Shown: in pieces, positions 1 to 64,000 of the stretch | Position numbering within the stretch: position 1 is the first letter of the stretch | How the letters are laid out: each line of letters starts with the position of its first letter | NCBI GenBank assembly: GCA_017450705.1 | Contig: JAFSTC010000053.1 | Coordinates: 1 to 64,000 of the forward strand | DNA: 64,000 bases | Origin: Lentisphaeria bacterium | GTDB taxonomy: Bacteria; Verrucomicrobiota; Lentisphaeria; Victivallales; Victivallaceae | Direction of reading: 5' to 3' | The notes under the pieces: generated by a model | Databases searched by the model: none | The model's input: the letters and a program-made list of their open reading frames with translations, nothing else | Told to the model about the DNA's origin: nothing | Translations under genes and position numbers: made by a program

Positions 1-1420
1 CCAGGTGGTAGCCGCAGAAGGGCAGCATGGCGAAGGGATCGCGGCGGACCGTGCCGGCCTTGACGTCCAGCGTGGCGGCGGTGACTTCGCTGCCGACGGT
101 GGAGCCGATGAACACGCCGTGTTCCCAATCCCTGGACTGGTAGACCAGCGGCAGGGTGGAGGGACGGCGTCCGCCGAAGAGGAACGCGCTCACGGGCACG
201 CCGTTGGGATCCTCCCACTCGGCGGCGATGGCCGGGCAGTTGGCGGCGCGGGCGGTGAAACGGGCGTTGGGATGGGCCGCCTTTTCGGTCGCGGTGGCCT
301 GATCCCACTTGTTGCCCTTCCAGTCGATGAGGGTGCCGGGGGCGTCGTAGCCGATGCCTTCCCACCAGACATCGCCGTCCTCGGTGAGGGCGACGTTGGT
401 GAAGATCGTGTCCTTGGAGCAGGAGAGCATGGCGTTGGGATTGGACTTCATGCTGGTCCCGGGAGCGACGCCGAAGAAGCCCGCTTCGGGGTTGATGGCG
501 CGCAGATAGCCCTCGTCATCGAACTTCATCCAGCTGATGTCGTCGCCGACGGTCTCGACTTTCCAGCCGGGCAGGGTCGGGATGAGCATGGCCAGATTGG
601 TCTTGCCGCAGGCCGAGGGGAAGGCGCCGGTGACGTACTTCACCTCGCCCTGGGGATTGGTCAGTTTCAGGATGAGCATGTGCTCGGCCATCCAGCCCTC
701 GTCGCGGGCCTGGACGGTGGCGATGCGCAGCGCCAGACACTTCTTGCCCAGCAGGGCGTTGCCGCCGTAACCGGAACCGAAGCTCCAGATCTCGCGGGTC
801 TCGGGGAAGTGGGCGATGTACTTCTTTTCCATGGGGGCGCAGGGCCAGACGCCGTTGTCGGACTCGCCGGGAGCCAGAGGCTTGCCCACCGAGTGGACGC
901 AGGGCACGAACTCGCCGTCGCCGAGGACCTCGAGGACGCGGGTCCCGACGCGGGTCATGATCTCCATGTTGAGCACGACGTACTGGGAGTCGGTCAGCTC
1001 GACGCCGATCTTGGCGATCTTGGAGCCCACGGGGCCCATGGAGAAGGGAATGACATACATGTTGCGGCCGTGCATACAGCCTTTGTACAGGCCCAGCATG
1101 GTCTTCTTCAGCTCTTTGGGATCGATCCAGTTGTTGGTGGGACCGGCGTCCTCCTGCTTCTCGCAGGCGATGAAGGTGCGCTTTTCAACGCGGGCCACGT
1201 CGGAGGGGTCGGAGCGGAACAGCAGGCTGTTGGGACGCTTGACCGGATTGAGGCGGATCGCCATGCCGCACTTGACCTGTTCCTCGCAGAAGCGGTCGTA
1301 CTCCGCGCGGCTGCCGTCGCACCAGTAGACACCGTCGGGCTCGCAGATGGAGGCCCACTCATTGACCCAGGCGACCAGCTTGGCGCTGGCGGCCGCGGGA
1401 ACTGCGTTGAGAGCTTTCAT
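1..1420 (-). CDS. pckG: Phosphoenolpyruvate carboxykinase (GTP), C-terminus outside window
   Basis: Catalyses the GTP-dependent interconversion of oxaloacetate and phosphoenolpyruvate in the cytosol, the entry step of gluconeogenesis, or an anaplerotic carboxylation step in anaerobes. The minus-strand frame opens with ATG at 1420 behind an AGGAAGG ribosome site and reads without interruption to the window edge, 473 codons of the roughly 600 usual for the family. The active-site loop FPSACGKTN (with the reactive Cys) and the downstream GDDI and [14 protein letters not shown] stretches mark the GTP-dependent, not the ATP-dependent, class. It is divergent from the zinc importer and has its own promoter at 1486-1514. 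The missing part is only the C-terminus. Identification is secure. Confidence 0.95.
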
Positions 1421-1485
1421 TTTTTTCCTTCCTGTTTTTTCAGGGTTGACGTGAAAACCGGTGATTAAAAAATTTTAATCGTAGT

Positions 1486-1514
1486 AATATACCACGATTC
1501 CGGGATAAAGTAAA
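1486..1514 (-). promoter_or_regulatory. Predicted sigma-70-type promoter of pckG
   Basis: On the minus strand TTTACT is followed after 17 bp by TATATT, about 65 bp before the pckG start. The same TATATT with 17-bp spacing recurs at several other gene starts in the window, which supports the call. Not experimentally shown. Confidence 0.55.
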
Positions 1515-1558
1515 TAGCGGAAAACGGGAAAAAAGTGATTTTTCGTCCTCCGCGGGTG

Positions 1559-1587
1559 TTGAAAAAACGATGCGAACGCGGTATATT
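1559..1587 (+). promoter_or_regulatory. Predicted sigma-70-type promoter of the zinc importer operon
   Basis: TTGAAA (1559-1564), a 17-bp spacer and TATATT (1582-1587) lie 65 bp upstream of znuA. Both hexamers match five of six consensus bases. No clear Zur or MntR palindrome could be recognised by eye around it. Confidence 0.6.
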
Positions 1588-1651
1588 CTCAGAAAGCTGT
1601 TTTTTTGAGCTTCAGGATGCGCCCGGGCGCGCGAGGAACAGGTTCGAGAGG

Positions 1652-2608
1652 ATGAAGGAAAATCGTTTTTTTGCGTGGGTCGCCGCACTCGTTTTCGCCG
1701 CGATCCTCTTCAGCGGATGCGGAGACCCCGCACCGGAAACGGGCGGGAAACCGCGGGTGACGGCGGGCCTGCCGCCGGTGGCCCATATCGTGAGCGGCGT
1801 GGCCGGGGACAGGTTCGACGTCGTCACCCTGCTGCCGGAGGGAAAGAGTCCCCACGACTATGCGCCGGGGCCCCGGGAGATCCGCCGGGCCGCCTCATCG
1901 CGGGCCTTCTTCACCACGGGGATGCCCTTCGAGGCCCGGGCCGTCAAAGCCCTCGGCCGCGTGAAGATCGTCGATGCGGCCAGAGACGTGAAAAAGATCC
2001 CCTTCGCCGAGGCGGAACACCACCACGATCATGACCATGACCATGACCACGGTCATGACCACGATCACGGCCACGATCACGGCCACGGCCATCACCACGA
2101 CCACGGGGAGCTGGATCCCCACGTCTGGCTCGACGCGGGCAATCTGATCCGCATGGCCGGGACAGTGAAGAGCGAACTTTGCGCCCTCGATCCCGAGGGG
2201 AAGGAGACCTTCGAAAAAAATCACGCCGTGCTGGTGAAGCGGCTCGGCGACATCGACGGCGCCATCGCGAAGAAGCTCTCTCCGTACAAGGGGCAGTCCT
2301 TCTTCGTCTACCACGCGGCCTTCGGCTATTTCGCCCACCGGTACGGCCTGAAGCAGACGGCGGTGGAGCTCAGCGGACGGGAGGTCTCCCCCGCGCGCCT
2401 GGCCGAAGTCATCCGCAAGGCCCGCGAGGCGAAGGTGAAGACGATCTTCGTGCAGCCGCAGTTCAATCCGGCCAGCTCGAAGGCGCTGGCCGGAGCCATC
2501 GGGGGCCGGGTCGCGCCCCTGGATCCTCTGGCGGGCGACGTGGAGAAAAATCTGTTGACCATGGCGGACGCCGTCCGTTCCGGGTTTTCTTCCGGAGGAG
2601 ACAAATGA
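1652..2608 (+). CDS. znuA: Zinc/manganese ABC transporter substrate-binding lipoprotein
   Basis: Captures Zn2+ (or Mn2+) outside the inner membrane and delivers it to the permease encoded downstream. The 318-residue product starts with a lipoprotein signal (ILFSGCGD) and has the ZnuA/TroA two-lobe pattern, with metal ligands expected at the His in PPVAHIV, in LDPHVWLD, in FFVYHAAFGYF and in the C-terminal lobe. Between the first two lies a His/Asp-rich loop (about residues 124-152, mostly HD and HG pairs), which in ZnuA proteins binds extra zinc and favours zinc over manganese as substrate. ATG 1652 was chosen because the signal peptide begins there; the frame is open about 39 codons further upstream. 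The stop overlaps the start of the ATPase gene. Confidence 0.9.
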   Translation: MKENRFFAWVAALVFAAILFSGCGDPAPETGGKPRVTAGLPPVAHIVSGVAGDRFDVVTLLPEGKSPHDYAPGPREIRRAASSRAFFTTGMPFEARAVKALGRVKIVDAARDVKKIPFAEAEHHHDHDHDHDHGHDHDHGHDHGHGHHHDHGELDPHVWLDAGNLIRMAGTVKSELCALDPEGKETFEKNHAVLVKRLGDIDGAIAKKLSPYKGQSFFVYHAAFGYFAHRYGLKQTAVELSGREVSPARLAEVIRKAREAKVKTIFVQPQFNPASSKALAGAIGGRVAPLDPLAGDVEKNLLTMADAVRSGFSSGGDK

Positions 2609-3366
2609 CGCCGGTCATCGAGGTCGAACATCTGGATTTCTCCTACGAACCGGGCTTCCCCGTGGTGGAGGACGCCACGTTCTCCATCGAGCCGGGGCAG
2701 TCGGGGTGCATCGTGGGACCCAACGGCGGCGGCAAGAGCACGCTGCTCAAACTGCTGCTGGGGCTCCTCACCCCCGACGCGGGAAAGATCCGGCTCTTCG
2801 GCGCGCCCCCAGCGGAAGCGCGGCGGCAGGTGGGCTACATGCCCCAGTATCACCAGCTGGATCCCTCCTTCCCCGTCACCGCCCTCGAGGTGGCGGTCAT
2901 GGGGCGGCTCAAGCCGGGACTTTTCCCCTTCTACAGCCGCCGGGACAAGGAGACGGCCATGGACGCGCTGGCGGAGCTGGGCATTTCCGATCTGGCCGGA
3001 CGGAGTTTCGCGGATCTCTCGGGGGGCCAGCGGCAGCGGGTCCTGATCGCCCGGGCGCTGGCCTGCCGCCCCGGGCTCCTGCTGCTGGACGAACCCACGG
3101 CCAACATCGATCCCGGCGCGGAGGAGCAGTTCTACGCCACCCTCGCGCAGCTGCGGCAGCGCATGACGGTGCTGACCGTCTCCCACGACCTCGGCTTCGT
3201 CAACCGGGAAACCGACGTCATCATCTGCGTCAACCGCAAGGTGAGCATCCACCGGGCGGAGAACTTCACGGCGGAGGCCGCCGACGCCGTCTACCATCAC
3301 AAAATGAACCTCATCCACCACGACCACGCCTGTTTCTGCCACTGCGGAGGAGGTCACGATGAGTGA
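2605..3366 (+). CDS. znuC: Zinc/manganese ABC transporter ATP-binding protein
   Basis: Cytosolic ATPase that powers the metal importer. The 253-residue protein shows Walker A (GPNGGGKST), the LSGGQRQR signature, Walker B (LLLLDEPTANID) and the switch His (TVSHDLG). It begins at an ATGA overlap with znuA behind a GGAGGAG site and overlaps the permease gene by 8 bp, so the three are translationally coupled. Odd feature: the C-terminus ends in a metal-ligand-rich tail with HHDH, HACFCHC and a final GHDE, which could bind metal in the cytosol and act as a feedback sensor (inference). Called ZnuC because of the His-rich partner ZnuA; an Mn-type MntB role cannot be excluded. Confidence 0.88.
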   Translation: MTPVIEVEHLDFSYEPGFPVVEDATFSIEPGQSGCIVGPNGGGKSTLLKLLLGLLTPDAGKIRLFGAPPAEARRQVGYMPQYHQLDPSFPVTALEVAVMGRLKPGLFPFYSRRDKETAMDALAELGISDLAGRSFADLSGGQRQRVLIARALACRPGLLLLDEPTANIDPGAEEQFYATLAQLRQRMTVLTVSHDLGFVNRETDVIICVNRKVSIHRAENFTAEAADAVYHHKMNLIHHDHACFCHCGGGHDE

Positions 3367-4204
3367 GATGATCCGCGAACTTTTCTCGCCGGAGCTGGCC
3401 TTTCTGCGCTGTGCGCTCCTGGTGGGACTTCTGGCCGCCCCCACGCTGGGGGTCGTGGGCAGTCTCGTGGTGACGCGGCGCATCTCCAGTCTGGCCGGCG
3501 CCTGCGCCCATGCGGCGCTGGGCGGCGTGGGGCTGGCGCTCTTCCTCCAGCGGGTCGTCCGGCTCGCGTGGTGCACGCCGACCCTCGGCGCCGTTGCGGG
3601 AGCCCTGCTCGCCGCCGTCGTGGTGGGCGTGGTCAGCCTCTCCGCCAAAGAGCGGGAAGACACCGTCATCGCCGTAGTCTGGGCGCTGGGCATGTCCATC
3701 GGACTGCTGTTCCTCGAACGGACCCCGGGCTACGTGGACTGGCAGGGATATCTTTTCGGCAACATCCTGCTGCTCTCCGGGAGCGACATCGTCATGACGC
3801 TGGTCCTCGACGCGGCGGTGCTGCTGCCGATGATCCTCTTCTACCCGGCGGTGCTGGCCATGTCCTTCGACGCCACGTTCTCGGAACTGCGGGGCGTGCG
3901 GACGACCGCGATCTACCTCGTGCTGCTGGGCCTCACGGCCTGTACCATCGTGCTGCTGCTCAACGTGGTGGGGATCATCCTCGTGATCGCGCTGCTGACG
4001 CTTCCTGCGGCGACGGCGGGGTGCTTCACGCGGCACCTGTGGAGCATGATGACCCTGGCCGGGATCCTGAGCTGTCTTTTCGTGACCGGCGGTCTGCTGG
4101 GCAGTTTTTATTACCGCCTGCCCTCGGGGCCGGCCATCGTGGTTCTGGCCGGAGTGGTCTATCTGGCGGCGCTGGGATATTCAAAATGGAGGGGAAAACG
4201 CTGA
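3359..4204 (+). CDS. znuB: Zinc/manganese ABC transporter permease
   Basis: Inner-membrane channel subunit of the ABC-3 family, 281 residues with about eight hydrophobic segments. Family features include the early PTLGVVGSLVVTRRISSLAGACAHAALGG region (seen in pieces: RRISSLAG, AHAALGGVG) and a late LTLPAATAG segment characteristic of ZnuB/MntC-type permeases. It overlaps znuC at its start and the next gene by one base at its stop. Function as the membrane partner of the two upstream genes is well supported by synteny; metal selectivity is inferred from ZnuA. Confidence 0.9.
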   Translation: MSEMIRELFSPELAFLRCALLVGLLAAPTLGVVGSLVVTRRISSLAGACAHAALGGVGLALFLQRVVRLAWCTPTLGAVAGALLAAVVVGVVSLSAKEREDTVIAVVWALGMSIGLLFLERTPGYVDWQGYLFGNILLLSGSDIVMTLVLDAAVLLPMILFYPAVLAMSFDATFSELRGVRTTAIYLVLLGLTACTIVLLLNVVGIILVIALLTLPAATAGCFTRHLWSMMTLAGILSCLFVTGGLLGSFYYRLPSGPAIVVLAGVVYLAALGYSKWRGKR

Positions 4205-4959
4205 TGAAACGCTGCTGTTCATTCGCGGCCTGTCTCGGGGCCGCGTTCGCGATGATATCGTCCGGCTGCGGCGACGGGACGCCGGAACAGGCCATGACCC
4301 GGGCCGCGGCCTTCGCCGAGAGGGGCCAGTGGAAAGAGGCGTCGCAGATCGCCGAGCGGACCGCCCGGAAACATCCGGAGCTGGTGGCCGCCCACGTGCT
4401 GCGGGCCATGACCGCCGAGCGCTGCGGCGACCGCGGCGCGGCCCTCGACGCCGCCCGGCGGGCCGTGGAACTGGATCCGGAGAGCTTCGAAGCCCGGTAC
4501 ACGCTGGGACGGCTCTACGCCGCCGACACCGCCCGGGCCAGCGAGGCCGAACAGGTCCTGCTCAAGGCCTGGAAGATCCGGCGGGACGATCTGCGCGTGA
4601 AGATCCTGCTCTGCAACGTGGCCATGGCCATGAACTCCCCCCGGGCGCTGGGGTATCTGCGCATGATCTCGGGCGTCCCCGAGGTCAAAGACTCGGCCGC
4701 GCTCAAAAACCAGTTCGCCGTGAGTTTCGTCCGCAAGGGCGACATGACTTCCGCGCAGCGGTATTTCGCCGCCGCTTTCCGGGTGGGAAAGAACGATCCG
4801 GAGATCGTCCTCAACGTCGCCCGCTTCTACGACGGCTGTCTCCGGAACAGTCAGGTGGCCTCCCGGCTCTACCGGGAGTACCTGCGCGTGGCCGGGAACG
4901 ACGCCGCAGGACGGGTGGAGGCCGCCGCACGGCTCTCACGTCTCGACGGCGGGAAGTGA
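4204..4959 (+). CDS. TPR-repeat lipoprotein
   Basis: A 251-residue protein with a lipoprotein signal (AMISSGCGD) followed by tetratricopeptide-like helical repeats, for example AAHVLRAMTAERCGDRGAALDAA and the following FEARYTLGRLY segment (described in parts). TPR lipoproteins are scaffolds at the inner face of the envelope and no enzymatic motif is seen. It overlaps znuB by one base and lies 18 bp before dnaG, so it is cotranscribed, but this position does not reveal a specific job. Specific function unknown. Confidence 0.75.
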   Translation: MKRCCSFAACLGAAFAMISSGCGDGTPEQAMTRAAAFAERGQWKEASQIAERTARKHPELVAAHVLRAMTAERCGDRGAALDAARRAVELDPESFEARYTLGRLYAADTARASEAEQVLLKAWKIRRDDLRVKILLCNVAMAMNSPRALGYLRMISGVPEVKDSAALKNQFAVSFVRKGDMTSAQRYFAAAFRVGKNDPEIVLNVARFYDGCLRNSQVASRLYREYLRVAGNDAAGRVEAAARLSRLDGGK

Positions 4960-4977
4960 CTCTCAGGGGGCAGCTCC

Positions 4978-6777
4978 ATGGGATCCGTCATTCCGCCCGA
5001 AGTGATCGAAGAGATCAAATCCCGCAGCGACATCGTCGAAGTGATCGGTTCCTTCGTCCAGCTCAAGCGCGCCGGGAACGCGAGTTTCAAGGGCCTGTGC
5101 CCCTTCCATCAGGAAAAGACGCCGTCGTTCCACGTGGACGGCTCCCGGCAGATGTTCCACTGCTTCGGCTGCGGCAAGGGCGGGGACGTGGTGCGCTTCG
5201 TCATGGACAAGGAGAACCTCTCCTTCGTGGACGCCGTCCACATGCTCGCCTCGCGGGCGGGGGTCGTCATTCCGGAATACGCCGGCGCTTCCTCGCCGGA
5301 GGAGGCCCGGCAGAGGGGCAGCCAGCGGGAGCGGCTCCTCGCCCTGAACGAAGCCATGGCGGCCTTTTTCGCGGAGAATCTCCGGCGTGATCCCCAGGGG
5401 CCCGCGGCGGTCTATCTGCGGGGCCGGGGCCTCTCGCCCGAGGACGCCCGCCGTTTCAGGATCGGCGCGGCCCCCGACGGCTGGACCGCCGGGCTCGAAT
5501 TCGCCCGGAGCCGGGGATTCACCGACAAGGAGATGCTCGCCGCCGGACTGGCCCGGCAGAAGGAGGGCTCCGCCCGCTGTTACGACCAGTTCCGCGGACG
5601 GCTCACCTTCGCCATCGCCAACGAGCACGGCCGCGTCTGCGGCTTCAGCGCCCGGAGCCTCGAAGCCAAGCCCGCCGACGGCGGCAAGTACATCAACACG
5701 CCGGAGACGCCGGTCTTCCACAAAGGCCATCTCCTCTACGGACTGGCCGCCGCGCGCAAAGCCATCGCCGAAAGCGGTCACGCCATCCTCTGCGAGGGCC
5801 AGATGGACACCATCGCCTTCCACCGGGCGGGAGTGGACTGCGCGGTGGCGCCTCTGGGGACCGCCTTCACCCCGGATCAGGCGAAGATCCTCAAGCGTTA
5901 CACCTCGCGCCTTCTCCTCGCCTTCGATTCGGACGGGGCCGGGCAGAAAGCCGTGGAGCGGGCGGCGGAGATCCTTCTGCCGCTCTCCATGGACGTCCGG
6001 GTCATCAGCATCCCCGGCGGCAAGGATCCCGACGAACTGTTTTCCACGGGCGGAGCGGAGGCGGTGCGCGGTCTGGTCGGGACGGCCCGGCCCCTGATGT
6101 CCGTGCTGGCGTCGCGCCTGCCGGGGAAATTCGATCTCGCCACCCCCGTGGGCCGCGGAGAAGCCGCCGCGTGGATGGCCGGATTCCTCAAACACGTGGA
6201 GAACCGCGTGGAGCTGGAGGGCTACGCGACGGAGGCGGCAGAAGCGCTTTCGGTGAGCGTCGAAGCGATCTACGCCGAACTGGCGGGGGCCAGAAGACTG
6301 GAGCGGAGAAGAGAGGGCTTCACGCAGGAGACGCGGAAAACGCCGGCTCCGGCCGTCCGGGCGGAGGACCGCTTCGTCTATCCGGCGGCGCTGCTCTCGC
6401 TCCTGGAGCTCGCGGTCAACTCCGACGACGCGGCCCGGCGGATCGCCGAGCTGGTCGAACCGGAGGAACTGACTTCGCAGGATCCCGTGACCCGGGCGCT
6501 GAACACGATCCTCGGCGCCGCGGTCAACGGCGAATTCGAGCAGGGGATCGGCGAGGTCCGGGACGCCCTGACCGACCGCCCCGTGCCGGAGATCAGCCGG
6601 ATCCTGATCGAACACACCGCCTGTCCGGACACCGAACGGGCCGTTTCCGAAAGCGTGGCCGAGTTCCGGAGGATCCGCCGCCGGGACAGGAAGAAAGAGC
6701 TGATGGAAAAGCTGAGGCACGCCTCTTCCGGAGAGGACAAGATGAAACTGCTCGCGGAGATCGCGGGCCTTTCCTGA
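4978..6777 (+). CDS. dnaG: DNA primase
   Basis: Synthesises RNA primers for lagging-strand replication. The 599-residue protein has the N-terminal zinc-binding domain (CPFHQEKTPSF then CFGCGKGGD, about residues 41-68), the catalytic TOPRIM core (LCEGQMDTIAFHRAG with the Glu, and LAFDSDGAGQKA with the DxD, about residues 265-320), and a helical C-terminal part that would bind the DnaB helicase. Length matches the family. ATG 4978 follows a CAGGGGG site. In many bacteria dnaG sits with rpoD; here it sits between two lipoprotein genes. Confidence 0.95.
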   Translation: MGSVIPPEVIEEIKSRSDIVEVIGSFVQLKRAGNASFKGLCPFHQEKTPSFHVDGSRQMFHCFGCGKGGDVVRFVMDKENLSFVDAVHMLASRAGVVIPEYAGASSPEEARQRGSQRERLLALNEAMAAFFAENLRRDPQGPAAVYLRGRGLSPEDARRFRIGAAPDGWTAGLEFARSRGFTDKEMLAAGLARQKEGSARCYDQFRGRLTFAIANEHGRVCGFSARSLEAKPADGGKYINTPETPVFHKGHLLYGLAAARKAIAESGHAILCEGQMDTIAFHRAGVDCAVAPLGTAFTPDQAKILKRYTSRLLLAFDSDGAGQKAVERAAEILLPLSMDVRVISIPGGKDPDELFSTGGAEAVRGLVGTARPLMSVLASRLPGKFDLATPVGRGEAAAWMAGFLKHVENRVELEGYATEAAEALSVSVEAIYAELAGARRLERRREGFTQETRKTPAPAVRAEDRFVYPAALLSLLELAVNSDDAARRIAELVEPEELTSQDPVTRALNTILGAAVNGEFEQGIGEVRDALTDRPVPEISRILIEHTACPDTERAVSESVAEFRRIRRRDRKKELMEKLRHASSGEDKMKLLAEIAGLS

Positions 6778-6794
6778 ACGTACGGAGATCTTTC

Positions 6795-7403
6795 ATGAAA
6801 AAAACGGCACTGTTTCTGACCGGCCTCGCGGGCGCGGCGTTCCTGCTGTGCGCGGGGTGCGTCGTCCACGAAGAGACCGTGGCGGGCAAGAGGGCCCTGG
6901 GCGAAAGGGCGAAGGACAAATACGCGCCCCTCAAGGGCTACCGTCTCAAACTCGAGATGGTCGGCAGCGGCCGTCTCTACGCGGGCGACGGCGGCGTCGT
7001 CACTTTTTCGCTGGAAAACTGCGGAAACAAAAGGATCGATATCGAGGAGTGGTTCTCCAACGAACCGGACAACATCGTCATCAGCTGTCAGAATTATCTG
7101 CCCGGCATGACGCAGAGCGATCCCGAAGGCTGGGTGAGACTCGAGACGCCGCCCCGGCAGCCGGCGTGGCGTTTCCCGCTGCAGCTGGCCCCCGGGAACA
7201 AGGTGCAGATCAGCAAGGCGCTGCCTTTCGTGGACAATCTCGTCATCACGCCCGGCAGCGAACGGAGATTTTTCATCAAGGCGGAACTTGCTCTCAAATC
7301 GGTCACGGCCGCGAGCCGGGTCGCCGTCATCACCGTGCGCAATCCGGCGGACAGGAACAGAAAAAGACCTCCGGCGGAGAAAAGCCGCCATTTCGGACGT
7401 TGA
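6795..7403 (+). CDS. Putative lipoprotein of unknown function
   Basis: A 202-residue product with a clear lipoprotein signal (FLLCAGCVVHEE; Cys about residue 20). The rest is predicted beta-rich, with segments such as VTFSLENCGNKRIDIEEWF and FIKAELAL that resemble immunoglobulin-like folds carried by PVC envelope proteins; no catalytic motif is visible. It begins 17 bp after dnaG and is the last gene of that run: its stop codon overlaps the -35 element of the next promoter. Family not recognised. Confidence 0.7.
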   Translation: MKKTALFLTGLAGAAFLLCAGCVVHEETVAGKRALGERAKDKYAPLKGYRLKLEMVGSGRLYAGDGGVVTFSLENCGNKRIDIEEWFSNEPDNIVISCQNYLPGMTQSDPEGWVRLETPPRQPAWRFPLQLAPGNKVQISKALPFVDNLVITPGSERRFFIKAELALKSVTAASRVAVITVRNPADRNRKRPPAEKSRHFGR

Positions 7404-7429
7404 CCGGAGGCCGCCGAGAGAGTATATTA
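7401..7429 (+). promoter_or_regulatory. Predicted promoter of the ubiB-to-histidine-kinase operon
   Basis: TTGACC (7401-7406), a 17-bp spacer and TATATT (7424-7429) lie 32 bp before the TTG start of the next gene. The -35 overlaps the stop codon of the upstream lipoprotein gene. Confidence 0.6.
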
Positions 7430-7460
7430 ATTCACGGGATCACACACGGGGGACGGCAAA

Positions 7461-9224
7461 TTGAGGAAACTTCTGAGCAGAGGGATGCGCCTGAACAGGG
7501 ACCTGCGGTCCATCCGCAGGTTCTGGACGATCGTCGAGACCGTCGGCGCCTGCGGTTTCCGGGAACTGGCCGACACCTATTTCCCGGAGGGGGCGAAAGG
7601 CATTTTCCGCCGCCGGGAACAGGACCGGCCGGATCTGCGGGAACTGGACCGCCCGGCGAAGCTGCGCCGTCTTCTTGAGGAACTGGGCCCGACCTTCGTC
7701 AAATTCGGACAGATCCTTTCGACCCGTCCGGACCTCATCGGTCCCGTCTACGCCGGAGAACTGCGGCATCTGACCGAACACGTGCCGCCCTTCCCCTTCG
7801 CCGAAGTCAAGGCGATCATCGAAAGGGAGACGGGGAAGACGGCCGACGAGATATTTTCCAGCCTGGAGGAAAAACCTCTGGCCGCCGCCAGCATCGGGCA
7901 GGTGCACGCGGGGATCCTCCGGAGCGACGGATCCCGGGTCGTGGTGAAGGTCCGCCGCCCCGGCATCTCCGAAGTCATCGAACAGGACCTGGAGATCATG
8001 CGCTTCATCGCCGTGCGCATCGAGGAGTCCGGCGGCTCGCTGGCCCGGTTCCGGCCGGTCCGGATCGTCGAGGAGTTCTCCCACTCCCTCAACCGGGAGC
8101 TGGACTACATGATCGAGGCCGCCAATCTGAACCGCTTCGCCGCCGACAGCCGGGACGACGCGAACATCAAAGTCCCCCGGGTGCATTTCGAATACACCAC
8201 GACCCGGGTGATGGTCATGGAGTTCATCGAGGGCGATTCGGCGGCGAAAGTGCAGAGCTCTCCCGAACTGAGAAAGAAATACGATCTGGAAAAGATCGCG
8301 GAACACGGCGTCAACTCCCTGCTGCACCAGATCTTCGCGGCGGGCTTCTTCCACGCGGACCCGCATCCGGGGAACATCATCCTGCTGCCCGACGGGCGGC
8401 TGTGTTTCATCGACTTCGGCATGATGGGCCGCATCAACGCCGACGAACGGCGGATCTTTCTGCGGGCCCTCTCGTACATGATGGAGAACGATATCCCGCG
8501 CATGGTGGATTTTGCCCTCAAAATGACGCTGAACGGCCGCCCCTCGGGCAGCCGCGCCGCGCTGGAGCGCGATGCCGCCGACCTGGTGGACGCCAATCTC
8601 AATCTACCCCTGGAGAAACTCAGTCTGGCGAATATCCTCACCGATCTCATGAAGATGCTGGACGAGCACGATCTGGCCCTGCGGCCCGATCTTTACATGA
8701 TGTTCAAATCGCTCATCACCATCGAGCAGCTGGGGAAGGACTTCTCACCCGGTCTCAGGATCGTGGATATGGTCAAACCCTTCCTCGCCAAAATGAAACT
8801 GGAGGAGATCAATCCCCGGCGGGTCCTCCGCCGGTTCGCCAGCGACCTCGGGGAAAACATCGGTTTCGCCCAGGAACTGCCCGCGTCGCTGTACGCCATC
8901 GTGAGGAAACTGGAGGCCGGAGAGATCTCCTGGAAAGTCGAACACCGCGGGCTCAACGAGATCGAGGAGACGCTGTACGTGACGGGGGAACGTCTCTCCC
9001 GTTCCCTGCTTCTGGCGGCGCTTTTCCTCGGATCGGCGCTGATCATCGTGGCGAAGATCCCCCCGCTGTGGAACGGCGTCCCCCTGCCGGGCATCGCGGG
9101 GTTCCTCGTCTCCGGCGTGCTGAGCGTGCACATTCTGTGGAGCGACCACAGACAGCGGATGAAATTCCTGCGGGACAGAGAGAAACGCAAACTGGAAGAG
9201 GATCTCCGGCGCAGAGATCGTTGA
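7461..9224 (+). CDS. UbiB/AarF (ABC1) family atypical kinase
   Basis: Membrane-associated protein-kinase-like ATPase; family members are needed for quinone biosynthesis or lipid handling. The 587-residue protein has the ABC1 signature elements: KFGQILSTRPDL, the Ala-rich loop AAASIGQVH, VVVKVRRPG with the nucleotide Lys, FFHADPHPGN and the metal-binding FIDFGMMG. Two hydrophobic segments near the C-terminus (about residues 510-560) would anchor it in the inner membrane. The start is TTG at 7461, eight bases after a GGGGGAC site; an ATG at 7485 is the alternative. First gene of a long operon. No ubiquinone or menaquinone genes are nearby, so the exact role is not assigned. Confidence 0.88.
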   Translation: MRKLLSRGMRLNRDLRSIRRFWTIVETVGACGFRELADTYFPEGAKGIFRRREQDRPDLRELDRPAKLRRLLEELGPTFVKFGQILSTRPDLIGPVYAGELRHLTEHVPPFPFAEVKAIIERETGKTADEIFSSLEEKPLAAASIGQVHAGILRSDGSRVVVKVRRPGISEVIEQDLEIMRFIAVRIEESGGSLARFRPVRIVEEFSHSLNRELDYMIEAANLNRFAADSRDDANIKVPRVHFEYTTTRVMVMEFIEGDSAAKVQSSPELRKKYDLEKIAEHGVNSLLHQIFAAGFFHADPHPGNIILLPDGRLCFIDFGMMGRINADERRIFLRALSYMMENDIPRMVDFALKMTLNGRPSGSRAALERDAADLVDANLNLPLEKLSLANILTDLMKMLDEHDLALRPDLYMMFKSLITIEQLGKDFSPGLRIVDMVKPFLAKMKLEEINPRRVLRRFASDLGENIGFAQELPASLYAIVRKLEAGEISWKVEHRGLNEIEETLYVTGERLSRSLLLAALFLGSALIIVAKIPPLWNGVPLPGIAGFLVSGVLSVHILWSDHRQRMKFLRDREKRKLEEDLRRRDR

Positions 9225-9234
9225 GGCGGCGAAA

Positions 9235-10041
9235 ATGACATCTCCACAGCAGACATCTCCGAAGAACAAACAAACCGGACAGGGCCGGAAAAAACTGCTC
9301 GGCGCCGGGCTTGCGGTCCTCTCCATCACCCTTCTGCTGGGGGCGGCCGCGGCGGGGATCTACGGTGCGAGAAAGGCGCTTTTCGTCGCCAACCCGCGGC
9401 TGGTGCTCCGGGAGATCCGCGTGAGCGGCGCGGGCTACTGGAAGGAGCATCCCGACGCGCTGGCAGACGCCGCGGGCCTGCGGATCGGGACGGGGCTCTT
9501 CTCCCTGGATCTGCGCAAGATCCGCCGCAGGATCCTCGACGTGCCGAACGTCGACAGCTGCTCCGTGGTGCGCGTGCTCCCCGATCTGCTGGTCATCAAG
9601 GTGACGGAGCGGGTGCCCCGGGCGGTGCTGGGCCGGGCCGGTTCCCCGTGGGTCGTCGACGGCGAGTCCGTGGTGATGTCCCGCGCACAGGTCATGGACA
9701 CCTACCGCCGGCTGCCCGTCATCACGGGCGTGCCGACGGCGAACGTCAAAGCCGGCACGGCGATGAAGGAGCTCAAAAGCGCCATGGAGCTGGTGATGAT
9801 GACCGTCCGCAGCTTCCCGGACATCACCGTCTATCAGATATCCCTCGCCGATCCCAGAAAACTGGACGTGCTGCTGCGCTACCGGCGCTTCCCCGTGTGC
9901 CGGGTGGCGATCCCGGTCAAGAACCGGGGCATGTCCTTCATGCTCCTCACGCTGCAGAGCGCCATCATCAACGCGCGCCGGACGGGGGAAACGAGAAACC
10001 ATTACGACCTGTCCTACGACGGCCGGGTCGTGATCCATTAA
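9235..10041 (+). CDS. ftsQ: FtsQ/DivIB-like cell-division protein (POTRA domain)
   Basis: Bitopic inner-membrane protein. The 268-residue product has a basic cytoplasmic start (about residues 1-22), one membrane segment (about 23-45) and then a POTRA domain with IRVSGAGYWK, then LDLRKIRRRI, then VVRVLPDLLVIKVTERVPRA, the order seen in FtsQ. FtsQ links FtsB/FtsL to the divisome. Unusually it is not in a dcw cluster with murC/ddl/ftsA but between a UbiB-like gene (10-bp gap) and purD. The C-terminal half diverges from model FtsQ, so the symbol is an inference from topology plus the POTRA motif. Confidence 0.7.
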   Translation: MTSPQQTSPKNKQTGQGRKKLLGAGLAVLSITLLLGAAAAGIYGARKALFVANPRLVLREIRVSGAGYWKEHPDALADAAGLRIGTGLFSLDLRKIRRRILDVPNVDSCSVVRVLPDLLVIKVTERVPRAVLGRAGSPWVVDGESVVMSRAQVMDTYRRLPVITGVPTANVKAGTAMKELKSAMELVMMTVRSFPDITVYQISLADPRKLDVLLRYRRFPVCRVAIPVKNRGMSFMLLTLQSAIINARRTGETRNHYDLSYDGRVVIH

Positions 10042-10068
10042 AAAAACACATACGGAGAAACGGATCTT

Positions 10069-11349
<1,281 letters not shown>

Positions 11350-11363
11350 GAGGCTTTTTTTCA

Positions 11364-12383
11364 ATGGAAAACGAAAAACTCAAGGTCGGCGTCATCGGCG
11401 TCGGCGTTCTCGGACGCCACCACGCCCGGCTGTACGCCCAGAGTCCCAACGCCGAAGTCGTGGGGATCTTCGACGTGCAGAAGGCCGCCGCGGAAAGCGT
11501 GGGGGCGGAGTTCGGTCTCAAGGTCTGGGAAGACTGGAGGGAGCTGGCGGAGAAATGCGACGCCCTGAGCGTGGCCGTCCCCGCCAACTACCACGCGCAG
11601 GCCACGCTGCCCCTGCTGGAAATGGGCAAGCACGTTCTGGTGGAAAAACCCATCGCCGCCTCCGTGCCGGAGGCCGAAAAAATGGTCGAGACCGCGAAAA
11701 AGCACAGTGTGGTCTTCGGCGTGGGCCACGTGGAGCGTTTCAATCCGGCCATGGATTTTCTCGAAAAATACCACGCGGCGACCCGGTTCATCGAGGCGCA
11801 CCGGCTGGCCAAGTATCCGCCGCCGCGCCCGGGAATGCCCCGGCGCGGGACCGAGGTGAGCGTCGTCCTGGATCTGATGATCCACGACATCGACCTGGTC
11901 CTGACCATGGTCAAGGCCGACGTGGAGCGCATCGACGTGGTGGGGATCCCCGTGCTCAGCGGCACGGAGGACATCGTCAACGCCCGGATCAAATTCGTCA
12001 ACGGCAGCTGCGCCAGTCTGACCGCCAGCCGGGTGAGTCAGGATCCCCTGCGCCGGTTCCGGGTGTTCCAGGACGACTGCTACATCTCCATGGACTACGG
12101 CAAACATTTCGGCATGGTCCTCAAGCGCAACCGGCTGGGACTGGCCCGCAAGGATGTGGATCTGGACGACAAGAACGCCCTCGCCGCCGAGCTGGAGGAC
12201 TTTCTCGCGGCGGTGCGGAAGACCCGCGAGACCGGCGTCGTCCAGCAGCCCAAGGTGACGGGCGAACAGGGGCTCCGCGCCCTGCGCATGGCCGTGGCCA
12301 TCGAACGTGAGGCCCGGCGCTACAACGAACAGTACGGGTTCAAATTCGCCCCGTGCACGCCCAACGAACTTGAGCAGCCATGA
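11364..12383 (+). CDS. Gfo/Idh/MocA family oxidoreductase
   Basis: NAD(P)-dependent sugar or cyclitol dehydrogenase of unknown substrate. The 339-residue protein has a Rossmann start (VGVIGVGVLGRHHARLY), the EKPIA motif with the catalytic Lys (residues about 93-97) and DLMIHDIDL near the substrate pocket. Members with this VGHVERFNPA segment include UDP-N-acetylglucosamine 3-dehydrogenases that act in envelope sugar synthesis, and the nearby heptose gene gmhB is compatible with a cell-surface role, but this is inference. Its stop overlaps the ispE start (ATGA). Confidence 0.85.
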   Translation: MENEKLKVGVIGVGVLGRHHARLYAQSPNAEVVGIFDVQKAAAESVGAEFGLKVWEDWRELAEKCDALSVAVPANYHAQATLPLLEMGKHVLVEKPIAASVPEAEKMVETAKKHSVVFGVGHVERFNPAMDFLEKYHAATRFIEAHRLAKYPPPRPGMPRRGTEVSVVLDLMIHDIDLVLTMVKADVERIDVVGIPVLSGTEDIVNARIKFVNGSCASLTASRVSQDPLRRFRVFQDDCYISMDYGKHFGMVLKRNRLGLARKDVDLDDKNALAAELEDFLAAVRKTRETGVVQQPKVTGEQGLRALRMAVAIEREARRYNEQYGFKFAPCTPNELEQP

Positions 12384-13120
12384 TCTCGAAAAGTGCCGGC
12401 GGATGCAAGATCAACTGGTTCCTCAAGGTCACCGGGAAACGCCCCGACGGCTATCACACGCTGGTGACGCTGTTCCAGTATCTCGATTTCCCCTCGGACG
12501 AGATCGCGCTGGACTTCTCGGCCCCGCCGGGGATCCGGGTGCACTGCGACCGGGAGGATCTGCCGCAGGATCTCGACAACCTCGCCGGCCGCGCGGCGCT
12601 GGCCTACGCCCGCGCCGCCGGAGTGGAGGCATCTTGGCATATTTCGATCCGCAAACAGGTCCCCGCGGCGGCGGGACTGGGCGGCGGCAGCGCCGACGCG
12701 GGCACCGTCCTGCGCCTGCTCAACGGTCACTACGGCCGTCTTGAGCCCGACGCGCTGACCGCCCTCGCCGCAGGCCTGGGGGCGGACGTGCCCTTTTTCC
12801 TCGCGCCCGGACTGGTCCGGGCGGAGGGCATCGGCGACAAACTGACCTTTCTGCCCCCGCCGGAACGCCTGCCGGAGATCCTCATCGTCTTCCCGGGATT
12901 CCCGGCGAGCGCGAAATGGGCCTACGGCCGCCTGGCCCCGGAGCGGATCGCCCCCGCCGCCCCCGATGTCCCGGAGCGGCTGGCCCGGGCGCTGGCCGCG
13001 GGAGATGTCGCGGCCGTCGGGGAACTGATGCACAACGATCTGGAATACGCCCTGTTCGAAAAGTTCCCGCTGCTGGAGATCCTCCGTGAGGAACTGCTCC
13101 GGCTCGGGCGGTGCGGGTGA
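12380..13120 (+). CDS. ispE: 4-diphosphocytidyl-2-C-methyl-D-erythritol kinase, frameshifted
   Basis: GHMP kinase of the non-mevalonate isoprenoid pathway; phosphorylates CDP-methylerythritol. The frame holds the opening CKINWFLKVTGKRPDGYH and the ATP-binding PAAAGLGGGSADA. It stops at 13120 (ending LLRLGRCG), before the third GHMP motif. That motif (VMVSGSGSSLFALF) is found intact just downstream in the +1 frame and runs to a TGA at 13258-13260. Adding one G to the GGG at 13106-13108 restores LGAVRVMVSGSGS, the expected IspE sequence, and gives a protein of about 293 residues. A sequencing or assembly slip in the G run, or a very recent mutation, is likely, because the pathway is essential. 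Starts at an ATGA overlap with the oxidoreductase. Confidence 0.88.
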   Translation: MISKSAGGCKINWFLKVTGKRPDGYHTLVTLFQYLDFPSDEIALDFSAPPGIRVHCDREDLPQDLDNLAGRAALAYARAAGVEASWHISIRKQVPAAAGLGGGSADAGTVLRLLNGHYGRLEPDALTALAAGLGADVPFFLAPGLVRAEGIGDKLTFLPPPERLPEILIVFPGFPASAKWAYGRLAPERIAPAAPDVPERLARALAAGDVAAVGELMHNDLEYALFEKFPLLEILREELLRLGRCG

Positions 13121-13260
13121 TGGTGTCCGGCTCGGGCTCCTCGCTTTTCGCGCTGTTCCGGGAGCGCGGGGAAAAGCGCCGGGCGGCGGAGGCGATGCGG
13201 GAGTTGTTCCGCGAGGACCCGGAGGCGGGGGTTTTCGAGACGGGGGGAGAGGCGTCATGA
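13106..13260 (+). other. Displaced C-terminal frame of ispE after a one-base deletion
   Basis: The +1 frame encodes VRVMVSGSGSSLFALF and a terminal helix, ending at TGA 13258-13260, four bases overlapping the gmhB start (ATGA). The overlap is what an intact operon would show, which argues that the undisturbed ispE ends here and not at 13120. Confidence 0.8.
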
Positions 13261-13808
13261 AAAGAAGCGCGTTCTTTCTCGACAGGGACGGGGTGGTCAT
13301 CCGTCAGGTGAGCTATCTCCACACGCCGGAACAGGTGGAGCTTGAAACCGGCGTCCCCGAGGCCCTGCGGCGCATCCACGATTCCGGCGCTCTGGCCGTG
13401 GTCGTCACCAATCAGTCCGGCGTGGCCCGGGGCATGTTCACCCGGGAGGATGTGGAAAAAGTCCACGCGAGGATCCAGGAACTTCTGGCGCCGCACGGAG
13501 AGAGGATCGACGGCTTCTTCACCTGTTTCCACCATCCGGACTTCACGGGACCCTGCGCCTGCCGCAAGCCCGCGCCCGGGTTGTTCCTGGAGGCCGCGGA
13601 GACCCTCGGTATCGACATACCCTCCTCCTTCATGGCGGGGGACAAGTTTTCGGATCTGGAGTCGGGACGCAACGCGGGGGTGCGGCAGTCGTTTCTCGTT
13701 CTGACGGGCTACGGGCCCAAATACGCCGACCGGGCCCGGGAAGAGGGTTTCGCCGTCGTGCAGACCCTGTCCGACGCCGTCCGCACCTGTTTCGGGGAGG
13801 AGCGATGA
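13257..13808 (+). CDS. gmhB: D-glycero-D-manno-heptose 1,7-bisphosphate 7-phosphatase
   Basis: HAD-superfamily phosphatase making heptose 1-phosphate for lipopolysaccharide core or S-layer glycans. The 183-residue protein has FLDRDGVVI (nucleophile Asp), VVVTNQSGVARG, the zinc-type loop CFHHPDFTGPCACRKP and the last HAD motif GDKFSDLE. Length and motif order fit GmhB and not the histidinol-phosphatase relatives. ATG 13257 overlaps the true ispE stop and the gene overlaps the next one by 4 bp. A start further upstream in the same frame would only reflect the shifted ispE tail. Confidence 0.88.
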   Translation: MKRSAFFLDRDGVVIRQVSYLHTPEQVELETGVPEALRRIHDSGALAVVVTNQSGVARGMFTREDVEKVHARIQELLAPHGERIDGFFTCFHHPDFTGPCACRKPAPGLFLEAAETLGIDIPSSFMAGDKFSDLESGRNAGVRQSFLVLTGYGPKYADRAREEGFAVVQTLSDAVRTCFGEER

Positions 13809-14705
13809 GAAGCCAGATCAGAACGATCGTCCTCTTCGGCGCCTTCGCCGCGGGCTTTCTCTGCCCGCAGGCGGCGTGCCTCAAATTCCTCATCCGGTAC
13901 ATGATCGCACTGATGATGTTCTTTTCTCTTCTCAAACTGCGTCCCGTGCGCCGTCCCCTGCGCCGGGAACACGGGGTGATCTTCGCCGTGAATCTTCTGC
14001 TGGGCCTCGGCGGCTGGGCCGTTTTCGCCCTGCCGGGGAACCGGGTACTGGCGGAGACGGCCTTCTTCACGGGCATCTCCCCCACCGCCACCGCGGCGGG
14101 GATCGTCACGGCGCTCCTCGGCGGGAGACAGGAGTTCGTGATCTCCAGCTTCATCCTGACCAATCTGGGCATGGCGGTGCTGCTGCCGGGACTGATCCCC
14201 CTCGTGACGGGGCTGGAGAGTTCCGGCATCTTCCTCCACGTGGCGGGGGATCTGGCCTTCGTGCTGGGTCTGCCCTTTCTGGCCGCGGCCCTGTGCCGGA
14301 AGTATCTGCCGCAAAAGGCGCGGTTTTTCACCTGGTCCGGAGACATCTCCTTCTATCTCTGGGGGGTGACGATCTTCCTCATCATCGCCAACGCCTCGGA
14401 TTTTCTCCGCTCCCGGGCGGAGGGTTTCAAAGAAGCCGCCGCCGCGGCGCTGATCTCCCTTGCGCTGTGCTTCCTCGGATTCACCCTCGGCCGCTGCATC
14501 GGCGGCAGAAGACGGCCTCTGGAGTGTGCTCAATCTCTGGGGCAGAAAAACACCACGCTCACGCTGTTCCTGGCCGTCGTCTACGCAACTCCCGCGGCGG
14601 CGCTGGGTCCCGCGTTTTACGTGGTATGGCACAACTCGTGGAACGCGCTCCAGCTCTGGAAACGCACGCGGCGTCTGGAACGGCGGAGCGCCGGGAGGAA
14701 AGATC

Positions 14706-14713
<8 letters not shown>
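13805..14713 (+). CDS. Bile acid:sodium symporter (BASS) family transporter
   Basis: Inner-membrane, probably sodium-coupled, transporter with about nine or ten membrane segments in 302 residues. Family markers are the FFTGISPTATAAGIVTALLGG crossover region (seen as ISPTATAAG) and GQKNTTLTLFLA in the second repeat, matching the conserved sodium-site motif. Substrates of bacterial BASS proteins include pantoate, pyruvate and other organic anions; nothing here fixes the substrate. It overlaps the following membrane histidine kinase by 8 bp, so transport and sensing may be linked. Confidence 0.82.
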
Positions 14714-16615
<1,902 letters not shown>

Positions 16616-16631
<16 letters not shown>

Positions 16632-17383
16632 GCGAGGAGTTTTTCGTGGAGCGCGGGGGGCGCGCAGAGGAAACCCTTTGCGGGGAAAGCATCCCCGTTG
16701 TGGTGATCGGTGACAACGGCGCCGGCCTCGCGGGCGATGACGACCCCGGCGGCGATGTCGTACTCCTGAAGCGCGAACTCCCAGAAGCCGTCCAGCCGTC
16801 CCGAGGCCACGAAGCACAGGTCGCAGGCGGCGGAACCGGTGCGCAGGACCCCCCGCAGCTGCGGCGCGATCCGGCTGAAGTAGGGGAGATTGTTCCGTTC
16901 CAGTCCGGCCCGCAGGCAGGCGAAGCCGGTGGCACAGAGGGCGTGGTCCAGCTCGGTGCAGTCCGACACATGGATGGGACGGCCGTTTTCGAAGGCTCCC
17001 TTGCCCTGCTCGGCGCAGAAGGAGAGTCCCAGCGCGGGCAGATTGACGCATCCCGCCACGGGGACGCCCTTTTTCTCCAGTCCGATGGAGACGGCGAAGA
17101 TCGGGATGTTCTTGACGAAGTTCTGGGTCCCGTCGATGGGGTCGATGACCCAGCAGAAGTCGGAAGCGCTGCCGCTCCGTCCGGTCTCCTCGCCGAAGAT
17201 GCCGTGATCCGGAAAACGTTTCCGGATGGCCTCGACGATCAGTTTTTCAACGGCCTTGTCGGCGACGGAAACCAGGTCGCGCACGGAGTTTTTGAGCACG
17301 ACCTCCCCCGGTTTGAGATTGCCGAAGTGCCGCATGGCCTCTTCTCCCGCGGTCCGGGCAAGATCGGTGATGAAGTCGATCAT
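16616..17383 (-). CDS. Inositol-monophosphatase family phosphatase
   Basis: Mg2+-dependent sugar- or inositol-phosphate phosphatase (SuhB/CysQ/HisN superfamily), 255 residues. The metal-binding motifs are complete: GEETG, WVIDPIDGTQNF, and the C-terminal WEFALQEYDIAAGVVIAREAGA. Substrate (inositol phosphate, histidinol phosphate, PAP or NADP) cannot be fixed from sequence alone. It starts with ATG at 17383 behind CAGGAGGA. It is transcribed alone from a promoter overlapping the stop of the upstream glycosyltransferase gene and has a terminator-like hairpin in its leader (17399-17425), so it may be controlled by attenuation. Confidence 0.85.
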
Positions 17384-17398
17384 TGGCTAGTCCTCCTG

Positions 17399-17425
17399 AA
17401 AAAAACGGGACGGCACGCGCCGTCC
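17399..17425 (-). terminator. Terminator-like hairpin in the leader of the phosphatase gene
   Basis: On the minus strand GGACGGC-GCGT-GCCGTCC is followed by CG and seven T: a textbook intrinsic terminator. It lies after the TATATT promoter at 17442-17470 and before the CAGGAGGA ribosome site at about 17390, so it would act inside the 5' leader. Just upstream TCCGGAACTTCCGGA could pair with itself and shares its last GGA with the terminator stem, allowing two exclusive folds. It may instead just stop read-through from the glycosyltransferase operon. Confidence 0.65.
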
Positions 17426-17441
17426 GGAAGTTCCGGAAAAT

Positions 17442-17470
17442 AATATACACCTGAGGGGGCGGGATTTCAA
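17442..17470 (-). promoter_or_regulatory. Predicted promoter of the phosphatase gene
   Basis: Minus-strand TTGAAA, 17-bp spacer, TATATT. The -35 overlaps the stop codon of the glycosyltransferase gene. Confidence 0.6.
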
Positions 17471-18654
17471 CGGCTCCCGGAGACCCGGGCGAGCAAGTCG
17501 AAATACTCCTTTTCGAGGATGTCGGCCATCTTCCGCCAGTCGAAGCGCTCGAGGACGAGTTTCTGGCCCGCCTTGCCCATTTCGACCCGGCGGACGGGAT
17601 CGGCGAGGAGACGCCGGGTGACCTCGACGACCTCCCCGGTCTTCTCCGGCGTCACGGTGAAGCCGGTCTCGCCGTCGATGACGACCTCGGGGGTGCCGTC
17701 GAGGCGGAAGCCCACCGCGGGGATCCCCGAGGCCAGCGCCTGGACCACGGAGCGGGGCAGGCCCTCCCGCAGAGAGAGATGCCACAGAATATCCGCCTGC
17801 GCGATGTAGCGGCAGACCTCGTGGGGCGGCACGAGACCGGCGAAATGGAAACGCCCGTCCACCCCGTTCTTTTTCAGTCCGGCCAGAAGATCGTCGTGCA
17901 TGGGCCCATCGCCCACGATGAGGAAATGCAGTTTCGGATATTCCGGGATCAGTTTCTCCGCGGCGGGGATGACGAATTCATACCCCTTGAGGGGAAACAG
18001 CCGGGCAACGGTGACGACCACGGAAGCGTCCTCCGGGATCCCCAGCTTCTCCCGCAGAGGGACCTCCCGGCGGGCCGAGGCGAAGGCCGTCGTATCCATG
18101 CCGCTGTAGACCACCTGATACTTGTCCAGCGGAGCCACGCCCGCGGCAACGCACTGGTCGATCATGGCCCGGGCCACGGCGTAGATTTTGTCGCACCGCT
18201 TGGCCGCGAAGCGCTCGAGGAAGATGTAAAGTTTGTTGCGCCAGGGTTTCTCGTAAGGGTGAAAGGCCTGCCCGTGGACCGTATGAACCACCACGGGGAC
18301 CTTCGCCGCCCGGGCGGCCAGACGCCCGATGATGCCGGCCTTGGAGCTGTGGGTGTGGACCACGTCGAACTTTTCCTCCCGGAAAAAACGGCGCAGCTTG
18401 AAGAAGGCAGCGATATCCCTGACGGGGGAGAGCTCCCGGACAAGATCGGGAAATGTCTCGATGCGGAAGGGGGGCAGCTCCACGTTTTTGAGCAGTTCCC
18501 CCTCCCGGCCGGGAGAGAATCCCGTGACGAGGACGCATTCGTGGCCCTTTTCCACATGCCCCTTGATGGTGAGAAGCGTGTTCTCCTGCGCGCCGCCGAC
18601 GATCATCCGGGTGATGACGTGGCATATTTTGAGCTTTTTTCCTTCAGAATCCAT
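17467..18654 (-). CDS. Glycosyltransferase family 4
   Basis: Retaining GT-B glycosyltransferase of 395 residues, probably adding a sugar from a nucleotide donor to an envelope glycan. N-terminal domain: ICHVITRMIVGGAQENT and VVHTHSSKAGIIGRLAA. C-terminal donor domain: VARLFPLKGYE, LIVGDGPMHDDL and the motif SLREGLPRSVVQALASGIPAVGF (seen as EGLPRSVVQALASG), the E-x7-E-like donor site where the second Glu position is Ala/Ser-shifted. ATG 18654 was preferred to the in-frame GTG 21 bp upstream because an AGGAG site lies 10 bp before the ATG. Overlaps comEC by 11 bp. Acceptor unknown. Confidence 0.85.
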   Translation of the reverse strand: MDSEGKKLKICHVITRMIVGGAQENTLLTIKGHVEKGHECVLVTGFSPGREGELLKNVELPPFRIETFPDLVRELSPVRDIAAFFKLRRFFREEKFDVVHTHSSKAGIIGRLAARAAKVPVVVHTVHGQAFHPYEKPWRNKLYIFLERFAAKRCDKIYAVARAMIDQCVAAGVAPLDKYQVVYSGMDTTAFASARREVPLREKLGIPEDASVVVTVARLFPLKGYEFVIPAAEKLIPEYPKLHFLIVGDGPMHDDLLAGLKKNGVDGRFHFAGLVPPHEVCRYIAQADILWHLSLREGLPRSVVQALASGIPAVGFRLDGTPEVVIDGETGFTVTPEKTGEVVEVTRRLLADPVRRVEMGKAGQKLVLERFDWRKMADILEKEYFDLLARVSGSR

Positions 18655-20677
18655 AGACGACCGTCTCCTGTTCACTGCCCCACAAGATCCGCCGGACGGG
18701 ACCGCCGTTGACCGACAGCAGCCGCCCGCCGGGCGTGTCTTTCCACTCCATACAGAATCTTAACTTAGAGCCGGGATCGAAATATTCAAGGCGTCCGCGG
18801 TTTTTTTCCGCGAAAATTTTGATGAATTCCTCTTCCCGTCCCCCGGAAGCGGGATCCCGGGCGCCGGCAAGAAGAAGTTTTTCGGCCAGCGCCCGGCAGT
18901 TTCCCTCCGGCAAACGGATCCGCCGGGGACGTGCCGAGCGCAGCAGCGCGGAAACACCCGCGGCCTCATTCGGCGAGCGCGAAGAAAAGAGCAGGGCCTC
19001 CGGGTCATGCGTTCCCCGGGAAGCGAGGAAGTCCGCCGCCGCGGCCGCCATGTCGGGACTGCCCGCGTTGACGATGAACCCCAGCCCCTCGGCCGGCTCG
19101 GAAACGGCGATGACGGGATGGACCCCCGGCGCACCGGAGATGAAGACCGCCGCGGGAGAAGCGAAAACGGGCCGGACGCACCACAGGGAGAACAGACAGA
19201 CCGCCGTCGCCGCGGCGGCAGCGCGCAATTTTTTACCGAACGGCGACAGAGCCGCAGCGAGGGCGGCGCAGAAGAGCAGGGCTTCGGCGTCGCTCCCGAC
19301 GATCAGCCGCACCGGAGTCATGAGGCGGCCGCCCTCGGCGCACAGGCGGTCCAGGCTCAGCAGGGCCTCGCCGAAGATCGGTCCGGGCAGCAGGGGCCCC
19401 AGCAGAAGTTTGAGGCCGCCCAGAAGAAACAGCACCGGGATCAGGACCAGCAGAAGGAGATTCATGAAGACCGCGCCGGGCAAGATCAGATTCCTGTGGG
19501 CGGCCGAGATGCCGATCCCGGCGGCGAAGGCGGCGCAGCATCCCGCCGCCGCGAGAAAAACACGCCAGTTTCTTTCGCGGGAGCGTCTCAGGCGCAGCGC
19601 CTCGCGGCTCAGGGGAAGACACGCGATGCAGGCAAGATCGAGCCGCCGGATCTCGCCGCACCGGCACCCGGCGAGGATCAGAACGGCCGTGATGAAAAAG
19701 GAGTACTGCGTCCCCGTGTCGCGGACCAGTCCGGGATCGTGCAAAAACATCAGCGCGGCGGCCAGCGCCAGAAGCTCCAGACTGCTCTTGCCCGCAAGAA
19801 AGATCCGGCCCGCACACCACAGCAGGATGACGATCAGCGCCCGGACGACCGGCGGATTCGCCCCCGTGGAAAGGGCGTAGAGCGTCATGACGCAGGCGAG
19901 GCAGAGGTACTGGGCTTTGTAGGGCAGGAACCGCAGGAGAAAGAAGATCAGAAAGGCCGCCGCCGCGATGTGCATGCCCGAAATGGAAAAAAGATGCAGC
20001 GTCCCGGCGCGGAGATGCACGTGACGCATTTCGCGGCCGAATCCGCCGGAAGCGCCGAAAAACAGCGTCCCTGCCAGGACCCGCGCCCGGTCGGCGGAAA
20101 CGCCAGAAAGCATCCGCTCCATGAGGAAATCCCGAACGCGGCAGAGAGTCCGGGGCACGCATCCCGCGGGCGAAACGGTGCGGAGTTCCTCCGCCTCCCA
20201 CGTCCCCGCGATGCCGCGGTTCGAGAGGAATTCGCCGTAACGTCCGGCCAGAGCCGAGGGAGTGAACACGCCGGACCCGGTGAAGAGCTCCCCGTATCCC
20301 GGCAGGGGAGAAGCGTCCGAAGGCCGCACGGCGATCCTTGCTCCGTTCCGGGTCCGGGCGGTGAAGCTGCCGGGCGGAGGCAGACCGGGACAGCGGGTGA
20401 TCCGCGCGTCGGTGCACTCCAGAACGGGTGCGATCCGCGCCCGGCGCTCAGGCAGACCGCGGCGGCGGAGTGATCCCAGATGATCGTGGAGCCGGAGCGA
20501 TCCCGCGCCCAGCAGGAGCCCCGCCAGCATGACGGCGCCCGTCCGGCGGCCGAAGAGGAACCCCGCCGCCGTGACGCAAAGGGCGGCGACCGACGTCGGC
20601 AGGTCCCTGCAGGCGCATCCGGAGATGACGCCCAGGGCGAAGGGGATCTCGGCACGGCAGGGAAAACGCTCGAACAC
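18644..20677 (-). CDS. comEC: ComEC/Rec2-family competence membrane protein
   Basis: Predicted inner-membrane channel that takes single-stranded DNA into the cytosol during natural transformation. The 677-residue protein has an N-terminal membrane and OB-like region (about 1-190), a competence core with HLFSISGMHIAAAA and ANPPVVRALIV, many membrane segments, and a C-terminal region (about 500-677) in the place of the metallo-beta-lactamase-like domain. That region lacks the HxHxDH metal site: SSRSPNEAAG stands where SHxxxDHxGG is expected. Start is GTG at 20677 with a poor ribosome site, 15 bp after mutL. No other competence genes are in the window. Confidence 0.85.
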   Translation of the reverse strand: MFERFPCRAEIPFALGVISGCACRDLPTSVAALCVTAAGFLFGRRTGAVMLAGLLLGAGSLRLHDHLGSLRRRGLPERRARIAPVLECTDARITRCPGLPPPGSFTARTRNGARIAVRPSDASPLPGYGELFTGSGVFTPSALAGRYGEFLSNRGIAGTWEAEELRTVSPAGCVPRTLCRVRDFLMERMLSGVSADRARVLAGTLFFGASGGFGREMRHVHLRAGTLHLFSISGMHIAAAAFLIFFLLRFLPYKAQYLCLACVMTLYALSTGANPPVVRALIVILLWCAGRIFLAGKSSLELLALAAALMFLHDPGLVRDTGTQYSFFITAVLILAGCRCGEIRRLDLACIACLPLSREALRLRRSRERNWRVFLAAAGCCAAFAAGIGISAAHRNLILPGAVFMNLLLLVLIPVLFLLGGLKLLLGPLLPGPIFGEALLSLDRLCAEGGRLMTPVRLIVGSDAEALLFCAALAAALSPFGKKLRAAAAATAVCLFSLWCVRPVFASPAAVFISGAPGVHPVIAVSEPAEGLGFIVNAGSPDMAAAAADFLASRGTHDPEALLFSSRSPNEAAGVSALLRSARPRRIRLPEGNCRALAEKLLLAGARDPASGGREEEFIKIFAEKNRGRLEYFDPGSKLRFCMEWKDTPGGRLLSVNGGPVRRILWGSEQETVVYGF

Positions 20678-20692
20678 CGGAAGGGGCCCTTT

Positions 20693-22561
20693 CTATTTCC
20701 GGCCGAACCTGCGCTCCAGTTCCCGCTTGGAGAGGGTGATCATGGTCGGGCGGCCGTGGGGGCACAAAGTCCCCTGGCGGCAGCCGCGCAGGGAAGCGAG
20801 CAGTTTTTCCATCTCCTCCCGGTCCCGGGGGTCGTGGGCCTTGACCGCCGCCTTGCAGGCGGCCCGGGCGGCGGCGGCCAGATCCGCCGTCCCGTGACGC
20901 AGTTCGCTGCATTCGATGAGCTCCTCCAGCATCTCCGGAATGATCTCCTCGGGCGGACGGCAGTCCGAAAATCCCGCGGGGATCGAATCGATCAGCACCG
21001 TCCCGCCGCCGGCGGGTTCGAGGTCGAACCCCAGATCGGCAAAGAGCTTTCTGTTCCTGAGCAGATAATCGGCCTGACTGCGGGAGAGCTCCAGCGGCCG
21101 GGGGAGCAGCAGTTTCTGGGAGGCGGCGGAGCCCTTCTCCGCCTCGGCAACGATTTTTTCGAAGAGGATCCGTTCGTGGGCGGCGTGCTGGTCCACGAGG
21201 ATGAGACCGTCCCGCCCGGGACACACGATGTAGGTGCCGTCGTAGACGCCCAGCACGGTCTCCGGCCAGTCGCCGCCGAAGACCGGCGTTTCGGGGATCG
21301 CCGCCCGGGGCGCGTAGGGGGCCTGATCCCGCCCCCGGTCGGTGAGGGTCAGCACGTCGGCAGAAGGGGTTTTCGCCTCTTCACCGGCGGGAACGGGGTC
21401 TTCTTCAGGCGCCTCCGGTTGGGACGGCGGGGGAAGGGGAAGAGCCGCCTCCTCCTGACGGGCGTGATAGCGGACCATGGCCGCGTCGATGATGTTCGAC
21501 AGGGGGACCTTTCCCGAGAGCGGCAGGCTGGAGACGTCCGGCTCCGCCGCCGGGAGAGGCGGCTTTTCTCCGGAACCGCGGAGAGCGTTCCCCACCGCGG
21601 CGGCCACGGCCCGGGTCACGGCGAACTCCGACCGGAAGCGCACCTCGCGCTTCGCCGGATGGACATTGACGTCCACCTCGCCGGGATCCATCTCGATGAA
21701 GATCACCGCGGGGGGAAAGCGGCCCGATTCGGGAGCGAGCGTGCCGAAGCCGTCGCGGATCCCCCGCCAGACCGCGGGGGAATCCACAGCGCGGGCGTTG
21801 ACGAAGATCCGCTGTTCCTTGCGGGAGGGCCGGGTGAAACCGGGGGACGCGACGAAGCCCGTGATCCGCAGACCGTTTTCCCGGTGGTCCAGCCTGAACA
21901 GATTCGCCGAAAAATTCCTGCCGAAAAGCTCCCGGATCCGCACTTCCGGCGTGGAATCCGCGGCGAGGGAAAAGGCGGTGCGGTTGTCGATCTTGAGCTC
22001 GAACCCCGTCTCCGGGTGACCGAGAGCCAGCGTGAGGACCGTTTCCTCGATGTGATGCTCCTCCGTGCCCGGGGATTTCAGAAATTTCTTTCTCGCCGGG
22101 GTGTTGTAAAAGAGATCCCGGACTTCCACGGCCGTCCCCGCGGGACCGCCCTCGGGGCGGCCCGAAATGCTCCCGTCGTCGCCGCGGACGATGCGTATCC
22201 CCGCCGCCGCACCCGGCTCCCGGGTGGTCAGGGAAAAGCGGCTCACCGAGGCGATGGAGGGCAGCGCCTCGCCCCGGAACCCCAGCGTCCGGATATTGTC
22301 CAGATCTTCGGCCGTCGTGAGCTTGCTGGTGCCGTGGGGCTGCAGCGAGAGCATGGCGTCCTCGTCGGACATGCCGCAGCCGTCGTCGCGCACGAGGATC
22401 AGGCGGGTCCCCGCCCGCTCGACGGCGACGAAAATGCGTTTCGCTCCGGCGTCGAGCGCGTTTTCGGCCAGTTCCTTGACCACCGACGCCGGGCGTTCGA
22501 TGACCTCGCCCGCCGCGATGCGGTTGGCCAGATCGCTGTCCATGACCCGTATTTTGCCCAT
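20693..22561 (-). CDS. mutL: DNA mismatch repair protein MutL
   Basis: Couples MutS mismatch recognition to strand removal. The 622-residue protein has the GHKL ATPase N-terminus (IAAGEVIERPASVVKELAENALDAGA, in parts; DDGCGMS; GTSKL; TLGFRGEALPSIASV) and, in the C-terminal domain, DQHAAHERILFE, the DQHAxxExxxxE endonuclease motif, so this MutL probably nicks DNA itself as in methyl-independent repair. A Pro/Glu-rich linker (about residues 355-430) separates the two. ATG 22561; spaced 18 bp from the TPR gene. No mutS is in the window. Confidence 0.96.
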   Translation of the reverse strand: MGKIRVMDSDLANRIAAGEVIERPASVVKELAENALDAGAKRIFVAVERAGTRLILVRDDGCGMSDEDAMLSLQPHGTSKLTTAEDLDNIRTLGFRGEALPSIASVSRFSLTTREPGAAAGIRIVRGDDGSISGRPEGGPAGTAVEVRDLFYNTPARKKFLKSPGTEEHHIEETVLTLALGHPETGFELKIDNRTAFSLAADSTPEVRIRELFGRNFSANLFRLDHRENGLRITGFVASPGFTRPSRKEQRIFVNARAVDSPAVWRGIRDGFGTLAPESGRFPPAVIFIEMDPGEVDVNVHPAKREVRFRSEFAVTRAVAAAVGNALRGSGEKPPLPAAEPDVSSLPLSGKVPLSNIIDAAMVRYHARQEEAALPLPPPSQPEAPEEDPVPAGEEAKTPSADVLTLTDRGRDQAPYAPRAAIPETPVFGGDWPETVLGVYDGTYIVCPGRDGLILVDQHAAHERILFEKIVAEAEKGSAASQKLLLPRPLELSRSQADYLLRNRKLFADLGFDLEPAGGGTVLIDSIPAGFSDCRPPEEIIPEMLEELIECSELRHGTADLAAAARAACKAAVKAHDPRDREEMEKLLASLRGCRQGTLCPHGRPTMITLSKRELERRFGRK

Positions 22562-22579
22562 GACGATCCCCCCGTTCCC

Positions 22580-23194
22580 TCACATGCCGTCCGCGCCGGA
22601 AGGAGGCCCGTGACTGATGGCCTCCTCCGGGATCCGCCGTTTCTCCGGCGTCCGGAGAAATTTCCCCCAGTAATTGCCGGCCGGTCCGAACCGGCCCGAA
22701 AGCGCGCAGGCGCGGCACAGGTTGTACCGGATGTATCTTTCGCCGCCGGAAAGCTGTTCCGCGGCCAGAAGTTCGCCGAGTCCCGACTCCGGGAAGCCTC
22801 TGGCGATCAGCACCTCGCCGAGATTGTTCCGCGCCACCGGATCCCGGGGATGCTGGAAAGCCAGCTGCCGGGAGAGCATCTCGGCCTCCTCCAGCGCCCC
22901 CCGGAGGAAGAGCACCTTGACCAGCAGCTTCTGCGTGATGGCGTTCCCGGGACGGACCTGGATGATCTTCCGGAGCAGACGCTCCGCCTCACGCAATTTC
23001 CCCGCCCGCACGAAGAGCCGCGCCTGATGGTCGAACTGGCGGATGCTCGCCCGCTGGAGAACGTAGACCGTCTGCTCCTGTTCCTGCTCCGGGGGTCGGG
23101 TGGTCCCGGGGTAGGAGGAGATGACGGCCACCGTCCCCGCGATGGTGAGGAGCAGCGAACCGACGAGCAGGGAAAAAGGCAGAAGATCCTTCAT
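22580..23194 (-). CDS. Membrane-anchored TPR protein
   Basis: A 204-residue product with one N-terminal membrane segment (about residues 5-25) followed by tetratricopeptide-like helices (KLREAERLLRKIIQVRPGN, then ALEEAEMLSRQLAFQHPRD, then VARNNLGEVLIARGF). Probably faces the periplasm and mediates protein contacts. ATG 23194 was chosen since the hydrophobic segment starts right there; it overlaps the end of the upstream ATPase gene (ATGA). Specific role unknown. Confidence 0.7.
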   Translation of the reverse strand: MKDLLPFSLLVGSLLLTIAGTVAVISSYPGTTRPPEQEQEQTVYVLQRASIRQFDHQARLFVRAGKLREAERLLRKIIQVRPGNAITQKLLVKVLFLRGALEEAEMLSRQLAFQHPRDPVARNNLGEVLIARGFPESGLGELLAAEQLSGGERYIRYNLCRACALSGRFGPAGNYWGKFLRTPEKRRIPEEAISHGPPSGADGM

Positions 23195-24168
23195 TGCGGG
23201 CTCTCCGGACAGCGGCTGAAGTGTCCCGGCGCGACCTCCCGCAGGCCGGGATCTTTCCGGGCGCACTCGGGACGGGCCGAGGGACAGCGGCCGCAGAAGC
23301 GGCAGCCCGGGGGGTAATCCGCGATGGAGGGGACCCGCCCCGGAATGGTCTCGAGCCTTCCCGCCGCTCCGCCCAGCCGGGGCACGGCCCGGAGCAGCGC
23401 ACGGGTATAGGGGTGCGCCGGAGACGAAAAAAGCGCCTCCGCGGAAGCGGATTCCACGATGTTCCCGGCGTACATCACCAGCACCCGGTCGGCCAGCTGG
23501 GAGACGATCCCCAGATTGTGGGTCACCAGCAGCACCGTCATGCCCAGCTCCCGTCTCAAGCGGTCGATCAGGTCGAGTATCTGCGCCTGGACCGTCACGT
23601 CCAGCGCGGTGGTGGGTTCGTCCGCGATGAGCAGACGGGGCTCCCCGGCCAGAGCCATGGCGATCATCACCCGCTGCTGCATGCCGCCCGAAAGTTCATG
23701 GGGGAAGGCGGCGAGACGCTTCTCCGGCGCGGGGATCCCCACGGCCTCCAGCAGTTCGACGACCCGTTTCCTTCTGTCGCGGACCTCGGGACGGCAGAGC
23801 GCCAGCACCTCGGCGATCTGATCGCCGATGCGGATGACCGGGTTCAGCGAGGCCGAGGGCTCCTGAAAGATGTAGGCGATCTCCCTTCCCCGGATCCGGC
23901 GCAGCCGGCGCGGCGGCAGGGCAAAGAGATCCTCCGTGGTCCCGTCCCGCAGGGTGAAACCGACCTCGCGGGCCTGCGTGCGGGCCTGGGGCCGGGGCAG
24001 AAGTCCGGCCAGCGACAGACAGCTGGCGCTCTTGCCGCACCCGGACTCGCCCACCAGCGCGGTGATCTCCCCCTGCTCCAAGTCGAAGGAAACGCCGCTC
24101 ACCGCCCGCAGATATCTGCCGCCGGAGAGAAAGTCGATGTCAAGATCCCTCACCCGTAAAATAGCCAC
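23191..24168 (-). CDS. Peptide/nickel-type (OppD/DppD) ABC transporter ATP-binding protein
   Basis: Cytosolic ATPase of an oligopeptide/dipeptide importer. The 325-residue protein has Walker A GESGCGKSA, signature LSGGMQQR, Walker B LLIADEPTTALD and a C-terminal extension with CxxCPSARPEC-like cysteines (GCRFCGRCPSARPEC), typical of OppD/DppD and able to bind an iron-sulfur cluster or metal. GTG 24168 is the start, six bases after GGAGG; the frame stays open 28 codons further upstream but without a site. No permease or binding protein genes are adjacent, so its partners lie elsewhere. Confidence 0.87.
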   Translation of the reverse strand: MAILRVRDLDIDFLSGGRYLRAVSGVSFDLEQGEITALVGESGCGKSASCLSLAGLLPRPQARTQAREVGFTLRDGTTEDLFALPPRRLRRIRGREIAYIFQEPSASLNPVIRIGDQIAEVLALCRPEVRDRRKRVVELLEAVGIPAPEKRLAAFPHELSGGMQQRVMIAMALAGEPRLLIADEPTTALDVTVQAQILDLIDRLRRELGMTVLLVTHNLGIVSQLADRVLVMYAGNIVESASAEALFSSPAHPYTRALLRAVPRLGGAAGRLETIPGRVPSIADYPPGCRFCGRCPSARPECARKDPGLREVAPGHFSRCPESPQ

Positions 24169-24222
24169 TTTCCGATCCTCCGTACCGCCCGGCCCGAAGC
24201 CGGCCGGACTGCTTTCGGGAGT

Positions 24223-24251
24223 AATATAGCACCGGTTGCGGAGCGATTCCA
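24223..24251 (-). promoter_or_regulatory. Weak predicted promoter of the ATPase-to-glycosyltransferase operon
   Basis: Minus-strand TGGAAT, 17-bp spacer, TATATT (24223-24228 on the plus strand). Only the -10 is strong. Confidence 0.4.
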
Positions 24252-24272
24252 CGCAAAAAGGTGCATTTTTGA

Positions 24273-24301
24273 TTAGAAAAATCGAAGTCTTGCAGTATAT
24301 T
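24273..24301 (+). promoter_or_regulatory. Weak predicted promoter of the ketoacyl synthase operon
   Basis: TTAGAA, 17-bp spacer, TATATT (24296-24301), 73 bp before the start codon. The -10 matches the recurring TATATT of this window; the -35 is poor. The leader has a short GCTTT/AAAGC hairpin near 24340-24355. Confidence 0.4.
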
Positions 24302-24373
24302 ATAGGCGTGGACTCGCAGCGTTTTACATTTTAATCTGCTTTCGTAAAAAGCAAAACACGACAGGGAAACAGG

Positions 24374-25600
24374 ATGGAACGTGTCTTCATAAGCGGCCGC
24401 GGCATCGTCTCCCCCCTGGGAGAGGGACTGCCCGCCAACGAAAAAGCACTTCGCAGCGGTACCAGCGGCGTCACCGCCGTGGAGGATTTCATCTCGCATC
24501 GTCTTGACAGCCAGGTCGGCGGCATGCCGAATCTCACGCCGGAAGTCTCCGAACTGGTCGACCGCAAACGGCTGCGGTTCTGCCCCCCCGTCGCCATGAT
24601 GTCCATCGCCGCGGTGAGAGAGATGTTCGCCGAGGCGGGGATCCCGCTGGAAGAGGTGAAAAATCACCGCATCGCCATCGTGGGCGGGGTCGCCGGCGGA
24701 AATTACCTGGACCTCTACAACTTCAGCGCCATGTATGAGCGGGAGTTCAAAATGCGCGGCATCAACCCCTTCGCCGTGCCCCGGATCATGCCTTCCAGCG
24801 CCGTGTCGAACATCTCGCTCTGCTTCGGCATCACCGGGGAGTCCTATGACATCTCCGCCGCCTGTTCCAGCAGCGCCCTGGCCGTCATCGTCGGCTCGCG
24901 CCTCATCCGCTCCGGGCTTTACGACATGGTGATCGCCGGCGGCGCCGAGCAGCTGGACTGGGTCCAGGCCCTCGGCTTCTGCGTCTGCCGCGCCCTGTCG
25001 AGAAAGTACAACGACTGTCCCGAAAAGGCCAGCCGGCCCTTCGACCGCGGCCGCGACGGCTTCGTCCTCGCCGGCGGCGCCGCTTACGTTCTGCTGGAGT
25101 CCGAAAGGAGCCTCAAGCGCCGCGGCGGGCGGCCGATCTCCATGGTCAGCGGCCTGGGCGCCAACAGCAACGGCACCGACATGGTCGTTCCGGACGCCGG
25201 GGCCAGCGCTTCCGTGATGCGCGCCGCCGTCGCCGACGCGGGCCTCGTCCCCGACGATATCGGCTACATCAACACCCACGGCACCGGGACCCCCGTTGGC
25301 GATCCCGTGGAAATGGCCGCCATCCGCGACGTCTTCGGCTCGAAACCGGCCATCAACAGCACGAAGTCCCAGACCGGGCATATGGTGGGCGCCACCGGCG
25401 CCGCCGAGATCATCTTCAGCACCCTCATGCTCGAAAAGGGCTTCCTCTCGCCCTCCGTCAATCTGGACGATCCGGATCCGGAGTTTTCCTGGGCGGATTT
25501 CGTCCGCACGTGCCGCACGGGATGCGACATCAAACACGCCCTTTCCAACAGTTTCGCCTTCGGCGGCTCCAACGCCGCCGTGGTCGTGAGCAGGATCTGA
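24374..25600 (+). CDS. Beta-ketoacyl-ACP synthase (KAS I/II type)
   Basis: Condensing enzyme that extends acyl-ACP with malonyl-ACP in fatty-acid synthesis. The 408-residue thiolase-fold protein has the full Cys-His-His triad: ISAACSSSAL (Cys about residue 163), NTHGTGTPVGD and KSQTGHMVGATGA. Size fits FabB/FabF. It heads an operon with nucleotide and arginine genes rather than fab genes or an acyl carrier protein, so a specialised role (for example an aryl polyene or other secondary lipid) is possible, but housekeeping FabB/FabF is the simplest reading. Confidence 0.88.
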   Translation: MERVFISGRGIVSPLGEGLPANEKALRSGTSGVTAVEDFISHRLDSQVGGMPNLTPEVSELVDRKRLRFCPPVAMMSIAAVREMFAEAGIPLEEVKNHRIAIVGGVAGGNYLDLYNFSAMYEREFKMRGINPFAVPRIMPSSAVSNISLCFGITGESYDISAACSSSALAVIVGSRLIRSGLYDMVIAGGAEQLDWVQALGFCVCRALSRKYNDCPEKASRPFDRGRDGFVLAGGAAYVLLESERSLKRRGGRPISMVSGLGANSNGTDMVVPDAGASASVMRAAVADAGLVPDDIGYINTHGTGTPVGDPVEMAAIRDVFGSKPAINSTKSQTGHMVGATGAAEIIFSTLMLEKGFLSPSVNLDDPDPEFSWADFVRTCRTGCDIKHALSNSFAFGGSNAAVVVSRI

Positions 25601-25628
25601 ACCCCAACAGGAGGAACATAACAGCCGT

Positions 25629-26891
25629 ATGAAAGTCACACCCGAAACCGTCGTCCTGATCAACTGCGGTTGTGAAGGGATCCAGAAGCTGGCCCGGGCC
25701 GTCCGCGCCCGCAAGGTCTACACCATGGTGATCCCCTACAGCGCCCCCGCCGAGAGAGTCGGCGCGGAGAAGCCCGCGGGTCTGCTCCTCGTTGCCGACG
25801 GCCCCTGCGCCCGGCTCGACGAGGCCCGGCAGAAATTCGCCTCCCTCGGCGTCCCCGTCCTGGAGATCACCGAGCCCGAAAACGCCGTCGAAGCCGCCGT
25901 GGATTTCTGCTTCAAAAAGTGCGGCTGCTCAGGCAACTGGGATCTGGATAAATTCATCGACGAAGCCGTTGCCGACATCCGCGCCCAGGTGGGAAATGGG
26001 CGTGTTGTCCTCGGCCTCTCCGGCGGCGTGGATTCCAGCGTCGTCGCCGCCCTCATCCACAAGGCCATCGGCGACAGGCTCACCTGCGTCTTCGTCGATC
26101 ACGGCCTGCTGCGCAAGAACGAAGTCGCCATGGTCAAGGAGGTCTTCGAGCGCAGTTTCGGCATGAATCTCGTGTGCATCGACGCCGCCGACCGCTTCCT
26201 CGACAAACTGGTCGGCGTCACCGATCCCGAACGCAAGCGCAAGATCATCGGCAAGGAGTTCATCGACGTCTTCGCCGAAGCCGCCTCAAAAATCAACGCC
26301 CCCTTCCTCGGGCAGGGGACCATCTATCCCGACATCCTCGAGAGCATCCCCTTCGACGGCAACCCCGGCGGCGTCATCAAGAGCCACCACAACGTGGGCG
26401 GTCTGCCCGAAAATCTCAAATTCAAACTGGTGGAGCCCGTGGAACGTCTCTTCAAGGACGAGGTCCGCGCCGTGGGCCGCAAGCTGGGCCTGCCGCCGGA
26501 ACTCATCGACCGGCATCCCTTCCCCGGCCCCTCCCTCGGCGTCCGCCACGTGGGCGAGATCCGGCGCGAGACCCTGGCCATCCTGCGGGAGGCCGATGCC
26601 ATCGTCACCGAGGAGCTCCTCAAGTCCGGCTGGTATCACCGCACCTGGCAGACCTTTGCCATCTTCGTCCCCGTCAAAACCACGGGCATCCGCAACGGTC
26701 TGCGCAGTTACGACTACGTCATCGCCATCCGCTCCATCAACAGCGTGGACGCCGTGACCGCTCAGGTCGTCCAGCTGCCCTGGGAACTGCTTTTCAAGAT
26801 GTCCGACCGCATCATCCATGAGGTCCCCGGCGTCAACCGCGTCGTCTACGACATCACCCAGAAGCCCCCGGGCACCATCGAGTGGGAGTGA
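25629..26891 (+). CDS. guaA: GMP synthase with vestigial glutaminase domain
   Basis: Converts XMP to GMP. Only 420 residues instead of about 520. The synthetase half is intact: P-loop LGLSGGVDSSV (Ser131-Ser136), KSHHNVGGLP, RHPFPGPSLGVR and the dimerisation end PPGTIEWE. The N-terminal class I glutaminase is cut to about 95 residues: the sequence follows the family as far as LGVPVLEI (74-80) and then has Thr81 where the catalytic Cys of GICYG belongs, after which some 100 residues containing the catalytic His and Glu are absent before FCFKKCGC joins the ATP domain. It should not hydrolyse glutamine itself, so it would need free ammonia or a separate glutaminase. AGGAGGA lies 14 bp before the ATG. 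Confidence 0.93.
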   Translation: MKVTPETVVLINCGCEGIQKLARAVRARKVYTMVIPYSAPAERVGAEKPAGLLLVADGPCARLDEARQKFASLGVPVLEITEPENAVEAAVDFCFKKCGCSGNWDLDKFIDEAVADIRAQVGNGRVVLGLSGGVDSSVVAALIHKAIGDRLTCVFVDHGLLRKNEVAMVKEVFERSFGMNLVCIDAADRFLDKLVGVTDPERKRKIIGKEFIDVFAEAASKINAPFLGQGTIYPDILESIPFDGNPGGVIKSHHNVGGLPENLKFKLVEPVERLFKDEVRAVGRKLGLPPELIDRHPFPGPSLGVRHVGEIRRETLAILREADAIVTEELLKSGWYHRTWQTFAIFVPVKTTGIRNGLRSYDYVIAIRSINSVDAVTAQVVQLPWELLFKMSDRIIHEVPGVNRVVYDITQKPPGTIEWE

Positions 26892-26915
26892 GCCGGAAGC
26901 CGCAGGGCCTCCGGC
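26892..26915 (+). repeat. GC-rich hairpin between guaA and queF
   Basis: GCCGGA (26892-26897) pairs with TCCGGC (26910-26915) immediately after the guaA stop. No T run follows directly, so it may be an mRNA-stabilising stem rather than a terminator. Nothing else recognisable is in this 66-bp gap. Confidence 0.5.
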
Positions 26916-26957
26916 CCCCTTTGCAACCCCAACTTTTTTGACAGGATCCCGAATTTT

Positions 26958-27389
26958 ATGGACACCGCACCCAGGGAACGTTTCGGCAAGCTGACGCTTC
27001 TTCAGGCGTCCCGCGCGACGAAGTATCCCCAGTCCCCCGGTGAAGCGCACCTGGAGGTCTTCGACAATCTCTATGCCGACCGCGATTACGTGATCGAATT
27101 CGACTGTCCCGAATACACCTCCCTCTGCCCCGTCACCGGCCAGCCGGACTTCGGACACATCGTCATCCGGTATATCCCGGACAAACTGTGCATCGAGAGC
27201 AAATCTTTGAAACTCTATCTGTACAGTTTCCGCAACGCCAACATCTTCCACGAGGAGGCGGTCAATCATCTGCTCTCCGCAGTGGTCGAGGCCGCCCATC
27301 CCCGCAAAGCCGAGGTCACGGGCCGGTTCCGGCCCCGGGGCGGCATCGCCATCAACGTCAAAGCGACGATGGGAGGAAAAATCGAATGA
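26958..27389 (+). CDS. queF: NADPH-dependent 7-cyano-7-deazaguanine reductase
   Basis: Reduces the nitrile preQ0 to the amine preQ1 in queuosine synthesis. The 143-residue protein is the short unimodular type, with YTSLCPVTGQPDFG holding the catalytic Cys and Asp, and the QueF signature ESKSLKLYLYSFRN. GTP-derived deazaguanine chemistry gives a loose link with guaA upstream. It shares its TGA with the argJ start (ATGA). No preQ1 riboswitch consensus was found in the 66 bp ahead of it. Confidence 0.94.
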   Translation: MDTAPRERFGKLTLLQASRATKYPQSPGEAHLEVFDNLYADRDYVIEFDCPEYTSLCPVTGQPDFGHIVIRYIPDKLCIESKSLKLYLYSFRNANIFHEEAVNHLLSAVVEAAHPRKAEVTGRFRPRGGIAINVKATMGGKIE

Positions 27390-28615
27390 GCGATCTCTTT
27401 GAATTCATCGAAAACGGCAGCCCCACCAGCGTCCCGGGCTTCAAGGCGTCCGGCGTCGTCGCGGGCTTCAAACGCAGCGGCGCTCCGGATTTCGCGCTGC
27501 TTTTCAGCGAGCGTCCCGCGGCGGCCGCGGGCGTCTTCACCACGTGTCTTTTCGCCGCCGCCCCCGTACGGTACTGCCGGGAACTCCTGAAGAAGGGCAA
27601 TAATATTCAGGCCGTCGCCATCAACAGCGGCATCGCCAACGCCTGCACCGGCAAACAGGGCCTCGACGCCGTCCGCAAGACCGCGGAACGGACCGCCGCG
27701 AAGCTGGGGATCTCCCCCGACAGCGTGGCCGTCGCCTCCACCGGTCGGATCGGCACCCAGATGAACATGGATATCATCTCACGGGGCCTCGATCTGGCCG
27801 TGCCCGCCCTCTCCTCCGACGGCGGCAACGACGCCGCCCGGGCCATCATGACCACCGACACCGTTCCCAAGGCCGCCGCCGTCCGCGTGAAGATCGGCGG
27901 CGTCCCCGTCACCATCGGCGCCATGACCAAGGGCGCGGGCATGATCAACCCCGGACTGGCCGGACTCCACGCCACCATGCTGTGCTTCATCACCACCGAC
28001 GCCTGCATCGAGTCTCCGCTCCTCGCCGAAATGCTGGAGAAAAATGCGCAGAACTCCTTCAACCGCATCACCGTCGACGGCGACATGAGCACGAACGACA
28101 CCGTGCTTCTGCTGGCCAACGGCGTTTCCGGAGCCGTCATCCGCAAAGGCACTCCCGAAGCGGAAGTTTTCGAGAACGCCCTGCTGGCCGTCATGAAGAA
28201 CCTCGCCCGGCGCATGGTCAAGGACGGCGAAGGCTCCACCAAACTCGTCACCATCGAAGTCGTCAACGCCCGCAGCGCCCGGGACGCGAAACTCGCCGCC
28301 GAGTCCGTGGCCAACTCCCTGCTCTGCAAGACCGCCTGGTTCGGCAACGACCCCAACTGGGGCCGCATCGCCGCCGCGCTGGGCTACTCCGGCGCCGCCT
28401 TCGACCCCGACAAGTGCGACATCTCCATCGACGGTCTCCCCGTCATGACCCGGGGCGGCGACGCCGGGACCCCCGAATCCGTCGCCGTCGAGCACGTGAA
28501 GAAACCCGAATTCACCATCCGCTGCGACTTCCACGACGGAGATTTCGATTACTGGGTCTGGAGCAGCGACGTCTCCTACGACTACGTCAAAATCAACGCC
28601 GATTATCACACGTGA
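27386..28615 (+). CDS. argJ: Glutamate N-acetyltransferase / amino-acid acetyltransferase
   Basis: Arginine biosynthesis: moves the acetyl group from N-acetylornithine to glutamate. The 409-residue precursor is expected to self-cleave before the Thr in LHATML (about residue 195), giving alpha and beta chains, as in the family. Other family marks are INSGIANACTG, MTKGAGMI and the end ADYHT. Whether it is mono- or bifunctional (also using acetyl-CoA) cannot be told. Other arginine genes are not in the window. Confidence 0.93.
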   Translation: MSDLFEFIENGSPTSVPGFKASGVVAGFKRSGAPDFALLFSERPAAAAGVFTTCLFAAAPVRYCRELLKKGNNIQAVAINSGIANACTGKQGLDAVRKTAERTAAKLGISPDSVAVASTGRIGTQMNMDIISRGLDLAVPALSSDGGNDAARAIMTTDTVPKAAAVRVKIGGVPVTIGAMTKGAGMINPGLAGLHATMLCFITTDACIESPLLAEMLEKNAQNSFNRITVDGDMSTNDTVLLLANGVSGAVIRKGTPEAEVFENALLAVMKNLARRMVKDGEGSTKLVTIEVVNARSARDAKLAAESVANSLLCKTAWFGNDPNWGRIAAALGYSGAAFDPDKCDISIDGLPVMTRGGDAGTPESVAVEHVKKPEFTIRCDFHDGDFDYWVWSSDVSYDYVKINADYHT

Positions 28616-28619
28616 TACC

Positions 28620-29414
28620 ATGAACAGAAAAATCAAAGCCCTCGTCATCACAGGCTTCGGTCTCAACTGCGAACGCGAGACCGCCGCCGCGTGCGCCCTC
28701 GCCGGCGCCGAACCCGAACTCGTCCACCTCAACGATCTGCTCTCGGGAGAGCGGAAGCTGGAGTCCTATCACCTCCTCTGCTTCATCGGCGGATTCTCCT
28801 TCGGCGACCACCTCGGCTCCGGGACCGTCTTCGCCAACCGCGTGAAGTTCCATCTGCGGGATCAGCTCCAGCAGTTCGTCGACGACGGCAAACTCGTCAT
28901 CGGCATCTGCAACGGATTCCAAACCCTGACCCGCCTCGGCATGGTCCCCGCCCTCGACGGTGATTATTTCACCCAGACCGCCGCCCTCGCCCATAACGAC
29001 AGCGGCGTCTTCCGCGACGACTGGTGCACCCTCAAGGCCGACCCCCAGTCCCCCTGCGTCTTCACCAAGGGAATGGATCTCGTCCGGTTGCCCCTCCGCC
29101 ACGGCGAAGGCAAGTTCGTCGCCGATGACAACGTCATCGCCGAGATCGAAAAACGCCACCTGGCCGCCGTGAAGTACGTCAACGCCGACGGCTCCCCCGC
29201 GACAGCGTTCCCCGCCAACCCCAACGGCTCCATCGACGCCATCGCCGGCATCTGCGACACCACGGGCAGAGTCTTCGGCCTCATGCCCCACCCCGAAGCC
29301 TTCCTCTCCCCCTTCAACGCTCCCGACTGGACCGCCCGCAAACAAAACGGTCCCCTCCCCGCCGAAGGCGAAGGCGTCCGCTTCTTCCGCAACGCCGTCC
29401 GCTTCTTTGAATAA
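28620..29414 (+). CDS. purQ: Phosphoribosylformylglycinamidine synthase, glutaminase subunit
   Basis: Class I glutaminase that hands ammonia to PurL in purine synthesis. The 264-residue protein has the nucleophile motif GICNGFQ, and the His/Glu pair in MPHPEA, with FIGGFSFGDHLGSG as the oxyanion region. It is longer than the 227-residue Bacillus type. It is the last gene of the operon and is followed by a strong inverted repeat. It is notable that a complete glutaminase lies in the same operon as a GMP synthase that lost its own; a functional link is speculation. PurS and PurL are not in the window. Confidence 0.92.
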   Translation: MNRKIKALVITGFGLNCERETAAACALAGAEPELVHLNDLLSGERKLESYHLLCFIGGFSFGDHLGSGTVFANRVKFHLRDQLQQFVDDGKLVIGICNGFQTLTRLGMVPALDGDYFTQTAALAHNDSGVFRDDWCTLKADPQSPCVFTKGMDLVRLPLRHGEGKFVADDNVIAEIEKRHLAAVKYVNADGSPATAFPANPNGSIDAIAGICDTTGRVFGLMPHPEAFLSPFNAPDWTARKQNGPLPAEGEGVRFFRNAVRFFE

Positions 29415-29431
29415 AGAAGGGGAATGGGAGT

Positions 29432-29487
29432 CAGGGGGAGGAAAAAACTTCTTTTTTCCGTGAAAAAGAAGTTTTTTCCTCCCCCTG
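29432..29487. terminator. 25-bp perfect inverted repeat, bidirectional terminator
   Basis: 29432-29456 and 29463-29487 are exact reverse complements (CAGGGGGAGG... with A and T runs), loop of 6 bases. Poly-A and poly-T runs inside the arms let it end transcription of purQ (plus) and of the AraC gene (minus). A second imperfect stem ACCCC...TTTTTC/GAAAAA...GGGGT follows at about 29490-29519. Confidence 0.75.
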
Positions 29488-29548
29488 AGACCCCCTCTTT
29501 TTTCAAGAAAAACGGGGTATTTTGAAGAGACGCGCCGAGCCGGACGGG

Positions 29549-30439
29549 TCACGCGGGGCCCGGGGGCTCCGAACAGAGCGTCCGGTAGCGCTTGGGAGTT
29601 ATGCCGTAGCGCTTTTTGAACAGGCGTATGAAATAATTGTCGCTGCCGAAACCGTTGCCCGCGGCGATGTCGAAAAGCGGCATATCCGTCTCCTCCAACT
29701 GCTTTTTCGCATTTTCAAGCCGCAGCAGATTCAGATATTCCGAGGGCGGGACCCCGACGGTCTCCTTGAATTTGTGGGCGAAACTTGAAAGGCTCATGCC
29801 GACCTCCCGGGCGATTTTCGAAAAATTCACCTTGTCCTGCGGACGAGCCTCGAGTTTCGTTATGGACATGAAGAGGTTGTCGCTGATCCGGGCGGGATTC
29901 TGCTTCCATCCTTTCAAGGCGCCGTCGAAGATCTGCAGAAAAAGCTCCATCAGCAGGATCTTCACGGCGATTTTTTTGCTTTTCGACTCCTGACCGCCGT
30001 GCAGCAGAAGGACCAGCCGCTTGATGATGTTTTCCGCCGCCAGAAAATCCAGCGGCGTCAGGTGGAGCTGATTGATCCCGATCTCCCGGTCCGGGGAAAA
30101 GAAGGTGTCGAAATACGCCAGCGTCTGCAGTTCTTCGGCCATGTCGTCCATGAACTGTTTCCCAACGCACAGATTGTAGTTGCGGAACATCCGGCTGTTG
30201 GTGTAGGAGTGTATCTCGCCCGGCAATATGGTGAACACATCCCCCTTGATGATGGAGTTGGAGAGCACGACGCGCCCCTCCCTGTCGTGCAGATGATGGA
30301 CCGCGTGACCGGCGCGGATGAAAACGATCTCGACGTAATCGTGGGTGTGCGGCTCCGTATTTTCCTCGTGGGGAGAATTCCGCACGGAGAGAGGCAGAGA
30401 CCGCCCCTCCGTGAACTTTTTCAGATAAAAGGTTTTCAT
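29549..30439 (-). CDS. AraC-family transcriptional regulator 1
   Basis: A 296-residue regulator with an N-terminal cupin-type sensor (HTHDYVEIVFIRAG, ILPGEIHSY; about residues 30-110) and a C-terminal double helix-turn-helix (FSKIAREVGMSLSSFAHKFKE and DIAAGNGFGSDNYFIRLFKKRYG, each given in part; about 190-290). Sugar-responsive AraC regulators have this layout. ATG 30439 was picked because the family sequence begins there and GGAGCGG precedes it. It is divergent from the WbsX-pseudopilin-glycosidase genes and very probably controls them through sites in the 172-bp gap. Confidence 0.88.
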   Translation of the reverse strand: MKTFYLKKFTEGRSLPLSVRNSPHEENTEPHTHDYVEIVFIRAGHAVHHLHDREGRVVLSNSIIKGDVFTILPGEIHSYTNSRMFRNYNLCVGKQFMDDMAEELQTLAYFDTFFSPDREIGINQLHLTPLDFLAAENIIKRLVLLLHGGQESKSKKIAVKILLMELFLQIFDGALKGWKQNPARISDNLFMSITKLEARPQDKVNFSKIAREVGMSLSSFAHKFKETVGVPPSEYLNLLRLENAKKQLEETDMPLFDIAAGNGFGSDNYFIRLFKKRYGITPKRYRTLCSEPPGPA

Positions 30440-30457
30440 GCCGCGCCGCTCCGTTCT

Positions 30458-30492
30458 GCCGAAAAAAATACACCGTTTCGGCTTTTTTTCAA
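30458..30492 (-). promoter_or_regulatory. Predicted promoter of AraC regulator 1 with flanking inverted repeat
   Basis: Minus-strand TTGAAA (30487-30492), 16-bp spacer, TATTTT (30465-30470). A 7-bp inverted repeat GCCGAAA (30458-30464) / TTTCGGC (30476-30482) brackets the -10 and could be a repressor site. Confidence 0.5.
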
Positions 30493-30505
30493 GGCAAAAA
30501 TCCTC

Positions 30506-30538
30506 CGTTTGCAGGATTGTGCTGTTTTTTTGCAAACG
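30506..30538. promoter_or_regulatory. Candidate activator site: 8-bp inverted repeat
   Basis: CGTTTGCA (30506-30513) and TGCAAACG (30531-30538) are perfect inverted copies 17 bp apart, ending 5 bp upstream of the -35 of the WbsX promoter, the usual place for an activator. Confidence 0.5.
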
Positions 30539-30543
30539 CCTCA

Positions 30544-30572
30544 TGGAAAAAAAACGGCGTCGGCGGTACATT
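30544..30572 (+). promoter_or_regulatory. Predicted promoter of the WbsX-glycosidase operon
   Basis: TGGAAA (30544-30549), 17-bp spacer, TACATT (30567-30572), 40 bp before the ATG. The weak -35 fits activator dependence. Confidence 0.45.
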
Positions 30573-30611
30573 CCCTCACACGTTGAGAGACAAGGAGTTT
30601 TTTGCGGAAAG

Positions 30612-31775
30612 ATGCAGATCGCGGCTTATTATTTCCCCAATTATCATCGCGACGAAAGGAACGAGGCGTTCCACGGCCGCGGCTGGACGGAGTGGGAACT
30701 TATGAAGTGCGCCCGGCCCCGTTTCGAAGGTCACAGACAGCCCCGGATCCCCCTGTGGGGATATCAGGACGAGGCCGATCCGGCCGTCATGGCGCGGAAG
30801 ATCGACGCCGCCGCGGATCACGGGATCGACGCCTTCGTCTTCGACTGGTACTGGTATGACGGTCCCTATCTCCAGCGCGCCCTCGACGAGGGGTTTCTCC
30901 TGGCTCCGAACCGTGACAGGATCAAATTCGCGCTGATGTGGGCCAACCACGACTGGCACGACAAGCACCCCGTGAGTTTCGCCAACGCGACGAACGCCCC
31001 CGTGCTGTATCCGTGGACGAGCACGCCCGAAAACATCTGCGAGGTATGGGATTACATCATCGGGCGCTATTTCACCAGTCCCTCCTACTGGTCCGTCAAC
31101 GGGAAACCGTATTTTTCGATCTATGCCGTGAAGCGTTTCATCAGCCAGATGGGCGGCACGGCCAATACGGCGAAAGTGCTCGCGCTGCTGCGGCAAAAGG
31201 CCGTCAACGCCGGTCTGCCGGGCGTTCATATCAATGCCGTTTCCTTCGACAATCTGGACAACAGGCCCTTTTGCGAATCGGCTGTCATTCTCGAGGCGGA
31301 GGGGGTGGGCTTCGACAGCTTCACAAGCTACAACAGCGCGGGGGCCACGCCGGTCTGGCGGGAGAAATTCCCGCGTGTGGCGTACGCCGAAGCGGCCCGG
31401 GAGTATCTCGCTTTTGCGGCGCACCTGGTCGATGCGCTGCCCGTGCCGTACTATCCGGTCGTGACGGCGGGCTGGGATTCCTCTCCCAGAACGGTGCAGT
31501 CCGACGCCTACCGTTTCGGCGCCTACCCCTTCATGCCGGTCATGGAACCGGAGGAGGAGCCCTTCGAAAAACTCTTCTCGGACCTGAAGCGGATGACCGG
31601 AAAATACGACGATGAAAACCGGATCATTTTCATCAACGCCTGGAACGAGTGGACCGAAGGCAGTTATCTCGAACCCGACACGCACAACAAGTACAAGTTT
31701 CTGGAGATCATAAAGAGACAGACAACGGGAAGCCGAAACGGGAGACCGGAACTTAAAGGAAAGGATGAAAAATGA
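30612..31775 (+). CDS. WbsX / GH99-like glycan-processing protein
   Basis: A 387-residue protein without a signal peptide, of the WbsX (GH99-like) family found in polysaccharide loci. It shows [12 protein letters not shown] at the start, [22 protein letters not shown] and the typical end [18 protein letters not shown]99 enzymes are endo-mannosidases; WbsX-like members are often annotated as glycosyltransferases or lipopolysaccharide proteins and their activity is unsettled. ATG 30612 is preceded by GGAAAG. It overlaps the pseudopilin gene (ATGA), so the two are coupled, which is unusual for a cytosolic enzyme and an exported pilin-like protein. Confidence 0.8.
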
Positions 31776-32485
31776 AGAGAACTTCAAAAAGAAACGCGGC
31801 GGATTTCACTTTGATCGAGCTGCTGGTCGTCATCGCCATCATCGCCATATTGGCCGCAATGCTGCTGCCCGCGCTGCAGCAGGCCCGGGCGAGAGCCAAA
31901 CTCCAGCAGTGCAATTCCAACTTGAAACAGATGACCCAGGGCGTGAATTTCTACATCGACGACAATGACGGCTGGCAGTTCGGCGGCAACCGCGCGGAGG
32001 TCATCCACGAATATCTCCAGCATTGCGGCAAGCGGGGTTATTTCGGAGCCTTCAAGGAAAGAAACATCGGCGACGCCACCAAGCAGGGGCTCGGCATCAT
32101 GCGCTGTCCCGAAAAGAAGCACACCAACCAGGTGAACATGGTCGACAGCGATTTCGGCGTCAACAGCTATCTCGGCTCCGTGGGCCGCTATGCGCCGTGG
32201 AAAAGAAGTCTGCCCTACGGGGCGACCTTCGCCTCCGGTCAGGGACGCTACTATTTCAAGCCCGATTCGATCAAATGGCCGACGAAGGTCCCGTTCTGGA
32301 TGGACGGGAATTCGGGAAATCCCTTTATCGCGCCGGCTTACGGATGGCCCAACATCAAAGCGAGGCACAGCGGACGGGCGTCGGTGAGCTTCGTCGAGGG
32401 CCATACGGAAGTCATGGATGAGAATGTGCTGACCAGAAGGATCAACGGGTACGGGTTCTACGTCTCCAACAAGATCACGGAGTAG
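31772..32485 (+). CDS. Prepilin-like (pseudopilin) protein with type IV N-terminus
   Basis: A 237-residue protein beginning with a short basic leader and [19 protein letters not shown], the hydrophobic methylation helix of type IV pilins and type II secretion pseudopilins, including the Glu at +5. The globular part has paired Cys (LQQC, MRCPEKK) and near the end [15 protein letters not shown], the H-x9-DG-like element of PVC prepilin families. The residue before the processing Phe is Asp, not the usual Gly. Such proteins occur in large numbers in Lentisphaerota and Planctomycetes; their task is unproven but may be display or secretion of glycan-binding enzymes. Confidence 0.85.
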
Positions 32486-32490
32486 CCGAA

Positions 32491-33270
32491 ATGAAAAAAA
32501 CGATCGTTCTTATGGCGGCTTCCGCCGTGCTTCTGTGCCGTGTTTCGGGCGATGAGCTCGAGGATGCCGTGAAATTCCACGTTCCCTTCGAAAACAGCTG
32601 CAATGCCGTCGTTTCGGAAGGGGATGAAAAAGGCGCGCCCAGCGGCAAGCCGGTCTTCGTCGGCGGCGTCCGCGGCAAGGGGATCCGCAGCGGCAAAGGC
32701 GGTTCCGCGATCCGTTTCATGCGCGAAAGCAACCTCGATCTCGACAATCCCGGAACGGTCAACGTGTGGTTCAAGATCGACTGCGAACACGGCACGCCGG
32801 GCCCCGCCATCCCCTTCTGGGGTGTCGGAGCCGACGACAAAAGAGGGATACTCACCGTCGGCGTCCTGAATGATCCGATGAAGCTCTGCCCGTGCCGCCG
32901 CCAGATCGGGTTTCTCCTCATCAGCAGAAAACGTCCGAAATATGCCAAAGCCTACGCCGTGACGACGGGATCCCGGCGCATCTGCTCCGGGTGGCATCTC
33001 CTGTCGTCGGCCTGGTCCGGCAATAAACTCTTCGTCAGTCTCGACGGCGTCCCCTATCGCTCCTTCGAACTTGAAAAGCCGCTGTCCAACGAAGAACTCG
33101 GTTACCAGAAGCGCTTCGGCGTCGGCTGGAGCTATGAAAGATGGCCGTATGTCATCGACGAATTCACCGTTTACGGCAGAAAACTTTCCGACGCCGAGAT
33201 CAAAGAGATATACGAAAAGGGCATGAAACATCTTGGCGGAGAGAACAAAAATGACGAAAGCGCAAAGTAG
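32491..33270 (+). CDS. Secreted LamG/concanavalin-like protein
   Basis: A 259-residue exported protein (signal peptide about residues 1-20, ending near VSGDE). The mature part has the LamG-type jelly-roll pattern: VKFHVPFENS at the front, GTVNVWFKID, WHLLSSAWSGNKLFVSLDGV and the closing FTVYGRKLSDAEIKEIYE, the classic last strand of this fold. These domains bind carbohydrates. It lies 5 bp after the pseudopilin gene and overlaps the next gene by 20 bp, so it probably works with the giant glycosidase-like protein. Confidence 0.75.
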   Translation: MKKTIVLMAASAVLLCRVSGDELEDAVKFHVPFENSCNAVVSEGDEKGAPSGKPVFVGGVRGKGIRSGKGGSAIRFMRESNLDLDNPGTVNVWFKIDCEHGTPGPAIPFWGVGADDKRGILTVGVLNDPMKLCPCRRQIGFLLISRKRPKYAKAYAVTTGSRRICSGWHLLSSAWSGNKLFVSLDGVPYRSFELEKPLSNEELGYQKRFGVGWSYERWPYVIDEFTVYGRKLSDAEIKEIYEKGMKHLGGENKNDESAK

Positions 33271-36200
33271 GGCGTCGGTCGGGGCGGCCGTCTTTCTGCT
33301 TCCCCTGCTCGTTTTCGGCGGAAGCGGAACCGTCATGCGCGCGGGAGCCATGCCGAAAGCGCCGCTGATCGACGGCGTCGTCGATGAAAAAGAATGGCGG
33401 GGAAGTGTCCCTCTTTTCGGATTCAAGCGCTACAACAGCGAAGTCCTTTCCCACCGTCAGGGGGTGTGGCGGATCGGCTTCACCGCGAAGAATCTCTTTT
33501 TCTCCTGCCGCAGTCAACTGCCGCCCAAGGGGATGAAACTCGATTCCAAGATCGCGCAGAACGGCAGAAAAATCTACAAGGACGACACGGCCGAACTGCT
33601 TTTTCACACGCCGAAGAACGATCACGTGTTTCAGCTGGGCCTGAACCCGAAAGGGAAATATTTCAGCACCTGCTACAAGATCGCGGACGGGGCGGTGACC
33701 CATACGAAGATGCTGGACTGGGACCCCCAGGTCCGCATCGCGAGCAAAATGCACGACGGCGTGTGGGATATCGAGGTCGCGATCCCGCTCGATCAGCTGG
33801 GTTTTTCAAACGGGAAAACGCCCGTGGGCCAATGGGGGTTCCAGCTGGCCAGGACTTATCACAACCCCGTGGAAGTCACGGGGCTGACGAAAACGCAGCT
33901 TTTCTGTTATCCCCAGAATATGGCGGAATTCATATTCGATCCCGCCATGCCGTCGGGCGGTCTGGCGACGCTGGGGAAGGATTACGCCAAATGCAGATAC
34001 GATATAGAACTGCCTGTTTTCAACAACACCAATGCGGCCCGGAAGGTCGAGTGCGTGCTCAATATCACCAGCGGTGCGGCGCCGCGCTTCCTGAACAAAA
34101 CCGTGGAGCTCCCGCCGCGGGGAAGTCACGTTTTCAGACTGAGATACGACGAGTCCGCCGCTTCCGTCGATGCGTATGACCTCAAGGCCGAGATCAACGA
34201 CGTTTCTTCCAGGAAAACGCTTTTCAAGCGCTCCTTCTCATGGACGCCGCCCCCCGCGGCCCTCTGGAAGGAAAAGAAGGTAACTTCCGCCGAATTCGAA
34301 TTCGCGCACTACCCCGCTTACGGCAAGATGAAGGCACGTTACGGCAATCCGCAGATCAAGGCGGCGGCCGACGTCACGGGCGTGAAGTTCTCGATCCGCG
34401 ACTCCGGCGGAAAAATCGTTTCGACCTCTCAAGCGGAGAAAAAGCCCTACGGTTTTTTTGCCCTCTGGGAGATCGGCAGACTGCCCGACGGCAAATACAC
34501 CATCGAAGCCGAAATGACGCATAAAGACGGCAAAAAGACCGTCAAAAGCGCCGCTTTCGAGTCCGCCCATTTCCCGTGGGAAAACAATCAGATCGGCAAG
34601 GACCGCGTGATCATCCCTCCCTTCACCCCCCTGCGGATCGAGGGACGGGAGATCCATGCGCTGCAGACCGGATACCGCCTGAAAAACGGCTTTTTCGACG
34701 CAGTCTACGCTCAGGGCAGAAACATCCTCGCCGGAGCGGCGTGTCTTGTCATCGACGGGAAAAAGGACTATTTCGGAGAGAAATCCTTCCGTTTCACGGA
34801 AAAAAGTCCGGACAGGGTCGTCGCCGAAACTTTGCTGGAAGGCAAAAATGTCTCCGTCAAAGCCGTTTCGGAGTTCGACTACGACGGCATGTGCAAAATG
34901 ACGCTGCACTTTGCCCCGCAGGGAAAATGGGAGACGGAGTCCCTGGTGCTGGAGCTCCCCCTCCGGGCGGAAGAGGCTTCTCAGATGCACGGCATGCAGG
35001 GGATCCCGCATTTCCACCCCGCCCGTTTCCTCAAGAGCGGCGAGGGGCGGATCTGGAACAATCTCGAGGAGCGGCAAAATCCCCGCCTCAAAACGCCCTT
35101 CTGGCCCTATCTGTGGTTCGGCGGCCAGTACCGCGGGATCGCCTGGTTCGCCCCGTCGGACAGGAACTGGAATCTGAAGAAAGACGCCGTCTCCACCGAA
35201 CTTGTCCGCGAAAACGGCGCGGTGACGCTCAAAGTCCATCTCTTCAACCAGAAGACCGTCAGGGAAAAGCCCTTCGAGATCGTCATGGGATTCATGGCAA
35301 GCCCCGTCAAGCCCCGGCCGGAAAACTGGCGGCAGTACACCAGCCGCTGGAAACCGGCTCCTCATGCAAAATTCATGGCTTCATTGAGCGGCAGTTACAT
35401 CTGGGGCACGTGGCGTCCCAGCGACCCCTTCCCCATCAACGACGATTACGAAATGGCGCGGAAGCTCGGCAAAGACGTCCGCGGAAAAAGCGCCGTCGAA
35501 CGGGGGGATATCGAAGACTTCATCAAACGCAACTGCGGTTCCATGCAATTGGATGAGATCCGCCGCCTGCGCATCCATCTCGAACGGGGCCGGGATTTTG
35601 CCCGGAACGGCGACATCCTTCACCCCTACATGAATCCCGCCTCCGGCTCGGATGCGTGGCCGGACTTCAGGACGTTCCAAGACGAGTGGCATCATGCCGA
35701 GTACCGCAATATAACGGATTACGACGAATACAGCATGTACAGCTCGCCGTCCCACCGCGATTTTCTGCTTTATTATGTCAAGAAACTGCTCGACTGCGGT
35801 CTGGACGGCATCTACTGGGACAACTGCGGCGGGCCCATGCTGATCTTCGATCCCGTCACGGGACCCGCCTATGAACTTCCGGACGGCAGCATCCAGCCCT
35901 ACTGCGACTGGTTCGGCAGGCGCGAGCTCATCAAACGCACCGCCGTCGCGGCGTATCTCGCAGGGAAGACCGTTTTCGACGGGAGACCGATGGTGGATCT
36001 TCACATCACCAACGGCATCACCCTGCCGTACCTGAGTTTTGCGGCGTTCCAGCTGGATCTGGAGCGCGGATACGGGCCGACGGAGTTCCACGAGCGTTTC
36101 AGCGAGGAACACATTCTGACCGAAACCCTGGGCACCCACACGGGATGCGCCCCCGCGGTCCTCTGCGGTCTCACCGGAAACGATCTGGAGCACATAACCC

Positions 36201-36616
36201 GAAGTTTCATGGGTTATACGTTTGCCTATGATCTGCCGAACGTCATCTGGGCCGCCCATCATGGGAAAGCATACAACACCGTGTGGCGCAAACTGTTTCA
36301 ATTCGGCTACGGCACGAAGGATGTCGAAGTCGTCACGTTCTGGGACGAGGGCGCGCCGAAAGTCGTGACGACGAAAGACCGGGACGCCCGCATCACCGTC
36401 TACCGCCGCAAAGACAGAGTTCACGCGGTCGTCGCGGTGTGCGACATGGGCAATCGGAAGCGCCGGGTCGCCGTCGATGTTTCGGGCCTCAAGTACAAAA
36501 ATGTCATCGTCTCGGACTTCGAGACCGGCAAAAAACTTGCCGTTTCGCCCGAAGGCGTCGTCGACGCCGCTCTGCCGCGCCGGGAGTTCGTTCTGCTCGA
36601 GATCAAGGGCGAATGA
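33251..36616 (+). CDS. Large secreted glycosidase-like protein with CBM9-like domain
   Basis: A 1121-residue exported protein. After a signal peptide (about 1-25) comes a CBM9/DOMON-like sugar-binding domain (PLIDGVVDEKEW to about residue 230), then beta-sandwich domains (to about 430) and a TIM-barrel-like catalytic region (about 650-1000; LLDCGLDGIYWDNCGGP, MVDLHITNG), resembling DUF6067/GH123-like proteins of Lentisphaerota and Planctomycetes. The conserved Asp in YWDN is a catalytic candidate, but no characterised family can be named with confidence. ATG 33251 lies inside the LamG gene. Probable role: breaking down a complex host or marine glycan outside the cell. Confidence 0.72.
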   Translation: MTKAQSRASVGAAVFLLPLLVFGGSGTVMRAGAMPKAPLIDGVVDEKEWRGSVPLFGFKRYNSEVLSHRQGVWRIGFTAKNLFFSCRSQLPPKGMKLDSKIAQNGRKIYKDDTAELLFHTPKNDHVFQLGLNPKGKYFSTCYKIADGAVTHTKMLDWDPQVRIASKMHDGVWDIEVAIPLDQLGFSNGKTPVGQWGFQLARTYHNPVEVTGLTKTQLFCYPQNMAEFIFDPAMPSGGLATLGKDYAKCRYDIELPVFNNTNAARKVECVLNITSGAAPRFLNKTVELPPRGSHVFRLRYDESAASVDAYDLKAEINDVSSRKTLFKRSFSWTPPPAALWKEKKVTSAEFEFAHYPAYGKMKARYGNPQIKAAADVTGVKFSIRDSGGKIVSTSQAEKKPYGFFALWEIGRLPDGKYTIEAEMTHKDGKKTVKSAAFESAHFPWENNQIGKDRVIIPPFTPLRIEGREIHALQTGYRLKNGFFDAVYAQGRNILAGAACLVIDGKKDYFGEKSFRFTEKSPDRVVAETLLEGKNVSVKAVSEFDYDGMCKMTLHFAPQGKWETESLVLELPLRAEEASQMHGMQGIPHFHPARFLKSGEGRIWNNLEERQNPRLKTPFWPYLWFGGQYRGIAWFAPSDRNWNLKKDAVSTELVRENGAVTLKVHLFNQKTVREKPFEIVMGFMASPVKPRPENWRQYTSRWKPAPHAKFMASLSGSYIWGTWRPSDPFPINDDYEMARKLGKDVRGKSAVERGDIEDFIKRNCGSMQLDEIRRLRIHLERGRDFARNGDILHPYMNPASGSDAWPDFRTFQDEWHHAEYRNITDYDEYSMYSSPSHRDFLLYYVKKLLDCGLDGIYWDNCGGPMLIFDPVTGPAYELPDGSIQPYCDWFGRRELIKRTAVAAYLAGKTVFDGRPMVDLHITNGITLPYLSFAAFQLDLERGYGPTEFHERFSEEHILTETLGTHTGCAPAVLCGLTGNDLEHITRSFMGYTFAYDLPNVIWAAHHGKAYNTVWRKLFQFGYGTKDVEVVTFWDEGAPKVVTTKDRDARITVYRRKDRVHAVVAVCDMGNRKRRVAVDVSGLKYKNVIVSDFETGKKLAVSPEGVVDAALPRREFVLLEIKGE

Positions 36617-36640
36617 CGAACTCCCCAAAAAGTTGCCTTC

Positions 36641-36750
36641 GCCGCCGTTTGAGGCGGCTCACCCCGGCGTCCGCCGGGCACCGTTTGCGGGGCCCGGGGG
36701 CAATAAGTCTTATAAGTCCTATGGGCCGGTCGGGCGCAAGCCCGCCGGCC
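36641..36750. repeat. Three tandem GC-rich stem-loops
   Basis: In the 153-bp gap between the convergent glycosidase and AraC genes: GCCGCC/GGCGGC (36641-36658), CCCGGCG/CGCCGGG (36663-36678) and GGCCGGTCGGGC/GCCCGCCGGCC with a GCAA tetraloop (36724-36750). No T runs follow, so they are not classical terminators. They may protect mRNA 3' ends. CTCAT-type heptamer repeats lie between the last stem and the AraC stop. Confidence 0.6.
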
Positions 36751-36769
36751 CCATCTCATCTCTCATCTC

Positions 36770-37630
36770 TTATCTCTGTTTTCTGTACTGCGAGGGGGGG
36801 ATGCCGAAATGGCGCTTGAAAGCGCCGCTGAAGTGACTGGTGTCGCAGAAGCCCCAGTCCGAGGCGATCTCCTTGATCTCCGCGCCGGCGGCCAAGTCGG
36901 CGGCGGCGCCGTTGAGGCGGAAATACAGTTCGTAGAGCGAAAACGAGATCCCCATGCACGCCTTGAACACGTGGTGGAAATAACTTTCGCTGAGACAGCA
37001 GATCTCCGCCGCCCGGGCGGGGGAGAGCGGGACCTGCCGCCGGGAGGCCAGCGCTTCGAAGACGGGCGCGATCCGGGCAAATTTGCCCCCCGCCTCCCTC
37101 TGTCCGCTTTCGGGCTGTGCGGCAGCGGCGTCGCAGAGGAAATCCACCAGTTTCAGCCAGATCTTGCGCTCCGCGACCGCGGCGGGGAAATTTTTTTTGA
37201 GCATCTCGTGCTCGGCGGCGAGCTGCCGGGAAGCGGCTTTCATCTCCGGAAGCAGGAACGGCGTGCAATTCCAGTTCGGCGGGGTGTAGAGCAGGCGGCG
37301 GACGTTCTGCCGCTCCCCGCCGGGGACGCAGTTCATCACGGCCTCGGGAAGAAAGGTGAAGAGCAGCAGTTTCGCCCCGTTCCGGCTCACGGCGTTGCCG
37401 TGCAGCTGCCACGGGGAGGTGAGGAAGAGTTCCAGCGGCAGGGGCTTCAAGCGCATCCCCTCCTCGGACACCAGATGCTTCATCGAGAGGTCTCCCCCCA
37501 GCAGGATGCCCAGATGGACCGCGGCATGGATGTCGAACACCGGATTGACGAATCCGGCCGGGACGGTCTGCTCTTCAGCGGCCAGCGGCTGACTCAGACT
37601 CAACTGCCAATGGAACAGAAAGGGGTTCAT
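36770..37630 (-). CDS. AraC-family transcriptional regulator 2
   Basis: A 286-residue regulator. The sensor half (about 1-170) keeps LHGNAVSRNGAKLLLF and FTFLPEAVMN segments but no recognisable ligand motif; the C-terminal half has two helix-turn-helix units (RAAEICCLSESYFHHVFKA, then EIKEIASDWGFCDTSHFSGAFKRHFG in part, the canonical AraC second helix with GFxDxSHFSxxFKxxFG). ATG 37630 was chosen since upstream codons are not family-like and the promoter lies there. Divergent from the glycosidase-like gene at 37826, which it probably controls. Confidence 0.87.
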   Translation of the reverse strand: MNPFLFHWQLSLSQPLAAEEQTVPAGFVNPVFDIHAAVHLGILLGGDLSMKHLVSEEGMRLKPLPLELFLTSPWQLHGNAVSRNGAKLLLFTFLPEAVMNCVPGGERQNVRRLLYTPPNWNCTPFLLPEMKAASRQLAAEHEMLKKNFPAAVAERKIWLKLVDFLCDAAAAQPESGQREAGGKFARIAPVFEALASRRQVPLSPARAAEICCLSESYFHHVFKACMGISFSLYELYFRLNGAAADLAAGAEIKEIASDWGFCDTSHFSGAFKRHFGIPPSQYRKQR

Positions 37631-37653
37631 CACATTTCTCCGCGATCTCCCGG

Positions 37654-37682
37654 AATATACACGGGCAAAACCGCACTTGCAA
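37654..37682 (-). promoter_or_regulatory. Predicted promoter of AraC regulator 2
   Basis: Minus-strand TTGCAA (37677-37682), 17-bp spacer, TATATT (37654-37659), 23 bp from the start codon. Confidence 0.55.
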
Positions 37683-37736
37683 ACAAAAAAAGCAGAAAGA
37701 TCCCGGAAAAAAACCGAAAAATACACCCGTCCTCTG

Positions 37737-37765
37737 TTGCAAAACTTCTCCCCGGGGGCGATATT
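37737..37765 (+). promoter_or_regulatory. Predicted promoter of the intracellular glycosidase-like gene
   Basis: TTGCAA (37737-37742), 17-bp spacer, GATATT (37760-37765). It lies exactly 60 bp from the TTGCAA of the divergent promoter. Confidence 0.45.
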
Positions 37766-37825
37766 AGATGACAAAAGAAAGCCGCCCTCCCCGGAATATG
37801 CCGGGCGGCGGGAAGGGAGAAAAAA

Positions 37826-40180
37826 ATGGCGCAGCAAGTGATCTTTTCAGGAGATTTGAAAATCGTTTTCGACGGCGGACGCGGCGTTCTGCCGCAGGCG
37901 GTCTGGGTGAAGAATTTTTCCGGCGGGGAGGAACTCGTCGTCGACGGCGCGCGGAGCCGCTTCAGTCTCCGGGACGCCTCCGGGAGGGAGCTTTTTCCCC
38001 GCCGGGAGGGAGATGCGGACGTGAGTTTCCCCGAAAAGGACTGCACCCGGATCACCCTGAACGACCTCAAATTCTTTTCTTCCGACGGGGAGATCGTCCC
38101 GGAACTTCAGGGGTGTTTCTGCTATGACATTTTTTCGGACGGAACGGCGTTCTGTTCGCTCTTCCTCCTCGTCGCCTCGGCCAAAGGAGAGTCATTCGGC
38201 GATCTCAAGCTGACGCTGGGAGTCGACGCCGGGCGTTTCGACGACGTCCGCTGGGCATTCCTGCACCGCAAGGAACGCGTCGACGGCGCGGTGATCCAGG
38301 CGGCGGGGCCCGAGCGCTATCTTGCCCGGGGCGTGGAAAAACGCTCCCCCGAAGCGGCCCCCGTCGTCTCCTTCAACGGCACCCGGGAGGGAGGAGAGTC
38401 GATCTACGTCGAGTTCTTCGTCGAGGGCGGCGCCTCCCTCGACGGGCAGCGCAACAGGAACGAGACCCGCGTTGACTGGGAAAACGGCTCCCCCGCCGTC
38501 ACCTGGAACTTTCAGACTTCCCCCGGCGCCAAGCCGAAACTGGGCATGCAGTTCCGCAACACCTGGGGCTGGGTCATCCGGACGGCGCCCCGCAGACGGC
38601 ACCTGCCGCCCTTCGTCATGTACCATTATCTGGACAACACGCTGCACTACCCCTCCATGGAGGAGCTGGATGCCATGAAGGACTCCGGCTGCGACGTGCT
38701 GGTCATGCACGAGAACTGGCGCGCCGACGTCCAGAACGGCGGCGTGCCTTTCGACACAAGGCGCTTCGAAGAACTGGTTTCCGCCGCCCGGGCAAGGGGG
38801 ATCCGGATCGCCGTCTACATCCGCGGCAACGAGATCTCCGCCGTCGAGACCGCCTGCGCGTGGTTCGACCGGTACTTGCAAAAAAATTTCGACGGCCTGT
38901 ACATCGACTACGGCAGTCCCACCTGCCGGGTGGTCGCCGCGGACGAGAACTTTCCCCACGGCCGGGTGCAGTTCCGCGCCCACTACGACCTCTTCCGCCG
39001 TCTGCGGGCCCGGGTCGGGGAGGACGGTCTTCTGTTTTCCCACACGGGGCCGGCCTTCTCCGGGCTGAGCCTCCCCCTGACAGACGGCTACGTTTCGGGC
39101 GAAGGCGAGAAGGGCCTGCTGGTCGCCAGCCGCAAACAGCATGAATACTTCAGCATGGCCCCCCTCTGCTGCGGGACCATGTGGACCGCCGCGTTCCCCG
39201 AGTACTCCACGGCAAAGATGATCCCGTTCCTCGCCGCCGCGGGGCAGTTCCCCCACAGCACTCTGGGCTGTCAGATCCCCTCCTCCAGTCTGACCCATCC
39301 CGGGGAACCCGGCATCAACGACCGGGCCTTCCGGCCGCTGTGGAAACTGTGGGGCCTCTTCAGGAACGAAAGGGACATGGCCGTTTTCAGCGACATCAAC
39401 ACAACTGGCGTCTTCCCCGCCGATCCCCTCTGCGGCCACTATATGATGATCAGCGCCGACGGGCGGCGCGCCCTCTGCATCGCCGCCAACTTCTCGGAAG
39501 AGGAAAAGACCTTCGACGTCACGCCCGACTGGGAGAAATGCGGCTTTTCCCCCGAGGGGAAAACGTGCCGGCTTCTTTCCCCCGGTCAGGAATCGCCGGG
39601 AGAGGAAAAACTTTACACGTCGGAAAAGCTCGTTCTCACGCTGCCCGGAAACGGCTGCGCGGGGTTCTTCTTCGGTCCGGAGGAGACGGATTTCACCGAT
39701 TACCGCAGGCCCTACCACAGGCCCTGCGCCTCGGGATTGGCCTATCTCGCCTGCGTTGAGGCCCAGAAGCAGCTGCGCCGGGAGCCGCCGCGGTGGAACA
39801 AGGTGTATTTTTCGGCGGAGATCACTCCCTCGGGGGCTTTCGGCTACGAGGATTCCCTCCTGATCGACCTCTACGACAACAACTCCTATCTGGTGGCGTT
39901 CGGGGAGGACGGCTCCTTCCGCAAGCTGGCGGAGATCCTCACGCCGGAGGGGAAACCGCTCTACACGGGCGAGTCATCGCAGAAGATCGCCCTCGACGGG
40001 CTCCTGCCGCCGGGACGGCATCATCTGGGGATTTATGCCACCCACGGCGGGGAACCCTTCTACTCCTTCTTCAAGGCCGTTCTTTCGGACGGGGAGGGGC
40101 ACACCTGCGATCTGCTCTACCGCAACGATTACGAAAGCGACAGGGCGTTCCTGCACTTCGACGTCGTCATTCCCGGTTAG
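37826..40180 (+). CDS. Intracellular glycosidase-like TIM-barrel protein
   Basis: A 784-residue protein without a signal peptide. Residues about 1-250 look beta-rich; about 260-560 have a TIM-barrel pattern with VMYHYLDNTLHYPSMEEL, IAVYIRGNEISAVE, NFDGLYIDYGSPT and GLLFSHTGPAFSG; the rest is beta-rich. The YIDYG motif occupies the same place as YWDN in the secreted protein at 33251, suggesting a distant relationship. No established GH family is recognised. It is controlled by the divergent AraC regulator and its 3' end overlaps the opposing six-hairpin gene by 14 bp. ATG 37826 follows a GGGAAGGGAG site. Confidence 0.65.
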   Translation: MAQQVIFSGDLKIVFDGGRGVLPQAVWVKNFSGGEELVVDGARSRFSLRDASGRELFPRREGDADVSFPEKDCTRITLNDLKFFSSDGEIVPELQGCFCYDIFSDGTAFCSLFLLVASAKGESFGDLKLTLGVDAGRFDDVRWAFLHRKERVDGAVIQAAGPERYLARGVEKRSPEAAPVVSFNGTREGGESIYVEFFVEGGASLDGQRNRNETRVDWENGSPAVTWNFQTSPGAKPKLGMQFRNTWGWVIRTAPRRRHLPPFVMYHYLDNTLHYPSMEELDAMKDSGCDVLVMHENWRADVQNGGVPFDTRRFEELVSAARARGIRIAVYIRGNEISAVETACAWFDRYLQKNFDGLYIDYGSPTCRVVAADENFPHGRVQFRAHYDLFRRLRARVGEDGLLFSHTGPAFSGLSLPLTDGYVSGEGEKGLLVASRKQHEYFSMAPLCCGTMWTAAFPEYSTAKMIPFLAAAGQFPHSTLGCQIPSSSLTHPGEPGINDRAFRPLWKLWGLFRNERDMAVFSDINTTGVFPADPLCGHYMMISADGRRALCIAANFSEEEKTFDVTPDWEKCGFSPEGKTCRLLSPGQESPGEEKLYTSEKLVLTLPGNGCAGFFFGPEETDFTDYRRPYHRPCASGLAYLACVEAQKQLRREPPRWNKVYFSAEITPSGAFGYEDSLLIDLYDNNSYLVAFGEDGSFRKLAEILTPEGKPLYTGESSQKIALDGLLPPGRHHLGIYATHGGEPFYSFFKAVLSDGEGHTCDLLYRNDYESDRAFLHFDVVIPG

Positions 40181-41315
40181 AGCGGCACGCCGCCGCGGCC
40201 TGGAGGAAGAAGATCGTCCCCAGGTCCCGCAGCTGCCAGGGGATGCGGTCGCTGCCGTCGGGCGGCAGGATCTTTTCGAGGACGGCGCCGTCCAGCTCCG
40301 GACGGTCCGGGCAGTCGAACTGCATGGCAAGGCAGAAATCCAGCGCCTTTTCGATGGATGGCGTGAGAGACTCGTCCTTGAAAAAGGCCCGGCAGTCGGC
40401 CAATACCAGCGCCGCGCAAGCGCTTCCGCTGGCCGAGTGGCCGAAGCTGTAAGTGTTGAACCCCGGCCCCGTGTGGCGGAAGAGACCGCCGTCCAGCCGC
40501 AGCGCCGAGCGGTACCATTCGGCGGACCGCCGGAAACAGTCGAGGAATCTTTTGTCCCCCGTGGCCTCGTAAACGGCCCGCATGGGGCGTCCCCACCAGT
40601 AGGCCTGACGGGGATGGATCAATCCTTCGGAACTGACGCAGGGGATGTACCGGCCCCAGTTGCCCGCGGGATCCTCCTCCTTCAGAAGCATTTCCGCCGT
40701 TTCGAGGGCGATCCGCCGGAAATCCTCCCGGCCCGTGAGACGCCACCCGGTGAGAAACACCCCGTCGTCCAGAAGCGGGCGCTCCACCGAGGCCGCGTGG
40801 GTGAAGAAGCAACGGCGGTTCCCGACGTCGTAGGTGCCGCGGAATTTTTTCGTCTCATCGTTCCACATCTTGCGGGCGGTCCAGTCCAGCGCGGCGACGG
40901 CGGCGTCGGCGTAACGGGCGTCCCCCGTCCTTTCCGACAGCAGGAAGAGACCGTCGAGGGACTCCAGGACGGCGGAGGTGTTGACCAGCCGGGGATCGTC
41001 CTCGAAGGCGAGCAGAAGTCCCGCGTCCTCCCCCTCCCGGAGCTGATTGGCGAGGATGAAATCCGCGCAGAACGCCGCCTCCGGGAGTTTGTCCAGCATG
41101 ACGAGGGCCTTGACCGCCTGCCCCGTGTGCCAGAGGGGGCAGAAACTGTCCCAGGCGCCTGTCGTCGACAGGTACTCCCCGCGGATGGCCCCGTTCCACG
41201 AAAGAAGAGCCATGGCCCGGCCCCGGCCGCCCACCGGGCGGCCGTCCGTCACCAGCGCCGGGCCGGTCAGCCAGCCGACGGCGGAAGCGACTTTTTCCTC
41301 GAAAGTCTTTCTCAA
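40167..41315 (-). CDS. Six-hairpin (alpha/alpha-barrel) glycosidase-like protein
   Basis: A 382-residue cytosolic protein with repeated helical hairpins: WHTGQAVKALVMLDKLPEA, LVNTSAVLESLDGLFLLSERTGD, LLDDGVFLTGWRLTGREDF, YWWGRPMRAVYEATGDKRFLD (each under the repeat pattern) spaced at about 50 residues, as in alpha/alpha-barrel glycosidases such as GH88/GH105/GH127. Catalytic residues cannot be named. Its ATG overlaps the stop of the large GH42-like gene (ATGA), so it probably finishes degradation of oligosaccharides released by that enzyme. Confidence 0.68.
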   Translation of the reverse strand: MRKTFEEKVASAVGWLTGPALVTDGRPVGGRGRAMALLSWNGAIRGEYLSTTGAWDSFCPLWHTGQAVKALVMLDKLPEAAFCADFILANQLREGEDAGLLLAFEDDPRLVNTSAVLESLDGLFLLSERTGDARYADAAVAALDWTARKMWNDETKKFRGTYDVGNRRCFFTHAASVERPLLDDGVFLTGWRLTGREDFRRIALETAEMLLKEEDPAGNWGRYIPCVSSEGLIHPRQAYWWGRPMRAVYEATGDKRFLDCFRRSAEWYRSALRLDGGLFRHTGPGFNTYSFGHSASGSACAALVLADCRAFFKDESLTPSIEKALDFCLAMQFDCPDRPELDGAVLEKILPPDGSDRIPWQLRDLGTIFFLQAAAACRSNRE

Positions 41316-44300
41316 AGCGGGCTTTCCTTATTCGGAACTTTTTCTGCAAATTCGAACCACCGCGACTCGCCGGCGTCGAGGACGATGGCATGCTCCTTCA
41401 CTTCCTTCCCCGTTTCCGCGTCGACGAGCCGGGTCCGGCCCGGCGGCAGCGAAAGGGGATATCTGCCCGCCTTCAGCGCGTGCAGCGAAAGAAAATTGCC
41501 GTTCATGTCGGCGACGACGCCCGGACGGGCGACCGCATATCCCCCCGCCGCACGGACGATGTTGTAAAAGAGCACCGGGTCCAGAGCCCCCGGAACGCCG
41601 CAGAACACGGCCGTGAAATCCTTGTGGCGGCGCACCGCCACCGCGCTTTCGCCCGAGGCGTACCGCGCCAGCGTGACGGCCTTCTTATCGGTGACGATCC
41701 ACCGGGGCAGTCTGTGGCGCCAGGGATCCTCTTTGCCCAATTCGAAGCGGCGGCGGTAGGCGTCGGCGACGCCCAGGGTCTCCGGCACGCCCGCCAGCAG
41801 GGGGTGATCCGCCTTTTCCCGCAGGATGAGCGTTTCGGCAGGAGCGGGATCGAACTTCGTTTCGATCCCGGTGAGGGAGGCGGTGTCCCCGGAGGCGCGG
41901 GAGCCCCCCGGCGTGCCCGTGCCGCCGACCCAGACGACGGTGCGGCCGTCTTTGAGCAGCTTTTCGCGCATGAAGGTCTTTTCCTCATCCGTGAGATGGA
42001 CGGGGTTGAGGAGGACGAACACCCGGAAACGCCGGTGCCGCCCCTCTTTCATCAGGTCGCTCATCAGCATGGTCGCGGGGAAGACCCCGGAGCCGCGCAG
42101 CGCCCACATCATCTCCTCGGTCATGAGGCCGCTGTGGTTGCCCCGCTTGCCCCCGCCCAGGGGGACGCTGCCGAACAGGCCGTTTTGAAACGTCACCCAG
42201 ACCGTGTCGGGCGTAAAATCGTCGCTTCCGGCGTTTTCGAAGACCCGGTCGGCGGTCTCGCGGACCGTCTTCATGAGGGAGACCGTTTCCGGCGCGCGGA
42301 AGGTCCCGTTGCCCATGTCGTAGAACCAGAGTCCCTGATACGCGGCGATCATCCGGCCGGACTCCTTGAGCATGACGCTGCGCATCTCCCGCTGGTTCAG
42401 GGGGGTCCCGATCTTCATGCCGTAGAGCTCGGCGTAGCCGGAGCCCCGGAGCCAGCTGCGGAGATCCAGTTCGGACACGGCCATTTTGCCGTGGAGCCCG
42501 TTGGAATCCGCGACCATGTTCAGGCCGCCGGAGTACCCCGCAGGGCGGTAGTGGTACATGGGCTGGGCCGCGAAGAGATCATGGCCCTTCGAGCCGTAGA
42601 GGGCGTCGAAATTCTGGCTCCACGTCCCGCCGAAGCACCACGAAAAGCCCAGGATCTCCCGGCCGAAAGCCGCCTTGCAGAGGGCGAGGTAATATCCGGA
42701 GTTGAGCCAGATCTGCCGCTCTTCGAATTCCTTGAAATCCATCTGCCGCCGGGAGGTCGCCGGATCGTACCAGTTCCCCGGCAGAGTATTGCCGTCGGTT
42801 TCGGGAGGGACGGCGGCCGTCGCGATGGCGGCCGCGGGATCGCGCCACGCCCGGCGCAGGGCGTCGTCATTTCCGTAGCGCTCCTTGAGAAACCTGCGCC
42901 ACGCCCGGGTCGCCGCGGGGCCGTAGTCCCGGAAAGGAATGAAAAACTGCCCGTCGTGCCCGCCGGAGATGAAGACGCCCGAGATCACTTTGGCGTAGGG
43001 CTTTTTGACAAGCTCTTCCAGAAACTTGCGGAGGATGACGCCGGAGGACTCCCGGGCTTTTTCGGAAAATTGCGAGGGCCACCACAGCAGGTTCCCGCCC
43101 TTGGGCAGGGTCTTGGCGAAACCCGTGACGACGCAGGGCGTCCCGCAGGCCCGCTGTCCCCGCGCGTCCAGATAAGCCTCCTCCGGGTTCTTCTCCACGA
43201 AGTCGTCGGGGAAAGCGACGTTGATCCCCAGCACGGGCGAAGACTCCGGCGCTTTGCACAGGGCGGACTCGATGATCTCGAAGAGGGGCGAAAAATCCAG
43301 TTTGCCGGAGCCGTCCCGGATCCCCCGGAAGGGCGGGTAGCGGCAGCTGCTGCGCATATTCACCGTCACCACCGGCTGACGGATCCCGACCTCGCGGCAG
43401 AAAAGTTCGCAGTCGCCCAGCGCGCCGTTGAAGCTGAGCATGAAGACGGGGGAGACGGTCTTTCCGTTGAGTTCCAGAACGCTCTTTCCCCCGGACGTGC
43501 ACCCGATGCGGGCCGTCACCGCGGGGCGGCCGGCGATCCTGCGCAGCGTCTCCTCCAGAGTGTGTCCGGGGGTGCTGTAGGTGCGTCCGGCGTCGGCGAA
43601 ATCGATCTCCCGCGCGGGGAACTCCAGATCGTCGAGGTAAACCGTCACGGGATTGCCGTACAAAACCACAGCCGGACGCAGAGGCTGGTCGTACTTCCGC
43701 GGACCGGCCAGGATCAGACGCTTGCCCCATGCGGCGCCCGGGGTGTTGACGAGGACGCTCTGCCCCTGCCATCCGGCGCCGCCGAAAAACCGGGTGTCGT
43801 GCCACTGGATGGAGCCGTCCGGCTTCAGGAACCGGGGCAGGAGAAGCGAATTGTACGAAGCATCGCCGCAGCGGTAGTGCAGACGGAATATCCACGGCTT
43901 TTTCCCGTTCCCGGCGGGGATCGTCACGGGGAAGGCGCTGGCCAGAAGAATGTATCCTTTGCCGTTGGTCTTGACGATTTTGAGCGACTGTCTCCCCGTC
44001 CGCGCCCGGTCGGAAACGACTTCATAACGGCCCTCGGCGCCGTCCTCGAACGTGATCCGCCAGCCGTAGAGGGCATCGTTTCTCGAGGCCTCGAAACTGC
44101 TGTCGGGCAGAAACGACGGACCGCTCAGCGCGTGGGGGGGACTGGCCCAGCGCACATACCCGGCAAGCTCGGGCGGCGTTCCCCCCGGCATGCCGCGGAC
44201 GGTGTTGGCCATGCAGAGGCGCACGCCGAAATTATTGGAAAGCAAGGCATTCCGGATGAAGGGGAAGGCCCCCTTCCCCAGCCGGGTCAGGGCCGAGGCC

Positions 44301-45052
44301 GCGTGGACGCGAACGGCTTCGTTGCGGTGGGTCAGCTGGGAAGCCAGCGTCTCCGCGCAGGGCAGGGCCGCCTCCCCGAAGGAGCCCAGTCTGTACGCCG
44401 CCCGGAAACGGACCTGACGCTCCGGATCGTCCGGCGTGTCCTCGAGGGCCAGAACCGCCCACGGCACGCGCCAGTCGGTGGAGCCGTCGATCAGCCTGAT
44501 CCGCTCCTCAACCGGGCGGCGTGAGAAGTCTTCGGGGAGCAAATGGACGAAACTTGCCGCCGAGGGCGTCCCGCAGGAGATCTTTTTTACGCTCCCCGCA
44601 CCGCTCAGGGTCAGGACCGGGACGAGAAAGGCCGTCCCCTCGGGCAGTTCCGCCGGAACGGAGACGGCGGCGTCGCCGAAAGGCTTCGAGCCGCACCTGT
44701 GACTTTTGATGAATCTCCCGGCCCGGTTGTAACAGTAGAACGAAAAACGCGCCTCGCCCTGCCCCGCGGCCGCCGCCGAAAAGAGGATGTTCCCGTTTTT
44801 GAACTTGTCGGCGTCCAGCCGGAAATTCCGGCCGCTGACGACCACGAGGCCGCCGCCTGAGGAGAATTCGATGCGCCCGGCGCCCTTGACCGCCGCCGCG
44901 GCCTTTTTGCCCTTGAGGGTGATCTGCCAGTATTTCAACTCCTCGCGGCTGTCCCCGGAAAACCGGGCAAGGCCGGGATCCGGCAGCAGCTCGGCGGCAA
45001 AGCACGCCGCGGATACGGAAAACAGTCCCAAAAGAAATTTTTTCCAGTTCAT
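41312..45052 (-). CDS. Giant secreted GH42-like protein with HEAT repeats
   Basis: A 1246-residue exported protein with a signal peptide (about 1-20, SAACFAAEL). Residues about 205-290 form HEAT-type helical repeats (FRAAYRLGSFGEAALPCAE, VRVHAASALTRLGKGAFPF); about 310-500 is a CBM-like beta-sandwich; about 540-960 a TIM barrel in which GGHDGQFFIPFRDYGPAA and RYGNDDALRRAWRDP match beta-galactosidases of the GH42 kind; about 1000-1150 is a glutaminase-like fold (FVLLNPVHLTDEEKTFM), the usual GH42 trimerisation domain. ATG 45052 was preferred over an upstream in-frame ATG because the signal peptide starts there. Substrate unknown. Confidence 0.72.
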   Translation of the reverse strand: MNWKKFLLGLFSVSAACFAAELLPDPGLARFSGDSREELKYWQITLKGKKAAAAVKGAGRIEFSSGGGLVVVSGRNFRLDADKFKNGNILFSAAAAGQGEARFSFYCYNRAGRFIKSHRCGSKPFGDAAVSVPAELPEGTAFLVPVLTLSGAGSVKKISCGTPSAASFVHLLPEDFSRRPVEERIRLIDGSTDWRVPWAVLALEDTPDDPERQVRFRAAYRLGSFGEAALPCAETLASQLTHRNEAVRVHAASALTRLGKGAFPFIRNALLSNNFGVRLCMANTVRGMPGGTPPELAGYVRWASPPHALSGPSFLPDSSFEASRNDALYGWRITFEDGAEGRYEVVSDRARTGRQSLKIVKTNGKGYILLASAFPVTIPAGNGKKPWIFRLHYRCGDASYNSLLLPRFLKPDGSIQWHDTRFFGGAGWQGQSVLVNTPGAAWGKRLILAGPRKYDQPLRPAVVLYGNPVTVYLDDLEFPAREIDFADAGRTYSTPGHTLEETLRRIAGRPAVTARIGCTSGGKSVLELNGKTVSPVFMLSFNGALGDCELFCREVGIRQPVVTVNMRSSCRYPPFRGIRDGSGKLDFSPLFEIIESALCKAPESSPVLGINVAFPDDFVEKNPEEAYLDARGQRACGTPCVVTGFAKTLPKGGNLLWWPSQFSEKARESSGVILRKFLEELVKKPYAKVISGVFISGGHDGQFFIPFRDYGPAATRAWRRFLKERYGNDDALRRAWRDPAAAIATAAVPPETDGNTLPGNWYDPATSRRQMDFKEFEERQIWLNSGYYLALCKAAFGREILGFSWCFGGTWSQNFDALYGSKGHDLFAAQPMYHYRPAGYSGGLNMVADSNGLHGKMAVSELDLRSWLRGSGYAELYGMKIGTPLNQREMRSVMLKESGRMIAAYQGLWFYDMGNGTFRAPETVSLMKTVRETADRVFENAGSDDFTPDTVWVTFQNGLFGSVPLGGGKRGNHSGLMTEEMMWALRGSGVFPATMLMSDLMKEGRHRRFRVFVLLNPVHLTDEEKTFMREKLLKDGRTVVWVGGTGTPGGSRASGDTASLTGIETKFDPAPAETLILREKADHPLLAGVPETLGVADAYRRRFELGKEDPWRHRLPRWIVTDKKAVTLARYASGESAVAVRRHKDFTAVFCGVPGALDPVLFYNIVRAAGGYAVARPGVVADMNGNFLSLHALKAGRYPLSLPPGRTRLVDAETGKEVKEHAIVLDAGESRWFEFAEKVPNKESPL

Positions 45053-45190
45053 TTGCCCTTTCCCCATCAAAAACCAGACGGGAAGTAAGTTACATCCCCT
45101 GCCGCCCCATTGCAAGCCGCCGGGAAAAAGTTCTGTTGTACGGCCCTGCCTTATTGTTGCAAAAGATTGCTGTCTGACTGAATGCTGTGG

Positions 45191-45217
45191 ATACTGCGAA
45201 TACTACGAATACTGCGT
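45191..45217. repeat. Three tandem 9-bp repeats upstream of the GH42-like gene
   Basis: ATACTGCGA, ATACTACGA, ATACTGCGT follow one another in the 184-bp gap between the GH42-like gene and the ROK gene. The gap also holds TTGCAA at 45157-45162, a possible -35 for the GH42-like gene on the minus strand, and two ACCTCAT heptamers (45234-45247) that run into the ROK stop codon. Confidence 0.6.
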
Positions 45218-45236
45218 ATCCCGGGCGCGGGACACC

Positions 45237-46409
45237 TCATACCTCATACCTGCCGCTCTGCGGCGTCCGCCCGGCAAAGATGGCGGCGCCGCGGGCCAGG
45301 GAGTTGTCGAAGTCCAGCCGGATGAAATGGATCGCAAGATCCGCCCTCACCGGGGAAAACACGAGTTCCCGGATCACCCGTTCCAGCATGTCCTGAAACT
45401 TTTGTCCCAGCTCCAGCATCCGCCCGGTGACGACCAGCCGATCCACGGGGCAGCTGTTGAGCTGATTGGCGATGGCCGTTCCCAGAAAACGGGCGGCCTT
45501 TTCCGTCTCCTCCGTCACGACGGCGTCGCAGGATCGGAAGAGCCGGCACAGGCCGTCGAACCCCAGACCGGGCTCGCCGAGCTTCTCCCGGCAGACCCGC
45601 AGCAGGGCGCGGATGGAGGCCACGGTTTCGAGACACCCTTCCCTGCCGCAGCCGCAGGGCAGGCCCCCGGGGACGCAGATGCTGTGCCCCAGCTCGCCGC
45701 CGTGGTTGTTCCGGACGAAGAGGAAACGCCCCTGCTCGGAGATCAGCGAGCCGATGCCGCTGCCCGAAGAGATCAGCATGACCGATCCGGAACAGAATTC
45801 GGGGAAATTCCGGGTCAGGAAAGCCATTTTCGCCACCAGATGGTCGCAGATCGCCACGCCGCCTCCCGTCTCCGCCTCGAGGAAGGGCCGCAGAGCCAGT
45901 CCGTTGAGCGCCGGGAGGGCCGCCGCGTTTTCCAGCGTGAAGTCCGGTCCGCCGTAACTGCCGAAAACGGCGGCGCCCGTCCCCGCCAAACGCTCCCCGG
46001 CGTGAGCCCTCACGGCGCGGATGACCCGCGAGACGGCGGCAAGAAAATCCCCGCGGCCGGGGACGGCGGGGAAGACGATCTGCTCCCGGGCCCGGATCTC
46101 GCCCCGCAGATCGGTCACGACGCCGGTGATGCGCTCGGCCTCAAGCGAGATCCCGGCCAGCGCCGGACCCGCCGGATCGAGCAAAAGTTTCTCCCGGGGA
46201 CGGCCGTGTTCCGATCCCGCTTTCTCCCCGGGCATGAGGATCTTCCGGGCGATCAGTTCGCGCACCGCCCGCGAGACGGTGGTGTTGTCGCACCCCATCC
46301 GCCGGGCGATCTCGGTCCGCGAAAGCCCCTCGGACTCGAGCAGTATCTCCAGCACCGCCTGCAGGTTCCTGCTCCTGATGTCGTTCAGTTTAAGTATCTT
46401 TTCTTTCAT
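45237..46409 (-). CDS. ROK-family transcriptional repressor
   Basis: A 390-residue NagC/XylR-type regulator. An N-terminal winged helix (SRTEIARRMGCDNTTVSRAV, residues about 29-48) is followed by the sugar-kinase-like ROK domain with ISSGSGIGSLI and the zinc motif GGELGHSICVPGGLPCGCG followed by REGCLE. In such proteins the ROK domain binds a sugar or sugar phosphate, releasing DNA. It is divergent from the split transketolase operon, its likely target, and may also act on the GH42-like gene behind it. The stop codon lies inside a GGTATGA heptamer repeat. Confidence 0.88.
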   Translation of the reverse strand: MKEKILKLNDIRSRNLQAVLEILLESEGLSRTEIARRMGCDNTTVSRAVRELIARKILMPGEKAGSEHGRPREKLLLDPAGPALAGISLEAERITGVVTDLRGEIRAREQIVFPAVPGRGDFLAAVSRVIRAVRAHAGERLAGTGAAVFGSYGGPDFTLENAAALPALNGLALRPFLEAETGGGVAICDHLVAKMAFLTRNFPEFCSGSVMLISSGSGIGSLISEQGRFLFVRNNHGGELGHSICVPGGLPCGCGREGCLETVASIRALLRVCREKLGEPGLGFDGLCRLFRSCDAVVTEETEKAARFLGTAIANQLNSCPVDRLVVTGRMLELGQKFQDMLERVIRELVFSPVRADLAIHFIRLDFDNSLARGAAIFAGRTPQSGRYEV

Positions 46410-46467
46410 GATGACCGTAAAATACTCTTTTTTTCGAAAAATTCAACTCGCTTTCCGCATTTTTCAT

Positions 46468-46495
46468 TTGACTTTCCGGTTTTCCGGTGTATTTT
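46468..46495 (+). promoter_or_regulatory. Predicted promoter of the transketolase-SDR operon
   Basis: TTGACT (46468-46473), 16-bp spacer, TATTTT (46490-46495), 38 bp before the GTG start. The spacer contains two copies of TTTCCGG. A TTTTTCGAAAAA palindrome lies nearer the ROK gene (about 46430-46441). Confidence 0.5.
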
Positions 46496-46533
46496 TAGAC
46501 AAGTGAAAATAAATACCCGAAAGGAGGTGTTCC

Positions 46534-47358
46534 GTGAACGACGAACAATTGAAAACGTGCCGGGAACTGGCGAAGAAGGTGAGGATCCACTGCCTGAAAA
46601 TGGTGCACAAGGGCAAGAGCGGCCACATCGGCAGCATGCTCTCGATGGCGGACATCCTGCCCGTGCTGTACACGCAGATCCTGAACACCGCCCCCGCATC
46701 CCCGAAGAAGCCGGACCGGGACCGGTTCATCCTGAGCAAGGGCCACGGGGGCGCCGCCCTGCTGGCCACGCTGGCCGAACTGGGCTTCTTCCCCCTGTCG
46801 TGGCTGGACGAATACTACTGCGACAACGGCAAACTCAGCGGCCACATCTCGCACCACATCCCCGGAGTGGAGTTCTCCACGGGCTCCCTGGGCCACGGCC
46901 TGCCCGTCGCCTGCGGCATGGCCATGGCCGCGAAACAGGCCGGGAAGAAACACCGCATCTTCTGTCTTGTCAGCGACGGCGACCTCGACGAAGGCTCCAG
47001 CTGGGAGGCGGTCATGCTGGCTGCCCAGCACCACTGGGACAACCTCGTCATGCTGGTGGACTACAACCGCCTGCAGGCCCTCGGGAAATCCCGGGACATC
47101 ATCGATCTGGAATCCCTGAAGGAGAAGCTGGAGATCTTCAACTGGGCCGTCCGCGAAGCCGACGGGCACGATCAGAACGCGATTTTTGAAGTTCTCCGGG
47201 ATCTGCCCCTGTGCAACGGCAAACCCTCCGCCGTCATCTTCCACACGGTCAAGGGCAAGGGCGTCTCGTTCATGGAAAACAACTACAAATGGCACTACGG
47301 CGGTCTGACCGACGAACTGCTGGCAAAAGCCATCAAAGAGGTGGAGGCGGCGAAATGA
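46534..47358 (+). CDS. Transketolase-like protein, N-terminal subunit
   Basis: Thiamine-diphosphate and Mg-binding half of a split transketolase, 274 residues. It shows GKSGHIGSMLSMADIL, FILSKGHGGAALLA, and the diphosphate motif SDGDLDEGSSWEA ending DYNRLQ. GTG 46534 is the start, after a perfect AAAGGAGGT site. It overlaps the C-terminal subunit by 4 bp. Split transketolases act in the pentose phosphate pathway but also in catabolic loci for apiose-type or sulfo-sugars; the ROK repressor upstream and dehydrogenase downstream point to a dedicated catabolic role (inference). Confidence 0.9.
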   Translation: MNDEQLKTCRELAKKVRIHCLKMVHKGKSGHIGSMLSMADILPVLYTQILNTAPASPKKPDRDRFILSKGHGGAALLATLAELGFFPLSWLDEYYCDNGKLSGHISHHIPGVEFSTGSLGHGLPVACGMAMAAKQAGKKHRIFCLVSDGDLDEGSSWEAVMLAAQHHWDNLVMLVDYNRLQALGKSRDIIDLESLKEKLEIFNWAVREADGHDQNAIFEVLRDLPLCNGKPSAVIFHTVKGKGVSFMENNYKWHYGGLTDELLAKAIKEVEAAK

Positions 47359-48296
47359 GAAAGGCTTTCAACAAGGAACTGCTGAAGATCGCGAAGAAGG
47401 ATCCCCGCATCTTCATGATCCTGGCGGATATCGGCTACGGCGAGATCGAGGAGTTCGCCGAGACCTTCCCCGACCGCTTCATCAACTGCGGCGTGGCCGA
47501 ACAGAACATGACCGGCGTCGCCTGCGGCGTGGCCATGGAGGGCAACATCGCCGTCACCTACTCCATCGCCAACTTCCCCACGCTCCGCTGTCTGGAACAG
47601 ATCCGCAACGACGTCTGCTACCACGACGCCAATGTGAAGATCGTCATCATCGGCGGCGGCATGGCCTACGGCGAACTGGGGATCTCCCACCACTCCACCG
47701 AGGACATCGCCATCATGCGCGCCTTGCCCAACATGGTGGTGCTGGCCCCCTGCGACAAGGCCGAGACCGTCGCCCTCACCGATGCCATGATGGCCTATGA
47801 CGGCCCCGTCTACTTCCGCTGCGGCTACAAGGGCGAACCCGATCTCCACTCCGGCCCTGTCAAGGTCAAGATCGGCGGCTCGCTCCGGCTCCGCGACGGC
47901 AAAGACGCCACGGTCTTTTTCGCGGGGACCGTCGGGATCAACGCCAGGAAGGCCGTGGAAGAGCTGGCCAAAGAGGGCATCGTGTGCCGGCTGGTCAGCC
48001 TCTACTCCGTCAAGCCCGTCGACAAACAGGCGATCCTGCGCGCCGCGAAGGAGACGGGCGGCATCGTGGTGCTGGAGGAACACAACATCTGCGGCGGCGT
48101 CGGCAGCGCCGTGGCCGAGGTGCTGATGGACGAGGGCGCGGGAGCCGTCCCCTTCAAGCGCCTGGCCATGCCCGACGTCAACGCGACAAAAGTCGGCTGT
48201 CAGGCCTGGATGCGCGACCAGTACGGCCTCGGCGTCAAGGACGTGATCGCGGCGGTTCGGGAGATCGTGAAAAACAGGAGGCGTTCTTCGAAATGA
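47355..48296 (+). CDS. Transketolase-like protein, C-terminal subunit
   Basis: Pyrimidine-binding half of the split transketolase, 313 residues, with INCGVAEQNMTGVACG carrying the catalytic Glu that activates thiamine diphosphate, GISHHSTEDIA, and the C-terminal swivel domain (VVLEEHNICGGVGSAVAE). Transketolase joins C2 units between sugar phosphates; DXP synthase and related enzymes share the fold, but the split arrangement and the HHSTED segment fit transketolase. Overlaps both neighbours by 4 bp. Confidence 0.9.
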   Translation: MRKAFNKELLKIAKKDPRIFMILADIGYGEIEEFAETFPDRFINCGVAEQNMTGVACGVAMEGNIAVTYSIANFPTLRCLEQIRNDVCYHDANVKIVIIGGGMAYGELGISHHSTEDIAIMRALPNMVVLAPCDKAETVALTDAMMAYDGPVYFRCGYKGEPDLHSGPVKVKIGGSLRLRDGKDATVFFAGTVGINARKAVEELAKEGIVCRLVSLYSVKPVDKQAILRAAKETGGIVVLEEHNICGGVGSAVAEVLMDEGAGAVPFKRLAMPDVNATKVGCQAWMRDQYGLGVKDVIAAVREIVKNRRRSSK

Positions 48297-49072
48297 GTTC
48301 GGACAATACTTTTCTCCCGCTGGCCGGGAAAACGGCCGTCGTCACCGGCGGCGCGGGCGGCATCGGACTTGCGGGCGTGCGGCTCTTCCGCAAGGCCGGC
48401 GCCCGTGTCATCATCGCCGACATCGACGAGGCGGCGGGGCAGCGGGCCGCAGCCGAGACAGGGGCGCTCTTCGTCCGCTGCGACGTTTCGAAAAGCGCCG
48501 ACGTGCAGAACGTCATTTCCGCCGCGGAGGGGAAGCTCGATATCCTCTACAACAACGCGGGCGTCTACTGGAACGGCCGCGACGGCCGCATCACCGACAT
48601 CGCAGAGGAGGACTGGGAACGGGTCCTGGCCATCAATTTGCGGAGCGTCTTCCTCTTCTGCAAGTACGGTCTGCCCCTGCTGATGAAACAGGGCGGAAGC
48701 GTCATCAACACCGCCTCCAGCGCGGGCGTGATCGGCATCCCCGACTGCGACGCCTACACGGCGACCAAGGGCGCCATCGTCCAGCTGACGAAATCCATGG
48801 CGGCGGAGTACGGCAGGTACAACGTCCGGGTCAACTGCATCGCGCCCGCGGCGATCATGACGCCCATGATGCGCCAGAGCAATCCGGAGAACTCCACCTT
48901 CGACGAGGAGCGTTTCCTGAAACTGCGCACCCCCCTGCGGCGCTACGGTACCCCGGAGGAGATCGCAAAAGTCGCCCTCTTCCTGGCCTCGGCGGAGTCC
49001 AGCTACCTCAACGGCGCGATCATCGTCGCCGACGGCGGGATCACCATCAACGGCGATCTTTCGAAGTGCTGA
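48293..49072 (+). CDS. Short-chain dehydrogenase/reductase
   Basis: NAD(P)-dependent alcohol or sugar dehydrogenase of the classical SDR type, 259 residues. It has the cofactor motif TGGAGGIG, NNAG, the catalytic Ser in NTASSAGV, YTATK with the Tyr and Lys, and a closing VADGGITI. IIADIDEA after the second strand has Asp at the position that favours NAD over NADP. Third gene of the ROK-controlled operon; it probably oxidises or reduces the sugar that feeds the transketolase. Its 3' end overlaps the convergent gene by 26 bp. Confidence 0.88.
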   Translation: MSSDNTFLPLAGKTAVVTGGAGGIGLAGVRLFRKAGARVIIADIDEAAGQRAAAETGALFVRCDVSKSADVQNVISAAEGKLDILYNNAGVYWNGRDGRITDIAEEDWERVLAINLRSVFLFCKYGLPLLMKQGGSVINTASSAGVIGIPDCDAYTATKGAIVQLTKSMAAEYGRYNVRVNCIAPAAIMTPMMRQSNPENSTFDEERFLKLRTPLRRYGTPEEIAKVALFLASAESSYLNGAIIVADGGITINGDLSKC

Positions 49073-50687
49073 GGGACCGGAAAAAAGGCTTCATCTCCAG
49101 CAGAAGCCGGTCGAGATCGTCCTCGGGGACGTCTTTCCGCAGCCGCGCCCAGAGTTCGGGCAGGGGCAGCTCCAGCGTATGCGCGATCTCCGCCGAAGCC
49201 GTATCCGGCGAGGCGAGGAGATCGGCGATTCTGCCGCACAGCTCCCGCACGGGGATGAGGCGGAGCATCACGTCGCCCACGCGCTCGGGCTTTTCCCCCC
49301 GGGCCGCCAGACAGGCGAAGGTGGAGACGACGGAGTTATAAAAGGGTTTGCTCCCCGGCCCGAAGGTGTTGGGCATAAGAAGCGCCGTCGCGTCGATCCC
49401 CTCCCGGGCGAAGAGCGCCATGGCGTCGCGCTTGCTTTTGTGGTAGGGCAGATCGTGATCGATGACATGGGGACTGCTGGCGAAAAAGAGGCGCGTCTTC
49501 CTCCCCTTCAGCGCCCGGGCGAGTTTTTCCGCAAGAAGCATGTTCGTCCGGTAGAGGAAATCCCCGTCGGCGTGGCGGCTCAATCCCGCGAAATGGATGA
49601 CCCTTTCCGCGCCGGAGAGGGTCTTTTTCAACAGCGCTTCGTCGTCCCACAGGGCGCGGCCGATCGTCATGTACGGAATTTTCCGCGCTTCCAGTTCTCG
49701 GATCATGAAGGAGCCGATGAAGCCCTCCGCGCCGGTGACGGCGGTCGCCGCGGGAGGCAGTCCGAAGGGCGCGGGGCTGGTGAAACGCATGGGCTCCCCC
49801 GTGGCGGGGTGGCGGAAAACGATCTCCGACGCGTGGAGCGCCTGCCGGGGGAGAATGAGTTTTTTTCTGTCCTCCGCCGTCAGTTCGTCGGTCTTCTGCC
49901 GGAGATAGAAGTTTTCGTCGAGCCCGTACAGTTTGTCCCCGACGACGGGATACCCCAAACTCGACAGCGTGGCGCGGATCTGGTGCATCCGCCCGGTGCC
50001 GAGGGTCGCCCGCAGCAGGGAAAAGTCACCGCTCCGCCCCAGGGGCTCGAAAAAAGTCTCGGCGCTTTCGCAGGGCCCTTCGGGAGCCTCCCGGGTGAAC
50101 CTGCGCTTCTTGCGGATGACGCTGGAACAGTCCTTGGAGAGGAATCCCGCGGCGTGCAGGGGCCCGTCGAACCGCCCGTGGACCATGACGGTGTAGACTT
50201 TCTTTTCGATCAGGCTGCGGGCGCCGAACCGGGCGGCGGCTGTTTTGTCCCGGGCGGCGATCATGAGGCCCGAGGTCTCCCGGTCGAGCCGGTTGACGAA
50301 GTGGATGTCCCCGTACTTCGAGCAGAGCAGATGCCACAGGGTGTGCTTGAAAAAGGGCCCCGCCGGATGCACGCAGAGATTCCCGGGCTTGTCGATGACG
50401 AGAAGCTGTTCGTCCTCCCACACGGCGGACCAGTTCATGTCGGCGGGAGGCTCCGGCAGTTCAGCCGGATGGTAGGAGATCACATCGTGCATCTCGAGAC
50501 GCCTTTCCGGCTCCGCGGGGGCATCGTTGACGGTGATCTCCCCCGCGGCGATCACGGCGCGCCACCCCGGTTCGTCCCGGTAGGGGAAGCGGGAGACGAG
50601 AAAGGCGATGAGCGTCTGCCCGCAGCAGCTCCAGTCCACGGTGGAACGGACTTTGCGTCTTTGGAGGGAATCGGGGGTATGCTTCAT
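49047..50687 (-). CDS. RluA-family pseudouridine synthase fused to NAD(P)-epimerase domain
   Basis: A 546-residue two-domain protein. Residues about 15-310 are a complete RluA/RluD-type pseudouridine synthase: S4-like RNA-binding start (AVIAAGEITVNDAPA), VIDKPGNLCVHPAG, catalytic Asp135 in NRLDRETSG, and GRMHQIRATL. Residues about 315-490 are an extended short-chain dehydrogenase: TAVTGAEGFIGSFM nucleotide motif (318-325), Tyr415-x3-Lys419 in YHKSK, and PNTFGPGSKPFYNSVVSTF, which resembles CapF/FnlC sugar reductases. The reading frame runs through the junction with no stop. RNA modification joined to sugar-nucleotide chemistry is unusual. The ATG overlaps the apbE stop. Confidence 0.85.
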   Translation of the reverse strand: MKHTPDSLQRRKVRSTVDWSCCGQTLIAFLVSRFPYRDEPGWRAVIAAGEITVNDAPAEPERRLEMHDVISYHPAELPEPPADMNWSAVWEDEQLLVIDKPGNLCVHPAGPFFKHTLWHLLCSKYGDIHFVNRLDRETSGLMIAARDKTAAARFGARSLIEKKVYTVMVHGRFDGPLHAAGFLSKDCSSVIRKKRRFTREAPEGPCESAETFFEPLGRSGDFSLLRATLGTGRMHQIRATLSSLGYPVVGDKLYGLDENFYLRQKTDELTAEDRKKLILPRQALHASEIVFRHPATGEPMRFTSPAPFGLPPAATAVTGAEGFIGSFMIRELEARKIPYMTIGRALWDDEALLKKTLSGAERVIHFAGLSRHADGDFLYRTNMLLAEKLARALKGRKTRLFFASSPHVIDHDLPYHKSKRDAMALFAREGIDATALLMPNTFGPGSKPFYNSVVSTFACLAARGEKPERVGDVMLRLIPVRELCGRIADLLASPDTASAEIAHTLELPLPELWARLRKDVPEDDLDRLLLEMKPFFRSLSTSKDRR

Positions 50688-51655
50688 TTTCCGACGATGA
50701 CGACCCGGCTTTGCGGGATCTCTTTTTCGACCTTGTCCGCCAGTTCGCGGCCCCGCAGGAAGACGGCGGTGGAGAGCCAGTCCGCCCGCATGGCCGAGGG
50801 ACAGACGACCGTGACCGCGTGCCGCACTTCGGGAGGAGACCCCGTCGCGGGATCCATGATGTGCCCGTAGACTTTTCCGCCGTAGGTCACGTTCCGCTCG
50901 TAGTCGCCGCTGGTGGAGACGGCCGCGCCCGGCGCGGCCTCGATGACATGCCGCGTCAGCCGGTCCGGGTGGGCGGGATCCCGGATGCCGACCTTGTAAA
51001 ACCCGCCGCCCTTCCGCGGGGCGGGGAGAAATTTGAGGTTGCCGCCCAGATCCAGCACCCCCGCGGCGGTTCCGGGAACGGCCTGCGCGGCCAGATCGAG
51101 GGCGAACCCCTTGGCGATGCCCCCCAGATCGAGGGCCATGCCTTTGACCCCGAACCGGACGGTGTGCCGCTTTTCATCGAGGATCAGCTTGCCGAAGCCG
51201 ACGCGCTTTTTCGCTTCGGCGATCTCCCGGTCGGAAGGGGCCGTTCCCCGTTTGCGGTAAAAGCCCCAGAGATCCATGAGAGGCTTGACCGTGATGTCGA
51301 AGGCGCCGCCGCTGAACTCCCAGGCGAAACGGGCCTCGGCGAGCATCGCCCACATGAGGGGGGAGCAGGCGAAATCCCTTTCCCCCGCAGCGGCGTTGAG
51401 GCGGCAGAGCTCGCTCCCGGGATCCCGGAGATTGGCCGTCTGCACGATGCGGGCAAAGGCTCCGGCGGCCTGTTCGTTGAGTTTCAGCGCCGCGGGAGCA
51501 GCGGTGCCGTGCCATGTGAAGCACGCCACGGTGCCCATGGTCCGGAATACGAAACTCTCCCGCCGGTCCCGGGGCGAAGACGGAAAAATCAGCCAGGCAT
51601 CCGCCAGAAGCAGAAGCGCGGCGAGAACCAGTCCTGTCCGGGTCCGTCTGTCCAT
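50684..51655 (-). CDS. apbE: FAD:protein FMN transferase
   Basis: Attaches FMN covalently to flavoproteins (for example subunits of the Rnf or Nqr complex) outside the cytoplasmic membrane. The 323-residue protein has a membrane anchor or signal (about residues 8-26), TMGTVACF, SGGAFDITVKPLMDLWGF, ALDLGGIAKGFALD and STSGDYER, all ApbE marks; GHIMDPATGSP is the Mg/FAD region. No Rnf or Nqr genes are present here. It overlaps the fused pseudouridine synthase gene by 4 bp. Confidence 0.93.
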   Translation of the reverse strand: MDRRTRTGLVLAALLLLADAWLIFPSSPRDRRESFVFRTMGTVACFTWHGTAAPAALKLNEQAAGAFARIVQTANLRDPGSELCRLNAAAGERDFACSPLMWAMLAEARFAWEFSGGAFDITVKPLMDLWGFYRKRGTAPSDREIAEAKKRVGFGKLILDEKRHTVRFGVKGMALDLGGIAKGFALDLAAQAVPGTAAGVLDLGGNLKFLPAPRKGGGFYKVGIRDPAHPDRLTRHVIEAAPGAAVSTSGDYERNVTYGGKVYGHIMDPATGSPPEVRHAVTVVCPSAMRADWLSTAVFLRGRELADKVEKEIPQSRVVIVGK

Positions 51656-51712
51656 GGTGTCAGACTCCGGGCTGCGCGGGAAAAAACGCCGCGCGGCCCG
51701 GAGAAAAGCGGA

Positions 51713-52783
51713 TCACTTCGCGTCGGGGAAAGGCGTGAACTTGGGGTTCTGGCGCTTGACCTCGTTGGTGACGCGCACGACCTGAACGGCCTCTTCCAGC
51801 TTGATCGGGAAGGGAACACCCTCGCGGATGGCCCGATAAAGGTGCTTGTAGATGTCGTAGATGGTGCATCCGGCGGCAGGCTCCACCATGATGGTCTTGC
51901 GGACCCAGCGGGGCTTGTAGTCGCCGCCGAAACCGCCGGAGAGCGGGGGCGTGCCCGGATCGGCCTTGTCCGTAGGAGTCTTGAAATCGGGATGCAGGTA
52001 TTTGAGCTGGATGTCCTGCTCGTCGGGGCTGATGAGGGATCCCCGGGTGCCGTACACGGCGTAGACGGGAGAAGGCAGCGCCACGCCGCCGGAGATCTCG
52101 ATGTCGATGACCCGGCCGTTCTCGCCCCGCAGGATGATTTTGAGGTGATCCTCGGCGTCGCCCAGGGCGGCCACCCGCTTGAGGTCGCTCCAGACGGAGG
52201 CCAGCGGAGACTCCAGCAGACGCAGACCGTGGTCGATCAGGTGCGGGCCCCAGTTGTTGAGCTGACCGCCGCCGCATCCGATCAGCGTCTGCCAGTCGTT
52301 GCGGAACTGGAAGCTGTGGCGGCAGAGCTTGATCTCGTAGACTTCGCCCAGAACGCCGCTGGCCATGATCTCTTTGATATGGTTGAAGGCCGCCTCGAAA
52401 CGGCGGTTCTGACGGCAGAAGAGCTTGCCGGGGAAACGCTTCGACGCCTCGATGAGCCGGTCGCAGCCCTCGTCGCTGATGGCGATGGGCTTTTCGGCGA
52501 AAACGTATTTCCCCGCTTCGAGGGCGCGGATGCAGTATTTGACGTGATCGGGGGAGCGCACGGCAACGGCGACCAGCTCCACATCCTTGTCCTTGAGGAA
52601 GGCCTCGCCGTCGGTATAGGTGCGGATCCCGGGGACTTTTTCCGCGATGAGTTTGCAGCGTTCGGGGTCGATGTCGCACCCGGCGGCGATCTCGAACATC
52701 TCCGGATACATCTGAAGCTCTTTGCTGTGCATGCAGTTGCCGGCGCGGCCGAGGCCCCAGATCCCGACTTTGATCTTGCTCAT
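51713..52783 (-). CDS. Gfo/Idh/MocA family oxidoreductase
   Basis: NAD(P)-dependent oxidoreductase of unknown sugar substrate, 356 residues. Rossmann start KVGIWGLGRAGNCMHSKE, EKPIAISDEG with the catalytic Lys, and GGGQLNNWGPHLIDHGLRLL, where the His corresponds to the substrate-binding position. ATG 52783 was chosen because AGGGAGAA precedes it and the family sequence begins there. It stands alone behind its own promoter with a palindrome inside, suggesting regulated expression. Confidence 0.86.
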   Translation of the reverse strand: MSKIKVGIWGLGRAGNCMHSKELQMYPEMFEIAAGCDIDPERCKLIAEKVPGIRTYTDGEAFLKDKDVELVAVAVRSPDHVKYCIRALEAGKYVFAEKPIAISDEGCDRLIEASKRFPGKLFCRQNRRFEAAFNHIKEIMASGVLGEVYEIKLCRHSFQFRNDWQTLIGCGGGQLNNWGPHLIDHGLRLLESPLASVWSDLKRVAALGDAEDHLKIILRGENGRVIDIEISGGVALPSPVYAVYGTRGSLISPDEQDIQLKYLHPDFKTPTDKADPGTPPLSGGFGGDYKPRWVRKTIMVEPAAGCTIYDIYKHLYRAIREGVPFPIKLEEAVQVVRVTNEVKRQNPKFTPFPDAK

Positions 52784-52831
52784 AAAACGTGTTCTCCCTG
52801 TTTTGAGACGTTGAAAAACGATCCGTTTCAT

Positions 52832-52859
52832 AAGATACCACGTCAACGTGTTTTTTCAA
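52832..52859 (-). promoter_or_regulatory. Predicted promoter of the Gfo/Idh gene with internal palindrome
   Basis: Minus-strand TTGAAA (52854-52859), 16-bp spacer, TATCTT (52832-52837). The spacer contains CACGT-CA-ACGTG (52839-52850), a likely repressor site since it would block polymerase. Confidence 0.5.
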
Positions 52860-52894
52860 GCTCTTCCCGCCGCCGGGACCGGGGGGAAGATGGA

Positions 52895-53350
52895 TCAGCT
52901 GAAGGTGAAAAGTTTTCCGTTCCCGTCGGGGTAGGCCATGAAAGTGAGGCGCGCCACATGGTCGCCGCCCATGGTGGGGATGTATTCGATGTCCGGCAGG
53001 AGCACCGCGGCGCCGAAGGAGAGCTCCTTCTCCCCCGCATCCTCCGTGATGGGCGTGAAGGTGAGGACCTTGCGTTCCGAGGAGGCGGCGATGTCGTCCC
53101 CTTTGGCGAAATTTCCGGCCAGCGTCAGCGCCGCGTCGATGTTCTTGGTGTGGATCGTGATCTTCGCCGAGGAACGCGTGATCGTGCGGCTGACCTCCTC
53201 GCGGCCTCCGTTCTCGTAGATCAGGGAGTCGAAGACCTTGATCTCGGACTCGATCTTCGGCGCGTCCGCCAGCGGGCCAAGAACGGTCCCGTCGTACGCG
53301 GCAAGGTAAGGATGCTGTTTGATTTTGGTGATGTCGTAAGTTTGCGGCAT
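52895..53350 (-). CDS. Phage-tail-like protein of unknown function
   Basis: A 151-residue protein, rich in beta-strand patterns (VSRTITRSSAKITIHT, ARLTFMAYPDGNG), without signal peptide or membrane segment. Its style (short N-terminal arm, repeated strands, T/S-rich) resembles phage tail-tube or major tail proteins, but no family is firmly recognised. ATG 53350 follows AAGGAG. It is cotranscribed with the small gene upstream (19-bp gap), with nothing else of a prophage around it. Confidence 0.55.
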   Translation of the reverse strand: MPQTYDITKIKQHPYLAAYDGTVLGPLADAPKIESEIKVFDSLIYENGGREEVSRTITRSSAKITIHTKNIDAALTLAGNFAKGDDIAASSERKVLTFTPITEDAGEKELSFGAAVLLPDIEYIPTMGGDHVARLTFMAYPDGNGKLFTFS

Positions 53351-53369
53351 GAGGAAAACTCCTTTTTTT

Positions 53370-53654
53370 TCAGTTGAGCGTTATGCATCTGACCGCCCGG
53401 ATCTCTCCGGAAAGATCCCGGCACGGCCTGACTTCTGTGATCTCGTGTTCCCGGTTCCCGTCTCTGATGATGTCCCCCGCCCCCGGCATCACCGCTCCTC
53501 CCCGCAGCAGGTACACGGCCCGGCCCCCGTCTCCGAATCCGTCACGGCCGCGGCATTTCATCTCTTCCGTGCACAGGGCCTCGGCAGCATGATCCGTGTA
53601 CGCGCCGCCGGGTGTGAAGATCCTGACGGCGACCTGTTTTGAATTGTTCGTCAT
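53370..53654 (-). CDS. Small phage-like protein
   Basis: A 94-residue protein starting at ATG 53654, seven bases after GGAGGTC; the longer open frame upstream is not supported. The segment MPGAGDIIRDGNREHEITEV, then RPCRDLSGEIRAVRC, resembles small phage head-tail or minor tail proteins that define an axis or connector. It precedes the 151-residue gene as part of a two-gene unit. Could alternatively be a domesticated fragment. Function not assigned. Confidence 0.5.
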   Translation of the reverse strand: MTNNSKQVAVRIFTPGGAYTDHAAEALCTEEMKCRGRDGFGDGGRAVYLLRGGAVMPGAGDIIRDGNREHEITEVRPCRDLSGEIRAVRCITLN

Positions 53655-53709
53655 AAATGCGACCTCCGTGTCTCCCCCCGTCTTCGTCACCCGGGAAGAG
53701 TCGAAAAAA

Positions 53710-53747
53710 CCTTTTCCGGTGCTGATGTAAGACCGTGACGGAAAAGG
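53710..53747. promoter_or_regulatory. 9-bp inverted repeat between divergent genes
   Basis: CCTTTTCCG (53710-53718) and CGGAAAAGG (53739-53747), 20 bp apart, lie between the phage-like pair and the metallopeptidase remnant; a possible operator or an old recombination site. Confidence 0.4.
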
Positions 53748-53758
53748 GAGAAAGACCG

Positions 53759-54189
53759 ATGAAAAGATTTTTTCCGTTTTGCCTCTCTGCACTTCTCTGC
53801 CTCTGCACGCTCCCGGGAGAAAGGACAAGCAGTGGACCCGCCTCGACCCGAGAGGATCCGTCTGCACGGGGAGCGCCTTCTACGACGCGGACCTGTCGAA
53901 ATTCAAACGCAGGCGGATGAACGGCAATCTGGAAGAGAAGAGGTACGACGCGGACTTCGTCTCCCGGTACGCCATGAGCTTCGGACACGGGGACCGGGCC
54001 GAAACATTCGCGTACATGATCGTCGAAGGGCCGAGATTCCTCCGCCGGACGGAGAAGAGCCCGGTCCTCAAAAAAAAGATGGAGTACGTCATCGAGATCA
54101 CCGGAAAACGGGATCTGCTGGGCAAAGACTTCCGGGGAAAGCTGTTCCGGCCCGAAAGGCCCCCGCCGCCTCCGGGCCCCGCGCCCTGA
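53759..54189 (+). pseudogene. Remnant of an exported zinc-metallopeptidase-like gene
   Basis: ATG 53759 (after GGGAG) begins a signal peptide, MKRFFPFCLSALLCLC, then the frame shifts within about 53810-53825 into one encoding KDKQWTRLDPRGSVC and FVSRYAMSFGHGDRAETFAYM. The latter pieces resemble the part that follows HExxH in a family of bacterial metallopeptidases (W-x-x-LNPxGF, then FVSxYAxxxxxEDRAE). The HExxH region is missing and DRAETF has lost the preceding Glu. Together this is best read as a gene with an internal deletion plus a frameshift. It ends at TGA 54187-54189 after a run of Pro. Confidence 0.55.
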
Positions 54190-54211
54190 CGCCCGCCCCG
54201 CGGGCGGGGGA

Positions 54212-55402
54212 TCACTGTTTGTACATGACGGGGAAGGTGGCCAGTCCGGGGTCTCCCGTGGGCACGTCCACGGGTCCCTGCCGGTCGACCAGTCCCCAGC
54301 GGCGGGAGAAGGGCCAGAAGGTGAAGAAGGCCCGTCCCACGAGGTTGCGCCGGGGGACCGCTCCGAAGAAACGGCTGTCCTTGCTGAAGCGCGAGTTGTC
54401 GCCCAGCATGAAATAATGCCCCGGGGGAACGGTGTAAGGCTTTCCCGAAGCGATCTCCTCCAGACCCATTCCGGAAGCGTGCCCCTGATAGCCGCCTTTG
54501 CCGGAGTAGACCTTGGCGAAGCGGGGAGAGAGCTCCTGCGCCCTGACGAATTTTTCTCCGCCCGCCGGACGGATGAAAAGCTGACTGCCTTCGATCTTCA
54601 CCGTGTCGCCGGGCAGCGCCGCCAGACGCTTGATGTAGTAGTGGCCGCTTGTGGCCGCAAGAGGCGTCCCGTCGGTATCCTGCAATCCCCCGGTGGTGAA
54701 GACCATGACTTCTCCCCGTTCCGGCGGCGCAAGATAGAGACTGAACCGCTCCACGAAGAGGTGATCGCCCAAAGAAACGTATCCGTCGGCCAGCACGTCG
54801 CCCGTTCTGTACTCTCTGGCGGGATCGAGTTTCGCGTAGTCCGCAACTTTGACGGGATCTCCGGGGAGCGTGTACGTCGTCCCCCCGATGGTGAAGCCGG
54901 TCCGGTCGAAGACGAAGCCGCTCCCGTGCCGGAGGGACGACGGATCCAGCACCCCCGGAGCCGTCACCCGGGCCCGGGCGGGAGTGTTGGCGAAAAACAG
55001 CGCCCGCAGGACCGGGGGAAACTTTTTCTGGATCCTGTTGGCCCCGGCATCGGCCTCCTGATAGTGGATGCCGTACAGCGTGGGCTGCATGGAGCTCGTG
55101 GGGATCCGGAAGGGCTGGAAATAAAGTCCCCTGATGCCGAAGGCCACCGCGCCGACGACCAGCAGCAGATCCAGCAGATTGCGCAGGGAGGAGCCGTTCC
55201 CCGGCAGAACGAGTTTTTCCATGCTTTTTTCGGCGTTCTTCACGGCCAGAGCCGGATCCTTTTCCGATCTGAGGCCGGCGAGGATCCGGTCGAACTCTTC
55301 CTTCTGCCCGGCGGAGAAAAGGTCGTCCCCGGAACGGCGGAGCGTGACGAGCTCGGCCAGGTACTTGCGGCGGCGGCGGTTTTTGAAATAACGGAAGATC
55401 AT
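54212..55402 (-). CDS. lepB: Signal peptidase I
   Basis: Cleaves signal peptides at the outer face of the inner membrane. The 396-residue protein has a basic cytosolic start, one membrane helix (about residues 85-105, LLDLLLVVGAVAFGI), then IPTSSMQPTL with the catalytic Ser and HYYIKRLAALPGD with the general-base Lys, and the late GDNSRFSKDSR box. It is longer than E. coli LepB because of extra loops between the Ser and Lys boxes (about residues 140-230). Its ATG overlaps the phosphatase stop. Confidence 0.92.
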   Translation of the reverse strand: MIFRYFKNRRRRKYLAELVTLRRSGDDLFSAGQKEEFDRILAGLRSEKDPALAVKNAEKSMEKLVLPGNGSSLRNLLDLLLVVGAVAFGIRGLYFQPFRIPTSSMQPTLYGIHYQEADAGANRIQKKFPPVLRALFFANTPARARVTAPGVLDPSSLRHGSGFVFDRTGFTIGGTTYTLPGDPVKVADYAKLDPAREYRTGDVLADGYVSLGDHLFVERFSLYLAPPERGEVMVFTTGGLQDTDGTPLAATSGHYYIKRLAALPGDTVKIEGSQLFIRPAGGEKFVRAQELSPRFAKVYSGKGGYQGHASGMGLEEIASGKPYTVPPGHYFMLGDNSRFSKDSRFFGAVPRRNLVGRAFFTFWPFSRRWGLVDRQGPVDVPTGDPGLATFPVMYKQ

Positions 55403-55854
55403 GGTTTTTCCTCCCCGGCGCCGATCTCCCGGACGAGGGCGTCCACGGCCTCCCTGATGGCGGCAAAAGTCTTTTCGTAGACCGCCGCGCCGCCGCCGAA
55501 GGGGTCGGCGATGCCGCTGCCGGAACGCCACTCCCCCAGCTCACGGATCTTCGGCGCGAATTCCGGCGCGGCCGAGATCAGCGCCTCGCAGTGGGACCGG
55601 GTCATGCCGACGACGAGTCCGGCCTCTTCGAGAAGGTACCGGGAGACCCGCCGGGAGCGGAAAGTCGAGGGATCGATGCCGTTCCGCCTCATGACTTCTC
55701 CCGCGTGGCGGGAGATCGTCTCCCCGGGGAAGGCGGCCAGTCCGGCACTGGCGGCCCGGTGCGGTCCCCCCGTCCGGGCCATGACGTCGTTGAAATACAG
55801 CTCGGCCATGGGACTGCGGCAGGTGTTTCCGGTGCAGACGAAGAGGACTTTCAT
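55399..55854 (-). CDS. Low-molecular-weight protein phosphatase, possibly arginine-type
   Basis: Cytosolic phosphatase of 151 residues with the P-loop CTGNTCRS and the general-acid loop ADPFGG. The Thr in CTGNTCRS, where tyrosine phosphatases usually have Ile or Val (CLGNICRS), is the feature that marks YwlE-type protein-arginine phosphatases. No McsB kinase gene is in the window, so this assignment is an inference. Overlaps lepB by 4 bp and follows ruvA after 9 bp in a housekeeping operon. Confidence 0.85.
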   Translation of the reverse strand: MKVLFVCTGNTCRSPMAELYFNDVMARTGGPHRAASAGLAAFPGETISRHAGEVMRRNGIDPSTFRSRRVSRYLLEEAGLVVGMTRSHCEALISAAPEFAPKIRELGEWRSGSGIADPFGGGAAVYEKTFAAIREAVDALVREIGAGEEKP

Positions 55855-55863
55855 TCACACCGC

Positions 55864-56460
55864 CTAAAATTTGAGTTTCATGATGGCTGCCCGCAGCAGT
55901 TTCTCGGAGGTCTGTTCCTCGGGCGGCGTTTCCGCGAGGAGCTGATTGAGCACCTTGGTGACGGCGTCGCGCTTGAAGCCCAGCTGTTCCAGGGCCAGCG
56001 CGGCGTCGTTTGCGGCGTCGCTGACGGGGAGGACCGCTCCGCCCGCGGCGCCGCCCGCAAGGTCGATCTTGCCCTTCAGGTCCACGATGAGCCGTTCGGC
56101 GGTGCGCTTGCCGATGCCGCTGATGCGCGAGATGGCTTTGACGTCGCCGGAGGCGATCGCGGCGCTGAAGGTGGAAACGGGCATGGTGCTCAGAACGTTG
56201 AGCGCCAGTTTCCCGCCCACGCCGGAGACCTCGATCAGTTTGAGGAAGAGCTGTTTCTCCTCGGACGTGGAAAAGCCGAAAAGCGTGATGGCGTCCTCGC
56301 GGACTTGCATGTAAGTGTGCAGACGCACCTTTTCCCCCGGCTGAGGCAGTTTCTCGAAGGTGGAGAGGGGGATCTGCGCCTCGTAGCCGACGCCCGAAAC
56401 ATCGATGACGCAGCAGGAAGCGCTGCTTTCGGCAAGAGTTCCCGACAGGAAGGAGATCAC
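55864..56460 (-). CDS. ruvA: Holliday junction DNA helicase subunit RuvA
   Basis: Binds Holliday junctions and loads RuvB. The 198-residue protein has the OB-like N-terminus (SGTLAESSASCCVIDVSGVGYE), two helix-hairpin-helix units (SGVGGKLALNVLS and SGIGKRTAERLIVDLKGK) and a C-terminal RuvB-contact helix. ruvB and ruvC are not adjacent. Overlaps nadC by 4 bp. Confidence 0.95.
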   Translation of the reverse strand: MISFLSGTLAESSASCCVIDVSGVGYEAQIPLSTFEKLPQPGEKVRLHTYMQVREDAITLFGFSTSEEKQLFLKLIEVSGVGGKLALNVLSTMPVSTFSAAIASGDVKAISRISGIGKRTAERLIVDLKGKIDLAGGAAGGAVLPVSDAANDAALALEQLGFKRDAVTKVLNQLLAETPPEEQTSEKLLRAAIMKLKF

Positions 56461-57347
56461 TTTTCCACCTCGATATCCAGAGAAATGTCGGCGGACTTGA
56501 CCGAGTGGGTCAGCGCGCCGGAGGAAACGAAATCGACGCCGATCTCCCCGATGGAGCGCAGCCGTTCGAGGGTGATGCCGCCGGAAGCCTCCAGTTTCGC
56601 CCGGCCGCCGACGAGGGCAACGGCCTTTTTCATGGTCTCGTTGTCCATGTTGTCCAGGAGGATGTACTCGACGCCGGCGTCGGCGGCTTCCGCAACTTCC
56701 TCCAGCGTGTCGGCCTCGACTTCGATCTCAAGCTCCGGATAGGCCTTGCGGGCGCGGGCCACGGCCCGGGAGATGGCTCCGTCGCCCTCGAGGGCGGCCA
56801 GCTCCCGGTGGTTGTCCTTGATCATGATGCGGTCGTAGAGACCGATGCGGTGGTTGGAGGCGCCGCCCGTGAAGACGGCGTATTTCTCCAGATTCCGGTA
56901 GCCGGGGGTGGTCTTGCGGGTGTCGAGGACGACGGTTTTGAACCCCTCGAGCTCTTTCGCGCAGCGGTGAGACATGGTGGCGATGCCGCAGAGGCGCTGG
57001 AGAAAGTTCAGCGCGGTGCGTTCGGCGGTCAGGATGCCCCGGGCGGGGCCCCGGATGACGGCGAGGATGTCACCGGCATGGCAGACGTCCCCCTCCCCGG
57101 CCCGGGGATCGAACTCCAGACGGGGCTCGACGATTTTGAAGACCCGTTCGGCGATGGGCAGTCCGCAGACGACCATCTCCTTTTCCTTGCACCGCAGCAC
57201 GGCGCGGCTGACGGCGGTCTCGGGGACGACGGCCAGCGTCGTCGCATCGCCGATCATGTCGAGATCCTCGTTGAGCGCCAGTTCGATCAGGTGATCGGCC
57301 CGTCCCCAGTCGATGGCGTACGATCCATCGTCATCCAGATTGCTCAC
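56457..57347 (-). CDS. nadC: Nicotinate-nucleotide pyrophosphorylase (carboxylating)
   Basis: Makes nicotinate mononucleotide from quinolinate and PRPP in NAD synthesis. The 296-residue protein shows ALNEDLDMIGDATT, TAERTALNFLQRLCGIAT, LDTRKTTPGYRNLEKYAV, GGASNHRIGLYDRIMIKDNH (in parts) and LEASGGIT. Start is GTG 57347, nine bases after AGGAG; an upstream in-frame start is less likely. nadA and nadB are elsewhere. Confidence 0.94.
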   Translation of the reverse strand: MSNLDDDGSYAIDWGRADHLIELALNEDLDMIGDATTLAVVPETAVSRAVLRCKEKEMVVCGLPIAERVFKIVEPRLEFDPRAGEGDVCHAGDILAVIRGPARGILTAERTALNFLQRLCGIATMSHRCAKELEGFKTVVLDTRKTTPGYRNLEKYAVFTGGASNHRIGLYDRIMIKDNHRELAALEGDGAISRAVARARKAYPELEIEVEADTLEEVAEAADAGVEYILLDNMDNETMKKAVALVGGRAKLEASGGITLERLRSIGEIGVDFVSSGALTHSVKSADISLDIEVEK

Positions 57348-57408
57348 TTGAAACACTCCTGTTCTCAAAAATTTTCTCCCCGGTCGGGGATCTTGCAAAA
57401 ACACGCGC

Positions 57409-57825
57409 TCACTTCTTCGGGGCGGGCCGGGGGGCTTTCCCGTCGGGCTTCTGCGTGCGCAGATCGAGCCACTCCGGCTGGTTGTCCCTTATTTTCATCA
57501 TCCACTGGGCCGACGGGGTGAAAAAGGTCCCGCGGATGAAGACGGCGACCCATCTGTCGGGCAGCTGCCACGAAATGGTGGCGTCGCCGGTCCGGTCGCC
57601 GCTGTAGATGATCCTGAGTTCGGGATCCTTGCTGCGGATGATCGCCTTCTCCCCGGGCGTCAGCACTTTGGACCGGATGAGGGTGCTCCGGGCGATGCTG
57701 GCAAGTTCGAGCTCCTCCCGGGAAGAGAGCACCTCGCAGCTCACCCCGTTGATCTCCCGGGTAGGCCCGCCGCAGCCGCAGAGGAACAGCATCGCAAAAA
57801 ACAGGAGCGGTATCGCGAAACGCAT
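57409..57825 (-). CDS. Small putative lipoprotein
   Basis: A 138-residue product with a lipobox (MLFLCGCGGP) and a compact domain containing two Trp (SWQLPDRW, EWLDLR). No family recognised. Lies 6 bp after recO and 61 bp before nadC in the gatB operon. Function unknown. Confidence 0.65.
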   Translation of the reverse strand: MRFAIPLLFFAMLFLCGCGGPTREINGVSCEVLSSREELELASIARSTLIRSKVLTPGEKAIIRSKDPELRIIYSGDRTGDATISWQLPDRWVAVFIRGTFFTPSAQWMMKIRDNQPEWLDLRTQKPDGKAPRPAPKK

Positions 57826-57831
57826 GTCTTT

Positions 57832-58449
57832 TCACCTTTCGAGATGGTGGAACTCCAGCAGGGAGTTCATCCAGTTGTTGAGGCTGTTCCAGTATTCCGG
57901 ACGGCACGCGGGAAGGGGCGAGTCGTCGATGCCGGAGGCGACGAGGTTCTCCAGAAAGTCGTTCTGCTCCCGGGTCACGCCCTCGGGCAGCAGGCCGTTT
58001 TCGTACAAGTAGGCGCACTTGAGGACAACGGCGCACTGGACGAGGCTCCAGACATTTTCCCCCTCCTCCGGGGCGGACAGATGGCGGTACACCGAGACCG
58101 CCGCGTCGTAAGTGTAGGGCTGGGGCAGATTTTCCGGCAGACTGCGCAGCAGGAACGCGCCGATCTTCACCGCCATCTTGTAGGAAAGCTGCCGGTCGGC
58201 GACCCCGGTGAAGTCGTTGAGGAGTTCCACCCGGTCGGCGGTGTGCAGATCGCCGGGCACGTCGTCCTTGTACTCGATGCCCAGTTCGCGGTAGAGATCC
58301 GCCAAGGGAGTCTTCTTTTCGCCGATCGTCTGGGCGCCGTGGATGACGAAGCTGATCCGGCCGCAGTCGGGGCTCGCGCCCCGCACGATGAGCGCGGACT
58401 CCCGGTACGGGCGCTTTTCGAGGACCAGCAGCTGTGTGGTGACGATCAT
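57832..58449 (-). CDS. recO: DNA repair protein RecO
   Basis: Assists loading of RecA on SSB-coated DNA with RecF/RecR. The 205-residue protein has the RecO start: an OB-fold with TTQLLVLEKRPYRESALIV and GRISFVIHGA, then a helical domain. It lacks the four-Cys zinc finger present in some RecO proteins and is somewhat short. Ten bp after gatB. The assignment rests mainly on the N-terminal pattern and context with ruvA. Confidence 0.78.
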   Translation of the reverse strand: MIVTTQLLVLEKRPYRESALIVRGASPDCGRISFVIHGAQTIGEKKTPLADLYRELGIEYKDDVPGDLHTADRVELLNDFTGVADRQLSYKMAVKIGAFLLRSLPENLPQPYTYDAAVSVYRHLSAPEEGENVWSLVQCAVVLKCAYLYENGLLPEGVTREQNDFLENLVASGIDDSPLPACRPEYWNSLNNWMNSLLEFHHLER

Positions 58450-58459
58450 GCGGGAAAAC

Positions 58460-59899
58460 CTACTGCAGCTGTTTTTTGAGTTCGGCGATGACCAGCTGGG
58501 GATTGGCCTTGCCCTTCGAGAGCTTCATCACCTGGCCCACCAGATACTGGAGCACCCGCTCGTTGCCGGCGCGGTACTCCTCCGCCTGTTTGGGATTGTT
58601 GGCGATCGCCTCGGCGACGACGGAGGAGATCGCTCCGCTGTCGCTCACCTGCGCGAGACCCTTTTCGCCGATGATGGTTTTGGCTGATTTGCCCGTGGCG
58701 TACATTTCGGCAAAGACCTCCTTGCCGATCTTGCCGTTGATGACGCCGGAGGAGATGACATCGGTCAGCTCCGCCAGACCCTCGGGGGTGATGCGGCACT
58801 CCCTGATGGAAATCTTGTCCTCGCCCAGCAGACGCAGCAGTTCGGAGGAGATCCAGTTGGCGACGAGCTTCGGGGTCTTCGCCTTTTTGGCGGAGGCGTC
58901 GAACCAGGCGGCCAGCTCCCGGTCGGCCGTCAGGACGCCCGCGTCATAGGCCGTGACGCCGTAGGACTCCTGAAAGCGCTTGCGCATGGCCGCGGGCAGC
59001 TCCGGCAGCGCGGCGCGGACGGCTTCGATCTCCTCGTCGGTGAAGACCACGGGCATGAGGTCCGGATCCGGGAAGTAGCGGTAGTCGTGGGCGGCCTCCT
59101 TGGTGCGCATGAGGTAGCTTTCGCCCTGATCGTCGTTCCAGCCCCGGGTCTCCTGACGGATCTTTTCGCCCCGGTCCAGAAGTTCGCTCTGACGCCAGAT
59201 CTCGTAGTCCACGGCCCGGTGGACGGCCCGGAAGCTGTTGAGATTTTTGAGTTCGATCTTGGTGCCGAACTCCTTCTGCCCGACGGGGCGCAAAGAGATG
59301 TTGACGTCGCAGCGCATCTGGCCCTTTTCCATATCGCAGTCGCCCACGTCGCCGAAGCGCATGATCTCCTTGAGGGAGGTGAGGTAGGCGTAGGCCTCGT
59401 CGGCGCTGCGCATGTCCGGTTCGCTCACGACCTCCATCAGGGGGACGCCGGCGCGGTTGTAGTCAACGCCGCTGCCCTCGGCGGAGTGGACGAGTTTCGC
59501 CGCATCCTCTTCCAGGTGGATGCGGGTGATGCCGATATATTTGTCCGGCAGGGGCGCGCCGGAGAGCCCGGTCCCCTCCAGTTTGATCCGGCCGTGTTCG
59601 CAGAAGGGCAGATCGTACTGGGAGATCTGGTAGTTTTTGGGCATGTCCGGGTAGAAGTAGCTCTTGCGGTCGAACTTGCTGAACTTGGCGATGGTGCATT
59701 CGGTGAGCAGTCCCGCGCGGACGGTCGTCATGATCGCGCGGCGGTTGGGGACGGGGAGCACCCCCGGGTACCCCATGCACACCGGACACACGTGGGTGTT
59801 GGGCGGCGCGCCGCTGCCGTTGGCGCACGAGCAGAACATCTTGCTCTTCGAACGGATCTCGATGTGGGTCTCGAGACCGATGACGGCTTCGTATTTCAT
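58460..59899 (-). CDS. gatB: Aspartyl/glutamyl-tRNA amidotransferase subunit B
   Basis: Forms Gln-tRNA(Gln) or Asn-tRNA(Asn) with GatA and GatC, implying indirect tRNA amidation in this organism. The 479-residue protein starts with YEAVIGLETHIE, has FCSC/HVCPVCMG zinc cysteines, YFYPDMPKNYQISQYD, DYNRAGVPLMEVVSEPD and the C-terminal tRNA-binding YqeY-like helices. ATG 59899 is the family start; the frame is open 14 codons more. First gene of a seven-gene minus-strand operon. gatA and gatC are not here. Confidence 0.96.
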   Translation of the reverse strand: MKYEAVIGLETHIEIRSKSKMFCSCANGSGAPPNTHVCPVCMGYPGVLPVPNRRAIMTTVRAGLLTECTIAKFSKFDRKSYFYPDMPKNYQISQYDLPFCEHGRIKLEGTGLSGAPLPDKYIGITRIHLEEDAAKLVHSAEGSGVDYNRAGVPLMEVVSEPDMRSADEAYAYLTSLKEIMRFGDVGDCDMEKGQMRCDVNISLRPVGQKEFGTKIELKNLNSFRAVHRAVDYEIWRQSELLDRGEKIRQETRGWNDDQGESYLMRTKEAAHDYRYFPDPDLMPVVFTDEEIEAVRAALPELPAAMRKRFQESYGVTAYDAGVLTADRELAAWFDASAKKAKTPKLVANWISSELLRLLGEDKISIRECRITPEGLAELTDVISSGVINGKIGKEVFAEMYATGKSAKTIIGEKGLAQVSDSGAISSVVAEAIANNPKQAEEYRAGNERVLQYLVGQVMKLSKGKANPQLVIAELKKQLQ

Positions 59900-59946
59900 C
59901 TTTTCGGAAACCTCTTCTTTATAAGGATGATTTCTGCACACTTTAT

Positions 59947-59975
59947 AATTTAACGGGAAAATGTCTCTTTGTCAA
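59947..59975 (-). promoter_or_regulatory. Predicted promoter of the gatB operon
   Basis: Minus-strand perfect -35 TTGACA (59970-59975), 17-bp spacer, TAAATT (59947-59952), 48 bp before gatB. Confidence 0.55.
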
Positions 59976-59986
59976 TGGAAAAAATC

Positions 59987-60015
59987 TTGCAAGCGGGGCT
60001 TTTTCATGTTACTTT
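59987..60015 (+). promoter_or_regulatory. Weak predicted promoter of rpoN
   Basis: TTGCAA (59987-59992), 17-bp spacer, TACTTT (60010-60015), 28 bp before the ATG; the -10 is poor. Confidence 0.35.
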
Positions 60016-60042
60016 ATAACGTCGATCAAGGAAACGGGCTCC

Positions 60043-61455
60043 ATGGAAAACAGTCTTGCGCAGAACATCCGGCTTCAGCAGAAGCAGAGCATCTCCCCGC
60101 TGCAGCAGCAGGCGGCGGAGCTTCTGCATCTTTCGCGGCAGGAACTGGAAACGCGCATCGACAGGGAACTTGCGACCAATCCGCTCCTGGAGGAGGACAC
60201 CGCGCCCCCGCAGGAGAACGCCGGGGAGGAGACGGAACCCTCCCGGGATGACGGTGCGCGGGACGACGACGCGCCCTCCGAACTGGACGCCGAACGCATG
60301 ATCTGGGGCGACGATCTGCCCGTTTCCGCCGCCTCCCGGGATCCGGACGACGACGGGGACTTCTGGTCCGGCGCGCCCGCACCCCCGCCCTCCATGGAGG
60401 AACAGCTCGCCTCCGAAGTCGCCACAAGCGGCCTCGACGACAGGATGAAGGAGCTGGCCTCGTGCATCATCGACAACCTGGACGCCCGGGGATTCCTCGC
60501 TTCCCATCCCGCCGATCTGGCCATGCTGTGCAACGCGGACATGGAGGAGATGGACCGGGCGCTGGCGCTGGTCCGCTCCTTCGATCCGCCGGGGATCGCC
60601 GCCCGGGATCTGAGCGAGTGCCTGCGCCTCCAGCTGGCGAGGAAGAACGCCCTCACCCCCCTGATGGAAAAGCTGACGGAAAAGGATTCCCTCGACGAGA
60701 TCGCCGCCAATCACCTGCCGCGGCTGGCCGCCCGGCTCGGCGTCTCCATGGAGGAGCTCAAAAAAGCCCTGGCGGAGCTCAAAAAACTCAACCCGGCTCC
60801 GGGATCGGAACTGGCGCCCCAGACCCTCATGCCCGCCGATCCGGAGCTGGAGATCGTCCGCCGGGGAGACGATTACGCGGTCGTTTCCTCCGGCTCCCGG
60901 GAGCGCTCGCTCTTCATCCCGGAACGCTACGAGAAACTGCTGCAGGACCCGAACCTCTCCGGCAGCGACCGGTCGTACATCGAGGAGAAGATGCGCTCGG
61001 CCCGGGAGCTCATCAGGGCGCTGCGCCTGCGGGGCGACACCGTCTCGGGCATCGGAAAAGTCCTGATCCGGACCCAGCGGGATTTCCTCGACAGGGGCCC
61101 CGCCGCGCTGAAGCCCCTCACCATGAAGCAGGCCGGTGAGATCCTCGGTCTCCACGAAACCACCGTCAGCCGCGCCGTGGCGGGCAAATACGTGCGCACC
61201 CCCCGGGGGATCTTCCCCCTCCGGTACTTCTTTTCCGGCGGTTACAAGAGCAGCGAGGGCGAGGACGTGGCCTCCCGCGCCGTCCAGGAGAAACTGCGGG
61301 AACTGGTGGCACAGGAGGATCCCCGCGATCCCCTGTCGGACGACAAACTGGCGAAGCTCCTGCGCGAAGAGGGGCTCGATGTCGCCCGCCGCACCATCGC
61401 CAAGTACCGTGAGCTCCTCAGGATCCCCAGCTCCCGTCTGCGGAAGCAGTACTGA
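60043..61455 (+). CDS. rpoN: RNA polymerase sigma-54 factor
   Basis: Directs RNA polymerase to -24/-12 promoters that need enhancer-binding ATPases. The 470-residue protein has the Gln/Leu-rich region I (QNIRLQQKQSISPLQQQ), an acidic region II (about 45-110), the core-binding domain (residues about 115-300), a helix-turn-helix (QAGEILGLHETTVSRAVAG) and the RpoN box ARRTIAKYRE near the end. No enhancer-binding activator gene is in the window. Its 3' end overlaps the convergent AraC gene by 38 bp. Confidence 0.96.
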   Translation: MENSLAQNIRLQQKQSISPLQQQAAELLHLSRQELETRIDRELATNPLLEEDTAPPQENAGEETEPSRDDGARDDDAPSELDAERMIWGDDLPVSAASRDPDDDGDFWSGAPAPPPSMEEQLASEVATSGLDDRMKELASCIIDNLDARGFLASHPADLAMLCNADMEEMDRALALVRSFDPPGIAARDLSECLRLQLARKNALTPLMEKLTEKDSLDEIAANHLPRLAARLGVSMEELKKALAELKKLNPAPGSELAPQTLMPADPELEIVRRGDDYAVVSSGSRERSLFIPERYEKLLQDPNLSGSDRSYIEEKMRSARELIRALRLRGDTVSGIGKVLIRTQRDFLDRGPAALKPLTMKQAGEILGLHETTVSRAVAGKYVRTPRGIFPLRYFFSGGYKSSEGEDVASRAVQEKLRELVAQEDPRDPLSDDKLAKLLREEGLDVARRTIAKYRELLRIPSSRLRKQY

Positions 61456-62281
61456 CGGTCCTGCGCCGCCACGCCCGGGGCGAGAGGCCGCAGCTCTTTT
61501 TGAAATCCCGCGAAAAATGGGCCTGATCGAAATACCCCGTGCGCCCGGCGATCTCCTTGATGCTCAATTCGGAGCCCTCCAGCAGCTGGCGGGCCAGCCG
61601 GATCCGCGTAGAGCGCCTGTACCCCGAGGCGGTGGTGCCGCAGCAGCGCCGGAACGCCCGCTGGAGCGTGGAGACCGAGCATCCGGCGCCTTCGGCCAGT
61701 TCCGTCAGGGGGAGATCCTCCCCCGGCCGGGTCTCGATGATCCGGATGGCCCGGTTGAGAGCGTCCGGGTAGGCGCTGTTGCGCGCCCCTTCCGCCGAGA
61801 GGGTCGAAATCAGTTCGAGGATCCGCCCGTTGACGACGGCGACGGCTTCCGGGGATTTCCCGGCCAGCGCCGAACCGATGGCGGCGATAAGCCTCTCAAC
61901 GGCTTCCGGGTCGCTCAGGCGGATGAGGCGCGTTCCGTAGAGCGAAAACCCCGAGAGAGCGGCGTCCAGCAAAGTCCCTTGAAGCAGCAGCGCCCGCTTG
62001 CGGAACCCCCGGCGGCTGTTCAGCACGGCGAAGTTGGGATGACAGATCATGAGGAGATCCCCCGGGACCAGTTCGAACTTTTCCCCGTCGATGTCCGCGG
62101 CCAACTCCCCCTCCAGCAGAAGTTCGATGGCCAGATACGGCGGATTGCGCAACTCCCAGCGGTAGGCCCCCGCATATTTCGTCCCGGTCACCGAGAGCGG
62201 CCACAGCTGACGGGCCTGCGGACTGCCGGCGTCCCATGATTCCTTCTCGTGCCACACCGGCTTTTGCGAAATCGGCGCCAT
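61418..62281 (-). CDS. AraC-family transcriptional regulator 3
   Basis: A 287-residue regulator with a cupin-like sensor (GEKFELVPGDLLMICHPN, about residues 45-85) and a C-terminal double helix-turn-helix (LAEGAGCSVSTLQRAFRRCCG and IKEIAGRTGYFDQAHFSRDFK in part). ATG 62281 is the first start. It is divergent from the second pseudopilin gene and the DUF4838-like gene; three phased TTTTTACA repeats in the gap are its likely binding sites. Confidence 0.88.
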   Translation of the reverse strand: MAPISQKPVWHEKESWDAGSPQARQLWPLSVTGTKYAGAYRWELRNPPYLAIELLLEGELAADIDGEKFELVPGDLLMICHPNFAVLNSRRGFRKRALLLQGTLLDAALSGFSLYGTRLIRLSDPEAVERLIAAIGSALAGKSPEAVAVVNGRILELISTLSAEGARNSAYPDALNRAIRIIETRPGEDLPLTELAEGAGCSVSTLQRAFRRCCGTTASGYRRSTRIRLARQLLEGSELSIKEIAGRTGYFDQAHFSRDFKKSCGLSPRAWRRRTVSTASADGSWGS

Positions 62282-62299
62282 TTTCCCACCCTTGAGCTG

Positions 62300-62361
62300 T
62301 TTTTACACGATTTTTCCCGGCATCAAGCTGGATTTTTACAAAAAAATGACCTGTTTTTACA
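62300..62361. promoter_or_regulatory. Three helically phased TTTTTACA repeats
   Basis: TTTTTACA occurs at 62300-62307, 62333-62340 and 62354-62361, start-to-start distances 33 and 21 bp, about three and two helical turns, so on one face of the DNA. They lie between AraC regulator 3 and the promoter at 62383-62411. Confidence 0.55.
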
Positions 62362-62382
62362 AAATATACAACATCATACCCG

Positions 62383-62411
62383 TTGTTTCAAGCCGGGTTC
62401 CGGGGTATAAT
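62383..62411 (+). promoter_or_regulatory. Predicted activator-dependent promoter of pseudopilin 2
   Basis: TTGTTT (62383-62388), 17-bp spacer, perfect TATAAT (62406-62411), 54 bp before the ATG. Poor -35 fits AraC activation. Confidence 0.55.
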
Positions 62412-62464
62412 ATGTCATGTTCGATGATTTTGCATCCGAAATTTCCAACGAAAGGAGTGTCTTC

Positions 62465-63172
62465 ATGTCCGTCAATGTTTTCAAGCCGTCCGCGGGGAGG
62501 GGGATCCGCCGTTTCACCCTGATCGAGCTTCTGGTCGTGATCGCCATCATCGCCATTCTTGCCGCCATGCTGATGCCGGCGCTGAGTCAGGCCCGGGACC
62601 GGGCGAAGAGATCCACGTGCCAGAACAATCTCAAGCAGATAGGGCTGGGGGTTCATCTCTATCTGGCGGGCAGCAATGAATTTTTCCCGCTGCTGCGTCT
62701 CACCTCCACCGCGGATTCGTCGTATGCCCTGTCGAAATTCGTGGAAAAGATGAATCCCACGCTCAAGACCCTGCCTTCGATCTGTCCGGCCGACACCGAA
62801 TTGCGCAAGGCCACGGGCTACAAGGGCGGCTGGGGCTCCACGTTCTATTACAGTTACGGGATCAACAAGCACGTGGTACACGACCACAGCTGCCGTTCAC
62901 AGAATCTGGCCAGTTTCAGCAAACACTCCGAACTGCTGCTGCTCGCCGACGGCGGCAGCCCTACCATCGCCTGCAACGCGCAGCAGTTCCGCACCCGGCA
63001 CAACAGCGACTTCAACGCGCTGATGATGGACGGCCACGTGGTGAGCTTCAAGGGCAAGATCCAGGGCGACTTCAATCTCAACAATCTCCCCAGTCCCTAC
63101 AAATACTATTTTCAGGCCAACGCCAAACTGCCGATCTGGGGCGGTTACAGTACGGACGGCGTGAAGCAGTAG
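62465..63172 (+). CDS. Prepilin-like (pseudopilin) protein 2
   Basis: A 235-residue relative of the protein at 31772, with [19 protein letters not shown] near residue 17, Glu at +5 and Arg, not Gly, at -1. The globular part has CQNNLKQIG, paired Cys, and [16 protein letters not shown] (H-x9-DG motif). ATG 62465 follows GAAAGGAG; an upstream in-frame ATG at 62417 is less likely. It lies 15 bp before a secreted DUF4838-like gene, repeating the pseudopilin-plus-glycosidase arrangement of the first locus. Confidence 0.87.
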
Positions 63173-63187
63173 AGGAGGGAGAACATC

Positions 63188-64000
63188 ATGCGTTTCATCT
63201 GGTTAACATGTCTGTTTCTCTTCGCCTCGGCGGCCGCGGGTGAAGTGACGCTGGTGCGCGACGGCAAACCCTGCGCGGAGATCGTTCTGCGGAGCGATGC
63301 CGTGTCCTCCGCTCAACTGGCGGCTTTCGAACTCAACCATCACATCCGCCTCATCACGGGGACCGAACTCCCCGTCCTGCGGGCCGCCTCCGGCAAGGCC
63401 GGGACCGTCATCGAACTGGGGACCGAACAGCGTCCCTTCAAGGAGGAATACGCCTGCGTCTCGGTCAAGCCGGGCAAGATCCGTCTGTGGGGCTACGACG
63501 CCCCCCGCCGCGCCCCCGTGGATTACGCCGACGCCAAAACCTTCCCCAAGGGGTCGCTGGGGACGCTCTTTGCCGCCTATGATTTTCTGGAAAAATTCTG
63601 CGGCGTCCGCTGGTACGCCCCCGGACCGGTCGGCACGGTCTGCACCCCGCGCAGGACCCTTGCCGTGCCGGAGGGAGAAAACCGCGTCGTCTCGGCCACC
63701 AGCGGCTTCCGACGCCTCTCCCCCATGCGCAACCGCTGGACCATAAACAAATTCTACGGTTGCACCTCCCGTGATGCGGCCCTGTTTTTCAAGCGCTGGC
63801 GGACCTACGAGTACAGTCCCGGCGACCAGCACAACATCTACCCCATCTTCTACGAATACTACGCCCCCGCCCAGCGGGACCCCGCATTGCGGGCCATCTT
63901 CAAGGAGCGCAGGCTCAATTACTTCGCCCAGGGCTACGACGGCGTCATGGCCCCCGTCGACAAATACGTCAGAAGAGAGTACCCCAACGACGTCAACCTG
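63188..64000 (+). CDS. Secreted DUF4838 / GH67N-like protein, 3' end outside window
   Basis: 271 codons are present, starting at ATG 63188 after AGGAGGGAG and running to the window edge. A signal peptide (about residues 1-19) is followed by a domain like the alpha-glucuronidase N-terminus (QLAAFELNHHIRLITGTELPV), then GTLFAAYDFLEKFCGVRWY, typical of DUF4838 proteins of gut Bacteroidota and PVC bacteria. These are thought to act on complex glycans but the activity is unproven. Under control of AraC regulator 3 by position. Confidence 0.78.
   Translation, partial: MRFIWLTCLFLFASAAAGEVTLVRDGKPCAEIVLRSDAVSSAQLAAFELNHHIRLITGTELPVLRAASGKAGTVIELGTEQRPFKEEYACVSVKPGKIRLWGYDAPRRAPVDYADAKTFPKGSLGTLFAAYDFLEKFCGVRWYAPGPVGTVCTPRRTLAVPEGENRVVSATSGFRRLSPMRNRWTINKFYGCTSRDAALFFKRWRTYEYSPGDQHNIYPIFYEYYAPAQRDPALRAIFKERRLNYFAQGYDGVMAPVDKYVRREYPNDVNL

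Follow-up and report, generated by a model that had tools for sequence, protein, structure and literature searches.

A pseudouridine synthase of the RluA type joined to a short CapF-like SDR in three gut Lentisphaeria species

An RluA-type pseudouridine synthase and a short CapF-like short-chain dehydrogenase (SDR) are encoded as one protein in three gut Lentisphaeria species, probably as the result of one fairly recent fusion by which two independent enzymes are co-produced behind apbE, with no shared chemistry implied. The fusion is seen in a window of 64,000 nucleotides, positions 1 to 64,000 of contig JAFSTC010000053.1 (assembly GCA_017450705.1, genome G000 in what follows), as a frame that runs uninterrupted for 546 codons from an ATG start to a TGA stop. 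An earlier note on this DNA had read the frame as a complete RluA-type enzyme united with a complete SDR, and that reading holds, with PF00849 and PF01370 both present and the arrangement kept in two relatives. Coordinates are collected in Table 1, and residue numbers are those of the fused protein.

Table 1. Features of the fused gene and its neighbors in the window
Feature	Position	Strand	Remarks
Fused gene, RluA-type pseudouridine synthase + short CapF-like SDR	49047..50687	(-)	546 aa; frame and family matches
RluA part, S4-like N-terminal part + catalytic domain	49758..50687	(-)	Residues 1-310; family, motif, and Foldseek matches
PF00849 in RluA part	49962-50408	(-)	Pfam, residues 94-242
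Asp135 codon	50283-50285	(-)	Motif RLDRETSG
Junction	49746..49757	(-)	Residues 311-314, between RluA and SDR parts
SDR part	49050..49745	(-)	Residues 315-546; Pfam, CapF-type profile, motifs
PF01370 in SDR part	49272-49739	(-)	Pfam, residues 317-472
Tyr415-Lys419 codons	49431-49445	(-)	SDR active site
apbE (FAD:protein FMN transferase), upstream gene	50684..51655	(-)	PF02424
Second SDR gene	48293-49072		Opposite orientation to fusion
Split transketolase	46534-47358 + 47355-48296

The Pfam match to PF00849 scores 79.6 bits against a gathering threshold of 26.8 (E = 3.8 × 10−22), and the match to PF01370 scores 38.2 bits against 20.9 (E = 1.3 × 10−9). TIGR00005 aligns with residues 23-310 and the CapF-type model NF047837 with residues 317-472. 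The catalytic Asp of the R-L-D motif is present as Asp135 inside RLDRETSG (133-140), and the motifs of an extended/atypical SDR, TGxxGxxG and the S/T-Y-K active site, are present as TGAEGFIG (318-325), Ser404/Ser405, Tyr415, and Lys419, with FYNSVVSTF at 449-457, so that every residue and segment singled out before, from Asp135 and TGAEGFIG to Tyr415/Lys419 and YNSVV, is where it was said to be. The third codon position has a G+C of 0.85 in the RluA half versus 0.81 in the SDR half, as expected of a continuous coding sequence.

AlphaFold2, given an alignment, obtains both folds, with a mean pLDDT of 82.7 and a pTM of 0.54. The model is reliable for each half but, by its pTM, not for the placement of the domains relative to one another. 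The final modeled RluA strand stops at residue 303, and the first Rossmann strand begins at 315. Foldseek places the first half with RluD, PDB ID: 2ist (E = 5 × 10−22 over 310 columns), and also with RluA and RluC. The second half is matched to the UDP-GlcNAc C4-epimerase 6wj9 (E = 6 × 10−13) and to CapF 2zkl (E = 7 × 10−12), as well as to GDP-4-keto-6-deoxymannose reductase and GalE-type enzymes.

The RluA half has in common with RluD/RluC-type synthases (PF00849, TIGR00005) the catalytic Asp in RLDRETSG, the TGRMHQIR motif, and the S4-like N-terminal part, and it matches RluD structures over its full length; what sets the fused protein apart from the RluA family is the C-terminal SDR. With TIGR00005 it scores 180 bits against a cut-off of 192.7, and unfused orthologues score 166 bits. 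Since the RluA half falls under every equivalog cut-off, the family models do not assign its RNA target. In none of the fusion genomes was a close RluA orthologue found other than the fused one, the next match being a paralogue at 31-33%, and for that reason the RNA function of the fused RluA is presumably kept.

A set of 21 separate short SDRs supplied the conserved positions, shared by 80% or more of them, with which the SDR half was compared. The cofactor-motif glycines are all retained in the fused SDRs, as are Tyr415 and Lys419 and the segments PN-FG and NSVV-TF. The fused clade deviates at C360, T405 (Ser), T406 (Pro), C458 (Ala), and some further positions, and two cysteines that are invariant among the separate SDRs are missing from it.

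A search for the same fusion in related genomes, one of the checks proposed earlier, covered all 34 genomes of the genus and found it at full length with zero stops in 3, the window genome, G005, and G020. Identity to the window protein is 79% over residues 1-541 in G005 and 63% over residues 1-539 in G020. The three assemblies are separate: one from goat rumen, one from sheep colon, and the window's own. Compared with one another by the Nei-Gojobori method, the three fusions have a dN/dS of 0.09-0.17 in the catalytic part of RluA and of 0.20-0.26 in the SDR, with the values for distant pairs being rough as pS is high (0.43-0.72), and with the 19-codon linker too short by itself for a dependable value. 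Both halves are under purifying selection. In G020, scanning from residue 294, there is no in-frame ATG, GTG, or TTG ahead of TGAEGFIG, and the first one lies behind the motif; hence no intact SDR is made there apart from the fused protein. An ATG does lie in frame at codon 300 in G000 and G005, and in those two the SDR might also be initiated internally by itself.

The RluA part stands alone in 30 of the 34 genus members, at 50-60% identity, and 6 of those (G006, G009, G019, G068, G205, and G302) have a separate SDR gene on a contig different from that of RluA. A tree of RluA has the fused rows as one clade inside the genus (bootstrap 100, SH-aLRT 98), and this clade joins, with moderate support (89/90), G019, G009, G068, and G006. 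The SDR tree also has the fused rows as one clade (100/100), within an 11-row clade of Victivallaceae short SDRs (100/98), and the branch length to the fused SDRs is 1.01 changes per column versus 0.31 for the fused RluA. Because the genus is mostly unfused, separate SDRs exist, and both fused halves are monophyletic, the simplest account is a single fusion event in which an existing short SDR gene was attached to RluA at its 3′ end. In G021, a match that ran on through four stops behind RluA had suggested the remains of a decayed SDR; this was rejected, as tblastn repeated with only the SDR half found nothing at that place.

We consider the following reading fairly likely. In a sub-lineage of this Victivallaceae genus of the Lentisphaeria, one event would have joined a second RluA-family gene, located behind apbE, to a separate short SDR, and the resulting protein would be two enzymes that fold independently and probably work independently. 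We infer that both are catalytically active and that they are not coupled. The RluA half would isomerize uridine in rRNA or tRNA by means of Asp135, and the SDR half, of NADPH type, would reduce or epimerize a small nucleotide-sugar-like substrate by means of Ser405, Tyr415, and Lys419. The main effect of the join may then be that both enzymes are made together, in a fixed ratio, from the apbE operon. Two observations pull against this reading: the fusion has been kept down to 63% identity, a hint that the join does no harm and may even be of use, and the long branch of the fused SDRs with the two lost cysteines could represent adaptation to a new role.

As a short SDR the second domain is complete, but its counterpart in a CapF-like protein is the N-terminal half alone. 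CapF, FnlC, and WbcJ (UDP-2-acetamido-2,6-dideoxy-hexulose reductase) have in common with it, in their N-terminal SDR, the TGxxGxxG, YxxxK, and NSVV/NSVI-TF segments, and the best PDB match of a short-SDR profile is Staphylococcus aureus CapF, 2zkl, with E = 4 × 10−38 and with the Tyr and Lys aligned. CapF works in two steps, the first carried out on the CapE product by the cupin half and the second, an NADPH-dependent reduction, by the SDR half (PMC5393024). CapF is about 371 aa with its cupin, whereas the short SDRs are about 233-248 aa without one. The window protein gives no family match to the cupin, the C-terminal Zn epimerase domain of CapF, and stops about 232 residues past the SDR start; against NF047837 it reaches about 61 bits where the cut-off is 500, missing the CapF equivalog threshold. 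A search for PF08485, the marker of CapE, gave no match in the fusion genomes G000, G005 (83% complete), and G020 (76% complete), or in G006, G009, and G068. It is present in G045 and G050, within about 1 kb of a cupin-bearing CapF.

Relatives of the SDR fall into two length classes, the short one and a CapF-like one of about 365-380 residues, and among the loci examined the short class is almost wholly from Lentisphaerota. Family-wide, 78 genomes hold 24 short copies, 3 of them fused, and 10 CapF-length copies. G045, G050, and G048 carry both forms, which marks the short form as a separate paralogue. Because the cupin is absent and CapE was not detected, the short SDR is kin to the CapF reductase half but most likely has a different substrate. 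The label of CapF-like sugar reductase thus stands as a statement of homology, and identity with CapF was rejected, the cupin and the CapF pathway not having been found. An explanation in which the SDR half nevertheless makes a surface-polysaccharide nucleotide sugar as CapF does, in the UDP-FucNAc branch, with the join to RluA accidental, has the match to 2zkl in its favor, but we consider it improbable, if the best of the alternatives, as the half that does the first CapF reaction is missing, and the genomes with CapE and cupin-bearing CapF hold the short SDR as an additional gene. A Verrucomicrobiales short SDR (L113:3956-5892) lies beside a UDP-GlcNAc 2-epimerase gene and in the SDR tree goes with the CapF-length proteins; it may be an independent loss of the cupin.

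Flavin-related genes occur in the neighborhood. The apbE stop overlaps the fusion start as ATGA in the window, apbE is upstream of the fusion in all three fusion genomes, and an apbE homologue is directly before RluA in 8 of 27 unfused RluA loci examined. In G009, G006, G068, and G019, the short SDR comes directly after ribF (riboflavin kinase/FAD synthetase), most of the pairs overlapping start and stop (L056:6666-8269, L058:6887-8463, L060:6659-8037, and L065:8146-9560), and the fusion stands after apbE, also flavin-related, instead of ribF. A ribF origin of the fusion was considered and dropped: G000 has its ribF on a different contig and no second short SDR, so that the SDR may have relocated, in one direction or the other. 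A role of the SDR half in flavin or redox metabolism would fit both the ribF pairing in the four sister genomes and the apbE gene ahead of the fusion. We regard it as unlikely, since the ribF pairing is seen only in a single group of relatives and could have arisen once, adjacency of apbE and RluA also occurs in genus members that lack the SDR (G016 and G002, for example), and elsewhere the SDR has other neighbors.

Those other neighbors include, besides ribF, genes for DUF711, AsmA-like, M16 peptidase, DUF3047/tatC, dnaJ-like, and tonB-like proteins, and others. A constant functional partner was sought by scanning some dozen loci and was dropped as there is no shared theme, the variety being what is expected of a gene that has no constant companion. 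A DUF3047 gene precedes the short SDR in several Victivallis-related genomes (L062:6902-8313, L064:6882-8353, and L116:2934-4702), and in L064 tatC is a short way downstream.

On the other side of the fusion, positions 45237-49072 of the window, which lie between the fusion and a gene at 41312-45115, contain a ROK-type regulator, the split transketolase, and the second SDR gene, the last of which has a 26-base tail-to-tail overlap with the fusion at 49047-49072. In G005 (L051), the homologue of the 41312-45115 gene comes directly after the fusion. With the block missing between the same genes there, it looks like either a gain by the window genome or a loss from G005. The 41312-45115 product, of about 1250 aa, has a sub-threshold HEAT match alone in Pfam and is 77% conserved in G005.

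The earlier note suggested a new RNA-base or tRNA-sugar modification; in a reading of that kind, the SDR would act on or near the uridine handled by RluA and yield a reduced or epimerized nucleoside. The domains do remain fused and conserved across three species, and the fused SDR departs from separate SDRs at otherwise conserved sites on a long branch. Coupling of that kind nevertheless appears very unlikely: no RluA gene is near any separate SDR among the loci examined, the separate SDRs adjoin unrelated genes, relatives retain RluA without any SDR, and the closest SDR folds work on nucleotide sugars. If the halves were chemically coupled, a new RNA modification would follow, but nothing found speaks for it, and the fusion is one recent event in three species. 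As to a sequencing or assembly artefact, with a frameshift, misassembly, or overlooked stop, RluA is indeed a separate gene in most relatives, as the earlier note said an artefact would predict, but two relatives carry the fusion uninterrupted, and the same frame in three separate assemblies, with divergence across the junction region biased to synonymous changes, rules it out for practical purposes.

Both domains belong to known families, and it is the domain architecture that is new, by a search of the loci of this SDR family. A search of 84,980 species genomes gave 187 loci of the SDR family, and in the best 80 of these no RluA is combined with the SDR outside these relatives; no papers on RluA-SDR fusions were recognizable by titles and abstracts. 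Yeast-type Rib2 is a precedent for an RluA-type synthase fused to an unrelated metabolic enzyme, in that case a riboflavin-pathway deaminase; the partner there is different from the SDR of the window fusion. We regard the fusion in these three gut species as an evolutionary curiosity of modest interest. The likely parents of this joining of RluA to a cupin-less CapF-like SDR are still separate genes in the same genus, which makes the birth of the fusion traceable, and attention is drawn to the short, cupin-less relatives of the CapF reductase half, a family that is spread across Lentisphaerota and has been little studied.
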